Below are positions 1 through 64,000 of a DNA stretch of 64,000 bases, in pieces. Source of the stretch: Candidatus Endomicrobiellum calonymphae (GTDB lineage Bacteria; Elusimicrobiota; Endomicrobiia; Endomicrobiales; Endomicrobiaceae); contig JAISYK010000007.1 in assembly GCA_031269945.1 (NCBI GenBank), positions 1-64,000 on the forward strand, in the 5' to 3' direction. The first letter of the stretch is position 1. Each line of letters starts with the position of its first letter. Both the position numbers and the translations under genes were made by a program. The notes beneath the pieces were generated by a model. The model had not been told where the DNA came from. It searched no databases and saw only the letters and a program-made list of their open reading frames with translations.

Positions 1-1
1 A

Positions 2-85
2 GCTATGGAGAAGCAGTTAAGATTTGCGATTAGAGAAGGTGGTAAAACAGTCGGTTCGGGTATAGTTACCGAAATATTAGATTGA
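2..85 (+). CDS. tuf: Elongation factor Tu, C-terminal end (truncated by window start)
   Basis: Reads AMEKQLRFAIREGGKTVGSGIVTEILD-stop, the EF-Tu C-terminus; followed by rpmG/tRNA-Trp/secE/nusG. Confidence 0.9.
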   Translation, partial: AMEKQLRFAIREGGKTVGSGIVTEILD

Positions 86-266
86 TCGGTTTTATCGATT
101 ATTTACTTTTAGGTTAAAAAGTGAAGTTGTTTTGTGTTGTGTTTATTGGTTTTGTTGAAGAAAATGAGTTTTGTTTGTTATGTTTGCGTCTAGAATTGGA
201 GATTTAGTTGGATCCTCCAGCAGTAAAAGTACGTAAATATAAAATATGTCCGGAGAATTGAATAGA

Positions 267-419
267 ATGACTGAAAGATTTATTGTGACTATGGCATGTA
301 GTGTGTGTAAAAATAGAAATTATTATTTTACTCAAAGTAAAAAACAGGAGGGGAAGCTTGCTTTAAAGAAATTTTGTAAAAATTGTGGAAAAAGTACTGA
401 CCATAGAGAGACAAAATAA
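267..419 (+). CDS. rpmG: 50S ribosomal protein L33
   Basis: MTERFIVTMACSVCKNRNYYFTQSKKQEGKLALKKFCKNCGKSTDHRETK; CxxC pairs and L33 pattern; alternative in-frame start at 246. Missing from the ORF track because it is short. Confidence 0.9.
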   Translation: MTERFIVTMACSVCKNRNYYFTQSKKQEGKLALKKFCKNCGKSTDHRETK

Positions 420-438
420 TTAATTAACTATAATAATT

Positions 439-509
439 AGGGGTATAAGTTAACGGTAAACTGTTGGTCTCCAAAACCAGCTTTGAGGGTTCAAGTCCTT
501 CTGCCCCTG
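439..509 (+). tRNA. tRNA-Trp (CCA anticodon)
   Basis: Acceptor AGGGGTA/TGCCCCT, anticodon loop CTCCAAA, T-arm GGGTTCAAGTCC; located between rpmG and secE as in many bacteria. Confidence 0.92.
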
Positions 510-578
510 TTTTCGTGGATGTGTTGTTGGGATGTTGAAATATAAATGCAAGCAAGGTATAAAGTGAATTTCATTAAG

Positions 579-761
579 ATGTCTGTGCAGTTTTTGAAAG
601 ACGCGTATTATGAGCTTATTAAGGTTACATGGCTTGGGAAAAAAGAAGTTGTGGGAACTACGCTAATAGTGATTGTATTTATTATTGTTATGTCTATTTT
701 TATAAGCATCGTTGATTTAATTTTAAGTACAATTATGCGTGCTATATATTACAATAATTAA
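579..761 (+). CDS. secE: Preprotein translocase subunit SecE
   Basis: MSVQFLKDAYYELIKVTWLGKKEVVGTTLIVIVFIIVMSIFISIVDLILSTI; typical SecE; ORF track start is 546. Confidence 0.92.
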   Translation: MSVQFLKDAYYELIKVTWLGKKEVVGTTLIVIVFIIVMSIFISIVDLILSTIMRAIYYNN

Positions 762-813
762 AATATATTTCAATGAATTGTGAGCGTAGAATAGTTATTG
801 AGTTGGGGTAAAA

Positions 814-1344
814 ATGGCAAATCAATGGTATGTTGTTCACACTTATTCGGGACACGAAGATAAAGTAAAAAAAAGTTTGGAAGTGAGTATTGCAAATTTG
901 AGTATGCAAGATACTGTTTCTCAAGTATTGGTTCCTTCTGAAGAAGTAGTTGAAATAAAACAAAGCAGGAAAATAGTAAAAAAAAGAAAATTTTATCCTG
1001 GTTACGTTTTCGTTGAAATGGCTATGAATGATATAACTTATTGGCTTATTAGAAATACAGCAGGAGTTACGGGTTTTTTAGGTGATGTTAAACCTACTCC
1101 AATGGCTCAAAATGAGGTTGAAAATCTTCTCAACATAATTATCAATCCGAGTGTTTCCAAACCTAGACTGGCAATATCGTTTGAAAAAGGAGAGCGTGTT
1201 CGTATTATTGAAGGCCCATTTAAACATTTTATTGGTGTTGTTGATGAAGTTAATCAGGAGAGAGGCAAACTTAGGGTTATGGTAACTATATTTGGAAGAC
1301 CTACTCCAGTAGAACTTGATTTTTTACAAGTTGAGAAAATGTAA
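814..1344 (+). CDS. nusG: Transcription termination/antitermination protein NusG
   Basis: WYVVHTYSGHEDKVKKSLE..., KOW region GERVRIIEGPFKHFIGVVDEVNQERGKLRVMVTIFGRPTPVELDF. Confidence 0.97.
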   Translation: MANQWYVVHTYSGHEDKVKKSLEVSIANLSMQDTVSQVLVPSEEVVEIKQSRKIVKKRKFYPGYVFVEMAMNDITYWLIRNTAGVTGFLGDVKPTPMAQNEVENLLNIIINPSVSKPRLAISFEKGERVRIIEGPFKHFIGVVDEVNQERGKLRVMVTIFGRPTPVELDFLQVEKM

Positions 1345-1443
1345 TGTTATAATAAGTAACTAAAGTTTTATCTTACTTATTTAGTATCATGCCAGTTGAG
1401 GTTTTGAGTACAACATTTATAGAATAGTACAGGAGTTATAAAA

Positions 1444-1878
1444 ATGGCCCCCAAAAAAGTAAAAGCAATAATTAAATTGCAAATTTCTGCAGGAGGAGCA
1501 AGTCCTGTGCCGCCAGTAGGTCCTGCTTTGGGACAGCAAGGCGTAAATATTATGAATTTTTGTAAACAGTTTAATGAAAGTACAAAGAGGATGGAACAAG
1601 GTACGATAATACCTGTAGTTATAACTGTATTTGAGGATAAATCATTTACGTTCATAACAAAGATGCCTCCTGTCTCAGCCTTGATTAAGAAAGCTGTTGG
1701 TATTGCTAGGGCTTCAGGTGTTCCTAATAGAGATAAAGTAGGGAAGATTACTAAACTACAAGTGAATGAGATAGTTAAACAGAAACTTCCAGATTTGAAT
1801 GTTAATGAAAACTTGAACTCAGCTAGACTTATGGTAGAGGGGACTGCGAGAAGTATGGGTGTTGATATAGTTGAATAA
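1444..1878 (+). CDS. rplK: 50S ribosomal protein L11
   Basis: [38 protein letters not shown]. Confidence 0.98.
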
Positions 1879-1920
1879 AAAATTTGGAAATTTTTGACAT
1901 GTTGTATAAAGGGAAAATTA

Positions 1921-2598
1921 ATGAGCAAAAGGTTAAAGGAAGCAAGAAAATTAATTGATAAAAGCAAAATTTATATTTTAGCTGAGGCTGTGACTTTGCT
2001 GAAAAAAATGTCAAAAGCAAAATTTGATGAAACTGTTGAAGTCCATATTAAATTGAGGATAGATCCTAAAAAAAGTGACCAAATGTTAAGAGGAACATTG
2101 TCTCTTCCGTATGGTATTGGAAGAACAAGGAGAGTTGCGGTTTTAGTAAAAGGGGAAAAGCAGAAAGAAGCTGAAGCGGCAGGTGCCGATATTGTTGGTT
2201 ATGATGATTTGGTTGATAATATATCAAAAGGCGATATTGATTTTGATGTTTTGGTCGCGACACCTGATGTTATGAAAGATTTAAGTAAAGTTGCAAAAAT
2301 TTTAGGGCCCAAAGGTATTATGCCGAGTCCAAAATCGGGGACTGTAACGTTTGAAATTACTAAAACAGTTATGGAGCTTAAAAAAGGAAGATTGGAATAT
2401 AAAAATGATTCTTCAGGAATAGTTCATGTCCCGGTAGGAAAAATATCGTTTGAGGAAGAAAAACTTGTGAGTAATATAAAAACTTTATTAGAAACTGTTG
2501 TAAAGTCAAAATCTGTAAGTTCAAAAGGACAATATATAAAAAGTGTTTCTATTTCATCGACTATGGGGCCTGGGATATTTGTTATGAGTAAGATATAA
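1921..2598 (+). CDS. rplA: 50S ribosomal protein L1
   Basis: MSKRLKEARKLIDKSKIY...GPKGIMPSPKSGTVT; ORF track start 1894, likely start 1921. Confidence 0.97.
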   Translation: MSKRLKEARKLIDKSKIYILAEAVTLLKKMSKAKFDETVEVHIKLRIDPKKSDQMLRGTLSLPYGIGRTRRVAVLVKGEKQKEAEAAGADIVGYDDLVDNISKGDIDFDVLVATPDVMKDLSKVAKILGPKGIMPSPKSGTVTFEITKTVMELKKGRLEYKNDSSGIVHVPVGKISFEEEKLVSNIKTLLETVVKSKSVSSKGQYIKSVSISSTMGPGIFVMSKI

Positions 2599-2640
2599 AT
2601 GATACAAATACCTTTGAAGTGTCTGTTACGATTATTTTGG

Positions 2641-2670
2641 AGGCGACCTTAAAGTCGTCTTTCTCTTTTT
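2641..2670 (+). terminator. Probable Rho-independent terminator downstream of rplA
   Basis: AGGCGAC-CTTAAA-GTCGTCT hairpin followed by TTCTCTTTTT. Confidence 0.75.
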
Positions 2671-2745
2671 CAATGGGAATTGTTTTGATGGGAAGTATAA
2701 ACCAAAAAAGATAGTTAATTTACCGAGCATTTAATAATTACCGAG

Positions 2746-3130
2746 AAGGAAAAAATTGAAATAGTTGATGTGTAGCATGTTGACATGTTAAGAAGAGTGG
2801 TAATTGTGTCGTAGGAATTTTTGTTGATAAAAAAAAGTGCTGGTGTGCGACTGTAAGCAATTGTGTGAGTATCGGTCATTTTTTTTTATTTTTTTAGATC
2901 ATAGATCATAATATATTTGCGTGCTCTTATTTTTTGGAAGTCTCGTCTCCCCGGAAATCGATTCATAGGGTTTTGAATAAGTAAGAAAACTTTGAGAGTT
3001 TTGTGAGAAATAGAGTAAAAATTCTGACTTTTAATTTTATAAATGATAGAAGAAAGTTCTTGAGTGCTTTTTGGATTTTGTAGATGGAAAAATGATGAGG
3101 TAGAGAGTAAATATAATAATAGATGGAATA
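2746..3130 (+). pseudogene. rimP: rimP (ribosome maturation factor) remnant
   Basis: Frame-shifted fragments in order: IEIVDV..., VDKKKSAGVRL..., EVSSP(R)..D, and NRVKILTFNFINDRRKFLSAF-like text split over frames; sits directly upstream of nusA, the standard rimP position. Confidence 0.7.
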
Positions 3131-3161
3131 TGAAACGATGAGAGGGGGGAGGGGGGGGTAA

Positions 3162-4250
3162 ATGGCAGAAAAAAGTGAAATTTTAATAGCTCTTGAACAG
3201 ATTGAAAAAGATAAAAAATTAAAGAAAGAAGATATTTTGATGACTATAGAAAGTGCACTTATGTTAGCTTATAAAAAACATGTTGGTAAAAGTGCTAATG
3301 TTGAGGCAAAAATTGATATCGACACCGGTGAAATGACTACAAATATAAGAAAAGTTGTTGTTGAAAATGTTGTAAATCCATTATTAGAAATAAGTGTTCG
3401 AGATGCAAAAAAAATTGATCAGAATACATGCCTTGGTTATGAAGTAAAAATACCTCTTAATCCTCAAAGTTTTGCACGTATTGCTGCACAAACGGCGAGG
3501 CAGATTATAGTTCAGAAGATAAAAGAGTCTGAAAAAGATTTACTATTTGACGAAATGAAAAGAAAGGTTGGACAAATTGTAAATGGAATTATATATCGAA
3601 TAACAGATAGAAATAATATCATTGTTGACTTGGGTAAAACTGAAGCTATACTTCCTGTGAGTGAGCAGGTTATTAAAGAAAAATTTAGCATAGGGCAACA
3701 TATAAAAGCTGTTGTTTTAAAAGTTGAAAGAAATACTAAAGGGCCTGACATTATTTTATCGAGGAAAAATACTTGTTTTGTAAAAAAACTTTTTGAAATT
3801 GAAGTTCCTGAAATTTATGAGAAGATTGTGGAAATAGTAAATGTGGTAAGAGAAGCTGGTGTTAGGACAAAGGTGACTGTAGTATCTCACAACCCTAAAG
3901 TAGACCCTGTAGGTGCATGTGTAGGTATAAAAGGGATGCGAGTTAAGCCTATAATTGATGAACTCAGAGGGGAAAAGATTGATTTAGTGTCTTATTCTAT
4001 GGATCCTGCAAAATATGTAGCTAATTCATTATCTCCTGCAAAAGTTATTTCTGTAGTTATTGTTTCAGATAGTGATAAAAAAGCAGAAGTTTTAATAGCC
4101 AGTGATATGTTGTCTTTAGCTATTGGTAGGAACGGACATAATGTAAGACTTGCTGCAAAACTCACTGGTTGGCGTATTGATGTAAAATCGGAAAAGCAGA
4201 AAGTGGAGATAAATTGCGAAAATAGTGAAGAAATTGAAGCGCTTAATTAA
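3162..4250 (+). CDS. nusA: Transcription termination/antitermination factor NusA
   Basis: S1/KH architecture: DPVGACVGIKGMRVKPIIDELRGEKIDLV, LAIGRNGHNVRLAAKLTGWRIDV. Confidence 0.96.
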   Translation: MAEKSEILIALEQIEKDKKLKKEDILMTIESALMLAYKKHVGKSANVEAKIDIDTGEMTTNIRKVVVENVVNPLLEISVRDAKKIDQNTCLGYEVKIPLNPQSFARIAAQTARQIIVQKIKESEKDLLFDEMKRKVGQIVNGIIYRITDRNNIIVDLGKTEAILPVSEQVIKEKFSIGQHIKAVVLKVERNTKGPDIILSRKNTCFVKKLFEIEVPEIYEKIVEIVNVVREAGVRTKVTVVSHNPKVDPVGACVGIKGMRVKPIIDELRGEKIDLVSYSMDPAKYVANSLSPAKVISVVIVSDSDKKAEVLIASDMLSLAIGRNGHNVRLAAKLTGWRIDVKSEKQKVEINCENSEEIEALN

Positions 4251-4384
4251 AGCATAACTTGTAAATATAAAAAAAATAACTTTTTTAAGTGTTGATAATT
4301 TGCTACTTCATTCAGATTAAGATTTAGGATCTAGAAAAATATTGAAGTAGTGAAAAAAGTATTTAAAAGGTAAGTGGAGTGTTT

Positions 4385-6679
4385 ATGTCATTAAAACAAA
4401 TTAATAAAGACAAAAATTCTGAAAAAAGAACCATAAAGGGAAAAATTGTATCTAATTCTAAAAAGAAGTTGAGAAAAACTGCTGCTTCAGGTGTCAAAAG
4501 AAAAACTAAAGTAAAATCTGTGGCTGAAAAAACAAAAATGAGAATTAAGCCAAAATCTGTTAAAACGAAAATTAAAAAGTCTCATCCTTCTAAAAGTAAA
4601 ACTATAAAGAAAGGTGTTTCAAAAAAAAAGAAGCTTTTAAAAGCTGGTAATGAAAAAAATATCATAGAAGAACATAATTTTGAAGATTTTGTAAAAAAAG
4701 AAAAGTTGAAAGAAACATCTGTGGAAGTGAAAGTACAAGAAATTCCAACAGTTAAGGGTGATTTATTGTCCTGTTCAAGTACTCCCGCAGTAACTGAAAA
4801 ACAAAAATCAAATTCAGCGGATCAAGTGTTTATGGATTTAGAGCAATCTGTTAAAAAACAGGAAGAACAAAAAACCATTCTAAGTGAATCTATAGAATCT
4901 GAGTCTGAAACTAATAAAAGCAAATATATAGGAACGATTTTAATAAATGAGTTGACGACTGTGAAAGATCTTGCCGATAAAATGAAATTGAAAGTTGAAG
5001 ACGTTTTGAAAAAACTTCTTTCACTTGGAAGTCTCTCTACGATAAAACAGAAACTTGATAGCGACGTAGCTATTCTTTTGGCTGGGGAATTTGGATATGA
5101 TGCAAGATTGGCTTCGATTTATTATGAAGAAAAAAAAGTAGACACTGAAAAAGAAGATCTTTCAAAATTAAAGTTGCGGGACCCTGTTATTACAATTATG
5201 GGACATGTTAATCATGGTAAAACTTCTTTACTTGATGCAATAAGAAGTAGTGATGTTGTAGCTGGTGAATATGGTGGAATTACACAACATATAGGAGCTT
5301 ATAGAGTTAAAGTTCCTGATGGGAAAAATATTGTATTTTTAGATACTCCTGGTCATGAGATTTTTACAGCTATGCGCTCTAGGGGAGCTCAAATTACTGA
5401 CATAGTTGTGCTTGTAGTTTCTGCAAGTGATGGCGTAATGCCTCAAACCGTTGAAGTCATAAATCTTGCAAAAACTGCAAACGTTGCTGTTATAGTTGCA
5501 ATAAATAAAATAGATTTGCCTGTTTCGGACCCTCAAAGAATACGCAAAGAGTTAAGTAATTATGGGTTTGTCCCTGAAGAATGGGGTGGCGACACAATAA
5601 TGGTTGATATTTCTGCAAAGCAAAAAATTAACATTGATTTATTACTTGAAATGATTTTACTCAAAGCTGAAATGATGGAGCTTAAAGCAAATCCTGATAA
5701 AAATGCTAAAGGAATAGTTGTAGAGGCTAAACTTGATTCACGTAAAGGAACAGTTGTAACGCTTTTAGTTCAGAATGGAACTTTAAAAATTGGTGATAAT
5801 TTAGTTATAGGAACTGCTTATGGTAAAGTAAGAGCTATGAGTGATGAACACGGGGAAAGACTTATTGAGGCTCCTCCTAGTACTCCTGTTGAAATTTTGG
5901 GTATGAATGAGCCACCTCAAGCAGGTGATGAGTTTGTTGTGGTTGGTCATGAATCACAGGCAAGGCAAATTGTTCAATCAAAGAAAGAAAAAATTAAAGA
6001 AGCTTCTTTAAAGCCAAGACATCATTTATCTCTTGCCGATATAAATTTAAGACAAGCGAAAGATTTGCGAATAATACTGAAAGCGGATGCTCAAGGTTCT
6101 TTAGGTGCTTTGGTTGATGCATTGGAAAGACTTTCGACCCCTGAAATAAGTTTAAAAATAATACATAAAGGTACAGGTGCAATTACAGAATCAGACGTTA
6201 CTTTAGCGGTTGCCTCGGATGCTTTGATAATTGGATTTAACTTGCGTCTCGACGCTGTAGTTGAAAAACTCATAGAAGTTGAAAGGGTAAATGTAAATGT
6301 TTACAGAGTTATTTATGATTTGATTGCAGATGTTAAAGCTGCCATGGAGGGCTTGCTTGATCCTCATATAGAAGAAAAAATACTAGGTAAGGCTATTGTG
6401 AAACAGGTGTTCAAATTATCAAACCATGGAACGATTTCAGGGTGTTCTGTTGTTGATGGAAAAATACAAAGAGGTATCAAAGCAAGAATTTTAAGAAATA
6501 ACGTTGTTGTTTTTGAGGGTAATATTTCTTCATTGAAGAGATTCAAAGATGATATAAAAGAAGTAGAGAAAGGCTGTGAATGCGGTATTGGTCTTGAAAA
6601 TTTTTCTGATGTAAAACAGGGAGATATAATTGAAAACTATATTATGAAAAAAATTGCAAGGAAGTTAGATAGTAATTGA
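4385..6679 (+). CDS. infB: Translation initiation factor IF-2
   Basis: GTPase motifs GHVNHGKTSLLD, DTPGHEIF, NKIDLP; Lys-rich N-terminus. Confidence 0.98.
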   Translation: MSLKQINKDKNSEKRTIKGKIVSNSKKKLRKTAASGVKRKTKVKSVAEKTKMRIKPKSVKTKIKKSHPSKSKTIKKGVSKKKKLLKAGNEKNIIEEHNFEDFVKKEKLKETSVEVKVQEIPTVKGDLLSCSSTPAVTEKQKSNSADQVFMDLEQSVKKQEEQKTILSESIESESETNKSKYIGTILINELTTVKDLADKMKLKVEDVLKKLLSLGSLSTIKQKLDSDVAILLAGEFGYDARLASIYYEEKKVDTEKEDLSKLKLRDPVITIMGHVNHGKTSLLDAIRSSDVVAGEYGGITQHIGAYRVKVPDGKNIVFLDTPGHEIFTAMRSRGAQITDIVVLVVSASDGVMPQTVEVINLAKTANVAVIVAINKIDLPVSDPQRIRKELSNYGFVPEEWGGDTIMVDISAKQKINIDLLLEMILLKAEMMELKANPDKNAKGIVVEAKLDSRKGTVVTLLVQNGTLKIGDNLVIGTAYGKVRAMSDEHGERLIEAPPSTPVEILGMNEPPQAGDEFVVVGHESQARQIVQSKKEKIKEASLKPRHHLSLADINLRQAKDLRIILKADAQGSLGALVDALERLSTPEISLKIIHKGTGAITESDVTLAVASDALIIGFNLRLDAVVEKLIEVERVNVNVYRVIYDLIADVKAAMEGLLDPHIEEKILGKAIVKQVFKLSNHGTISGCSVVDGKIQRGIKARILRNNVVVFEGNISSLKRFKDDIKEVEKGCECGIGLENFSDVKQGDIIENYIMKKIARKLDSN

Positions 6680-6880
6680 GGCACTTATTTTTGTAATGAC
6701 ATTATATTTTTATATTAAAGATTAAAAAATATTAAAATAAGGCATTATTATAGAGTTATTTGTTCCAGAGTCCTGTCTTAGTAGTTCGTTTGTGTTTGAC
6801 TTTTAAAAAAAGTAAGTTTTTACGCCCCTGCGTATAAAAGAGTTCTTAGGGACTAAATTTTAAAGGGGATTAAATCCGCT

Positions 6881-7231
6881 ATGGCGTTGTTATATAAAAG
6901 ATCTGTGAGGGTTGGGGAGCTTGTACATAAAATTGTAGCTGAAGTTGTGAGAGAAATAAATAGTTTAGATGCAAATCTTGTTACAATTACGGGTGTTAAG
7001 CTTACAGATGATTTGTTAAACTGCAAAATTTATTACTCAGTGTTTGGAGCAAAAGATGGTAAGAAAAAAACAGATGACATTTTGAAAAAAAACGTAAAAA
7101 ATGTGAGGTACCAACTGGCTTGGCGTTTAAATTTAAGATATGTCCCCATAATATCTTTTGTTTACGATAACACCGATGAGAACGTTTCAAAAATATTTGA
7201 CCTTATTAAAAAAATAAAAAAAGAAAATTAA
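6881..7231 (+). CDS. rbfA: Ribosome-binding factor A
   Basis: RSVRVGELVHKIVAEVVREI...LNLRYVPIISFVYDN; downstream of infB. Confidence 0.92.
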   Translation: MALLYKRSVRVGELVHKIVAEVVREINSLDANLVTITGVKLTDDLLNCKIYYSVFGAKDGKKKTDDILKKNVKNVRYQLAWRLNLRYVPIISFVYDNTDENVSKIFDLIKKIKKEN

Positions 7232-7350
7232 TTATTATTTTATTTACTATAATAATATATAAAATTTTAATAGTAGTTGAAGATTGAATAGGATAGCGGG
7301 TTATAAGGTATCTAAATTAAAGATTGAAGGTAAATTTTGTTGTTTTATAA

Positions 7351-8361
7351 ATGGAAATTAGCGAAAGAATAAAAATCAATATGTCAGATTTTAAAAAAAT
7401 TTCTGAAATATCTAAAATAATCGAATATTCCGAGACGTTTTTTGTTGCTGGTCATATAAAACCTGATGGAGATAGTTTAGGTTCAGCCTTAGCCTTAGCT
7501 TCTGTGTTGAAAAGATTTGGCAAAAAAGTTTGTGTTTATTGCTGTGACGAAATTCCTGATTTTTTGAGGTTTCTCAAAGGTATTGATGAAATAAAAAGAA
7601 TAGCAAAAAAAAATGATGTGTTTGACTGTGCAATAATCTTAGAATCTATTGATTTTTCTAGGATGGGTGATATAATTAACCCCGGACAAGTTAAAAGAAT
7701 AATAAACATAGATCATCATCTCGCACATACAAACTTTGGTGATGTGAATTATGTTGTTCCTTCCTCATCATCAACTGCAGAGCTTGTACTAAATGTTTTA
7801 GAATATATGAAAGTTGAGCTTACAAAAAATGAAGCGGAAAGCCTCTACACTGGCGTATTGATCGATACAGGTCGTTTTCAGCAAATAAATACTACTCCTG
7901 ATTCACACATTGCTTGTGCTAAGCTCATGAGGTTTGGTATAGATGTAAATGATATTTATAAAAGAATTTATGCGAATAGTTCCGTCGATACTTTGAAGCT
8001 ACATGGATTAGCACTTTGTGGAATCGAAACGATTTTTAATAACCATGTTTCCTATATTGTTTTAAAAAAAAGTATGTTTAAAAAAATTGTCTCAAGAGAT
8101 CTCGATACAGATGATATAATAAATTATACTTTGAAGATAAAAGGCGTAAGAATTGGTTGCCTCTTCAGAGAAATAGATAAAAAAATTACAAGAATCAGTT
8201 GCCGTTCTGTAAAGGACTTTAATGTTTTGGAAATCATGCGCAGATTTGGTGGTGGGGGACATAAAAATGCTGCAGGTTGTATAATCAAGTCTGGGATAAA
8301 TGATTCAATCAAGCTAATAAGCGATATTTTAAAAGAGAGACTTAATGACGACGATATATAA
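7351..8361 (+). CDS. nrnA: DHH/DHHA1 family phosphoesterase (NrnA-like bifunctional oligoribonuclease/pAp phosphatase)
   Basis: GHIKPDGDSLGSALAL, NIDHHLAHTNFGDVNYV, GGGGHKNAAGC. Confidence 0.9.
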   Translation: MEISERIKINMSDFKKISEISKIIEYSETFFVAGHIKPDGDSLGSALALASVLKRFGKKVCVYCCDEIPDFLRFLKGIDEIKRIAKKNDVFDCAIILESIDFSRMGDIINPGQVKRIINIDHHLAHTNFGDVNYVVPSSSSTAELVLNVLEYMKVELTKNEAESLYTGVLIDTGRFQQINTTPDSHIACAKLMRFGIDVNDIYKRIYANSSVDTLKLHGLALCGIETIFNNHVSYIVLKKSMFKKIVSRDLDTDDIINYTLKIKGVRIGCLFREIDKKITRISCRSVKDFNVLEIMRRFGGGGHKNAAGCIIKSGINDSIKLISDILKERLNDDDI

Positions 8362-8930
8362 TGATATTCCAGGATTACTGTTTTTAGACAAACTACAAAA
8401 TATCAATTTGTTTAAAGTTGTTCATAAAATAAAAGAAATTTTGAACGTTAAAAAAGTAGAACATGTGGTACTTTAGATCCTGCAAGGGCTTGGCTTTTAC
8501 TTATACTGATAGCTGAAATCACAAAATTGCGAGGCAAATTTATGGGAAAAATAAAGTTTATGTAAGTTCTTTCCTTCTAGGTGTGGTTAATTTTGGCGAG
8601 GAAATAGTTTTTTCAAGATAGTATTTTTAATTTAGATATTAAAAGTGATAGTGAAAGTGGCAAAAATGTTTACGAGAAGTTTTCTATGTATTCGGTATAT
8701 TGTGGCAAAGATAAAAAAAGTGCTCAAGCGAAATTTTGGTAATGTTTTGAGATGTGCAGTCTAAAATAGGTCAAAACTTTTAGGGAAGGAAGAGTGGAAA
8801 ATGTTTAGTATATTGTGGGGATACCTTAATGTTTGAAGATATGATGAGTAATAATGATAAAATGATTAAGAAATTGATACTAGCAGATGAGCTTTTTAAA
8901 TTTTTTAAGTTAAGTGGTTAGACATTTATG
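8345..8930 (+). pseudogene. truB: truB (tRNA pseudouridine-55 synthase) remnant
   Basis: ATG overlaps the nrnA stop; IPGLLFLDKLQNINLFKVVHKIKEILNVKKVEH then a frameshift into GTLDPARAWLLLILIAEITKLRGKFMG; multiple frameshifts/stops after that; ribF follows. Confidence 0.88.
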
Positions 8931-8944
8931 TATAAAATTATAGA

Positions 8945-9829
8945 ATGAATAAAAAATCAGTGATAGTCATTGGAACTTTTGATGGAATGCATAAAGGACA
9001 TAGATTTCTTATAAATGAGGCTCTGTCTGTTGCAAGGAAAAATGATTTAAAAAGTGTGGCAATTACACTTGAGAAGCCTGTAAAAGAAATCTATGGACTA
9101 CTCACAACGTATGAAGAAAAGTTAGAAGAGATAAAATTTTCTGGTGTAGATGAGATTATTATGGTCAGAGTACCATCTAAGATTTTATCGTATGGTCCCG
9201 ACAAATTTTTTGATGATTTTCTAGTTAAAACTCTTAAAATTTCTGAAATAGTTTGTGGTTCCGATTTTGCTTTTGGCAAAAATAGGGAGGGGAATATTGG
9301 TTGGCTTAAGAAAAAAACAAAAAGCAACAATATAGTGGTAAATATAGTTGAAACTTTGAAATATAATTCAATGTCAATTTCATCGTCTTATATAAGGTTG
9401 TTAGTTATGAGGGGTGACTTGAAGAAGGTAGCAGAGATGCTTGGTAGAAATTACTCTTTTAGTGGTGTTCCATTCAAAGATAAGGGAATAGCCAAAAAAC
9501 TTGGATTCCCCACAGTTAATCTTTGTGTAAATAATGATAAACTACTTCCTCGAGGAGTGTATATAAGTCTTATTTCGCAAGACAAAGTGCAGTACCATTC
9601 GATTACAAATATAGGTATACGTTCTACGTTTAATTTAGAAAACAAGATAGTTCCGGAGACACATATTTTTAATTTTAAAGGTACATGGAAAAAGTTGAGG
9701 ACTAAAATTACACTATTAAGGAAAATAAGAGATGAAAAAAAGTTTTTAAACGTTGAGGCACTTATATCACAGATTTCAAAAGACGTGTCGGTAGTATTAC
9801 AGTTTTTCAAAAATAGGATAGAGTATTAA
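8945..9829 (+). CDS. ribF: Bifunctional riboflavin kinase/FAD synthetase
   Basis: GTFDGMHKGHRFLINEA, SSSYIRLLVMRGDL, GFPTVNL...LPRGVYI. Confidence 0.93.
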   Translation: MNKKSVIVIGTFDGMHKGHRFLINEALSVARKNDLKSVAITLEKPVKEIYGLLTTYEEKLEEIKFSGVDEIIMVRVPSKILSYGPDKFFDDFLVKTLKISEIVCGSDFAFGKNREGNIGWLKKKTKSNNIVVNIVETLKYNSMSISSSYIRLLVMRGDLKKVAEMLGRNYSFSGVPFKDKGIAKKLGFPTVNLCVNNDKLLPRGVYISLISQDKVQYHSITNIGIRSTFNLENKIVPETHIFNFKGTWKKLRTKITLLRKIRDEKKFLNVEALISQISKDVSVVLQFFKNRIEY

Positions 9830-9922
9830 AAATATAAAGATATAAGTGCGTTGTCAGCATATGTAAAAATAACAAGTTTGGTTTACAATACAATATACTA
9901 TAAATATTAGGGGTTTCTTTAA

Positions 9923-10270
9923 GTGCCTGAGAACTGTCTTTTTTGTAGGATAATTAATGGTGAAGTTATATCTCATAAAATTTATGAGGACAGTAGAGTT
10001 TTTGCCTTCAAAGATGTAAATCCACAGGCTCCAATACATATAGTGATTATTCCTAAAAAACATATAAGTGGCTTGGATATTGTTTTAGAGGAAGATGAGG
10101 GGATATTAGGTTATATTCAAATTGTAATTTCAAAAATATCAAAATATTTTTTTGAAATGAAGAATGGTTTTCGTGTGATAAATAATTGTGGAATAGATGG
10201 AGGTCAGACAATTTTTCATATACATTACCATATCCTAGGAGGACGAGTTTTCAATTGGCCTCCTGGATAG
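9923..10270 (+). CDS. HIT family protein
   Basis: ENCLFCRIINGEVISHKIYEDSRVFAFKDVNPQAPIHIVIIPKKHIS ... QTIFHIHYHILGGR; HxHxH motif; GTG start. Confidence 0.93.
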   Translation: MPENCLFCRIINGEVISHKIYEDSRVFAFKDVNPQAPIHIVIIPKKHISGLDIVLEEDEGILGYIQIVISKISKYFFEMKNGFRVINNCGIDGGQTIFHIHYHILGGRVFNWPPG

Positions 10271-10322
10271 GTAAAAAAAAATAGGTAAGAGAATTGTCTT
10301 TTTATAAAGAGGTGGTGTAAAA

Positions 10323-10520
10323 ATGGTCAATATTAAAATGCGTGATGGCGAATCCATAGAAGAAGGTATTAGGCGTTTTAAAAGAGAATGTGAGAGAAGC
10401 GGCGTAATGCAAGAAATAAAAAAACGTGAGTTTTATAAAGCTCCGAGCGTTTTGAAAAAAGAAAAGCTTGCAGAAATAAAAAGAAAGATTCGTCGTAAAA
10501 TGCTTAAAAATAATAGGTGA
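10323..10520 (+). CDS. rpsU: 30S ribosomal protein S21
   Basis: ESIEEGIRRFKRECERSGVMQEIKKREFYKAPSVLKKEK. Confidence 0.96.
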   Translation: MVNIKMRDGESIEEGIRRFKRECERSGVMQEIKKREFYKAPSVLKKEKLAEIKRKIRRKMLKNNR

Positions 10521-10606
10521 ACAAAGTGATGATTAACTAGGTGATTATTTTATAGTTTAAATTAAATTAGTAGTATGCGAATTCTCTTTTATTTTGAGGT
10601 GATGAA

Positions 10607-11566
10607 TTGAAATTAAAAGACATACGTGATTTTTTTGTAAAAGAAGGAATCAAGGCTGATCCTAGAGGGCTAGATGTTGTTAGACAAGATTTGTTAAAAC
10701 GCAAAGAGGAATATGATGCTCTCTCTGACAAGAAAAAAGAAGATTATGATATAGAAAGTCTTACGAATCCTTATTATGATTCAAGAATTCTCTATGGGGA
10801 TGAAGACATTGAAATTAGAACGATTATGGTTGGTGTAGATATAGAAGGTCAAGAAATTTTGATTGCAAAACAGCTTATAGATTTAGGGAATAAAGTCGAT
10901 TTGATTATAGCTCACCATCCTGAAGGTTATGCTTATTCTACATTTTACAATGTCATAAGAATGCAAGCTGATATTTTGAATAAACAAGGCGTTCCTATAA
11001 ATGTTGCAGAAAAAATTGTTTCTAATAGAGTTAAAGAAGTTCAAAGAGATTTGTCGCCTCAAAACAATGAAAGAATTTATGATACGGCGAAACTTTTGAA
11101 TATACCTGTTATGACAGCTCACACTGTGGCAGATAATCATGTGGCTTCGTTTTTACAAAAGGAAATAGAAGCTTTAAAGCCGACATATTTGAAAGAAATT
11201 GTTGAATTGTTGAGTAAATATCCAGAGTATGAACATGCGTCGAAGATCGGGCATGCACCATTTATTTTGAATGGTAGTGATTATTCTCACTGTGGAAAAG
11301 TTTTTGTTGACATGACGGGTGGGACTGAAGGGCCTGTTGAATCTTTTGAAAAACTTGAATCTGCTGGAATAGGGACAATTGTTTCAATGCATCTAAGCCC
11401 AAAAAGTGCTGTGGAAGCTGAAAGACGTCACATAAATATTATATTAGCTGGGCACATTTCTTCTGATAATTTAGGTATGAATTTACTTTTTGACAAATTG
11501 GAAAACAAAACTTTTACTGAACTTAAGTTCATAGAGTGTTCAGGGTTTAGAAGATTTAGAAGATAA
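10607..11566 (+). CDS. Nif3-like dinuclear metal center (NGG1p-interacting factor 3 family) protein
   Basis: MVGVDIEGQEILIAKQLIDLGNKVDLIIAHHPEGYA, VMTAHTVADNHVASFLQKEI. Confidence 0.8.
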   Translation: MKLKDIRDFFVKEGIKADPRGLDVVRQDLLKRKEEYDALSDKKKEDYDIESLTNPYYDSRILYGDEDIEIRTIMVGVDIEGQEILIAKQLIDLGNKVDLIIAHHPEGYAYSTFYNVIRMQADILNKQGVPINVAEKIVSNRVKEVQRDLSPQNNERIYDTAKLLNIPVMTAHTVADNHVASFLQKEIEALKPTYLKEIVELLSKYPEYEHASKIGHAPFILNGSDYSHCGKVFVDMTGGTEGPVESFEKLESAGIGTIVSMHLSPKSAVEAERRHINIILAGHISSDNLGMNLLFDKLENKTFTELKFIECSGFRRFRR

Positions 11567-11573
11567 AAATAAA

Positions 11574-13340
11574 ATGACTATATCTGAAGATATAATAGAA
11601 AATATACGACTTTCAAACAACATAGAATCTGTGATAAAGGAGTATTTGCCAGACATAAAAAGAATTGGTCGAAATTGGAAGGCTTGTTGTCCATTCCATG
11701 ATGAAAAAACCCCATCTTTTTTAGTAAGTCCCGAAAAAGGAATTTTTAAGTGTTTTGGTTGCAATGTTGGCGGTGACATTTTTAAGTTCGTAATGCTTGC
11801 TGATAATATATCTTGGTACGAGTCAGTAAAAAAGCTTGCTAAAAGAGCAAATATAGAAATTAAAGAGATAAGAAGACAAGATGTAATAAAGGTATCTGAA
11901 AAAACTAGGATATTTGATATTTTAGAAAGTTCGGCTATGTTTTATTATAAGTGTCTGCTTAAAAGTTCTTATGCTGAAAAAGCGAGAAAGTACCTTGGTG
12001 AACGAGGGGTAATTCGTGAAACCATAGATAAGTTTAGATTGGGGTATGCCCCTAAGGGAGGAATTTTGAAGTTTGCTTTAAAAAAAGGTCATAAAGTTGA
12101 GGATCTTTTAAAGGCAGGAGTGATAACGAAGACCGAAAAAGGGAATTTTTTTGAGTATATGTCTGAAAGGGTAGTCTTTCCGATTTTTGATGTTCAAGGG
12201 AGAGTTATAGCGTTTGGTGGAAGAACCATTTTTAATCATGATCCTAAGTATCTAAATACACCTGAAACTGTTGTTTACTTTAAATCGTCAAATCTTTATG
12301 GAATGTATCAGACTTTATCGACGATACGCAAAGAAAGGAGAATTATTGTCCTTGAAGGATATATGGATGTTGTTATTTCACAGCAATTTGGCGTGGCAGG
12401 GGCGGTAGCTACGCTTGGTACTGCTTTTAATCAAATCCATGCCAAATTGATTTTGAGGTACTCGGATAGTGTAACATTGCTTTTTGATTCTGACGAAGCT
12501 GGAAAAGTCGCAACTCAAAAATCTCTTGAAATTTTAGTTGAAAATGCTGTGGAATGTAATGTATCGACTTTACCAAAACATGTAGATGCTGATGAGTATA
12601 TTAACAAATATGGTAAAGAAAATTTTTTAGACCTTCTTAAAAATAGCTCTGAAAGTCCGATAAATTTTATGATAAAATTATATAGTGATTTGTTTTCGAG
12701 GAGTGAAAAACTAACACCTGAAAAAAAAGCGAAAATTGTATCTTATCTTTTGAATTTTATTGCAAGAAGTCCGAATTTAATACTTCAGAGAGAATGGATG
12801 AAAAATGTTGCACAATATATGGATGTTAACGAAGAAATAATTTGGAGTGAATTTAAAAGAAAGCATGAACTAAATTCGGAAAATAAAAATTATTCGCAGT
12901 ATCATAATGCTATGGTTCCATTGCACATTACTAAAGATAGAAGATTTTCAATGTCTCTGGAAGAAAGTCTTTTAAGTATTATTTTAAATAATAGAAGTTA
13001 TATTGGAAAGTTGGATTGTGATTGTTTTGAAAATGTAAAATGCAAGGAAGTTTTTGATCTCGTTGGTTCAGGCCTGAGCGATGTGGAAATATTGAATGCT
13101 TTATCAGAAGAATATAAATCTTGGTTTTTAGAACTAATTCTAAATGTAGTGGAATATAGCAACGTTGGAGAAGCTATTGATACTATTTTAAAAGATATTG
13201 GAACTGGTAAACTTAAAAGAAAAAGACAACAACTCGAAAAAGAAATTCTTTTGATGAGTGAAGGTAAAAAAGAAAAAAATGAAAGGATACTTTACGAATA
13301 TAAAAAATTGACATCTCTTTTAAAAGGTTCAGGGAAATGA
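11574..13340 (+). CDS. dnaG: DNA primase
   Basis: Zinc finger [46 protein letters not shown]...DSDEAG. Confidence 0.97.
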
Positions 13341-13341
13341 A

Positions 13342-14964
13342 ATGGTGAAAAGAAATTTATCTAAGAGTTTAATTGATGTTGGTAAAGAGCAAGATTATTC
13401 GAAAAGTGGAAGATATATTTCCAGTGATATTAGGGGAAATGCTGCCGAGGTTATAGAACAATCCGTAAAAATTATGAATGAAGAAGAGGATATAAATCCT
13501 GTAAGAATGTACTTAAATGAAATGTCAAGAGTTCCGTTGCTTGAAAGATGCGTAGAAGTTGAGCTTGCAAAAAATATAAAAGAAAATGAGAAAAAGTTAA
13601 AATTTATAATTTTAGAGTCACCGCTTATTGTAAAAGAAATAAGAAACTGGGAAGCTCTTATAGGGCAGCAAGAAATGACGCCGAAAGAGCTTATGCCGAG
13701 AGGAAGAAAGTCTGAGGCACAGTTAAAGGGAATGAGTGTAAAAATAAGAATGGCTGTGGAGAAAATAGATTGTATTGAGGAGAGTATAAAAATTTGTGAA
13801 AAGAAATTGAAACTCAAATCAATATCAAGAAAAGATAGAGAAAATTGCCAAGCTAAAGTTAAAGAGCTTCGATCTAAGATTATTAATATTGTTATAGGGC
13901 TTAATCTTAATCATGATAAAATTAAGAGAATTATAAATAAAATTAAGACATTAGTTCAGAAGTTATACGAAATAAAGGATGATTTTAGTAGATTTGAACG
14001 TAAATATAAAAATCCTATTTCTAAGTTGCAAATGTTATTTAAAGATTTGAATTTAGGTAAGATTTCTGCAAGTAAATTTAAAAGATATACTACTGTTCCT
14101 GCAAAAAATGCTTTAGAAGATATGGAGAGTATTGAGAATCTTTTTGAGAGACAGAGTAATTTACAAGAGAATTTTGCTATAAGTCCTGAGGAAATGATTG
14201 AAACTGATAGAAAGATTAGAAAATATGAAGATGTCATACACAGATATAAGGTGAAGCTTATTGAAGCAAATTTTAGGCTTGTTGTTTCAATCGCAAAAAA
14301 GCATGTCGGGTTGAGTAATTTGGAATTATCAGACTTAATACAAGAAGGTAATCTCGGCTTATCAAAAGCCGTAGAAAAATTCGAGTGGAAAAGAGGGTTC
14401 AAATTCTCAACTTACGCTACGTGGTGGATAAGACAATCCATAAATCGTGCCATAGCAGACCAAGCAAGAACTATACGAATTCCTGTTCATATGAAGGAGC
14501 TCATATCGAAGCTTACTAAAATTAAAAGGAAGTATCAACAAGAGATGGGGAGAGATCCTACTATGGGAGAATATTCAAAGGTCTTGAGATTCCCTCATGA
14601 TAAGGTAAGAAGAATATTAAAGATGATGCAGGAGCCGGTGTCTCTTTCAACTCCTGTTGGAGAAGAGAAAGACTCTTGTTTAGAAGATTTTATAGAGGAT
14701 CAAAATAGTCCAAATCCCGTAGTTAAAACTCAAAGATACAGACTTCAACTTGAACTTAAAAAAGTGTTAAATACTTTAACTCCACGCGAAGCTGAAATTA
14801 TTAGTTTAAGATACGGCATAGGTGTGGGGTATCCCAGCACTCTTGAAGAAGTTGGTAAGAGATTTGGAGTGACTAGAGAAAGAGTAAGGCAAATTGAAGC
14901 TAAAGCAATAAGGAAACTACGGCACCCAAGTAGAAGCAAATTATTGCACGAGTATTTAGATTAA
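13342..14964 (+). CDS. rpoD: RNA polymerase sigma factor RpoD (sigma-70)
   Basis: Region 2: [53 protein letters not shown]; region 4: [29 protein letters not shown]. Confidence 0.97.
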
Positions 14965-16144
14965 TTCTATGAAGTTAAGTATACTTTAGGTTATATGGTG
15001 AATATTTTGTATTTTATGTAAAATTTGGATTCTAATTTTGGAATGGACTATGGATTGATCGAATACGATTAGTTTACCGACCTTTTATTTCAGAAGTTGT
15101 TAGTTTTTTTTTGAGTACCGAGGAATGTCTTTTTATCCATTTTTCGTCAAGATATAATGTTACAAATTATCAATATAAAAAAAGTTACGTGTACTTCGCT
15201 ATGATTTTTTTTGGCTATTATTTACATTTGACATTTAGTCCTTTTAGTCTTTTCCATTCAGGTTACAATATTTTTTACTTAGATCAATAACTAATTATTC
15301 TAGTTTTAAATTATTGCTATAACGAGAACTACTTTTGGTATCAATTTTTTAATTTGTTACTTTTTTTATGCTTTCAACATAGATAAAAGAACGTTCAACA
15401 GAGTGCTTGCCAGAATAATTTTCATGAAATACTAATAAACAATGTAAGTTCATCTTTATTTATCTATTAGCACAAATTCATGCTAATCTCTCTTAGCTTG
15501 CAGAAAATCACCTTTTATGCACTTTCACTTTGTGCACAAATAAATAATTCTATAAAAGACAAAAGGAGTCGCTTTTTTGTTATATTAAGTGTTTAATCAA
15601 AAATTTTTGGAATTATATATAAATTTCTTATTGTACATAAATCTGAAAGGTTATTTCCATTAATACACGTAATAAAACTTGCTGAAAATAATGATGAATC
15701 ATAAAATTTCATGCATCGATCTTTATACTCTGTGTAATTTTTGTTTTAAAAATTTCTTCATTTATTGCTCTTTAGAGGCAACGAAATTTTTAGTTTTTTG
15801 GCATTGCAAACAATTGATGCCTACTTCGTATATTTTATTATTCTCACATTTAAAACTTTACATAGCTGCCGAGGTATTTTCATGTTTTTTGTAAATATTC
15901 TTACACATTTTCTATAGATATAGTATCTATCACTGTGTCAACTTCAATATTAAACTTTTGTTAATTCATTACAAAAAGTTTTGTTCCAAAAGCGGAGTGA
16001 ATGGGCTTGAATTAAAAGCAATTGTTTTTTTACTTTTACCTCTTCGAAAATACCAACTTGATCCAAAAAGTTCACTTTTAGAAACATAATTTTCCAATAG
16101 TTTTTAATGTCATAAAAAGATTATATTACGTTGGAATCTTAACT

Positions 16145-16882
16145 TTATCTTTTATCGCATACCACTCCAAGCGGAAAAGATTTTATAAACACCTCTTTAA
16201 CCCATTTTATTGATTCAAGTGGAGACATGCTCCAACCAACTGGACAATTTGAAATAACTTCAATCATGGAAAAACCTTTCCCATCGATTTGGCATTGAAA
16301 AGCTTTTTTTATTGCTTTTCTTGTATTTATTATGTTTTTAGGATTGTGAATTGAAACCCTTTCTAAATATATTGACCCTTCCAGTACTGAAAGAAGTTCG
16401 CAAAGTTTTATGGGGTATCCTTCTTTTTTAGAATTTCTGCCAAAAGGCGTAGTATCAGTCACTTGTCCTATTAATGTTGTGGGAGCCATTTGGCCGCCCG
16501 TCATACCGTAATTTGCATTATTCACGAATATTATAGATATATTTTCGCCTCTGTTTGCCGCATGCATAGTTTCTGCCATTCCTATTGCGGCTATATCTCC
16601 ATCTCCTTGATAGGTAAATACAAATTTGTCCGGATTTGTCCTTTTTATGCCTGTAGCAACGGCTGGCGGTCTTCCGTGAGGGGCTTCCGTGACGTCAAAA
16701 TTAAAATAGTCATAAGCAAAAACAGCACAGCCTACGGGAGCCACTGCTATTGTTTTTTCCCTTATGGATAATTCGTCTATACACTCGGCAATAATTCTAT
16801 GAACTATGCCATGCCCACAACCCGGACAGTACGACAAAGCCACATTTTTTAAGCTTTTTGGTCTCGATAACATTTTTCCCAT
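16145..16882 (-). CDS. 2-oxoacid:ferredoxin oxidoreductase beta subunit (TPP-binding; VorA/KorB-like)
   Basis: YCPGCGHGIVHRIIAECID, GDGDIAAIGMAETMHAANRGENISIIFVNNANYGMTGGQMAPTT. Confidence 0.9.
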   Translation of the reverse strand: MGKMLSRPKSLKNVALSYCPGCGHGIVHRIIAECIDELSIREKTIAVAPVGCAVFAYDYFNFDVTEAPHGRPPAVATGIKRTNPDKFVFTYQGDGDIAAIGMAETMHAANRGENISIIFVNNANYGMTGGQMAPTTLIGQVTDTTPFGRNSKKEGYPIKLCELLSVLEGSIYLERVSIHNPKNIINTRKAIKKAFQCQIDGKGFSMIEVISNCPVGWSMSPLESIKWVKEVFIKSFPLGVVCDKR

Positions 16883-16891
16883 ATAAGTTTA

Positions 16892-17941
16892 TTAAAGTAT
16901 TTTTAGTTTATTAAGTATTTCCTCCTCTGTAATGAGTTTACCATCTGTTTTTCCTAAAAATTCAACGCTAGATTTTCCGTTTAAAGCAAGTTTTACATCT
17001 TCAATCATCTGCCCGCCGCAAGTTAGTTCAACAGACAAGAATTTCACATTGCTTTTTGCTAGAGAGTTTATGATTTTAGATGGAAATGGCCACAGGACTC
17101 TCGGTCGAAAAAGGCCTGCTTTAATGCCATTTTTTCTTGCGAGTTTCACTGCGGATTTTGATATTCTTGACGAGATACCGTAAGCAGTTATAATAACTTC
17201 AGCATCTTCTGCCATATATAATTCATATTTAATTTCATTTTCAGATATAAGTTTATACTTTTTTTGTAATTTAATATTATTTTCTTCTAAAATACCTTCT
17301 TTCATAAACAGTGACTTAACAGATCTTGGTTTTCTATTTTTGCAACCATTGAGAATCCAATCTTTTTTACTTAATTCTGATTCTTTTTTTTCTAATTTAT
17401 TAAATTCTACAGGCTCCATCATTTGTCCTATTACGCCGTCCGAGAGTATCATAACTGGAGTTCTATATTTTTCAGCTAAATCAAAAGCATCATAAGCTGT
17501 TTCATACATTTCTTGCACCGAGTTTGGTGCAATGACAATTATTCTGTAATCTCCATGTCCTCCACCTTTTACGGCTTGAAAATAATCTGATTGGGCCCCA
17601 GAAATATTTCCAAGTCCAGGTCCTCCCCTCTGAATATTCACTATAAGAGCAGGAACTTGCATCCCAGCCATGTAAGAAATTGTTTCTTGTTTTAAGGATA
17701 TTCCAGGTGAAGATGACGATGTCATGGCTCTTGCTCCTGTTACTGCTGCACCTAAAGTCATATTTATTGCTGCAATTTCAGATTCAGCTTGAACAAAAAC
17801 TCTTCCAATTTCAATCATTTTTCTTGATAGGTACGATGGAATCTCATTTTGAGGTGTTATCGGGTAACCGAAGTAAGACTTAAGTCCTGCCGTGATTGCA
17901 CCTTTACAAAGAGCAATGTTACCATTAAGAAAGCTCTTCAT
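16892..17941 (-). CDS. 2-oxoacid:ferredoxin oxidoreductase alpha subunit (VorB/KorA-like)
   Basis: GNIALCKGAITAGLKSYFGYPITPQNEIPSYLS, SSSPGISLKQETISYMAGMQVPALIVNIQRGGPGLGNISGAQSDYFQAVKGGGHGDYR. Confidence 0.92.
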   Translation of the reverse strand: MKSFLNGNIALCKGAITAGLKSYFGYPITPQNEIPSYLSRKMIEIGRVFVQAESEIAAINMTLGAAVTGARAMTSSSSPGISLKQETISYMAGMQVPALIVNIQRGGPGLGNISGAQSDYFQAVKGGGHGDYRIIVIAPNSVQEMYETAYDAFDLAEKYRTPVMILSDGVIGQMMEPVEFNKLEKKESELSKKDWILNGCKNRKPRSVKSLFMKEGILEENNIKLQKKYKLISENEIKYELYMAEDAEVIITAYGISSRISKSAVKLARKNGIKAGLFRPRVLWPFPSKIINSLAKSNVKFLSVELTCGGQMIEDVKLALNGKSSVEFLGKTDGKLITEEEILNKLKIL

Positions 17942-18195
17942 CGTATACCTTTATTCTTATAAGTTTCTATGCAAATATCTGGACACATCATGAAACAAAG
18001 ACCACAACCCGTACAGTCATTTTCTTTTTCTAGGACTGCCCAGTGATATCCAGATTTATTAAACTGTTTTGAAAAAAATATACACTGTCTTGGACAAAAT
18101 TCTATACATAAACCACACCCCTTACATCTCTCCGAATTAACTCTAATTGTCGCTTTCACACAAATTATTTTATGTTTTTTTAAAAATGAAGTCAA
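17938..18195 (-). CDS. 4Fe-4S ferredoxin subunit of 2-oxoacid oxidoreductase
   Basis: CKGCGLCIEFCPRQCI and CTGCGLCFMMCPDICI; overlaps the alpha-subunit start. Confidence 0.88.
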   Translation of the reverse strand: MTSFLKKHKIICVKATIRVNSERCKGCGLCIEFCPRQCIFFSKQFNKSGYHWAVLEKENDCTGCGLCFMMCPDICIETYKNKGIR

Positions 18196-18645
18196 TTTTG
18201 ATATTTAAATTTTAAAATGAATGTATGTATATGTAAACGAATATACTTAACTACTACTTAATTCATTGATAAACTATAAATTTGCTATGGAGCAAAAACA
18301 TATTGAATTTGATACTTATAGTTGTGGGGAGTACACTCTTCATCTGCCTTTTATTCTAGAAGGATCTTAGAATGCTTGCTGTGGGAACTTTTCCGCTATG
18401 ACTGTGACAAGTGCCTGTGAAGTGATGAGGATTTATTTGCCAAAAATTTGTGCGAGATAAAGGCTAGAAAGAAAATAATGACGTATAACACAGAAGGTGA
18501 GTTTAAGTTTACTAATAGAATAATAAAAAATACTTGTTCCATACATGCCTAGACATTAGATGATGATATAACATCGATAAAATTAGAGCAAGTAACACGT
18601 ACTAACATGGCCTTAATTTTTAGTAAAAATTGAAGTAATACCTAT

Positions 18646-18718
18646 CTGCCCGACCTGGACTCGAACCAGGAAACTTCTGCTTCAGAGGCAGATGTGCTAC
18701 CAATTACACCATCGGGCA
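18646..18718 (-). tRNA. tRNA-Gln (CTG anticodon)
   Basis: Reverse strand TGCCCGATGGTGTAATTGGTAGCACATCTGCCTCTGAAGCAGAAGTTTCCTGGTTCGAGTCCAGGTCGGGCAG; full cloverleaf. Confidence 0.92.
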
Positions 18719-19320
18719 ACTACGACTGCTCCAGCAATTATAAAGTTTAACGCAAAACTTTATCTCATCGAACTACGTAGAATTGCTGTGCAATTTTATG
18801 TTTTCTAAGATCGATCACTATATTTACACTATCAAGCTATTTACAAGCTTACATAATTAAATTCACAAAGAAAAAACTCAACAGCAAAACACGCCAAAAG
18901 CAACGTACCCCCCCCCACCTTGCACGTTGATATCAACACTAACCGCTCAAGATTTATAGCTTTTATTTTTGACTACAACATAAATCATGACTATTTTGCT
19001 GTTTTAGTTTAACAAGAAGCTACATCTTTTAATGTAATTGCCATATATGCAAACTTTATTACCTCAAATCATTCATTTTTTATAAGTATCTTTTGATTTG
19101 CTCCATTAAAGACATATAAGCACACATAAATCTAAAAACAACACCACGACACAAAAAAAGTTACGATTTTTTATTTTTCAAGCCACTTTTTATAAATTAA
19201 GAAGATGTATCGGTGTCTTTATTCATAAAAAGTACAACAAATAATACCCCGGATTATAGATGCAAACGTGTGAAGTGACACAATTACTTACTTGTAAATA
19301 TTTTCATGATTTTTACAGAG

Positions 19321-19772
19321 TGGAGGTGGCGGGAATCGAACCCGCGTCCGAAAATGTTTCAGTAAGACCGCTACAGGTTTAATCTGGAACTTCTTCATCA
19401 TACAACGCTACTTCCAGACAAGATCACGTTATAAACTGCTACTCTTTCATTCATTTTGAACCTACGACACAAATCGCCAATAACCAACTTGCCCTTTGTA
19501 GTTTTGCTCTTACAGCAGACGCCCAAAATAAAATACGACTTGTTTGTTCTAAGCAGCTATTGGCATTTCTCTAAGACTCCTAAAGTCCTTAAAACCATTT
19601 TTTATTCCAAGAAGAGCCAACAAGAACATTCCCAATCCTAGAATTTTAAAACTCTGCATTGAAGTAAAATCATTATTGTTGTTTATTTTTTAGTCGATTT
19701 TTACGGAGCCATCGACTAACTCCGACCTGCTGTCATTACATCAATCGTTCCCGTCGAACCCCATTCACCCCC
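19321..19772 (-). ncRNA. ssrA: tmRNA (SsrA), enlarged, with an apparent 43-codon tag frame
   Basis: Reverse strand 5' GGGGGTGAATGGGGTTCGACGGG pairs with 3' CACCTCC; PK1 CGGAG/CTCCG plus AGTCGAT/ATCGACT; 3' end CGGACGCGGGTTCGATTCCCGCCACCTCCA; CCA not encoded. Confidence 0.93.
19549..19680 (-). other. tmRNA proteolysis-tag reading frame: NNNDFTSMQSFKILGLGMFLLALLGIKNGFKDFRSLREMPIAA-stop
   Basis: Starts 11 nt after the PK1 3' strand (the same spacing as in E. coli tmRNA) and is open for 43 codons to TAG. Confidence 0.75.
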
Positions 19773-20312
19773 CCCCATTGCTATCTCACAACTTAATAAA
19801 CCTCGCCTTTTTCTATTTTCAATTCTCCTTTCTTTAAAAAAACTTTTGATGATATTTGAGCATCTAGTACTCAAATATTCTTCTTTCCCGCCATTGACCT
19901 CTGTCTTATGATTAAGTTTTTTGCATACATTTGCTTTACATATGCCTTCATCGCATACACCAACCTTTTTGTAGAATGCACCAAAAACGATTTTCTCTAT
20001 TCTAGCGTTTAGTAAAGCTCCCATACACATCGTACAAGGCTCTATTGTAACATATATGGAGCAATTGTTCAAACGATAATTCTTCAACTTTTTTGCAGCT
20101 TTTCTCAATGCAACGTTTTCAGCATGAGCTGTAGGATCGGATAATGTAATACATTTATTAAAACCTCTTGCTATTATTTTTTTATCTTTAACTATAACTG
20201 CCCCTATAGGTATTTCTTTTACTTTTTTTGCTTTATAAGCTTCCTTTATAGCTTGAAGCATAAAATAAGCATCATCTATCTCTGCGATTTGTTTGTTTTT
20301 CTCTTTATTCAT
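19716..20312 (-). CDS. tadA: tRNA-specific adenosine deaminase (3' end overlaps tmRNA)
   Basis: PTAHAENVALRKAAKKLKNYRLNNCSIYVTIEPCTMCMGALLNARIEKIVFGAFYKKVGVC; the last 19 codons lie inside tmRNA. Confidence 0.9.
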   Translation of the reverse strand: MNKEKNKQIAEIDDAYFMLQAIKEAYKAKKVKEIPIGAVIVKDKKIIARGFNKCITLSDPTAHAENVALRKAAKKLKNYRLNNCSIYVTIEPCTMCMGALLNARIEKIVFGAFYKKVGVCDEGICKANVCKKLNHKTEVNGGKEEYLSTRCSNIIKSFFKERRIENRKRRGLLSCEIAMGGGEWGSTGTIDVMTAGRS

Positions 20313-20825
20313 TGCTTAGTTAAGTCCTTTTTGTTTTTTATACTTTTGAAATACGTAAAATTTTAAGTATGCGTTATTTACAAATTTACCTCTGATTAGA
20401 TAAACGTATGTTGACATATTAAAGAAAAAAAATGGGATGAATAAATTTTTTTAATTCTATTTAGACATCTAGTGACTAGTAATTAATGTACAAGTTAACT
20501 ACAATAGCAGCATATAATATCTAATTTTTTTATGGATAAAAAACAAGAAATAGCAGAGTATGAATTTTGAGAGGTTATAGTGGGCAGATAATTTGAACTT
20601 ATTTGAAGATTTAAAGTCTATTTATTGGCTGTTTGTAGTTAAAATGGTGTATACAACCTAAAGAGGTTGTTGCGTTAATTTAAGAATAAGAAGTGATGAA
20701 ATAGGACTAAAGTTTAGAAATTTCACTTGGCGTGTGATTTTGGTTTTAAGCAAAACTTTTTCGCGGAATCTTTGAAAATAATTTAGGGTTTGCAGTATTA
20801 TTACTTACAACAGGTATCATAAAAT

Positions 20826-22211
20826 ATGTTTGTGGTGCGTCGTAATAGGAGATATAGTGTGGAAAAACGAGAAAAAGTTGATAGGAGAAGGCTTTTAGGG
20901 GTGGCATATGAGCCATCTAGAATTGCGAAAAAGTTGCATCCTTTTTATAGAGGAAAAATTGAAATTGTCTCTAAGTGTAGAATTAAAAATTTTGACGATT
21001 TTTCTGTATGGTATAGTCCAGGAGTTGCGGAAGTGTGCAAAGATATCTCTAAAGAACCAGAACTTGTATACGAGTACACAAATAAGTGGAACAGCGTTGC
21101 AGTAGTAAGTGATGGAACAAGAGTTTTAGGTTTAGGTAATATAGGTCCTGAGGCTGGGATGCCAGTTATGGAGGGGAAATCTCTTTTGTATAAATATCTT
21201 GGCGGAGTTGATGCGTATCCCATATGTCTTGGTACTATAGATGAAAATGAGATAATACGAACTGTAAAGATATTACAACCATCTTTCGGCGGCGTAAATT
21301 TAGAGGATATAGAGCAGCCTAAATGCTTCTCTGTATTAGATACTCTGAGAAAGGAGTGTAACATACCTGTTTGGCATGATGATCAGCAGGGAACAGCAAT
21401 TGTAACGCTTGCAGGATTAATAAATGCTTTGAAAATTGTTTCTAAAAAGATAGATAAAATTAAGATCACGATGGTAGGGGCTGGCGCTGCTAACATATGT
21501 ATATATAAACTTTTATCTCTTTATGGTGCTAATCCTGCAAATATAATTTTAGTTGACTTACATGGTGTTATTAATAAAAACAGAAGCGATTTGACACTAC
21601 ATTCTGAAAAGTGGAAAACGGCTATGAATACGAATATTAATAACTTAGATGGTGGAATTAAAGAAGCTATGGAAAACGCCGATGTCGTTATTGCTTTGTC
21701 GACTCCGGGGCCGGATGTGATAAAAAAAGAATGGATAGAAACAATGGCTAAGAATCCTATAATCTTCGCGTGTGCGAACCCTGTACCGGAAATTTGGCCA
21801 TGGGAAGCAAAAGAAGCAGGAGCAGCTGTGGTGGCTACAGGGAGAGGCGATTTTCCAAATCAGGTGAATAATTCTTTAGGGTTTCCTGGTGTTTTTCGCG
21901 GAGTACTTGACGTGAGAGCATCCACAATTACAGACAGCATGTGTATAACGGCTGCACTTGGACTCGCTTCTTGCATTGCGGATAATAAAATTAGGTCAGA
22001 CAAAATTCTTCCTAGTATGGATGACTGGGAAATCTTTCCTAAGATTGCAGCTGCAATAGGAGTAAAAGCCATAGAGGAAAAAATTGCCAACAAAAAGTTG
22101 AGCTACGATGAGATTTTTAACAATGCAAAAATGATAATAAAAAGAAGTAGAGCTATAACTAAAACAATGATGGAAAAAGGTTATATAAAAAGTGCGGAAG
22201 ATAAAATCTAA
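20826..22211 (+). CDS. NAD(P)-dependent malic enzyme
   Basis: VWYSPGVAEVCKDI, GLGNIGPEAGMPVMEGKSLLYK, PVWHDDQQGTAIVTLAGLINALK. Confidence 0.93.
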   Translation: MFVVRRNRRYSVEKREKVDRRRLLGVAYEPSRIAKKLHPFYRGKIEIVSKCRIKNFDDFSVWYSPGVAEVCKDISKEPELVYEYTNKWNSVAVVSDGTRVLGLGNIGPEAGMPVMEGKSLLYKYLGGVDAYPICLGTIDENEIIRTVKILQPSFGGVNLEDIEQPKCFSVLDTLRKECNIPVWHDDQQGTAIVTLAGLINALKIVSKKIDKIKITMVGAGAANICIYKLLSLYGANPANIILVDLHGVINKNRSDLTLHSEKWKTAMNTNINNLDGGIKEAMENADVVIALSTPGPDVIKKEWIETMAKNPIIFACANPVPEIWPWEAKEAGAAVVATGRGDFPNQVNNSLGFPGVFRGVLDVRASTITDSMCITAALGLASCIADNKIRSDKILPSMDDWEIFPKIAAAIGVKAIEEKIANKKLSYDEIFNNAKMIIKRSRAITKTMMEKGYIKSAEDKI

Positions 22212-23034
22212 AACTATTATAGAATCCGTTGAAAATTTATGTGCTAAAGCAAATTTTGAACTCCCTGTAGATGTTTTGAAATCTTTAGAGAAAAGTATTG
22301 TTTTTGAAAGAGGAAGTATTGCCAAAGATATTTTGGAGGAAATTGTTGAAAATGCGTTTGTTGCAAAAGAAAGGCAAATTCCATTATGTCAGGATACTGG
22401 CACTGCAAATTTCTTTGTAAGGTTTGGGGATAATGTGATTATAGAAGATGGGAATATTTACTGTGCAATAAATAAGGGTGTTTCTTTAGGATATACAAAA
22501 AATTATTTACGTAAATCTATTGTTTTTGATCCACTTAATAGAAAAAATACTAAAGACAACACACCAGCAAATATTTATATTGAAATAGTGTCTGGCGATA
22601 AAATAGGAATTACTTTTTTAGCTAAAGGTGGCGGAAGTGAAAATGCAAGTTCATTAAAGATGCTTACTCCGTCAGCGAGCTGGAATGGAATAAAAGAATT
22701 TGTTTTGGATACTGTAAATGAGAAAGGTAGGAATGCCTGTCCTCCTCTGATTGTTGGTGTTGGTATAGGTGGAGATTTCTCATCAGTTGGCCTTATGTCA
22801 AAAAAAGCACTAATCCGTAAAATAGGTAGCGAAAATAAAAATATTTTTTATGACGAAAAAGAAAGAGAGTTACTAGATGAAATAAATAAGTTGAATGTTG
22901 GTCCTATGGGAATGTGCGGAACAACAACAGCATTAGCAGTATTTATTGAGACAAATCCGGTTCATATAGCTTCTTTGCCGGTGTCCGTGAATATCCAATG
23001 TCATTCATTTAGAAGAAAATCAATTATGATATGA
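22192..23034 (+). CDS. Fumarate hydratase alpha subunit (class I)
   Basis: PLCQDTGTANFFVRFG, AKGGGSENASSLKMLTPSA. Confidence 0.92.
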   Translation: MRKIKSKTIIESVENLCAKANFELPVDVLKSLEKSIVFERGSIAKDILEEIVENAFVAKERQIPLCQDTGTANFFVRFGDNVIIEDGNIYCAINKGVSLGYTKNYLRKSIVFDPLNRKNTKDNTPANIYIEIVSGDKIGITFLAKGGGSENASSLKMLTPSASWNGIKEFVLDTVNEKGRNACPPLIVGVGIGGDFSSVGLMSKKALIRKIGSENKNIFYDEKERELLDEINKLNVGPMGMCGTTTALAVFIETNPVHIASLPVSVNIQCHSFRRKSIMI

Positions 23035-23552
23035 AAGTAAATTTGCAGGATTTAATTTTAGATTCTAAAATTTTAAAAGCGGGACAAAAAGTTTTACTTA
23101 GTGGGGCTATTTATACAGCGAGAGATGCTGCTCATGATAGAATTATAAAAATGTTGAATTGTGGCAAGAAGATACCCTTTGATCTGAAAAATATCGCAAT
23201 TTATCATTGCGGTCCGTCACCAGTGAAGCCAGGTATGATCATAGGAGCGTGTGGCCCTACTACATCTTCAAGGATGGACGGTTTTACTCCTAGATTTTTA
23301 GAAGAAGGTGTTAAATTCTTGATTGGGAAGGGTGCTCGTTCTAAAGTTGTTGTTGATTCTATAGAAAAAAACAATGCAGTTTATCTTGTAGCCACTGGTG
23401 GTGTTGCGGCGCTTCTTTCTAAAACTGTAAAAAAATTTGATTTGATAGCTTTCGAAGATTTAGGACCTGAAGCAGTTTATAAGCTTGAAGTTGAAGATAT
23501 GCCGTTGATTGTCGCTATAGATAGTTTTGGTGATACTGTTTTTAAAATTTAA
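23031..23552 (+). CDS. Fumarate hydratase beta subunit (class I)
   Basis: LSGAIYTARDAAHDRI, YHCGPSPVKPGMIIGACGPTTSSRMDGFTPRFLE. Confidence 0.93.
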   Translation: MKVNLQDLILDSKILKAGQKVLLSGAIYTARDAAHDRIIKMLNCGKKIPFDLKNIAIYHCGPSPVKPGMIIGACGPTTSSRMDGFTPRFLEEGVKFLIGKGARSKVVVDSIEKNNAVYLVATGGVAALLSKTVKKFDLIAFEDLGPEAVYKLEVEDMPLIVAIDSFGDTVFKI

Positions 23553-23683
23553 TTCCTTGTGATGAAATATATTTTATCGGATTTTCAAAATCTACAGACG
23601 CTGCTTTTTCAGCTAAATAAATTACGTTGTAATAGTAATTTTAGTACTTGGCTAATTAAGAAGAGAGTGCATATTAAAAAAGT

Positions 23684-24481
23684 ATGTTTCTAGCATTGGA
23701 TATTGGCAATACAAATATAACTGTTGGGTTGTTTGGTATGAGAGATGGTAAGATTTTGCCTAAACCATTGAAAGTTTGGAGAATGTTGACTAAAAAAGAT
23801 GGAACTTCAGATGAATATGCAGTGATGCTTATGAATATGCTTTTTTATTCTGGTTTTGATGCAAAGGAAGTAAATAATATTGCAATTTCGAGTGTTGTTC
23901 CGTTGTTAATCGATGTTTTTAAAGAACTTTTCAAAAAATATTTTGACAAAGAGATATTTTTTGTGAGCTGTGATAGTTGTGGAGAACTTATCTTTTCGGC
24001 AGAAAATTCTAAGGAAACAGGTGCTGATAGAATTGCCAACGTTGTGGCTGCATATTCTTTTTACAAGGAAGGATGTATTGTTGTTGATTTTGGTACAGCG
24101 ACAACTGTTGACTGCATAAATTGCAGTGGAGAATATATTGGCGGAGCAATAACTATGGGACCGTTAATTTTGATGCAATCGTTAAATTTAAAGGCACCGC
24201 AGCTTCCAAATATTGTTAAAATAAAAAAACCTTTAAGATCAATAGGTTTTAATACTTTTGAGTGTATGCAATCTGGTATTTATTTTGGATATGTAGGACT
24301 TGTAAAAGAACTTATTACAAGAATGAAAAAAGAAATAAAGGTTAAACATGTGATCGCTACTGGTGGCTTGGCGGAAGTTATGTTGGATGATATAAAAGAT
24401 ATAGAAATTGTTTTCCCGAATTTGACTTTAGAAGGGATACGCATTATATGGGAGAAAACAATTAAAAGTAACAAAGATTGA
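23684..24481 (+). CDS. coaX: Type III pantothenate kinase
   Basis: MFLALDIGNTNITVGLF, GADRIANVVAAY, VVDFGTATTVDCI...GGAITMGP. Confidence 0.94.
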   Translation: MFLALDIGNTNITVGLFGMRDGKILPKPLKVWRMLTKKDGTSDEYAVMLMNMLFYSGFDAKEVNNIAISSVVPLLIDVFKELFKKYFDKEIFFVSCDSCGELIFSAENSKETGADRIANVVAAYSFYKEGCIVVDFGTATTVDCINCSGEYIGGAITMGPLILMQSLNLKAPQLPNIVKIKKPLRSIGFNTFECMQSGIYFGYVGLVKELITRMKKEIKVKHVIATGGLAEVMLDDIKDIEIVFPNLTLEGIRIIWEKTIKSNKD

Positions 24482-24557
24482 TGTTTTCGTAATTATGGCT
24501 ATTACTGAAATAAATAAATAAATAGATTTAGAGTGTTGCGTTATTTTTCTTTGAGAA

Positions 24558-26909
24558 TTGAGGATTCTAGTGAAAGTTTGTTATATGTTCGTTTTAATAT
24601 TTGTCTTTATGTTTTTCCCTATGCATTCTTATGCAAATAATAGTTATAGGATTTCAGATGTTTTAATTAAGGGATTGAAAAATGTAAGTTTAAAAAGTGT
24701 TTTGGCAGTTGTAGATCTTAAAAAAGGGAAACAATATTCAAAATATAAGGCAAAAAAAGACGCAGCTTCAATTGCAAGCCTGGGTTATTTTGATAATGTT
24801 AAAGTTTATTTTAATAAGCAGAACGGGAATCTTATTTTTGAAGTTAGTGAAGATCTTTTCATAGAACGTATTGTTTTTAGGGGAAATTCAGAGTTTTCTC
24901 CATCTAGGCTTAAGAGTATAAGTAGGTTAAAGGAAAGAGGTTGTTACGATTTTTCAAAACTTGAGGATGCTAAGAAAAAGATAGGCGTTTTGTATAGGAA
25001 TAAGGGTTATGTTAACTGTAAAATAGAAGTTCATCATACAGTTAACACAGATACAAATAAAGTGACAGTAACTTTTCTTATAACAGAAAATAAAAAAATC
25101 GTTATAAAAAGTGTTAAAGTTAAAGGTGTAATTCATTTTAAAGAAAAAGAAATTCTGAAACTTATGAAAACAAGATTGAAAAAAGTATTTAAGGAAGATA
25201 TTTATCAAATGGATTTAAAATCTATCGAAACATTTTATAAGAATAATGGTTTCGTAGATTACCAATTTATTTCTTCAAGTGTTGAGTATAATGATGCTAA
25301 AACAGAAATGTTTCTAACTTTAAATATTAACGAGGGCACTAGATATAAAATAGGTTCTGTAACTTATAATGGGAATTTTAGTATTTATGATGATGGGCAA
25401 ATAGGGAAGATGATTAAAATTAAAAAAGGTAAGGTTTTTAGCCAGCATGATATTGAAGAAATTACGAATCATATTCGTGAATTTTATGTTAATAAGGGAT
25501 ATTTAAGGATAGTAGTTGAGCCGTGTTTTGATAAAAAAAGTATTTATGGGATTATAGATGTAAATTTTTTAATTAAAGAAAATGAAGTTTTTTATTTAGG
25601 GAATATTTATATTAATGGGCTTTATTCAACTAAAAACAAAGTGATAAAGAGAGAAATGCTTATGAAGTCAGGTAAAGTGTTTTCGGTTGAAAAATTGTTA
25701 AGAAGTATTGAAAGAATTTATAGCTTAGGTTTTATTGAAAATGTGGAACATAATGAACTATTCACTGATGTGCCTAATGTCATTGATGTAGAATTTTATG
25801 TTACTGAGAGTGCTCGCAATTCTACTACTGCTGTTAGTTTTGGTTATTCCTCATCTGCATCCTTTACTGGTTTGGTTCAACTTCAACATATAAATGTATT
25901 TGGATTAGGACAAAAGTTGAATTTGTTTTATGAAGTAAGCAAAAAACAACAAAATTATGAGATTGGTTGGATGGATCCATGGGCTTTTGATAAAAATATG
26001 AGCTTAAATTTGAACGCTTATAGAAGAAATAATATTTTGCATAGAAAGATGAGAAATTGTGATAAAGGATCAATCTCTTCGGTCTTGGTGTCTAGAAATA
26101 AGAATGAAAATAAGAATATTATAGAAAATGATAAAAGGATTGGGATTGAGACTAAATTGGGACCTAGAATTGGTGAACGAGTAAGTTTATTGTTTGGATA
26201 TGGATATGAGAATGTTGACTTTTGTTCAATTATTAAAAAAGAGAATGTTAGGGAAAAAAATAACGAAACCGCTCGTATTAGATCTGAATATTCTGGAGAT
26301 GAAGTTTATGTTAGTAGTGAAAAAGGCAAGATATCAAGTATTTTTTCTCACTTTTTGTATGATTCAAGAGATTACGTTTTTGATCCTTCAAAAGGGAGCG
26401 TAAAGCTTGTAACTTTGCAAATAGCGAGCAAAGCATTTGGAGGTAATAAAAATTTTGTCAAGGGTATTGTTAATTTAAAGTGGTTCTTTCCTACGTTTTA
26501 TAAATTTGTATTAAGTACTAATTTGCAGTTTGGACTAATTACCCCCTATGGACGACATCAATCAGTTCCTATTTATGAGAGATTTTATATAGGTGGAGCA
26601 AATACTGTAAGAGGTTACGATAGAGATGAAATTGATCCCTATAATGGTGGAAAATTTATGGGGATAATAAATGTCGAACATAAATTTCCGATAATTTCTC
26701 AAGGTAATAGAACGGTTATTCAAGGATTTTTATTCTATGATGCAGGTGAACTTTTTGTTAAAAAAACACAAAAATATTTGTATCAAAGCGTAGGATTTGG
26801 AATTAGATTACCTATACCTATGCTTCCTATAAGATTTGATTGTGCATATGGGCTAACTAAAACCAAACATAAACCAAAATTTTATTTTACTTTAGGAAAT
26901 ATTTTTTAA
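24558..26909 (+). CDS. bamA: Outer membrane protein assembly factor BamA
   Basis: N-terminal signal-like segment, POTRA repeats, C-terminal barrel with ERFYIGGANTVRGYDRDEI. Confidence 0.92.
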   Translation: MRILVKVCYMFVLIFVFMFFPMHSYANNSYRISDVLIKGLKNVSLKSVLAVVDLKKGKQYSKYKAKKDAASIASLGYFDNVKVYFNKQNGNLIFEVSEDLFIERIVFRGNSEFSPSRLKSISRLKERGCYDFSKLEDAKKKIGVLYRNKGYVNCKIEVHHTVNTDTNKVTVTFLITENKKIVIKSVKVKGVIHFKEKEILKLMKTRLKKVFKEDIYQMDLKSIETFYKNNGFVDYQFISSSVEYNDAKTEMFLTLNINEGTRYKIGSVTYNGNFSIYDDGQIGKMIKIKKGKVFSQHDIEEITNHIREFYVNKGYLRIVVEPCFDKKSIYGIIDVNFLIKENEVFYLGNIYINGLYSTKNKVIKREMLMKSGKVFSVEKLLRSIERIYSLGFIENVEHNELFTDVPNVIDVEFYVTESARNSTTAVSFGYSSSASFTGLVQLQHINVFGLGQKLNLFYEVSKKQQNYEIGWMDPWAFDKNMSLNLNAYRRNNILHRKMRNCDKGSISSVLVSRNKNENKNIIENDKRIGIETKLGPRIGERVSLLFGYGYENVDFCSIIKKENVREKNNETARIRSEYSGDEVYVSSEKGKISSIFSHFLYDSRDYVFDPSKGSVKLVTLQIASKAFGGNKNFVKGIVNLKWFFPTFYKFVLSTNLQFGLITPYGRHQSVPIYERFYIGGANTVRGYDRDEIDPYNGGKFMGIINVEHKFPIISQGNRTVIQGFLFYDAGELFVKKTQKYLYQSVGFGIRLPIPMLPIRFDCAYGLTKTKHKPKFYFTLGNIF

Positions 26910-27053
26910 GTGATAAAAAAAGAATAAAGCATTTTAAGGAATATTATTTTTGTTTGGCGGAGTGATATGTAAGTGTATAAATATTGAAATGTTTTAGTGT
27001 AGAGACTGAGTTGTATAATCAAACTGAGTTGTAAAAAAATGCTAAAGCATAAG

Positions 27054-27305
27054 ATGAAAATCATAGCAGTGGAGCTTTCGATGGTTGTTTCAGGGAAACT
27101 TTTTGGTAATAAAGATATATTTTAACAGAGTATTGTAGCTTTAGATAGTGTTCATGGCGTTGTAGTAATGAAGTTTATGAAGCATAAAAATTTTAGACTT
27201 GATAGGCTTTTATATTTATTTAATTGGTGAGCTTGTGGAATCCAAAGTAGTTGTTGATAAACCTGAACATCGGAGTATAATATATTTTCATAAAGGAATT
27301 TTTGA
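27054..27305 (+). pseudogene. lpxD: lpxD (UDP-3-O-acyl-glucosamine N-acyltransferase) truncated remnant
   Basis: MKIIAVELSMVVSGKLFGNKDI then stop; ...SIVALDSVHGVVVMKFMKHKNF...; ESKVVVDKP in another frame; only the N-terminal domain remains before fabZ. Confidence 0.75.
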
Positions 27306-27823
27306 AGAAAGTAATTGTTGAAACAGATGAAACTTCAGAAGTAATGGATAATAATACTAAACAAGCAAAGTTAACGAGAACAGAAATGGTGTTAGGTCTT
27401 AAGGAAATTTTGAATTATATACCTCATAGGTATCCATTTCTAATGATTGATAAAGTAAAAATTGGCAGAGTAAATCCTTCAAGTGCTATTGGGTATAAAC
27501 TTGTAAGTGGAAATGAAGATTTTTTTCAGGGTCATTTCCCGGGATCGCCAATAATGCCAGGTGTTTTAATTATTGAAGCAATGGCACAAACATCGTGCGT
27601 TATGTTTTTATCTAAACCTGAAATAAGAGGTTGTCTTGCGTATTTTATATCTATAGATAAGGCAAAGTTTCGTAGACCAGTGAGGCCGGGAGATGTTTTA
27701 GAACTACATGTAGAAGCAGTTAAATATAGTGGGAAACGTGGTAAAATAAAAAGCAGAGCCTACGTTGATAAAAAATTAACCACTGAAGCTGAGTTTATGT
27801 TCGTCATTGTTGATAAAAAATAA
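27302..27823 (+). CDS. fabZ: 3-hydroxyacyl-[acyl-carrier-protein] dehydratase
   Basis: ILNYIPHRYPFLMIDKV, GHFPGSPIMPGVLIIEAMAQ. Confidence 0.96.
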   Translation: MKKVIVETDETSEVMDNNTKQAKLTRTEMVLGLKEILNYIPHRYPFLMIDKVKIGRVNPSSAIGYKLVSGNEDFFQGHFPGSPIMPGVLIIEAMAQTSCVMFLSKPEIRGCLAYFISIDKAKFRRPVRPGDVLELHVEAVKYSGKRGKIKSRAYVDKKLTTEAEFMFVIVDKK

Positions 27824-27929
27824 AGATTATAATGTATAACGTATTCACAAAATTTGCTGTAAGCTTGTAGAGATTTATTTTATTTAATCCCTTAGTGGAT
27901 ATCTACATATGTGTTGTTTTTTTGAAAGT

Positions 27930-28690
27930 GTTTATATGTGTGATACATATAGGATAGCTGTTGTTTATAAAAGTGCAATTATTGAAAAGTATAAGAATGT
28001 ATAAATTGGTCTTTGTTCTATATGTTATAAAGTCATGGTACAAATTATAAGAAGTTGGGCAAAGAGAGATCTGGATGCTGGCTTGTGGGGTGTAAGTGTG
28101 GAGTACTGAAATTCGTTAAATTTGCTGCTGTAAGGGAATAATTGTAAAGTTTCTAGCTTCTTCCCAGTAATAAGATAGGTGTCCGAGGGATTTAAAATAT
28201 TGTAACGAAAAACGAAAATTATAGGTTGTTTGGTATGTATTATATAGTAGGCACGGGTTGCATTTGGCGATATTATTGTTTGAGGAAATTGTTATGTTTA
28301 TTGTCATATGTGTGTAGCTCATGATTACGCAGATTGTGGAATACATGGTTATAATTTGATATTCAGCAGAACTTGCTATTGTCGTATTATAGAATCGACG
28401 ATCGATGGTATGTATCAATATTTTGTAAATTTGTGAAAAGTTTTGTTATTAATAGATGATATGGTGCGTTGCTGATGATTAGTATGGACGTTGTAGCACC
28501 TTGTATAGTGTATAAGTGCACGTAGCCCAGAGTAATTCTAGTTAAGTTAGACAAATATTATGGGATTACGAGGAGAGAAAATAGAATTTTGTGAGATTGA
28601 GAGCATAAAAAACTTACAGAACATTATTTATATCAAAATTAGCTTTAAATGGTGCTATTAATTCAACTTTGAGATTCATTTATATTTTAA
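27930..28690 (+). pseudogene. lpxA: lpxA (UDP-GlcNAc acyltransferase) remnant
   Basis: Ordered fragments in shifting frames: YKSAIIEKYKNV-IGLCSI, CPRDLKYCNEKRKL (cf. PQDLKYKGEKTKL), CVAHDYADCGI (cf. HVAHDC.IGN), GALLMISMDVVAPC; follows fabZ. Confidence 0.8.
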
Positions 28691-28899
28691 AGAAAATATA
28701 GAGCACGTGGGGTGGGGGTGTCAATAGTGGCAAAACCTAGTGCCACTCTAATGTTGAATAAAAAGAAGCTTTAGATATGGCAAAAAAAAAAGATAGGAGC
28801 TACTTATTAATAGCTATTGTGGAGGAACAGTAAAATAGTAACTATTGACTGAATTTTAGGACTAGTAGATACATTATTAATTAAGAAAATAAAAAATTA

Positions 28900-30070
28900 A
28901 AAATATGTGACAGATGTATAGCGTATTTTATTTGTTGGAGAAAAAAACTTGTTAAAGAAATTTTAGGTCAGGGTATCATTGCTTGCATGTGGGTGAGTAT
29001 GTTAGGCAGTTTGAGTAGCTTTTTTTAAGTATTTCTAATATGGAGTTTAGGATTGTGAGAGTTAAGTTTGACGGTGTTGCTTCGTGTAATTCTTTTGATG
29101 TGTAGGAGTCTTGGTGGGTGATAAGGTTATTACAGCGTCTTTTTTCGTTCATAGCTACGTCAAATTCAATTCTTTTTTTTGTGGTGCTCTTTTGTGGTGG
29201 CCTGTTTTTGTGGATATTAATCAAAAAACTTCAAATACAGACCTCGTTGAAATAGGAAGAGTGTAAAAAAAAAGAAAAAATGTTTTGGTCTGTTTTAATA
29301 GTTCATTTTTGTGGGGTGCATTGAGATAAAATATGGTAGTGATTGTGGTGTTTAGAAGAAAATGTAAGTTTGTACTTATCGAAGATTCATGTCGAGCACA
29401 TAGTGCTGATTTTGAAAATAAAAAAGTGTATTCTTTTGGTGTGAGAGGACTCTGATTTCTCTTTTTATACTACGAAAAATATGATAACGACTGAAAGTCG
29501 GTGTTGTATTATTGCAAGTGATGAAGATATTGGTAGATGTTTGAAGTCAGCTTAGAAATCATGGTAGATATAGTTACTTATTACACATTATTTTTTAGGT
29601 TACGGATTGATAAACTCGCGAATATTGTTGTTGCGGTAAGTAGGTATATGGCTCAATTAGGATAGTTTGGAAATTGGATGTGAAAAAGGATTATGAATGC
29701 TAAAAAATATAATGAAGCTTTTAAAAGTTTGTGTTTTGTAAAAATATTTAATATTTTTAAGAAGTATAAGATATGTTTTACATCAATATACGATAAGAAT
29801 TTCGTCAATTAAATGGTTTACAGATAATGATGCAAGTAGTGTTAGTGTAGGGTTGAAGAGTTTGTTATGTAATAACGTATTTGTATAAATGTCCGCTTTG
29901 CAAACGCCGCAGGTATTGATCTGTAAAGTGTTGAGGTAAGGGAGCTTAAAAAAACTGTTGAGAAAGTTTTGACGTTTTCTCTCCACATCCTGCTGCCCAC
30001 CACCATACCGCTGTCGCATCTGTATCTCTCAAAATATAATTTGGATGAGATAATTGAAAAAGTTATGAAT
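28900..30070 (+). pseudogene. DegT/DnrJ/EryC1/StrS aminotransferase remnant (GnnB-like)
   Basis: RLLQRLFSFIATSNSIL, KFVLIEDSCRAHSADFENKKVYSFG, FSFYTTKNMITTESRCCIIASDEDIGRCLK, HQYTIRI, LTFSLHPAAHHHTAVA in order, with frameshifts and stops. Confidence 0.85.
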
Positions 30071-30082
30071 GGATGTAAAAAA

Positions 30083-31090
30083 ATGGAGGTGAAAACTGCT
30101 GTTGTCTGGAGTAGCTACTTATGACAACATCATGCAAAAATTTTTAAATATTGCCCTAATTCAAGACTTGAATTTATAGTATATAAATGAAAAAGTTAAT
30201 AAAATTGCAAAAATAAACAGAGGAATTATTTTACTGGCTTCAATTTACTTCTAAGAAAAAATTGATGCAACAGTGATCCCAACGCTAACTTTTTATCATT
30301 ACAAATAACGAAATTGTTCCTAAGAAACAATGTGCATTATTTTGTTGAAGTTTTTTTACTTTAAATCATAAAGAAGTCGAATAACTTATAGAATCAGCGA
30401 GAGTTAAAAATTTGATTTCACTAATAAGGGCATACTGAATAATTTAATCCTGCGTTCATTTTTGCGGTACGTTTTATAATAATAAATAATCTAAAATTTA
30501 TTGAAATCAATAGAATATAAGATTGGGACTTTATAATTTACGACTAATCATATAGGCGTAGTGCTAGATTTGATGATCCACGGTTTGGATGTTTTATTTT
30601 CTCATTGAAGAATAAAGTCGTTTTTTTAGGTGCATGTGAGCGAGAGTTTTGACGGATGATGCGTGAAGACACTATAGAAATTGAGATTAAAATATTCAAA
30701 CGATTGTGTAGCACGGGATGTATCTTGCAAGTAGAATTCCAACGAAAAACATAGAAGAATAAGAATTTTTAATTTTGACGACTATAACACCTCCGCAGAT
30801 TGTACAAAAAAAATGATTAAAAAAATAATTTCTTCTTTCAACATAGAAATTAAGAGTCATAAGCTCTACATTCGAATGAACCTCTTTTTTTACTATCTCG
30901 GCAAAATTTTGGCCAGTATATTTATATCAACGCTAAGAAATTAAATATTACGAATGAGCATGGTAATGGATGCGGTTGAATTAGGCAATTAATGTTTTTA
31001 AAATGTGATTTTCAGAGTAATAAAAATAAATAACGCCAGCATAAAATTAAGTTGGTTGAAAAATTTGACAAAATTGTTGATTTAAGAACA
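30083..31090 (+). pseudogene. Gfo/Idh/MocA family oxidoreductase remnant (GnnA-like)
   Basis: MEVKTAVVWSSYL / QHHAKIFKYCPNSRLEFIV / INEKVNKIAKI, KIDATVIPTLTFYHY, FNPAFIFAVRF, GVVLDLMIHGLDVLFS, NEKHRRIRIFNFDDYN in order over several frames. Confidence 0.82.
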
Positions 31091-31119
31091 AAAATTAAAA
31101 GTATTATTATTTAGAATAA

Positions 31120-32020
31120 AAATGATAAAATCCTTCTTTTTACTTGAGATCTTTAGGGTGTGATATGTGCACTTCAGATCTTTCAAGAGAAATAAAAAAA
31201 TCGATTCTTCATGTTACATTTTGTTGTTGGATGTGTTGCCCCAAAATTGGTTGATGATGAATTTTTTGATTATATATATAAAAGTAAATGATGATGTAGA
31301 TGCTTTTAGTATCTTGCCTACAAAATAGTTCTTATGTTTAAGAAAAATTTTGAAAAAGATTTAAAGCCATTTTATTGAACAGCATCATGATAAAATTGTA
31401 CCAGTTGACTATTATTACATAAGTCCTCAAGTTTGGGCGTATAGCGGTAGGATAAAAAATATGCGAGGTAGTAAAAAAATGTTTGTAATTTTTGCGTTTG
31501 GGAAAAATTGTGTCAAGACGATGATGTTGATGCCGTTTTTGTCGGAAATGCCTTAATAGATAATATACAAAAAGGTAAATTTTACAGGGATTTTTTTGTG
31601 TATGTTCCCATGTAGTTGTAAAAATACAATTAAGTGTCATCCTCTTGTCATTAAAGCTGTTAAAGCTGTTAAAATACTTAAGTGTCAAGTGTAAAAATTA
31701 AATGCAGAGTTTATAATGTTTAGTGCAACTGAGAGTATTTATTTTCGTTTGGCGGAATATATTGAGATTTGTAAATCTGTAAATTTTGAAAGAAGAAAAT
31801 CAGTAGACTTTACTATTTGCACTTCCAAAACTGTAAATCCTGTAAAGACACTGATGGTAATTTCTATCTAAACTATTTTTTTGTAAAAGCAGTAATCATA
31901 AAAGTAAAATATATAATCTTGACAAATATTTTAGCTGATAAAAACGTTATTTCGAAATTTGTGCGAGTTAACTAACGCAAAACCAAAGGAAATTGCACTC
32001 TCTGTACTAGTTGCAATTGG
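31120..32020 (+). pseudogene. lpxB: lpxB (lipid-A-disaccharide synthase) remnant
   Basis: GDMCTSDLSREIKK, YYYISPQVWAYSGRIKNMRG, FVIFAFG, VKYIILTNILADKNVISKFVR; interrupted by stops/frameshifts. Confidence 0.88.
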
Positions 32021-32186
32021 AACCCAGAAATCACACATATAAAAATAAGGAGTTAAACGCTCGTAATCTCTGAAGTGAACAAAACAGATGCTGAGGCTAT
32101 TTATTTAATCCGGTTGAGATTATAAATAATACAAAATAAAAATCCACGATCTTATCAATTTATGAGCATCTCATGTCTATTATTAA

Positions 32187-32378
32187 CTATATTGCTTTTT
32201 TAATTTTGTTTGACTTGATGCAGGACGTGCAAACATACTTATGTTTCTTCTTCCCGTCAATAATAATGTCTAAACTTTGCAAATTAGGCTTGAAAAGTCT
32301 TTTGGAAACTTTGTTTGAGTGACTGACCGTATTTCCTGATCTCGAACTTTTGCTGCAAATTACGCACCTGTAGGACAC
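32187..32378 (-). CDS. rpmB: 50S ribosomal protein L28
   Basis: [64 protein letters not shown]28 signature, intact. Confidence 0.9.
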
Positions 32379-32639
32379 TTTACATCCCTCCCCCTGAAAC
32401 TTGAATTGACTATATTTTAACTGTTCATTGAAATTAAATTCTAACCACCTTTATATTATAATAAATTTGCTAAATTTAGGGATAGGATTGCAAAACTCAA
32501 AAGGGTGTGGAGTTCGCACTTACACATATGTTTTCGAAATTTGGCGTAAAAACTATTACTAAGATTTACTTACTTTTCCCCAACTCGCTATTAAGATAGA
32601 ACGAAAACCTTCCCATAAGTGGTACTTAAAAATAGTCAC

Positions 32640-34600
32640 AAAATTGTTGTACATTTAGTAGAATAGAAGGGGCATATGAGAGGAAATTTACAAAAAACAG
32701 TATCTTTTAAGTATAAAAAAAGATATTTGAGAACATTTATATGCCTCATATTTGTTTTTTAGGAAATTGATATATTTACTTCTATAAAAGGAGTTTTTAA
32801 TCATGTACTTTTACCTGTGTTTATGGTGAAATAAAAATAAAATACAATAGTACTTTTCACTTTTATTCTAGTAGACGATTATGAAATTGTAAAGAAAATG
32901 ATACTTCTTACTTTGTTATTCAGAAGGGTTGGTTTCGTTCATCTTGCTTTGTGCAAAAAGGTAACCCAGGTATGCATTATGCGGAAATGCATATACGATG
33001 TGCTGAGTGTACGATTATATTGTCATATAAAAGTTATTGACCCTGTAAGTAATTGAATATTAAAAGTAAGTGTTCATATACGCAATACTGCGTTAGTGAG
33101 AATTCATTATCCAGATAGTTTTAGGGGGTGCTGAAAACGTGCACAGATCGTTTTCGTTGGGGAAATTTTTTTGTATTGAACTCTGCGTTGTGTCTATCAC
33201 AAAATAATTTAAAAAAATAGTAAAAAAATAAAAATTGCGAGTCAAAGTTAAATTTGCTGAAAAATTGAAAAACAATTTAAAACTTGAGTTTATAAGTGAT
33301 CAAGCAAAAAGTTAATAAAAAATATATTTAGTAACATGCAGAGCGAACATTCCATGAATAAAATACTAATTGGCGATGTTTGTTGCATTGTGAAAAAGTT
33401 GTTGTTGCACTAAGTACAATAAAATTACTTGTTATAGAAAATAAGTTGTCAAACAACGATTATCGTGTCGATTGTGAAAAATATTAGCTAAACAATATTA
33501 TTTATCATCGCAAAATAAATGTTAGATTTGCTTTCAAGAATTAGCGTTGAAATTGCGTTATTGACTGATTTATCATTAAAGAAAAAAGATAAAAAAAGAT
33601 GTGATGTTGGCGAATTTTGACAGTAATGATATACAACAGATAGCAATCGGTAACGCATTCGTTGGTGGTTATTAAAGATAGGGCAGAGTTTGCAAATATA
33701 TCATTAATTAGTGATTGACGAGCAATATAAATTTGGTGTTTAACAAAAATTTAGCATTAAAAAATGTCTTCCCATGATGCGCTTGATTATGACTGCAACA
33801 CCACCTATACCGAGTGCGTCGTCTATGAATTAAATTATATATGGAGAGATGATAAGATGGGATCTATAATCAAAATATTTTCGCACTTGCAGGCTTTCTG
33901 TAATAGCTTATGTTCCAGATGATAAAACTGCGTATCAAAAAAAACAATTGAGAAACTTAAAAGAGTGGTACCCAAGCGTAATAATATGTACAGTGCGCCC
34001 ACTTCTTGATGATTCTGAAGAGTCTGATTTGAAGTCACTTGTGTAAGAAAAAAAAATGCTGCCTTAAATGCGTAGTTTAAAAATTTTAGAATTAGATTAT
34101 TCCGCAGTCAATTTAGATCGAAAAAAGATGAAGCGTTACTAAATTTAAAAATAAAGAAATTGATAGGTTAATATTTATAACAATGATTGTAGTATGTGGG
34201 GTAAGACATACTTTATGATCTGGTATAACAGCGATGATATACAACATGCTGAAAGATTTGGGTACCACAATTGTGTCAATTGAGATGTAAAATTGGTAAA
34301 ATTAACAAGCGATTCCATCTTATACAAAAATCAAAAAGCGAATTTTCAGATAAAAGGATTGAATTATAGAATTAGCAAATGACGAATTTAAGATTGGTGA
34401 GGTAAGTAGATCTTAAAATATGTGTAAGCTTGAGAGAACTTTATAGAGATAATGCAGCATGAATTTTCAAAATTCAAAGCTGATGATGATATAGCAAAAG
34501 ATGTGGATATTGTTGAGTACGCAAAAAATTGTGCAAAAAAAATGTTGCGATGATCCTACGTTATCAAAAAAGAAAAAAAACTTTTGTGTTAAAAAGCTTG
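32640..34600 (+). pseudogene. recG: recG (ATP-dependent DNA helicase) remnant
   Basis: MNKILIGDV + frameshift EKVVVALST (Walker A region), VKVKFAEKLKNNLKLEFISDQAKS, VPDDKTAYQ...RPLLDDSEESDLKSLV, DIQHAERFG, ELANDEFKIGE, MQHEFSKFKADDDIAKDVDIVEYAKNCAK in RecG order. Confidence 0.88.
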
Positions 34601-35302
34601 TATTTAAGTGTTTTTTTGTGAAAAAGATTTTAATTAGTATATGTTAGATCTCTACTTTTATTAAAACTAAAACTGTTTGAGTAGTTGAAAAAGTTTGTTA
34701 AGGTCAGATAAGTTTATCTACGCATTTGTTGGAATATTTGTGAAGTTTGTATGGTTTTTAGCGACGCTTCTATTTTTTATATTTGGAAGAGCTGCGATTA
34801 TTTGCCATAGTTCGTTTGACTTTCTCATTAAGTGTTCTTTAACTGTGTATTTTACTTAGGTTTTTCATAAAGTCACTCCAATAGTAATTTTTTTGTTACC
34901 ATTTGATTTGTGATTTTATTGTTTTTTTTGTTTCGCATGTAAAACTATCGTAGTGTTTTAATGTCTTTATGATTAGTTCTAATCCACTTTTTGAATTTAT
35001 TTCGTTTATGTGTTTTGCATATACGATGGTGTAATCAGTTTTTTGTATTTTAGTTCATGAAAAGCTAGTTCATGATAGATGCGGTAATCGAAATATAAGT
35101 ATAAGCACAGTATAATTTTTGAAAAATTGTCATATTTTTTGTTTTATTTAAAGCGAGAATTATTAACATACTCGATAATTTTTTTTCCTTTTTTCATAAC
35201 TAAAAGTCTTCTAGATTTTTTTTTGATATAATCAACAGAGTGTTGGGCTTGGGCTTTAAGTATTAAAGAGTGTTGTTTTTAACTTAAAAGTAATTTTAAT
35301 AA

Positions 35303-36787
35303 ATGGTAACTGAATTACTTTGTATCAACAAAAGTGTATATGACAAAAATTTAACAAAGATAAAAATTGCTGGGCGTTTTATTGTAAATATGAGTATTTT
35401 TAATAACGTAAAAAGACAATATTGGACCGCTGGGGGTTATTTAGAATTTTTGAAAATAGCGGTTCCTCTTATTGTTTCTACAAGTGTTGGGGCAATTCAG
35501 CTTTTTATAAATAGAACTTTTCTCTCTTTATATTCTCAGGAGACTTTCGCTGCTTCTGCCCCAGCTGGTATTTCTAATTGGGCGATTGTTACTCTCTTTC
35601 TTGGAACTTTAGCATACGTTGATGTTTTTGTAGCACAATATTATGGTAAGGGAGAGTATCAAGAGATAGGTCCATCAATTTGGCAAAGTGTTTATCTAGC
35701 ACTGATCGCGGCTTTTGTGATTCTTTGTATTTCTTTTTTATCTGAAAATATCTTTATGAATATAGGGCACCCATACGCTGTGGCATGCGAGGAAGTAAAG
35801 TTTTTTAAAGTATTGTGTTATGGTGCCTTCCCAACTCTATCTGTGGCGGCGTTGTCTGGTTTTTACGCTGGGAGGGGCAAGACTAAAGTAGTTTTATTAG
35901 TTGGTGTTTGTGGTGTTATAATAAATATTATTCTGGATGTTTGTTTAATTTTCGGGTATTTAGGGTTTCCAAGATTGGGTATTCTTGGCTCAGCGTGGTC
36001 AAGCAATATCTCTTCAACTATTATGTTTATAATTTATGTTTTTATGATTATTGCAAAAAGCAATAGTGTTTATAATACGAGATGTATTAAACCTAATTTT
36101 AATTTTATGAAAAGGTTATTGCGTTATGGTTTTCCAAATGGGGTTCAATTTTTTTTTGATATGACGGGATTTGGAATTTTTATACTTATAGTTGGAACAC
36201 TTGGTATTACAGAGCTTACGGCTAGTAACATAGTTTTAAATGTAAATAATCTGATTGTTATGCCTCTTGTGGGGTGTGGTATGGCAATATCAATAATGGT
36301 TGGTAATTATTTGGGTAAGAATGAAACATCTCTTGCAAAAATTAGCGTTAAATCTGCTACTCACATAATGTATGCCTATTCAGTAATTGTTATTTTTATC
36401 TTAATTTTATTGTCAAATAAGCTTTTTTATCCATTTTCGTATGGATCGCAAGTCTTGTTAATGGATAGGGTAAAACCAATGGCTGTAAATCTTTTAAAAA
36501 TTTTAGCGATATACTTAATCTTTGATACTACTGGGATAATTTTTGCATCGGCTATTAAAGGCGCTGGCGACACGGTATTTATCATGAAGGTACTTACAAT
36601 CTTCACTGTAATTTTTGTAATTATACCGACATATCTCATTGTAATAGTCTTTAAATTTGGTATGTATGCTGCATGGTGTTTTATGCTGACTTATAGCATA
36701 GCTCTTGCAATTAATTTTTATTGTAGATATCGATCCGGTAAATGGAAAAGAATGCGTGTTATAGATATGAATGTTGTTGATGATTGA
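35303..36787 (+). CDS. MATE family efflux transporter
   Basis: Twelve-TM-like; PLIVSTSVGAIQLFINRTFLSLYS..., LPTLSVAALSGFYAGRGKTKVVLLVGVCGVIINIILDVCLIFG; likely start at 35390. Confidence 0.88.
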   Translation: MVTELLCINKSVYDKNLTKIKIAGRFIVNMSIFNNVKRQYWTAGGYLEFLKIAVPLIVSTSVGAIQLFINRTFLSLYSQETFAASAPAGISNWAIVTLFLGTLAYVDVFVAQYYGKGEYQEIGPSIWQSVYLALIAAFVILCISFLSENIFMNIGHPYAVACEEVKFFKVLCYGAFPTLSVAALSGFYAGRGKTKVVLLVGVCGVIINIILDVCLIFGYLGFPRLGILGSAWSSNISSTIMFIIYVFMIIAKSNSVYNTRCIKPNFNFMKRLLRYGFPNGVQFFFDMTGFGIFILIVGTLGITELTASNIVLNVNNLIVMPLVGCGMAISIMVGNYLGKNETSLAKISVKSATHIMYAYSVIVIFILILLSNKLFYPFSYGSQVLLMDRVKPMAVNLLKILAIYLIFDTTGIIFASAIKGAGDTVFIMKVLTIFTVIFVIIPTYLIVIVFKFGMYAAWCFMLTYSIALAINFYCRYRSGKWKRMRVIDMNVVDD

Positions 36788-37009
36788 GACCGATTGCAAA
36801 AATGAAGTTAAAATACTTATATAATCAAAGCTGCTAGCACATTGTGGAGGATGGGGAATGATGGATATTTGTTTGGAATGGAAATTTAATGAATTTAATA
36901 AGGTTTTTGTAGTTTTAGGTTTATTTGTTGATGTAGTGTAAATATTAAGATTTAGCATTTTTTACAAAGGATTAATGTAAGAAATAGGAAGGGGTAAGAA
37001 AAAAAAATA

Positions 37010-38690
37010 GGCTTTTATATGGGAATTGCCATTCAAATTATAGTTGTTTTTACTGCTAAAAGCGTCAGATGCCGTACGCCAGTTTATTGATGTGAATTGA
37101 TGACGTAAGGACTAGAAATAAATTTTGCAAAAGAAATTCGGGGCAACTTATATAGTAAAATTATTTTTCAAGATTTGAAGTTTTTTTTTATAAAAACAAT
37201 TCAGAAAATTTTTTAGTATGTTTTATTGGTAGTTTAAGTACAAATACAACGGGAGAAGCCGTACTAATAGGAATCGTAAATTAAATCACAGCTTCTGCTA
37301 AAGATGCATCTTCGGAAGTCTTTTTGGATTTTTCTTATGTTCGAAAAAACTTGATATAGTTATCGTTGTGCTGATATTTTCCATATTAGCGTTTTATCCA
37401 AAAGTGTATTTTTTTGGTAGAGTGGAAAATAAAAAATGTTTTTTCGAATGTTATAGTGCTCTTAGTAATTTGTATCTATTTTTAACTCAATCTTTTCAAG
37501 GAGTTAAGGTTATCAAATTTTGTAATACGGAAGAAATTGAGTCACAAAAAATGATAGGTAGATGGTGTTGTTGAGATAGCAAGCGTTCAAATAAAGGTGA
37601 TAAAATAATAACATTTTAAGTCCTTTGGTAGATGAGGAATTCTTTGAAAAAGTTGTTATAACTGCAGATTTCATTTATGGAGAATGTAGGGTTTATGTAT
37701 AGTCATCTCGCTGTAGACAAGTTTTATGGATTTTCTGGTTGCCAATAAGTCCATTGTATGAACATCCAAAATCTTTAACGAATTTAGGCTCATATATACA
37801 CAGAGGGTGGGTGGGGAAAACTGTTGTTGATCGTGTTTTGCAGTAACGTATCGGAATTTTAAAATAGTTGATAAATCCAATGAGAAAATATTAAAAGAAA
37901 TATATGAGCTTATAAATATCGCAAATATTAGATTTAGTTATATTTCTGGCGTCGAAATTTCACATAGCATTAATTTGAATCTAAATAAAGTGAAAGGAGT
38001 TGCGTTAGTCGATGCTGCGGGTTTTGTGGAATCTACTTTAATTTAATGTTAATGGGTTTTGATGTTGTAAGAGGAAGTGTAAAAATTGATGAGAAAAATA
38101 TAAGGAGATGCAGAAATGAAGGAATTGGTAGATAATTGTAGTTTTTGTATCTCGAGATGTTGTGTTTTAATGTTTTAATGACATTACTTAAATAGTACTT
38201 TAATGAATAGATAGGGGTAAACGCTACGAATGATGAAACTACGAAAGCGGTCGTCTTAAAAGACTTCAATATGTAATCTTAATAGTAATTCAAAAAAAAA
38301 GTTGACACGCTACGGACGCGTTTGTAGAGGAAAGAAACAATAATTTATTGTGTGGATAGAAATAAATGATGTATGTTTGTAAGAAATTGGTGAAGCTGCA
38401 AATTTTTTGAATTACATGTCCTAAAGAATGGTACAAGAAAGTCTCGAAGTACTAATGAAAGGAAAAATCTATAGCTGTGGCACACCGCTTTCTACGATAA
38501 TTAAGTTTCGATAGAATATAGTATGTGTTTTCGAATCTGGCAATATTGTGGAACTTGGAATTTATTAAGGACTTATTGGTTTAAATGAATATTGTACGAA
38601 TCTTTACAATGTTCGGCTTATGCAAAATTGATTTGTAGAATTTAAGGTTACGATCGTTGTTAAAAATTTTTGATTTTTGTATAGTACAAG
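37010..38690 (+). pseudogene. msbA: ABC exporter MsbA-like remnant
   Basis: SALSNLYLFLTQSFQGVKVIKFCNTEEIESQK, NATNDETTKAVVLKDFN, KSIAVAHRF / VFESGNIVELGIY / GLNEYCTNLYNVRLMQN; MsbA order with many stops. Confidence 0.82.
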
Positions 38691-38699
38691 TCTAAAAAT

Positions 38700-39872
38700 A
38701 TGAATAATATTAAGCAAATTAGTAATTATGTCTCAAGCATTATTAAGGACATAAAGAAAAATGGTGATAAAGCCGTTTTTAAATATCTTAAAAAGTTTGA
38801 TGATGTGAGTTTATCTAAAAAAGGATATAGGGTTTATCAAGAAGTAATGGATAATGCTGTTGATCAGGTTCCAAGGTCGTTAAAAAATGCAATAAGATCT
38901 TCTTATTTAAATGTTTTAAAATACCATAAGTACGAATACTCTAAAATTAAGAAGACGTGGAAATATGAAAAAAATGGATTAAAAGTGGGACAATTTTATA
39001 CGCCTGTAGAATCTGTTGGCGTTTACGTGCCGGGAGGGCGCTTTGCATATCCATCAACTGTCATTATGACTGTGGTTCCTGCCGTCGTAGCCGGCGTAAA
39101 GAGAATAATAGTAACCACTCCACCAAAAAATATGAGTAGTGTAGTTTTGTTTGCTGCAAAACTGTGTGGGGTAAGGGAAATATACTGTGTTGGCGGAGTA
39201 ATGGCTGTGGCGGTACTTGCTTACGGAACAGAAACATTAGAAAAAGTTGATATGGTTGTTGGACCAGGGAATGCTTATGTGAATGAAGCTAAGAGGCAAG
39301 TCTTTGGGTGCGTAGGTATAGATTCTCTTGCTGGACCCAGTGAGGTGGCAATAGTTGCGGATGAGGGTGTCCCTGCAAATTACGTTGTTGCTGATATAAT
39401 GGCTCAAGTAGAGCATGATCCTATGGCAAGGGCTTATCTTTTGTGTAAATCTAAAAATAAAATATCTGAAGTTAAAGAATTGCTTCCTAAAGAAGCTTTC
39501 AAACAATTGAAAATAGAATTTTGCTCTTTGGATGAGGCTATTGAAAAAGTTAATAATATAGCTCCTGAACACTTGGAATTGTTGGTGAAGGACTATAAAA
39601 CTTTATTGAAAAATGTCAAAAATGCAGGGGCAATTTTCGCAGGCTATCAAACTCCTACTGCTTCTGGCGATTATTGGGCAGGACCATCGCATGTTTTGCC
39701 TACAAATGGGTCTGCAAAATTTTCGAGCGGTGTTTCAGTGATGACGTTTTTAAAGAGGTCTACGTACGTAGAAATGAACAAAAAAAATAAAAAGGCGTAC
39801 AGAACTATTGCTAGTTTTGCACAATCTGAAGGTATGAAGTATCACAAGGAATCTTCAGTGATAAGAATATGA
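38700..39872 (+). CDS. hisD: Histidinol dehydrogenase
   Basis: VGVYVPGGRFAYPSTVIMTVVPAVVAGVKRI, VGPGNAYVNEAKRQVFG.VGIDSLAGPSEV, ASGDYWAGPSHVLPTNGSAKF. Confidence 0.97.
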   Translation: MNNIKQISNYVSSIIKDIKKNGDKAVFKYLKKFDDVSLSKKGYRVYQEVMDNAVDQVPRSLKNAIRSSYLNVLKYHKYEYSKIKKTWKYEKNGLKVGQFYTPVESVGVYVPGGRFAYPSTVIMTVVPAVVAGVKRIIVTTPPKNMSSVVLFAAKLCGVREIYCVGGVMAVAVLAYGTETLEKVDMVVGPGNAYVNEAKRQVFGCVGIDSLAGPSEVAIVADEGVPANYVVADIMAQVEHDPMARAYLLCKSKNKISEVKELLPKEAFKQLKIEFCSLDEAIEKVNNIAPEHLELLVKDYKTLLKNVKNAGAIFAGYQTPTASGDYWAGPSHVLPTNGSAKFSSGVSVMTFLKRSTYVEMNKKNKKAYRTIASFAQSEGMKYHKESSVIRI

Positions 39873-40459
39873 GTCAAAGAAAAGCAAAAATTGTGAGAAA
39901 AACTAGAGAAACTTGTATTTCTGTTGAAATTAACCTCGATAGATGTTTTGTATCATCAGTATCAACCACTATAGGCTTTTTAGATCACATGTTTGAACTT
40001 TTTGCTATGCATTCAGGAATAGGTTTTAAAATTAAAGCTGAAGGGGATACCCGTGTAGATGATCATCATTTAGTTGAAGATTCGGGGATTGCTATTGGTC
40101 AAGCTTTTAAAAAAGCTCTCGGAGATAAAAGAGGTATTGTGAGATATGGGCATTTTCTTTTGCCCATGGATGAGGCTTTGAGTTATGTGGCTTTAGATTT
40201 ATCAGGTAGATCTTACTTAAGCTATGAGGTAAATATAAAGTTTCAAAAAAGTGGATTTAACTATGACTTAATACGAGAATTTTTTTGTGCTCTTGCGAAT
40301 AATGCCGGGATCACGTTACACATCAAGATGATTAAGGGAAGGAATAATCATCATATAGCAGAATCTGTTTTTAAAGCTTTTGGTCATGCTTTAGGAAGAG
40401 CAGTAGTACATTTAAATAGTGAAAAATTATCTATACTTTCAACTAAAGGAGTTCTCTAA
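39869..40459 (+). CDS. hisB: Imidazoleglycerol-phosphate dehydratase
   Basis: GFLDHMFELFAMHSGIGFKIKAEGDTRVDDHHLVEDSGIAIGQA; monofunctional. Confidence 0.97.
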   Translation: MSQRKAKIVRKTRETCISVEINLDRCFVSSVSTTIGFLDHMFELFAMHSGIGFKIKAEGDTRVDDHHLVEDSGIAIGQAFKKALGDKRGIVRYGHFLLPMDEALSYVALDLSGRSYLSYEVNIKFQKSGFNYDLIREFFCALANNAGITLHIKMIKGRNNHHIAESVFKAFGHALGRAVVHLNSEKLSILSTKGVL

Positions 40460-40463
40460 AATA

Positions 40464-41102
40464 GTGCAACGAATAAGAATTGCAGTTATAGATTATGGTT
40501 TTGGCAACATTAAAAGTGTTATAAATGCTTTATATTATTGCGGCGTCGAGGCTTGTGTTATTGATTCACCTTTAAAAATTTCAGGCTTTGGTGGTGTAAT
40601 ACTTCCTGGTGTTGGAGCATTTGGACCTGCTGCAGATTTTTTAAGAACTAAAGATTTTGATAAAGCTATACGTGATTATGTAGATTCCGGGAAAATGCTT
40701 TACGGAATATGTTTGGGATTTCAACTCTTGTTTACTAGAGGCTATGAGAGTGGTAATCATGAGGGGCTTGATCTTATATCTGGAGAAGTAAAAAAATTTG
40801 AGTTTAAAGACGAACTATTAAAAATTCCACATATGGGTTGGAATGACGTAAATGTAGAAGATAGTTTATACACAAAGAAAATGTTTCTTTCGATAAATGA
40901 TAGAGAAAGCTTTTATTTCGTACACTCTTACTACGTAATACCTGAGAACCTTTTGTGCATTTCCAGCACGTGCGAATACGGTTTAAAATTTTGTTCTTCC
41001 GTAGCCTATAAAAATTTATGGGGTAGTCAGTTCCATCCTGAAAAAAGTGGGAAAGCGGGATTAAAGATTTTAAGTAACTTTGTAAAAGAGGTAGGTAGAT
41101 GA
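40464..41102 (+). CDS. hisH: Imidazole glycerol phosphate synthase subunit HisH
   Basis: [47 protein letters not shown]; likely GTG start at 40464 (ORF track 40419). Confidence 0.95.
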
Positions 41103-41821
41103 TTGTTATACCGGCAATTGATGTAAGACAAGGTAATTCAGTAAGACTAAAGCAAGGAAAAATCGATGCTGAAACTATTTATTCAACAGATCCAATTTTT
41201 ATTGCAAAGCTTTGGAAGGCAAAAGGAGCACAGCGTATACATGTTGTGGATTTAGATGGTGTTTTTAATGGAATGAACATAAATAAAGATATTATTAGGA
41301 ATATATGTGCAGAAGTTGATATTCCCATTGAAGTAGGTGGCGGAATAAGAGATATGAATAAAGTAAGAGAAGTTTTTGATATGGGTGCTTCGCACGTAAT
41401 TCTGGGCACAGTGGCTGTTTATAACCCTGAAATTGTAAGAAAGTCTATAGATAAGTATGGATCTAAAAAAATAATCGTTGCTGTTGATGCGAAAGATGGA
41501 AAAATTGCAATAGGCGGCTGGAAAGATATAACTCCAGTTGATATTTTAGAACTTGTAAATAGACTTAAGAAGATAGGAGTTGAGGAGATTTTATATACCG
41601 ATATAACTAGAGATGGAATGTTTACAGGTCTTGATTTATCAGGGCTTGAAAAATTATGTGAGAGTGGTTTGAGGATAATTGCTTCAGGGGGTGTAAGGAC
41701 TGTTGATGACTTAATTGAATTAAAAAAATATGAAGAGAGAGGTGTTTTTGCTGTAGTAGTTGGCAGTGCACTGTATACAAGTGATTTTAAGCTTGAGGAT
41801 GCAATAAAAAGAGTTAAATAA
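41099..41821 (+). CDS. hisA: Phosphoribosylformimino-5-aminoimidazole carboxamide ribotide isomerase
   Basis: [40 protein letters not shown]. Confidence 0.97.
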
Positions 41822-41890
41822 ATATTTTAAAATACTTAGTAGAAGCTGGATTGGATTATAATATAATCAATCCTAAGTTGTGGAAAAGAG

Positions 41891-42664
41891 GTGAATGGTA
41901 GAGTGTTAGGGGTAAGATTAATACCATGTTTGGATGTTGCAAATGGGCGTGTTGTTAAAGGAATGAATTTTGTTAATTTAAAAGATGCAGGTGATCCTGT
42001 TGAAGTGGCGAAACAATATTATTTGGATGGTGCTGATGAAATTGTGTTTTTAGATGTTAACGCAACTCATGAAAGGCGTGATACTACAATTGATTTAGTG
42101 AGAAGAACTGCCGAAAAGGTTTTTATTCCTCTTACAGTGGGAGGGGGAATAAGGACTATTGAGGATATAAGAAATCTTTTAAATGCAGGGGCAGATAAAG
42201 TTTCACTAAATTCTTCAGCGATTAAAAATCCTGAAATTGTTAAAAAAGCAAGCGATAAATTTGGTATTCAGTGCATAGTAGTCGCAGTAGATGCAAAAAA
42301 ATCAGGTAAGAAGAGGTGGAATGTGTTTATTCATGGTGGTAGAATAGATACCGGGGTTGACGTCGTTGTTTGGTCTAAAAAAGTTATGAACCTAGGTGCT
42401 GGAGAAATTTTGTTAACTAGCATGGATAAGGATGGGACAAAAGATGGCTATGACTTAGAACTTTTAAAGTCAGTTTCAAATTCTATTAAAATACCTGTTA
42501 TTGCATCTGGCGGTGCTGGAAAAATGGAACATTTTTCTCAAGCTTGTGAATTTGGTGCTTCGGCAATACTTGTTGCCTCTTTGTTTCATTATAATGAGTT
42601 GACAATAAAAGAAGTTAAAAATTATTTAAAGTCTAAAAATATCTCTGTTAGAACAACGAGTTAA
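41891..42664 (+). CDS. hisF: Imidazole glycerol phosphate synthase subunit HisF
   Basis: [62 protein letters not shown]. Confidence 0.97.
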
Positions 42665-42777
42665 AAAAGATAAAATAAAAGATAAAATTTGTGAATATAT
42701 GATTTTAGGAGGCTAAGTTTGTGCATGTCTTATGTAAAAAAGTTGAAGTGTGGGTGCGTTAAAAAAGAGGTGTTTTT

Positions 42778-43167
42778 ATGAATGATTTTATTGAGAATTT
42801 AAAATTTGATGATAAAGGACTTATTCCAGTTGTAATTCAAGATTGGGAAAGTAATGTAGTTTTGATGATGGCTTATATGAACGAAGAAGCCGTTGAAAGG
42901 ACTCTTGAAACAAAAAAAGCTACTTTTTGGAGTCGTTCTAGAAGATCTTTTTGGGTTAAAGGTGAAGTTTCAGGGAACATACAAGAAGTAAAAGAATTTT
43001 ATTACGATTGTGATGGTGATTGTATTCTTTTAAAAGTAAATCAAATTGGATTAGCAGCATGCCATACTGGACATAGAAGTTGCTTTTTCAAAAAAGTTAC
43101 GTCCCATGGGGCTACGAAAACGGTAGGTAAGATACTATTTGATCCTAGTAAAATTTATAAAGAATGA
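42778..43167 (+). CDS. hisI: Phosphoribosyl-AMP cyclohydrolase
   Basis: [64 protein letters not shown]; no HisE domain. Confidence 0.96.
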
Positions 43168-43579
43168 TGAGAAATTATATAAGTTTGACAGAAAATTTTG
43201 ACAAAAGATATTATGTAAAAACTATCAGAAAGCTTGTTTGCAATAGAAAATTTAAATTCTATCTTCTATCATCTATAAATTGTTTTGTCAATTGTGTTTC
43301 ATGCTTCAATGGGGTTATGCCGTTTCGATGTATGTCGTTGTTGGATTGTTTATCTATTATTTTTTGATTAACGTATCCACAAGTGTCGTCTATTCAGTAA
43401 CTGATTGCATAGGTCCTAATTCCGTTGTTGTGTTTGTTTTGCTTTAATACGATTAGAAAAGTTTGACGCTAAAAATTCTTGTATAATAGAGTTGTGTTTT
43501 GCAAAAGCTTAAGAGTTAAATAAAGTATCGAAGTAAATTATGCGTGTTGGTTGAAGGTGTTTATATAGGCTTGAGTTAA

Positions 43580-44470
43580 AAATTAAAAAAATTTAAAACC
43601 GCGATAAGAGACTTTGAAATAGAAACTTAATTTATGGGATATATCAATTAAGATATTTAGATTTAAGATCTTCTAAAGCTGTTTGTTATTGTAGGGTTCG
43701 AGAAATTTAGTTTAATAGGCAGAAAGATCTATTCTACTGTGTTTTTGGCGAGTATTCTATCAACATTTTTACATTTATCTAACGGCTTGTATGGCGCGGG
43801 GGTTGGTAAGTTAAGTGTACCTATAAAAGATGATCTTGTCTTGTAATAATGCTTTTTTATTAATGCGAAATAAAAATAATAAAAGAAATTCTTTCTGTTT
43901 TGAAAAAAAAATAAAAATGAAAATTATAGTTCGACTAATAAAATTTTAGTAATGTATTGCGAGAAATTGAATGTGAATGTGTTGTCAATTATAGTGTTGG
44001 AAAAGAAGCGTATCAGTATAAAATCTTCTGTTACACAACTTACTTACGTTCGTTGGGCTCAATAGGCAAGAGTCTTGTTGTCCAGGTGTGTGACGTTGCA
44101 AGAAAAATGGGGGGGGGATTTTATTATAAAACAAAGCTGAAAGTGTTAGGAAAGCTCTGTTTATTATGACGAATACAAAAAAGCAAAAAAGTCTAGGAGG
44201 CAAGTGTTATCGATAACGAAGGTAGAATTCTATGTTTTTACGGATGGTGATTTAGAAGATAATTTTTAGGCTTATAAAAGTGTGCTGAAAAATATGATGT
44301 CTGTTATGACTAAGAATCTAAAAGTTATATGCTGCTGGAAGGTGGAGTAGATTTAGAAGTGGTGATAATTTTAAAAAAATACGATATAGAATAATACCTA
44401 GGTTGTGTAGGGTAAAAGCAGTGAGTTTTTAATTATTTTAGATCGAGAGGATTTGTTAGCATAAGGTTTT
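43580..44470 (+). pseudogene. kdsD: kdsD (arabinose-5-phosphate isomerase, SIS + CBS) remnant
   Basis: FEKFSLIGRKIYSTVF, FLHLSNGLYG, VVNYSVGKEAYQYKI, VIDNEGRIL, VLKNMMSVMTKNLKVI in order with stops/frameshifts. Confidence 0.82.
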
Positions 44471-44551
44471 CTTGATTAATGTTGATGTTGTTTAACAATG
44501 TGAGACTTATTGTTAAAGTAGAAATGAAATGGGTGGGGAGGAAAGTTAAGT

Positions 44552-45352
44552 ATGGAAATAGCAATTGAAAGTGCATTTGAGAAAAAAGGTCTCCCTGCGG
44601 GTATTTGGACTAAGTGTAAAAAGTGTGATAATGTTCTCTTGCAGAGGGATTTTGAGGAAAATTTCATGGTGTGCACTGAATGTGGTTATTATGCGAGACT
44701 TAATGCAAGCAAAAGAATTGAATTTATTGTTGATAAAGGGAGCTTTAAAGAGATTAACGCGAATATTAGATCTGTAAATTTTTTAGATTTTCCGGAATAT
44801 TCGGACAAGGTAGAGAACTATAAAATAAATGATGCTGTTGTTACAGGCGAAGCGAAAGTGAATGGATATAGCATTGTGATTGCGGTTATGGATTTTGGGT
44901 TCATGGGTGGTAGTATGGGATCTGTTGTGGGTGAAAAAATAGTAAGAGCTATAGAGCGGGCTTTGAAAAAAAAATATCATGTAATTATAGTTTCTGCATC
45001 AGGTGGAGCAAGAATGCAGGAAGGAATAGTATCTCTCATGCAAATGGGCAAAACTAGTGCAGCTCTTGCAAAACTTGCTAATAGAAGACTTGCGTTCATT
45101 TCTATTTTAACAGACCCTACTACTGGTGGAGTTGCTGCAAGCTATGCCATGCTTGGGGATATAAACATTTCAGAACCGAAAGCTTTGATAGGTTTTGCTG
45201 GGCCTAGAGTTATTGAGCAAACTATAAGACAACAACTTCCTGAAGATTTTCAGTTTTCTGAGTTTTTGGAAAAGCATGGGATGATTGATATTGTTGTAGA
45301 AAGAAAGAATATGAAAGATGTTCTTACCAAAATATTGAAATTTTTACAATAA
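44552..45352 (+). CDS. accD: Acetyl-CoA carboxylase carboxyltransferase subunit beta
   Basis: CKKCDNVLLQRDFEENFMVCTECGYYARL, SASGGARMQEGIVSLMQMGKTSAAL, DPTTGGVAASYAMLGDI. Confidence 0.97.
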   Translation: MEIAIESAFEKKGLPAGIWTKCKKCDNVLLQRDFEENFMVCTECGYYARLNASKRIEFIVDKGSFKEINANIRSVNFLDFPEYSDKVENYKINDAVVTGEAKVNGYSIVIAVMDFGFMGGSMGSVVGEKIVRAIERALKKKYHVIIVSASGGARMQEGIVSLMQMGKTSAALAKLANRRLAFISILTDPTTGGVAASYAMLGDINISEPKALIGFAGPRVIEQTIRQQLPEDFQFSEFLEKHGMIDIVVERKNMKDVLTKILKFLQ

Positions 45353-45355
45353 ATA

Positions 45356-46627
45356 ATGAATAATGTTTTTGAGGCTCTAGAAGAATATAAAGGAATGGTG
45401 CCAGGACTTTCGAGAATAGGGAAATTTCTTGAAAGTGTGGGTAATCCTCAGGTTGAGTTGAAAGTGATTCATATTGCAGGAACTAACGGAAAAGGATCAA
45501 CAGCGGCTTTTATATCTGGTATTTGTAGAGCAGGTGGATATAAAACAGCTTTGTACACATCCCCTCATTTAATTAATATTACTGAGAGAATTAAGGTCAA
45601 TGATACAGAAATATCCAGAGAAAGTTTTGATTATTTATCAAAAAAATATTTGGCAACAGCATTAAAATATGAACTTTCATATTTCGAATATTTAACTTCG
45701 TTGGCTTTTATATATTTTGCTGATTTAAAGGTTGATATTGCTGTAATTGAGACAGGTCTTGGTGGCCGTTTTGATGCAACAAATGTTATAGAAAAGCCGT
45801 TAATGTGCGTAATAACATCCATTTCAATGGAGCATCAGGAAATATTGGGTAATAATGTCAAAAAAATAGCTTTTGAAAAAGCTGGAATAATAAAAAAAGG
45901 TTCTTATGTCATTTGTGGTAAGTTGCCATCTAAAGCTGTTGATATAGTTGAAAACAAATCGATTCCGTATCTGTATGGAAGAGATTTTAGAAGTGTTGGT
46001 AGCAACAAGAATAAAAATAAAGGTATGGAATGTGGGCAAGAATTTGATTATACAAGTGCAGGTACTAAACTAACGAATATTAGAATACGACTTTTAGGTG
46101 ATCATCAACTCATTAATGCAGCAGTTGCGATTTTTGCTACGGAGCTTTTAAATAGAAAAGGGTACTTTTTAAGTGAGGCTAATATAAGGACAGGACTGCA
46201 TAGTGCAGTTTGGCTAGGAAGATTTGATATAAGGAGAGTTGTTTGGAAGGGCAAAAGTTTTAAGTTAATTATAGACGGTGCACATAATATTGAAGGTATT
46301 AATGCCTTTTTCAGAACATTTGAGCAACTTGATTTTTCGAGTCAAAAAAGGATTTTTATTTTTGGCATTATGAAAGAAAAAAAATATAAGCATATGATAA
46401 AAAAGGTAGCTTTTTTTGCAAAGAAAATAATATTATTGAAGCTGGATAATAGTAGGGCTTTGGGTTATGAAATTTTAAAACGAGAGTTTTCAAAATATAT
46501 AAAACGTAATAAAATCTTTACAGTAAATTTAGTGGAAGATGCTTTTGATACAATAGAAAGTGATGAAGTGGTTGCTGCAGTAGGTTCTCTTTATCTCTCA
46601 GGTGAACTTTTGAGGTGTATCGGATAA
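45356..46627 (+). CDS. folC: Bifunctional folylpolyglutamate synthase/dihydrofolate synthase
   Basis: IHIAGTNGKGSTAAFI, LYTSPHLINITERIKVN, ETGLGGRFDATNVI. Confidence 0.95.
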   Translation: MNNVFEALEEYKGMVPGLSRIGKFLESVGNPQVELKVIHIAGTNGKGSTAAFISGICRAGGYKTALYTSPHLINITERIKVNDTEISRESFDYLSKKYLATALKYELSYFEYLTSLAFIYFADLKVDIAVIETGLGGRFDATNVIEKPLMCVITSISMEHQEILGNNVKKIAFEKAGIIKKGSYVICGKLPSKAVDIVENKSIPYLYGRDFRSVGSNKNKNKGMECGQEFDYTSAGTKLTNIRIRLLGDHQLINAAVAIFATELLNRKGYFLSEANIRTGLHSAVWLGRFDIRRVVWKGKSFKLIIDGAHNIEGINAFFRTFEQLDFSSQKRIFIFGIMKEKKYKHMIKKVAFFAKKIILLKLDNSRALGYEILKREFSKYIKRNKIFTVNLVEDAFDTIESDEVVAAVGSLYLSGELLRCIG

Positions 46628-46711
46628 AGTTTAAGTGAAATGTAAGCATTTTTAATTTTTAAGTGTCAAGAGGCGTTTAACAATGGATAAAATAAAAATG
46701 GTGTATGTATT

Positions 46712-48907
46712 ATGCGTATTGCGTGTATGGCCGCTAATAATAACTTTAAAATGGATAAATCATTGTCTAAATCCAGTAAAATAATCGCCTTTATCACATT
46801 GTTGTTGTCTTTGCTGCTATTAAGTGTGGGTGTTTTTGCTTTTGAGATTGATGTAACTGCGGATGGCCTTGAATACAGCGACAAGCGAGGAGATAATTTT
46901 TCGGCAAAAGGAAATGTTGTTGTTAGGTGGAAAGATAAAAAATTGCATGCCGACTATGTTGAATTTTTTCTTGCAGAAAAAATTGTAAGTGCTTATGGTA
47001 ATGTTAAAATTGAAGAATCTAAGAGTGGTGTAATTTATGCGGATAGTGCTACGTATAACTATGATGAAGAAAGCGGCAATATGAAAAGAATTTTTGGATA
47101 TTCTTCCAATGTGTTTATACGAGTAGGGTATATTGAAGGAACTGGCAATAACATGAATACGTGTAATATGAATAATATAAAATTTTCATATTGTGATTTA
47201 GATAATCCTCATATTTATTTTAAAGCAAAAAGAGGAAAAATTGTATTAAATGAAAGAGTGACTATTTATAATGCAATTCTTTATATCAATAAGGTCCCAG
47301 TATTCTATGTGCCTATACACACGAAATTTTTAAATGAAAAAGTTTTTTTTTCCAAATTGAAAGTAAATAACGTGTTTTTCCGTGATGAAAAAGGATTATC
47401 TTCAAAAACAACGCTTTCATATCCGTTAGCTGAGTTTTTAACTAGTAAGATTATATTTACCCCATTTAGAAAAGCAACAGCTATCTGGGCTGGATCGTTG
47501 AAGTATAAAACTAGGGATGCACTAGGAATTATTCATGCTTATCATGATGCCGATGACAACAAGTTATTGTCTAAGGTGAACCTTGTCTATATCAGTATCA
47601 TAAATGATGATTGGATCGTGAGATCTAAAATGGTTGCATATTTTAATTCCCATAATTTAAATTTGAGTAATTATGAAGTTTATAGACATTTTTACATAGC
47701 TATGACTAGACAAAAAAATGATTCGAATTTAAGTATTGGATTTGGGTTACCGCAACATAATTCGCAAAGTTCTTATGAAGAAAAACTTGTTGTAAGTTCT
47801 ATTAGTAATATCGATGATATTAGATCAGCAGATGGTTATAAAAAAGTACTTTTAATACGCCCTAAAATAAATTTTACATATTATCCTAGGAATATTTTTT
47901 GGGGAATAATGCACAAGTTTAATTTTATGTACGATAGTATTTTAAATGAGAATTATTATAATGATCGTTTTTACTACTGGTGCAATGATGTTGAATCTGA
48001 ATATGCTAGTGGATATAATCTGTATAGTGAAGAGACAATTAACGATAATGTGTGCTTAGGATATATTCTGACAAAAAATTTTAATTTTTGGAAAAGATTT
48101 ACGTTAAAACCTACTTTAGAGATGTTGGGAAATTGTAAAATCAAGTTGAGACAAGATGCTTATAGTGCTTTTGCTATAAGATGTGCGGGATGTTTAAATT
48201 TAAGATTTAGGGTTACAGACTGGATGGACTTGGACTTTAATTATTGTTTAAAAAAAGTGAAAAATAAAGAGAATTTTTTTGATATTATAAGTCATTTGAC
48301 TGCTAGTAATTGCGGTTATGATGGATTTTCTTTAGTAAATTATATTTATATTGGGAATATGACCGTAATCAAAAATTTTTTTTCGTGTAAGGAAAAAGAA
48401 GCACCATTACTCACAGAAATAACATGGAATCCTAAAAGTTTTATAATTGCATATGTGAAACAGTCTCAATTGTTATGTCCATTTAAAACTGATTATTTTC
48501 AGTTTTGTTCTAAAATTGGGGAATTAAATAAATCTTATTTAAATTTTAATGTTTTTTACAAAGATAGCGAGAATAGTAGGATTGGTAGTATATGGGGGCT
48601 TGGATTTTGGCTTGGTCGCAGATTGAGGTTTGATTATAACATGATGATAGTGAATAAAAATAAATCTTCTATTGATCCATTGCACTTTGAGATTAATGGG
48701 TTTGAGTTTAAAATTTTCAAGAGCTTGCATTGTTATAATTTCGATATACTTTTTAGGACGACAAAAAACTCTTCTGGTTTCTTGAAACTGAATGTATTTT
48801 TCAAGTTTAGTACCAAAACAACAAATGTATTTTTTAACGAAGAAAAACAAAGAGTAGGAAGTTATTTCAAAGATTTTGAAGGGATTCCAAAGTTGTGGCT
48901 TTATTGA
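46712..48907 (+). CDS. lptD: LptD/OstA-like LPS-assembly outer membrane protein
   Basis: Signal-like N-terminus, EIDVTADGLEYSDKRGDNFSAKGNVVVRWKDKKLHADYVEFF (OstA-like), NAILYINKVPVFYVPIHTKF, long beta-barrel-like C-terminus; uninterrupted 731 aa. Confidence 0.8.
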   Translation: MRIACMAANNNFKMDKSLSKSSKIIAFITLLLSLLLLSVGVFAFEIDVTADGLEYSDKRGDNFSAKGNVVVRWKDKKLHADYVEFFLAEKIVSAYGNVKIEESKSGVIYADSATYNYDEESGNMKRIFGYSSNVFIRVGYIEGTGNNMNTCNMNNIKFSYCDLDNPHIYFKAKRGKIVLNERVTIYNAILYINKVPVFYVPIHTKFLNEKVFFSKLKVNNVFFRDEKGLSSKTTLSYPLAEFLTSKIIFTPFRKATAIWAGSLKYKTRDALGIIHAYHDADDNKLLSKVNLVYISIINDDWIVRSKMVAYFNSHNLNLSNYEVYRHFYIAMTRQKNDSNLSIGFGLPQHNSQSSYEEKLVVSSISNIDDIRSADGYKKVLLIRPKINFTYYPRNIFWGIMHKFNFMYDSILNENYYNDRFYYWCNDVESEYASGYNLYSEETINDNVCLGYILTKNFNFWKRFTLKPTLEMLGNCKIKLRQDAYSAFAIRCAGCLNLRFRVTDWMDLDFNYCLKKVKNKENFFDIISHLTASNCGYDGFSLVNYIYIGNMTVIKNFFSCKEKEAPLLTEITWNPKSFIIAYVKQSQLLCPFKTDYFQFCSKIGELNKSYLNFNVFYKDSENSRIGSIWGLGFWLGRRLRFDYNMMIVNKNKSSIDPLHFEINGFEFKIFKSLHCYNFDILFRTTKNSSGFLKLNVFFKFSTKTTNVFFNEEKQRVGSYFKDFEGIPKLWLY

Positions 48908-49139
48908 TAAACTACAAAGTTATAAATTACAATTTTTGTAGTAAAATTTGCTTGCGATATTTTACTGTGCGTAAGGTGTGTTAATTTAAGATTTTATTAT
49001 TAAATAAATCAAAGTTAGTGGCAGTATATTGTTGTGTTTGACGTACCGAAGTAGAGGTGGTAATAATAAATAGAAAATCAAATAAGTAAAATTTTAATTA
49101 GTGAAGGAAGATTAGTTTTGTTTTGGTGTTTTAAAATAT

Positions 49140-49227
49140 GGAGAAGTGGCCGAGTTGGTTTAAGGCGTCAGTCTCGAAAACTGATATATGGAAACCCGTA
49201 TCGAGGGTTCAAATCCCTCCTTCTCCG
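49140..49227 (+). tRNA. tRNA-Ser (CGA anticodon)
   Basis: GGAGAAG...CTTCTCC acceptor, anticodon loop CTCGAAA, long variable arm, GGGTTCAAATCCC T-arm. Confidence 0.94.
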
Positions 49228-49336
49228 ATTTATTTTTTACTTATTGTATTGAAGTAAGATTATGGGTAGGTTCATTTTAAGACGCGATTTTACTAAATTG
49301 ATGAAACGGTCGAAATGTGTAATATATACCTCGAAT

Positions 49337-49849
49337 ATGACTAAAGAGATCTCGGCAGTTTATCCTGGAAGTTTTGATCCCCCTACTAACGGACATTTAG
49401 ATATTGTGTCTAGAGCTTCTTGTCTGTTCCCGAAAGTGATAGTTGCGATAACGGAAAATGTGTCTAAGAAGCATATTTTTTCATTGGGTAAGCGCATTAA
49501 TTTGTTCCAAAAAATTACGAAAAATTTTGAAAATGTAAAGGTGACGTCTTTTTCGGGTCTTCTAGCAGATTATCTCGGGCAAATCAGTTCTTTTATTTTA
49601 ATAAGAGGATTAAGAGCTCTTTCCGATTTTGAATATGAGTTTCAAATGGCATTAATGAACAGAAAATTGAACAGAAAAATCGAAACAATATTTCTAATGA
49701 CTGATCAGGCTTACACGTTTATTTCATCTAATATGATTAAAGAAATTGCAATGCTCAGAGGCAATATTAGCGATTTCGTACCTGCTTGCGTAGAAAGAGA
49801 GCTAAAAAAATATGTAGCTGATTTATCAGGGAAAAATTGTAAAAAATAG
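49337..49849 (+). CDS. coaD: Phosphopantetheine adenylyltransferase
   Basis: ISAVYPGSFDPPTNGHLDIVSRA, LIRGLRALSDFEYEFQMALMNRKLN; ORF track start 49262. Confidence 0.95.
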   Translation: MTKEISAVYPGSFDPPTNGHLDIVSRASCLFPKVIVAITENVSKKHIFSLGKRINLFQKITKNFENVKVTSFSGLLADYLGQISSFILIRGLRALSDFEYEFQMALMNRKLNRKIETIFLMTDQAYTFISSNMIKEIAMLRGNISDFVPACVERELKKYVADLSGKNCKK

Positions 49850-49997
49850 TGAATGTGTTGTATATGTATGGGGTATTTATGGCAATATAAAATATTATAT
49901 AAAGCTTAGGCATATCGGTAGGTGTGGTGGTTAATAAATGGATATGTAATTAAGTATTTGAAATTTGTCTTTAATGTAATTGGAGTGAGTTATAGCA

Positions 49998-50648
49998 GTG
50001 ATATCTTTCATATTAGGGTTGGTTTCGATTTTTTGTGCAGGGTTTATATTGGGAAGTATAATATACAAAACATATTTTGTTAAACTTCTTTCTGCTTTTG
50101 CCTTTGTTTTTCTTTTTTGTAAGTTTTCTTTTTCATTTCAGTTTATTATATTTGCCTTACTCATATTTTTGTTAATTTACGTTTCAGTAATAGATTACTT
50201 TTATAAAATAATACCTGTTATATTCCCGACTTTTTTAATTGTTTTTGGTATTTTTTCAAGTTTTGTAAATTCAATTTTGGGTGGAATATGGTTGTTGAGG
50301 TTTATAAATTCCTTTCTAGGTGCTATTATGGGTGGAGGAGTGTTGTTCATCGTGAGAATATCAGGGTGGCTTATTTATAAAAAAGAAACTATGGGTTTGG
50401 GGGATGTCAAACTTATGGTAGCTGTTGGAACGTTTATAGGATGTGAAAAAGTTTTGCTTGCTCTATTTATTGCGGTACTTTTTGGTAGTATAACGGGGTT
50501 AGTGTTTATAATTTTTAAAAAAATTAAAAAAAATGGATATATCCCTTTTGGCCCGTTTTTATCGGTCGCGTCTTTTATAGTTTTGTTTATTCCTAAACTT
50601 TCTTCATTTTTTAATGTGCCTTTTATATGGGAGAAATGTATTTTATAA
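49998..50648 (+). CDS. Prepilin peptidase, A24 family (catalytic domain)
   Basis: Polytopic; YVSVIDYFYKIIP and GLGDVKLMVAVGTFIG aspartate motifs. Confidence 0.85.
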   Translation: MISFILGLVSIFCAGFILGSIIYKTYFVKLLSAFAFVFLFCKFSFSFQFIIFALLIFLLIYVSVIDYFYKIIPVIFPTFLIVFGIFSSFVNSILGGIWLLRFINSFLGAIMGGGVLFIVRISGWLIYKKETMGLGDVKLMVAVGTFIGCEKVLLALFIAVLFGSITGLVFIIFKKIKKNGYIPFGPFLSVASFIVLFIPKLSSFFNVPFIWEKCIL

Positions 50649-50780
50649 GAGCATAGAAATAATGTGCGTAAATATTTAAAGCGGTTTCGTTGAGTAATAG
50701 TAATTCAATTTTTATTTGACAATAAGCTAAAATTGTTGTAGAATCGCTCGTGGGCAACAAGGCGGAGGGTGGTAGGGGTT

Positions 50781-51830
50781 ATGGCGTATAAGATTAGTCT
50801 TATTCCAGGTGATGGTATAGGGCCTGAAATTGCTGAAATTACGATGAAGGTTGTCGAAGCAACAGGAGTAAAAGTTGATTGGGAGGTAGTGCGAGCAGGT
50901 GTTGAGATAATGGCGAAGGAAGGAACGCCTCTGCCTTTAGGTGCTTTGGAATCTATAAGAAGAAATAGGGTGGCCCTGAAAGCTCCAATAACAACTCCCA
51001 TAGGTACGGGATTTCGTTCTGTGAACGTTGCCATAAGGAAGGAGCTTGATTTATTTGTCTGTCTTAGGCCTTGCAAAATTTATAATGGTGTACGGTCAAG
51101 GTATGAAAATGTAGATTTAGTCATTGTAAGAGAAAATACGGAGGATTTGTATGCAGGTGTTGAGTATCCGCAGAATTCTAAGGAATCTCAAGAGATAATC
51201 AGGCTTTCAAATAGCAAAATAAGAGAGTGTTCCGCAATATCGATAAAGTCCATTTCTGCTTTTGCTACAGAGAGAGTTGTTCGTTACGCTTTTGAATACG
51301 CACTAAGATGCAATAGAAAAAAAGTTACTGCTGTTACAAAAGCTAATATAATGAAATGTACCGACGGGTTATTTTACGAGACAGCAAGAAGGATTGCGAG
51401 AAATTATGAAGATAAGATTGGATATGAAGAAAGATTGATTGATAATATGTGTCTGCAGCTTGTTCAGAAACCAGAACTTTATGACGTTATAGTGGTTCCG
51501 AATCTTTATGGGGATATTCTTTCAGACTTATGCGCCGGGCTTGTTGGGGGATTAGGTGTTGCACCTGGAGCAAATTTGGGAAACGATATTGCAGTTTTTG
51601 AAGCAGTTCACGGTTCTGCTCCTAAGTATAAAGGATTGAATAAAGTAAATCCGGTGGCTTTAATTCTCTCTGCAAAGCTTATGCTTGAGTATTTAGGGGA
51701 AACAAATGCTGCATCAAGACTTGAGCAAGCAGTATCAGATGTCATAATGGAAAAAAGGTGTGTTACTTATGATTTGGGTGGTACTGCCGGAACAAAAGAA
51801 ATGGGTCAAGCAATAATTGAGAAGCTCTGA
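50781..51830 (+). CDS. NAD-dependent isocitrate/isopropylmalate dehydrogenase family protein
   Basis: [77 protein letters not shown]. Confidence 0.93.
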
Positions 51831-52021
51831 GTTGTGTTATAGGTAGGTGCCCATGTGTATGTTAAGTTATATGTAGGGAAGGAAGTTGCTGGCGTTGGAG
51901 AACAAATTTGAAGTGGAATGATTATTGATATTTGTGATCTGTGGATAGTTGTGTAGTATGTGATGTGCTTTATAAGCACTAAATAAAGTGTAATAATGTT
52001 AATATAAAGAAGTTTTGTCAT

Positions 52022-53233
52022 ATGAAAATATTGGTAGTTAATTGTGGATCATCGTCAGTTAAGTATACTTTGTTTGAGATGGCGAGCGAAAAAAGGATTG
52101 CTTGGGGCGTGATTGAATGTATTGGTCTTCTTGAATCACATTACAAAAGGCAAAATATCAATACTCATGAGCAAAAAGATTGTGTAAAGGTTGCAGACCA
52201 TAAAGAAGCTATTGAGATTATAATTAAAGATCTTTTTGATAAAAAAATTGGCGTTGTTGTGGATGCAAGCGAAATTGCTGTTGTTGGGCATAGAGTGGCA
52301 CATGGTGGAATCAAATTTTTAAAGTCAGTTTTAGTCACTGAAAAAGTGAAAAAAGATTTAAAAGAATATTTTGCGATAGCACCTTTACATAATCCTGCCA
52401 ATTATGCTGGGATTCTTGCCATAGAGAAGATGCTTCCTGGAATTCCATCAGTTTTAGTTTTTGATACGGCTTTCCATCAGACAATGCCTGATTATGCCTA
52501 TATGTATGCCATTCCATATGAATATTACGAAAAAGATCATATAAGAAAGTACGGTTTTCATGGGACGTCACATAATTATGTCTCTCAAAGGGCGGCTGCG
52601 ATGTTTAGAAAATCCACGGATGAACTTAAGTTGATTACAGTTCACCTTGGAAATGGTAGTAGTATAGCAGCAATTGAAAGAGGGAAAGTTGTAGATACTT
52701 CAATGGGCTTTACTCCGCTTCAAGGAGTTGTTATGGGAACGAGGTGCGGCGATATAGATCCTGCAATTGTACCTTACATTTTAAGTACCTACCCTCAACA
52801 ATACAAAAATAGCAGCGAATTTTTAAATACTTTAATGAATAAGAAAAGTGGACTGTTGGGCATTTCGGGGCTTTCAGCTGATATGAGAATTATTGTCAAA
52901 GCGGTTGAGTCTGGGAATAAAAGGGCAAAACTTGCTTTTGAAGTGCTTTGCTATAGTGTAAAAAAATATATAAGTGCTTATTACGGAGTGTTAAATGGGA
53001 TTGACGGGTTGATTTTTACAGCTGGTATAGGTGAAAATTCTCCACTTGTTAGGGGAAGGATATGTGCCAATTTGCATGCTTTGGGAATTGAAGTGAGTTT
53101 AAAAAAAAACAATGTGAAATCAAGAAAAGAAAGATTAATTTCATCTTCAAAATCTAAAGTTAAAGTTATGGTAATTCCTACAGATGAAGAGTTGATGATT
53201 GCAAGAGAATCTAAGATTTGTATGTATGAGTAG
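52022..53233 (+). CDS. ackA: Acetate kinase
   Basis: [58 protein letters not shown]. Confidence 0.97.
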
Positions 53234-53676
53234 AGAAAAAAATCCTGTTTTTCTAATTTGTAATTTTTTTATTAGATTATTTAAAAGGAGTGTTTATAAG
53301 AGATTGGTTTTATTGTTTGTATACTTAGAAGTGGACTATCGCTTTTTTTGTAGATCTACGCTTTCCTTTGGTTTGCATTTGAATTGTTACATGTACGATA
53401 AATTTAATGTGTTGAACACGTTGAGAAATTGTTGGGTAAAATTCTATAAAAATTGTTGTGTTTATGGCAATTGATTGATTTGTGTTTTTAAAATTTTTAG
53501 AATCAGCGGGCATGTTATTGAAGACAAAAACATAGAATGATTCGAGACGCTATGCATGGGTAATGGTTTTATGTCATATGGTATTGATGAAAAGAGACGT
53601 CGCGGATACTAATGAGTTTTATAATAGAAAGTTAGTAAAATTGTTTAATAAAAACAATTGGGGGGAAAGTAAAAAA

Positions 53677-53886
53677 ATGCCGAATCCAAAAAGAAAACAT
53701 ACTCCTCATAGAAGAGATTGTAGGAGATCGGCAAATTCAAAGCTTGATGTGCCGAATTTGAGCAAATGTCCGAGTTGTGATGTAGCAAAATTGCCGCATA
53801 AAGTATGTTCTAAATGTGGATTTTACAATGGAAAACTTGTGATAGCTAAAAAAATTAAAAAATCTGTTAAAACACCACGGCAGTGA
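53677..53886 (+). CDS. rpmF: 50S ribosomal protein L32
   Basis: MPNPKRKHTPHRRDCRRSANSKLDVPNLSKCPSCDVAKLPHKVCSKCGFYNGKLVI; ORF track begins upstream at 53563. Confidence 0.95.
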   Translation: MPNPKRKHTPHRRDCRRSANSKLDVPNLSKCPSCDVAKLPHKVCSKCGFYNGKLVIAKKIKKSVKTPRQ

Positions 53887-53910
53887 GTTATTAATGGGAG
53901 TTATTATAGA

Positions 53911-54936
53911 ATGATAATCGCACTTGATGCTATGGGTGGTGATTTTGCGCCGGGTTCCACAGTTGAAGGTGCAGTTTTTGCGGCTAAAGAATCTGAACAC
54001 AAAGTTGTTCTTGTAGGGCCTGAGAGACTTATATGTAAAGAACTGTTAAAGCATAGTAAGCGGTATGATCTCACGTCACTTAATATAGATATAGTAGAAG
54101 CCCCTGAAATTATTGCCATGGATGAACATCCTGTAAAAGCTGTAAGAAAAAAAAAGAAATCTTCTTTGTGTGTTTGTGCACAGCTTGTAAGGGATGGGAA
54201 GGCTGATGCTTTTGTTTCTCTAGGTAATTCTGGAGCTGCTATGGCAGCAGCCCTTTTTTATTTGAAGAGAATAGAGGGTGTCTTAAGGCCTGCGATTTCA
54301 ACAACCTTTCCTACTGTTAATGGTTCTTGCATAATTGCCGATATAGGGGCAAATGTAGATTGCACACCTGAGTATCTTCTTCAGTTTGGAATAATGTCAA
54401 GCTTGTTTTGCGAAAAAGTTGTTGGTATAGATAGGCCTAGAGTTGGGTTAGTTTCAATTGGAGAAGAGCCTATAAAAGGTAATAAGGTTACTTTAGCGGC
54501 TTTTGAGCTTTTTAAAAAAGCTGATATAAATTTTATAGGGAATATTGAGGGTAGAGATATTCCCAGAGCGAAGGCGGATGTAGTTATATGTGATGGATTT
54601 GCAGGTAATATAATATTAAAATTTGGTGAAGGGCTTGCAGAGATGATGCTTAAGCTTGTAAGAAAAGGATTGAGGCAACATCCTGTAGCATGGGCGTCAC
54701 TTCCTTTTTTGTGGTCTGCTATAAAGGATTTAAGAAGAAAAGTTGATTATAGCGAATTTGGTGGTGCACCACTTTTGGGTGTTAATGGAATATGTATAAT
54801 AGGGCACGGAAGCTCAAATGGGAAAGCAGTAAAAAATGCGATCTTTGCTGGGGTAAAAACTGTAAAGCATGATCTTGCGATTGAAATAAAAAAAGCAATA
54901 GCTAGGTATAGTAAAGAAAGCAGTGGACATGGGTAA
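53911..54936 (+). CDS. plsX: Phosphate acyltransferase PlsX
   Basis: MIIALDAMGGDFAPGSTVEGA, VSLGNSGAAMAAALF, DGFAGNIILKFGEG. Confidence 0.97.
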   Translation: MIIALDAMGGDFAPGSTVEGAVFAAKESEHKVVLVGPERLICKELLKHSKRYDLTSLNIDIVEAPEIIAMDEHPVKAVRKKKKSSLCVCAQLVRDGKADAFVSLGNSGAAMAAALFYLKRIEGVLRPAISTTFPTVNGSCIIADIGANVDCTPEYLLQFGIMSSLFCEKVVGIDRPRVGLVSIGEEPIKGNKVTLAAFELFKKADINFIGNIEGRDIPRAKADVVICDGFAGNIILKFGEGLAEMMLKLVRKGLRQHPVAWASLPFLWSAIKDLRRKVDYSEFGGAPLLGVNGICIIGHGSSNGKAVKNAIFAGVKTVKHDLAIEIKKAIARYSKESSGHG

Positions 54937-55926
54937 ATGAAGAAGAAAATAGGTGTGAAAATTTTAGGAACAGGTTCGTATTTTCCCGAAAAAGTTCTTA
55001 CTAATTTAGATTTAGAAAAAATAGTTGATACCTCTGATGAATGGATAAGTGCAAGAACAGGTATCAAAGAAAGAAGAGTATCTGAGAAAAACGAGCCAAC
55101 CTCAGAACTTGCTTTTAGAGCTTCTGTAGAAGCTTTTAAATTTGCAAATATTTTACCTAAACAAGTAGATATGATAATTGTAGCTACAATTACTCCAGAT
55201 ATGTTTTTCCCGTCAACGGCCTGTTTTTTGCAGAGGAAGTTAAATATTCCTTCAGTCCCGGCGTTTGATCTATCTGCTTCGTGTAGTGGTTTTATATATG
55301 GAATTTCAGTTGCGAAAGCTTTTATAGAGTCAGGATTGTATAAAAAAATTTTATTGGTTGGGGCTGATGAACTTACGAAAATTACTGATTGGACTGACAG
55401 AAATACGTGTGTTTTGTTTGGAGATGGTGCAGGTGCGATGGTTCTGTCTGCCTCGCATGAAAATGACGATATTTTATCAGTGTTTTTAGGGGCTGATGGG
55501 TCATATTCAAATTTGCTTTTTTTACCTGCGGGTGGTACATTTAACCCTGCAACGGTGGATACTGTGAATGAGAGATTGCATACTGTAAAGATGTATGGTA
55601 AAGAAGTTTTTAGAGTAGCTGTTCCGAAAATGGTTTTTGCTGCTGAGAAAGCACTTGAATTTTCGGGAAAAAAACTTGAAGATGTGAAGCTTTTTATTCC
55701 TCATCAAGCAAATATGAGAATAATTATGGCGGTTGCAAAGAAAATTGGTATTTCCATAGATAAGGTTTTTGTGAATATTCATAAAACGGGAAATGTTTCT
55801 TCAGCAACTACGATTACAGCTTTGGATGAAGCAATAAAATCCGGTAGATTGAAAAGTGGAGATATTGTAGAATTAGTGGCTTTTGGCGGTGGATTTACAT
55901 GGGGCGCCTCAGTTATTAGAATTTAG
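54937..55926 (+). CDS. fabH: Beta-ketoacyl-ACP synthase III
   Basis: DTSDEWISARTGIKERR, FDLSASCSGFIYGI, FIPHQANMRII. Confidence 0.97.
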   Translation: MKKKIGVKILGTGSYFPEKVLTNLDLEKIVDTSDEWISARTGIKERRVSEKNEPTSELAFRASVEAFKFANILPKQVDMIIVATITPDMFFPSTACFLQRKLNIPSVPAFDLSASCSGFIYGISVAKAFIESGLYKKILLVGADELTKITDWTDRNTCVLFGDGAGAMVLSASHENDDILSVFLGADGSYSNLLFLPAGGTFNPATVDTVNERLHTVKMYGKEVFRVAVPKMVFAAEKALEFSGKKLEDVKLFIPHQANMRIIMAVAKKIGISIDKVFVNIHKTGNVSSATTITALDEAIKSGRLKSGDIVELVAFGGGFTWGASVIRI

Positions 55927-56069
55927 TTTTAAGGACATTGGGTTGGAGTTGAGGCATGTGGAAAATTGAGTAAATAAAAATATTTGTAAGGCTTTAAGGT
56001 TTGTTGTATTTAAGAATATGTGTATGTCCTTGATTTAAAATAAATTTTTGTGATTTTTTGAGAGGTGCG

Positions 56070-57005
56070 ATGTTTAAAATAGCATTGATGTTTCCTGGGC
56101 AGGGTGCTCAAAAAGTTGGGATGGGAAGAGATCTTTATGATAAATATCTAAAAGCTAGAGAAGTGATAGATGTAGTGGGAGATGGGCTTAAAAATATTAT
56201 TTTTGAAGGTCCGGAGGAAATTCTAAAGCTAACTAAATATGCACAACCTGCTATATTTGCGATAAGTGTAGCTGCTTTTGAAGTTTTTAAAGAGTTATAC
56301 GATTTTTCAACCAGCAATTTTGTTGCCGCAGGTCACTCTTTGGGCGAGTATTCTGCCTTGTGTGCAGCTGGTTTTTTCGATTTTAGAGACGGATTGGCAA
56401 TGGTCAGAGCGAGAGGTGAATTTATTCAGAAAGCGTCCGAAGAAAATCAAGGTACAATGGCTGCAATCATTGGTTTAAAAAAATCTGTTATTAAATGTAT
56501 ATGTAAACAAGCTTCAAATTTTGGTGTTTGCGAGCTAGTCAACTTCAACTCATTTGAGCAAATTGTTATAGCAGGGAATTTGTTATCTGTAAGTGAGGCA
56601 ATTAAACTCGCGACTGCTGCTGGGGCAACAAAATGTGTTACTCTAAATGTTTCTGGAGCATTTCATTCTTCTCTTATGATTTCAGCTGCGTCTAATATGT
56701 CAAAAGAGCTTGAGAAATATAATTTTAATGTACCGTCTTTTGGAGTATTTACGAATTGCGATGCGTTGTTAACTACTGATGAATTCTCTGTTAAGAAAAA
56801 ACTTACAGAGCAGATTAAGAGCCCTGTGAAGTGGGACGAAATTGTGAGCGGTATCATTGCTGCAGGTTTTGATAGGTTTATAGAAATTGGGCCAGGTAGA
56901 GTCTTGTCTGGACTTTTAAGAAGAATAGATAAGTCAAAAAAAGCGTTAAATATAGAAGATTCAGTAAGCTTACAAAAAACGCTTGCGAAGTTAAGTACTA
57001 AATAA
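56070..57005 (+). CDS. fabD: Malonyl-CoA-acyl carrier protein transacylase
   Basis: MFPGQGAQKVGMGRDLYDKY, AAGHSLGEYSALCAAG, SGAFHSSLM. Confidence 0.97.
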   Translation: MFKIALMFPGQGAQKVGMGRDLYDKYLKAREVIDVVGDGLKNIIFEGPEEILKLTKYAQPAIFAISVAAFEVFKELYDFSTSNFVAAGHSLGEYSALCAAGFFDFRDGLAMVRARGEFIQKASEENQGTMAAIIGLKKSVIKCICKQASNFGVCELVNFNSFEQIVIAGNLLSVSEAIKLATAAGATKCVTLNVSGAFHSSLMISAASNMSKELEKYNFNVPSFGVFTNCDALLTTDEFSVKKKLTEQIKSPVKWDEIVSGIIAAGFDRFIEIGPGRVLSGLLRRIDKSKKALNIEDSVSLQKTLAKLSTK

Positions 57006-57749
57006 ATGAAGCTTAAAGATAAAACAGCAGTCATCACAGGTTCTTCTAGAGGAATAGGTAGAGCTATAGCGGAAGTTTTTGCGTCTGAGGGAGCACAACT
57101 TGTGATTACTGGAACTAGCATAAAGTCAGCTCAAAAGACAGCTAGTGAAATAGTGGCAAAATATAATTGTAAAGCTGTGGCAGTTGCGTTAGATGTTTCA
57201 AAACTGGGAAGTTGTGAAGCTTTAGTCAAAGCTTCTCTTGACAATTTTTCTAAAATAGATATACTGGTCAACAATGCTGGAATAACGAAAGATAGTCTAG
57301 TTTTTAAAATTAAAGAATCAGAATGGGATGAAGTTATAGCTGTTAACCTAAAGGGCGTGTTTAATTGTATAAAAGCAGTTAGTAAACCTATGTTTAGGCA
57401 AAGGCATGGTAGGATATTGAACATAACTTCTGTTGTAGGGCAAATTGGGAACGTAGGTCAGATAAATTATTCAGCATCAAAGGGTGGGATAATCGCGATT
57501 ACTAAAACTTGTGCTAAGGAGTTTGCTTCAAGGAATATATTGGTAAATGCTATTGCTCCTGGATTTATTCATACATCTATGACAGATAAGTTTACGGAGG
57601 AGCAAGAGCGGGTTATGGCTTCAGTGATACCACTTAAAAGATTTGGAGAAACTTTTGATGTAGCCAAGGCGGCGTTGTTTTTGGTGTGTGATGATTCATC
57701 TTATATAACTGGACATATTTTATCTGTTAACGGGGGGATGTATATGTAA
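57006..57749 (+). CDS. fabG: 3-oxoacyl-ACP reductase
   Basis: [68 protein letters not shown]. Confidence 0.96.
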
Positions 57750-57867
57750 TATTAAACTAAAAAATATTGAAAAAAATATGGACATGACTTTGGATTTACT
57801 TGTTGAGTTTTTTTTGTGTAATGTTGAGTCAGTCAAAAGTAAAGAGATAGAGGGAGGAGTATACGAA

Positions 57868-58107
57868 ATGGCGGATTTTGAAGATAGAGTGAGAAAGATT
57901 GTTGTTGAGCAGTTGGGGGTTAATCCGACTGAGGTAGTGCGTAGTGCGTCATTTGTTAATGATTTAGGTGCGGATTCTTTGGATACTGTGGAACTTGTTA
58001 TGGCTTTCGAAGAAGAATTTGGCATTGAAATTCCAGATGAAGAGGCGGAAAAAATTCAAACAGTAGGAACTGCTGTAGATTATGTTAAAACTCATGCTAC
58101 AAAATAG
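57868..58107 (+). CDS. acpP: Acyl carrier protein
   Basis: [48 protein letters not shown] track start 57778. Confidence 0.97.
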
Positions 58108-58116
58108 GTTGTTAAA

Positions 58117-59361
58117 ATGAGTAAGAAAATAGTTGTAACTGGCATAGGTGTGGTTACACCTATAGGTATAGGTAACACTGAGTTTACTGAAGCATTGAAA
58201 ATCGGTAAATCTGGTGTTTTTGCTATTGGATCGTTTGATGCAAGTGCATATGCCACAAGATTTGCGGCTATTGTTAAGAATTTTGTTCCAGAGCAATTTA
58301 TTGATAAAAAAAAAGCAAAAAAAATGGCGAGGTTTACGCAATTTGGATTTGCATCAGCCAAAATGGCTATTGAAGATTCAGGACTCAATTTACATAATGA
58401 AGATTTGTCAAGAATCGGTGTTGTGAGTGGAACGGGGATTGCTGGTTTGGATGTAATTGAGAAAGAAGAGCAAACTCTTTTGAGACACGGGCCTAGGAAA
58501 GTAAGTCCTTTTCTAGTACCTATGATAATTACAAATATACTTCCTGGAGAGATAGCCATTCATTATGGGTTTAAAGGGCCAAATTATGCCATTACGAGTG
58601 CATGTGCATCTTCTAATAGTGCTATTGGAGATGCCTTACAATTGCTTAGAAGTGGTGATGTAGATGTAATGATTTCAGGGGGTGCGGAAAGTACAATTGT
58701 CCCGTTGGGACTAGCTGGCTTTTGTTCTATTAGGGCTTTGTCCAGGAGGAATGATGATCCGCAAAGAGCCTCGAGGCCTTTTGACAAAGAACGCGATGGT
58801 TTTGTTATGGGCGAAGGTGCTGGTATGGTTGTACTTGAGACTTTGGAACATGCAATAAATAGAGAATCAAAAATATACGCTGAGCTTGCTGGATATGGAG
58901 CATCTAGTGATGCTTATCACATTACTGCCCCTGAACCTGAAGGAAAGGGAGCTGTTTTGGCTATAGAGAAGGCTATACTTGATGCTGGTATTTCTAAAGA
59001 AGAAGTTGATTATATAAATGCACACGGGACATCAACTGTTTTAAATGACAGGATTGAAACTCTAGCAATAAAGAAAGTTTTTGGTAAAAGGGCATATAAA
59101 ATACCTATTTCATCTACAAAGTCAATGGTGGGGCATCTTTTAGGTGGTGCGTCTGTTGTAGAGTTGGCAGCGACTATTCTTGCAATGCAAAAAGGCTTTA
59201 TACATCCTACAATAAATTACGAGATTCCTGACCCAGAATGTGACTTAGACTATGTTCCGAATATTGCAAGGATGAAATATGTCAATTGTGCCATTTTGAA
59301 TTCTTTAGGTTTTGGTGGGCACAATGCTACTCTTGTAATAAAGAAATATAATGCTGAATAA
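58117..59361 (+). CDS. fabF: 3-oxoacyl-ACP synthase II
   Basis: VVTGIGVVTPIGIGN, ITSACASSNSAIGDA, NAHGTSTVLNDRIET, KSMVGHLLGGASVVE. Confidence 0.97.
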   Translation: MSKKIVVTGIGVVTPIGIGNTEFTEALKIGKSGVFAIGSFDASAYATRFAAIVKNFVPEQFIDKKKAKKMARFTQFGFASAKMAIEDSGLNLHNEDLSRIGVVSGTGIAGLDVIEKEEQTLLRHGPRKVSPFLVPMIITNILPGEIAIHYGFKGPNYAITSACASSNSAIGDALQLLRSGDVDVMISGGAESTIVPLGLAGFCSIRALSRRNDDPQRASRPFDKERDGFVMGEGAGMVVLETLEHAINRESKIYAELAGYGASSDAYHITAPEPEGKGAVLAIEKAILDAGISKEEVDYINAHGTSTVLNDRIETLAIKKVFGKRAYKIPISSTKSMVGHLLGGASVVELAATILAMQKGFIHPTINYEIPDPECDLDYVPNIARMKYVNCAILNSLGFGGHNATLVIKKYNAE

Positions 59362-60058
59362 AAATCACGAAAAACTTCAAAAAGTTATTGGGTATAGATT
59401 TAATGATCTTAAAATTTTAAATGTGGCTTTGACACATAAATCTTACATTGTTGGAACAAAGGAAAAAGATTACAATGGACGTATGGAGTTTTTAGGAGAT
59501 AGTGTTCTCTCTACAATTGTTGCGGAGAGTCTTTATTTAAAGTATGCACATGAGAATGAAGGAAAGTTGTCACAACTCAAAGGCCAGATTGTTTCGGCTT
59601 CTAATTTGAGTAATTGGGCTAGAGCGATAAATTTGGGAGATTATGTGTTTTTATGTAAGAATGAAGACACAAGGGAAACAAGAATAAAAGATAACTTATT
59701 ATGCGATGTATTTGAATCTGTTGTAGGAGCGATGTATTTAGATGGTGGATTTGAAAACGCAAAAGAATTTGTTTTAAAGTTTTTAAATAGTCAAAAAGAA
59801 ATGGTAACTTGTGATTACAAAAGCAGATTGCAAGAGCTTACTCAGTCTATTTATAAAAAACTTCCTGAATACGTAGTAGTAAAAGAAGTTGGACCTGATC
59901 ATAGTAAAAAATTTGTGGTTGCAGTGTATGTCGAAAATAAATTATTAGGAAGAGGTGTAGGAAATTCTAAAAAAGAAGCTCATCAATCTGCTGCCAAACA
60001 AGCGATGGAAAGTGGAAAAGTGCAAAACATTCTGCCAGATCCGTTAATGAAAATATAA
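59351..60058 (+). CDS. rnc: Ribonuclease III
   Basis: NGRMEFLGDSVLSTIVAESLY, DVFESVVGAMYLDGGFENAK, C-terminal dsRBD. Confidence 0.96.
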   Translation: MLNKNHEKLQKVIGYRFNDLKILNVALTHKSYIVGTKEKDYNGRMEFLGDSVLSTIVAESLYLKYAHENEGKLSQLKGQIVSASNLSNWARAINLGDYVFLCKNEDTRETRIKDNLLCDVFESVVGAMYLDGGFENAKEFVLKFLNSQKEMVTCDYKSRLQELTQSIYKKLPEYVVVKEVGPDHSKKFVVAVYVENKLLGRGVGNSKKEAHQSAAKQAMESGKVQNILPDPLMKI

Positions 60059-60122
60059 GTGATGTTTTTTAATAATAAATTTTAGTCAATTTTTCTTTGT
60101 TACTATTTATAGGAGCTTTAGT

Positions 60123-61292
60123 ATGGTAATGGATTATATGTTGTCTGAAGAAGAACAAATGATAGTTGAAATTGCAAGAACAATTGCGATTGAGAAAATA
60201 AAGCCATTGAGAGACTATTATGATGAAAAAGAGGAGTTCCCTTGGGATATTGTAAAAGAGTTTGCCAAGGCTGATTTGTTTGCTACATATATTCCAGAAG
60301 AGTATGGCGGTTTCGGGAAAGGTGTTATGGGTCTTGTACTTGTAGTTGAAGAACTTTGTAAAGTCGATGGAGCGATTTCATTATCACTTGCTGCAACGGC
60401 ACTAGGGGCTTTCCCTATTTTGATATCGGGCAGCGAGGAGCAAAAGAAAAAATATTTGCCTGATATTGCATCAGGTAAAAAAATTGCAGCTTTTGGTTTG
60501 ACAGAAGCAGGAGCTGGTTCAGATGCAACTGGGATGACTACAACCGCTGTTAAAGATGGAGATTATTATATATTAAATGGGTCAAAGCGTTTTATTACTA
60601 ATGGTGGAGATGCAGAAACGTATGTGATTTTTGCAAAGACCAATCATTCTCGAGGGGCAAGAGGGATATCGTGTTTTATTTTAGAAAAAGGCGATCCAGG
60701 TTTTAATTTTGGCAAAAAAGAAAAAAAAATGGGTATAAGAGCATCTTCTACGAGAGAGCTCGTATTTAATGATTGTAAAATACATAAATGTAGATTACTT
60801 GGAAGAGAAGGACAAGGTTTGGTGATAGCACAAACTACGTTAGACAATTCTCGTCCAGGCGTTGCGGCTCAAGCATTGGGCATTGCAACTGGAGCTTTAA
60901 ATGAGGCTGTTGATTATGCAAGAAAAAGAGTGCAATTTGGACAACCTATAATTTCTTTTCAAATTATACAACACATGCTTGCAGATATGGCTACTGAGAT
61001 TGAAGCGGCAAGGGCACTACTTTACGCTTCTGCAAGAATGATTGATTCTGGGAAGGTGAGGCGTACAAGTAAAGAATCAGCTATGACTAAGCTTTTTTGC
61101 TCGGAAGTGGCAATGAAAGTTACTACGAATGCTGTGCAAATATTTGGCGGTTATGGATACACTAAAGAGTATCCTGTAGAAAAAATGATGAGAGATGCGA
61201 AAATTACAACTCTTTATGAAGGAACAAGTCAAATTCAGAAGAATGAAATCGCACTTAATCTTATTAAGGAATATGTGACAAAGTCTAAATAA
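60123..61292 (+). CDS. Acyl-CoA dehydrogenase
   Basis: FGLTEAGAGSDATGMTTTAVKDGDYYILNGSKRFITNG, QIFGGYGYTKEYPVEKMMRDAKITTLYEGTSQIQK. Confidence 0.95.
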   Translation: MVMDYMLSEEEQMIVEIARTIAIEKIKPLRDYYDEKEEFPWDIVKEFAKADLFATYIPEEYGGFGKGVMGLVLVVEELCKVDGAISLSLAATALGAFPILISGSEEQKKKYLPDIASGKKIAAFGLTEAGAGSDATGMTTTAVKDGDYYILNGSKRFITNGGDAETYVIFAKTNHSRGARGISCFILEKGDPGFNFGKKEKKMGIRASSTRELVFNDCKIHKCRLLGREGQGLVIAQTTLDNSRPGVAAQALGIATGALNEAVDYARKRVQFGQPIISFQIIQHMLADMATEIEAARALLYASARMIDSGKVRRTSKESAMTKLFCSEVAMKVTTNAVQIFGGYGYTKEYPVEKMMRDAKITTLYEGTSQIQKNEIALNLIKEYVTKSK

Positions 61293-61360
61293 ATAGTAAT
61301 GTCATAGGTGTAGTTATCCAGCTATCTATGTATGTGCTATGATGGATGTGGTGTGACAAT

Positions 61361-62149
61361 ATGAATGTAATTGTTTGTATTAAGCAAGTCCCAAGCTTGG
61401 CAAATGTGAAAATTGACCTCGAGACTGGAAGATTTAAAAGAGATGGCATAGAATCCGTAATTAATCCTTTTGATAAGTATGCTGTAGAAGAAGGTGTGAG
61501 AATCAGAGAAAAAATTGGGGGTAAGGTTATTGTTATTACAATGGGGCCTCCACAAGCTGAATCTGCTTTGAGAGAGACTATTTCAAGAGGTGCAGATGAA
61601 GCATTTTTAATAAGCGATAAAATTTTTGGGGGATCAGATACTTTAGCAACATCTTACACATTATCATCGGCAATAAAATTTATAGGTAATTACGATATTA
61701 TTATTTGTGGAAAACAAGCATTAGATGGTGCCACTGCACAAGTTGGTCCTGGAGTTGCCGAAATGCTTAATATACCTCACGTAGCTCATGTAAAAAAAAT
61801 AGAATTTATTGATGATAAATTGATTAGAGTAGAGAGAATGATGGAAGATGGGTACGATTTAATAGAGAGTTCATTTCCGGTTCTTCTAACGATTATCGAA
61901 GGAATAAACAGCCCAAGAATCCCTTCTCTTAGAGGTAAGATGTTTTCAAAGAAAGCGATTATTAAAACCCTTGATGCCGAAACTATAGGTGTAGATGCTA
62001 AAAAAACAGGTCTTAATGGATCTCCAACGCAAGTTATGAAAGTCTTTGTGACTCAGCAGCAAAGAAATTATGGGAAGAAGTTTAGTGGTGATGTAAAAGA
62101 GATTGCTGTTGCTTTAGTCAAAAGATTATCTAAGTTAGGAATAGTTTAG
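61361..62149 (+). CDS. etfB: Electron transfer flavoprotein beta subunit
   Basis: MNVIVCIKQVPSLANVKIDLETGRFKRDGIESVINPFDKYAVEEGVRI, CGKQALDGATAQVGPGVAEML. Confidence 0.95.
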   Translation: MNVIVCIKQVPSLANVKIDLETGRFKRDGIESVINPFDKYAVEEGVRIREKIGGKVIVITMGPPQAESALRETISRGADEAFLISDKIFGGSDTLATSYTLSSAIKFIGNYDIIICGKQALDGATAQVGPGVAEMLNIPHVAHVKKIEFIDDKLIRVERMMEDGYDLIESSFPVLLTIIEGINSPRIPSLRGKMFSKKAIIKTLDAETIGVDAKKTGLNGSPTQVMKVFVTQQQRNYGKKFSGDVKEIAVALVKRLSKLGIV

Positions 62150-62319
62150 AGATTACAAATTTAGTAGCAATTATTAATAAATTAATAAATGGTTGGGTTA
62201 TAACATTTTTTTGTTTGTTAGCATGTTTTCTCGCTAGATTTTGAGCAAAAAAAAGTGTGGCTAACTTTATTTGCTTTTGAATATTTCGAATTCTAAATTT
62301 TATTTTAGGGGTTATTTAA

Positions 62320-63567
62320 GTGGGAAATAGTATAAAAGTAATAGCTAATAAGTGCGTTGGTTGTAAGATGTGCGAGAATAAATGTCCTTTTGGTGCGATC
62401 TCGGTACTCGAAAGACCAAAACATAATAAAAAATTTGGGCTTGCAGTTATAGATTTAGACAAATGCACATATTGCGGGTCGTGTGTCTGTACCTGTAAAT
62501 TTGATGCAATAAAGTTGAAAAAATGTGAATTACAAACTAAGATTGACAAGATCAAGACTGATAAAAGCTTGTATAAAGGTGTATGGGTTTATGCGGAGCA
62601 GAGGCATAGTAAGATACCAAATATTGTATATGAGCTTTTGAATGAAGGTCAAAAACTTGCGGAAAAGCTTGAAACGGTTTTAAGTGCTATTTTAATCGGT
62701 AGTGGTATTAAGTCAAAAGCTCAAGAACTGATAAGTAGAGGGGCAAATAAGGTTTATGTTTGTGACGATCCTATTTTTTCTGAGTTTCAAGACGATCCTT
62801 ATACTGATGTTTTAACTAAACTTATAGAAAAAGAAAAACCCGAAATTATTTTAATGGGTGCAACAAATATAGGGCGTTCATTTGCGTCACGAGTTGCATC
62901 AAAGATTCGTACTGGGCTTACCGCAGATTGTGTTTCGTTAGAAGTGGATCCTGTAACGAAAAATCTTCAACAGACAAGACCGGCTTTTGGAGGAAATGTT
63001 ATGGCGACTATTTTAACTTCAAAGCATCGTCCACAAATGGCTACTGTTAGACATAGGGTTTTTAAGGAAGCTAAAGCAGAAGCAAGGAGAAATGGGGAGA
63101 TTGTTGAGTGTGAAGTGGATGCGCAAACTTTGTTAAATAGAACAAGATTTTTAGGTTTTGTCGAAGATACTGTTAATACTGCTGTCAATCTTAGCGATGC
63201 AAATGTTGTTGTATCTGGCGGAAGGGGGTTGGGTAAGCCAGAAGGCCTTAAGCTCATTAATGAGCTTGCTGAATGTTTGGGTGGGGCTGTAGGTGCTTCA
63301 AGAGTGGCCGTTGATTTTGGTTGGATACCGAATATGTGTCAAGTGGGGCAAACAGGTAGGACTGTATCTCCAAGAGTTTACATTGCCTGTGGAATATCTG
63401 GACAAATTCAGCATATGGTGGGTATGAACTCATCTGATATTATTATTGCAATAAATAAAGATGCGACTTGTCCTATGATGCAAGCTGCATCCTATGCTTT
63501 TGAGGGTGATTTGTATGAAATTATTCCAAACGTAATAAAGGAGATAAAGTTGTTTAGGTCTATTTAA
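62320..63567 (+). CDS. etfA: Electron transfer flavoprotein alpha subunit with N-terminal 2x[4Fe-4S] ferredoxin domain
   Basis: CVGCKMCENKCPFGAI and CTYCGSCVCTCKFDAI precede EtfA; VVSGGRGLGKPEGLKLI, GQTGRTVSPRVYIACGISGQIQHMVGM. Confidence 0.95.
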   Translation: MGNSIKVIANKCVGCKMCENKCPFGAISVLERPKHNKKFGLAVIDLDKCTYCGSCVCTCKFDAIKLKKCELQTKIDKIKTDKSLYKGVWVYAEQRHSKIPNIVYELLNEGQKLAEKLETVLSAILIGSGIKSKAQELISRGANKVYVCDDPIFSEFQDDPYTDVLTKLIEKEKPEIILMGATNIGRSFASRVASKIRTGLTADCVSLEVDPVTKNLQQTRPAFGGNVMATILTSKHRPQMATVRHRVFKEAKAEARRNGEIVECEVDAQTLLNRTRFLGFVEDTVNTAVNLSDANVVVSGGRGLGKPEGLKLINELAECLGGAVGASRVAVDFGWIPNMCQVGQTGRTVSPRVYIACGISGQIQHMVGMNSSDIIIAINKDATCPMMQAASYAFEGDLYEIIPNVIKEIKLFRSI

Positions 63568-63657
63568 AATTTATAGATAAGTACGGGTTTGGGTTGTATT
63601 GTGGAATTGTAGGGAATAAATATTTATTAATTAAAAAGGGAATGTAGATAGTTAAAA

Positions 63658-64000
63658 ATGAATAATAGAAATGATTTAGATGTGAATGTTGAAGTTGTAG
63701 ATACCTCGGAGATTTTAAAAGTACTTATTCGACGTGTTAAAGAGTCTCAGAAGATATATTCTAATTTTAATCAAGTGCAAGTAGATAAAATTTTTAAGGC
63801 TGCGGCAATGGCTGCTAATCACGAGAGAATTTCTCTTGCTAAGATGGCTGTTGAAGAAACTGAGATGGGAATTGTCGAAGATAAAGTTATTAAGAATCAT
63901 TTTGCTTCTGAATATATTTATAATAAACATAAGAATACTAAAACATGTGGAATTATTAGTGAAAATAAATCGAATGGAATTAAAATTGTTGCTGAATCTA
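63658..64000 (+). CDS. adhE: Bifunctional acetaldehyde-CoA/alcohol dehydrogenase, N-terminal part (runs off window)
   Basis: KIYSNFNQVQVDKIFKAAAMAANHERISLAKMAVEETEMGIVEDKVIKNHFASEYIYNKHKNTKTCGII. Confidence 0.8.
   Translation, partial: MNNRNDLDVNVEVVDTSEILKVLIRRVKESQKIYSNFNQVQVDKIFKAAAMAANHERISLAKMAVEETEMGIVEDKVIKNHFASEYIYNKHKNTKTCGIISENKSNGIKIVAES

Follow-up and report, generated by a model that had tools for sequence, protein, structure and literature searches.

The tmRNA gene in the window, by which the whole 64,000-nucleotide stretch of DNA analysed here is meant, encodes a tag of 43 residues, about four times the usual length, in Candidatus Endomicrobiellum calonymphae (genome G000), and this reading was confirmed. 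It is highly probable that the gene belongs to a working type of tmRNA that carries out ordinary trans-translation, that its long tag was inherited within the family, and that the subgroup around G000 gained a selected hydrophobic core with basic residues after it. The RNA would add alanine plus 43 residues to stalled products; a long tag would already have been inherited in the family, and the G000 subgroup would then have acquired about 20 in-frame codons for the core and the basic residues, the core being most likely an additional element under selection, by which tagged products are drawn to the membrane or to a second protease, for example FtsH. Short tags are presumed in models of how tmRNA is loaded and its tag recognised; the family tags of about 23 residues, and the subgroup tags of 43-47 residues with a membrane-like core, suggest that a tag is able to carry more than a degron, and the core-bearing tag provides a direct test case for trans-translation wired to the membrane.

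The tmRNA gene and its reading frame

The features of the gene are as follows.

19318..19772, minus strand: tmRNA (ssrA) gene, 455 nt, from covariance model RF00023
19692..19724, minus strand: PK1 pseudoknot, CGGAG..CTCCG and AGTCGAT..ATCGACT, read from the sequence and conserved in relatives
19681..19691, minus strand: 11-nt resume-site leader AAAAAATAAAC, directly 5' of the resume codon
19549..19680, minus strand: tag reading frame, 43 codons plus TAG, NNNDFTSMQSFKILGLGMFLLALLGIKNGFKDFRSLREMPIAA, from the sequence and the indel pattern of relatives
19603..19644, minus strand: hydrophobic core ILGLGMFLLALLGI, best 13-residue mean hydropathy 2.51
19567..19602, minus strand: basic stretch KNGFKDFRSLRE, 3' of the core, net charge +2
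19552..19566, minus strand: degron-like C-terminus MPIAA, its -AA end nearly universal among family tags

A first-pass annotation, made from the sequence of the window, had proposed a tmRNA on the minus strand, and the Rfam model RF00023 indeed matches 19318-19772 over its full length (model positions 1-374) with 128.4 bits against a gathering threshold of 47 bits (E = 3.9e-51). PK1 was found as it had been described there, and the resume codon AAC (19680-19678) follows it at a distance of 11 nt. ARAGORN, when run on the window, did not call a tmRNA at these positions, and common tmRNA finders can thus miss such genes. The tRNA-like ends are intact, with an acceptor stem GGGGGUG..CACCUCC that contains a G-U at the third pair (G3-U70) and a complete T arm, CGGGUUCGAUUCCCG, both as judged by eye; PK2, judged in the same way, is weak. 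The best stem at the stop-codon hairpin (H5) has 4 bp, compared with 5-10 bp in most relatives, although H5 varies among tmRNAs and was not taken as essential for membership in the family of tmRNAs. Both the hairpin at the resume codon and that at the stop codon, which most relatives keep, are lost, which may point to relaxed constraint on the G000 tmRNA as an RNA while its reading frame is still maintained.

The resume-codon hairpin recurs just after PK1 in tmRNAs of the class (e.g. L073, L022 and L070), where its 5' strand starts at or beside the resume codon, and it is supported by the compensating pairs AACGAT/ATCGTT, AACAACA/TGTTGTT, CAACATTA/TAATGTTG and GCCAA/TTGGC; it is the element that is absent from the G000 copy. 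At the other end of the gene, a tadA-like ORF (19716-20312, minus strand) has no stop upstream of the tmRNA and extends 57 nt into it, its stop codon lying at 19716-19718. If RNase P cuts the 5' end of the tmRNA, the tadA message would be left without a stop codon and its protein product would become a substrate for tagging. The overlap amounts to 8 nt in G009, and tadA stops ahead of the tmRNA in six of the other relatives checked (the gap in G014 being 2 nt).

The tag frame runs from the resume codon to a TAG at 19551-19549. The probability of 43 open codons at the local base composition is about 0.045, so that one sequence alone is weak evidence and the case for translation rests on the relatives. 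A sequencing error that hides an early stop is unlikely, given that the same frame appears in three independent assemblies. In most respects the RNA resembles the E. coli type (RF00023, tag AANDENYALAA), with which it shares the tRNA-like ends, PK1, a resume site at a fixed distance, a tag that ends in -AA before a stop codon, and the presence of SmpB and ClpXP in the genome. It differs from that type by a tag of 43 residues instead of a modal 10 (PMC11915505), by the core and the basic segment, and by the loss of the hairpins at the resume and stop codons. According to a review, ssrA tags range from 8 to 35 residues in length (PMC8012679); a 2025 tmRNA database paper reports a mode of 10 and a minimum of 2 residues, its text giving no maximum (PMC11915505). 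The tag of G000, like those of its close relatives (43, 43 and 47 residues), exceeds the range of the review, and it is not claimed to be the longest known. A search of the literature for Endomicrobium tmRNA tags found no paper, and Endomicrobium is not mentioned in the tmRNA database papers of 2014 and 2025 (PMC4131195, PMC11915505), a statement that applies to the papers and not to the database entries.

Long tags in Endomicrobium and related lineages

Members of Endomicrobium and Candidatus Endomicrobiellum are inhabitants of flagellates in termite guts. Within the genus, 39 of 43 genomes yielded a tmRNA gene, and within the class 82 of 97 did so; tags were read from 63 tmRNAs, 38 of them from G000 or the same genus and 25 from the same family. 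All 63 encode long tags of 14-50 residues, mostly 20-35, the full range of 14-50 occurring within the genus and lengths of 18-30 in the remaining family. Four relatives from the same order (G037, G038, G039 and G042) have tags of 21-24 residues; short tags of 8-9 residues, including ANNNLALAA, ANTYAYAA and ANTEMAMAA, were found in G040, G041 and G043 and in each of the eleven class members that are more distant. The resume motif is ATAAAC in the long-tag relatives and ATAAGT before GCA in the short-tag ones, and it lies at an equal distance from PK1 in both. The tag frames of G002, G040, G043, G088 and G089 were set by hand from this motif. Almost all relatives have tags that end in -AA, in agreement with the degron end proposed for MPIAA; since the automatic picking of frames used an -AA end as one criterion, this agreement is not wholly independent evidence.

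Translation of the long frame across the family is indicated by the pattern of indels. In 19 pairwise alignments, 19 of the 21 indels within the tag are multiples of three, as opposed to 3 of the 44 indels in the remainder of the same RNAs (Fisher P = 2e-11, an indicative and inexact value, because the aligned pairs share history). Indels that preserve the frame inside the tag and not outside it imply that the extended tag is read as protein throughout the family. Long tags are a real trait here, probably inherited in this family and apparently kept by selection. The family tags, with a consensus like NDKFVPMQSVKPFMGFGAMPIAA, are homologous to that of G000, as they occur in the same RNA, start with NDN.., share ..MQ.F and end in ..MPIAA; the tags of other Endomicrobium and Candidatus Endomicrobiellum differ by lacking the hydrophobic and basic segment of about 20 codons. 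The first-pass annotation, whose overall interpretation is partly supported, had read the frame to its TAG as a 43-residue tag and had regarded it as overlong. The frame and the excess over 8-35 residues both stand, but the tag is not a single oddity, since the whole family carries tags of 14-50 residues; most of the excess would be ancestral, and about 20 codons are special to the core-bearing subgroup.

Several individual tmRNAs show further variation. Elsewhere in the genus the length of the tag drifts freely between 14 and 50 residues, and in-frame tandem duplications were observed in the tags of G062 (QVQMQVQMQV) and G021 (QAKML repeated). The G021 frame comprises 49 residues (L064/L160), and the 5' part of this tmRNA up to the end of PK1 is missing in the assembly, where the end of tadA is found instead; a pseudogene or a fault of the assembly may account for this. 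A frame of 50 residues in G034 (L050) has a different character and ends in LFA, a reading that is less sure because the usual GCTGCT-stop lies further downstream, out of use. Three strongly reduced genomes, G018, G032 and G035 (L060, L061 and L062, respectively), have very short tmRNAs of 270-307 nt, apparently without most of the downstream pseudoknots and still with tags of 14-21 residues. In G040 (L045) an insert of about 110 nt lies within PK1, with the inverted copies TTCCTGGGAACCAGTATTG and CAATACTGGTTCCCAGGA at its flanks, and the tag is normal, with 9 residues, despite this insert.

The hydrophobic core and its history

Only four genomes have a hydrophobic core with basic residues behind it, namely G000, G063 and G015 (tags of 43 residues each) and G006 (47 residues). 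Alignment with relatives, by which the first-pass annotation had meant the extension to be checked, places the segment in frame in G063, G015 and G006. These four tags rank highest among 61 by 13-residue hydropathy (2.25-2.51), and the core that had been noted in the single sequence is real. In each of the four genomes the net charge of the twelve residues after the core is +2 to +4 and that before it is -1 to +1; among the twelve most hydrophobic tags, only these four have a net positive charge after the core. The hydrophobic length is 13-15 residues and the 19-residue hydropathy is 1.2-1.8, so that the core falls short of a typical membrane span.

The core sequences diverge widely with their character kept, as in NNNLVSMQNFKVFVSGMFLVGLFFGMRKKSKGFENLGAMPVAA (G063) and NDDLTSTQNSKIPILGTLLLGFFLWIEKKFKGFKNLGAVPMAA (G015). 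Across the four genomes, the second codon position of the core has 39 T and no A among 58 sites, and the first and third positions have 41 T and 26 A among 116. In a neutral simulation on the four-genome tree, frames that were all open and hydrophobic arose in at most about 5 of 10,000 runs (P <= 0.00045, a value that depends on the assumed ancestor, living sequences having been used as ancestors). Residue identity within the core is low, and an excess of synonymous codon changes, sought in the core across the core-bearing genomes, was absent; together these point to constraint on the character of the segment and not on its sequence. The core therefore appears to be conserved as a hydrophobic segment, apparently under selection. 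Two other causes were considered and rejected, namely a mobile repeat inserted in the tag, as the segment occurs once in the genome, and RNA structure, as the tag folds no better than its shuffles (z from -1.4 to +0.3).

In the FtsH tree the four core-bearing genomes and G001 form one supported clade (100/99), in which G001 is nested. The G001 tag has 22 residues, NDNFNSTQHFEDLNSFGTPIAA, both ends of which match the core-bearing tags, with the core segment missing in frame. One gain and one loss, the latter in G001, would be the simplest reading of this history, based on a tree of one protein, and such a loss would imply that the core is dispensable in G001. Most of the refuting conditions set out in the first-pass annotation were not borne out: relatives in which the segment is an excised or non-coding insert were looked for and none was found, the absence in G001 being an in-frame deletion.

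Proteases and possible roles of the core

The genome encodes SmpB (G000:C6:25500-25922, E = 3.8e-49), ClpP, ClpX, Lon and FtsH, the last of which was found in all four core-bearing genomes. With SmpB and these proteases at hand, ordinary trans-translation followed by degradation by ClpXP through -PIAA may be taken as the default, and ClpXP most likely reads the terminal -PIAA, as both of its subunits are encoded and the -AA end is conserved. In mollicutes (Mycoplasma, Mesoplasma) the tags have about 26-27 residues and are read by Lon; to our knowledge they have no membrane-like core. The two cases are alike in that a long tag occurs in genome-reduced bacteria and differ in that ClpXP is absent in mollicutes and present in G000. 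A loss of ClpXP or Lon behind the long tag, of the mollicute kind, was rejected because ClpP, ClpX, Lon and FtsH were all found, and protease loss does not account for the length of the tag.

What the core adds to this default may be approached in several ways. It is possible, although rather unlikely, that the core gives Lon or FtsH an extra site at which to recognise soluble products or to start on their degradation. The genome has both proteases, and the long mollicute tag serves Lon. Hydrophobic C-terminal motifs have been described as Lon degrons in Mycoplasma pneumoniae (PMC7737663). A soluble degron of this kind would, however, have no need for the conserved order of charges after the core, and, in contrast to mollicutes, G000 has ClpXP, so that no protease loss would have to be made good.

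Another reading, unlikely in its full form, sees in the core and the basic residues a signal for stop-transfer or membrane anchoring. On a truncated export substrate jammed in the Sec channel, the tag would halt translocation, its -AA end would stay in the cytoplasm, and FtsH (or ClpXP) would extract the product and clear the channel. The 13-15 residue core and the charges on its two sides are found in all four genomes in the order that the positive-inside rule predicts for a cytoplasmic C-terminus, and FtsH is present in each of them; judging by its title, a 2016 paper by Hari and Sauer, cited in PMC7949044, reports that E. coli FtsH degrades an ssrA-tagged membrane protein. On the other hand, the core is shorter than expected of a membrane-spanning segment by its 19-residue hydropathy, no reason was found why only this subgroup should need such a signal, and G001 has lost it. 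A rescue tag that also stops export and keeps its degron at the membrane within reach of FtsH, of which no earlier description was found, appears improbable in this specific form, even though routing of tagged products to FtsH, which the first-pass annotation had put forward, or to the membrane is plausible as a putative role that fits the shape of the core.

Neutral expansion is likewise unlikely. Tags in small-population endosymbionts would then grow and shrink in frame, for instance by tandem duplication, with only their ends being important, and the core would be a chance gain whose loss is still to come. Lengths of 14-50 residues within one genus, the in-frame duplications in G021 and G062, the loss of the segment in G001 and that of two RNA hairpins from the G000 copy are all consistent with such a process; it is opposed by the hydrophobicity of the core in four diverged genomes, which goes beyond the neutral simulation, and by the strong bias at the second codon position. 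An untranslated insert, with the resume codon or the stop elsewhere or the segment excised and a short true tag, is extremely improbable, as nothing besides the unusual length was found in its favour and it conflicts with a frame that stays open across the segment in four genomes, with multiple-of-three indels largely confined to the tag, with a resume motif whose distance from PK1 is fixed whether the relative's tag is long or short, and with the lack of a conserved fold in the segment.

Many members of the genus were found to have, besides the main FtsH, a shorter M41 (FtsH-like) protein of about 550 residues; in the reduced genomes, G000 included, the M41 match is the main FtsH alone. The loss of this shorter paralogue was considered as a cause of the core and set aside for want of specificity, a single M41 match being likewise seen in G001, G029 and further reduced genomes that lack the core.
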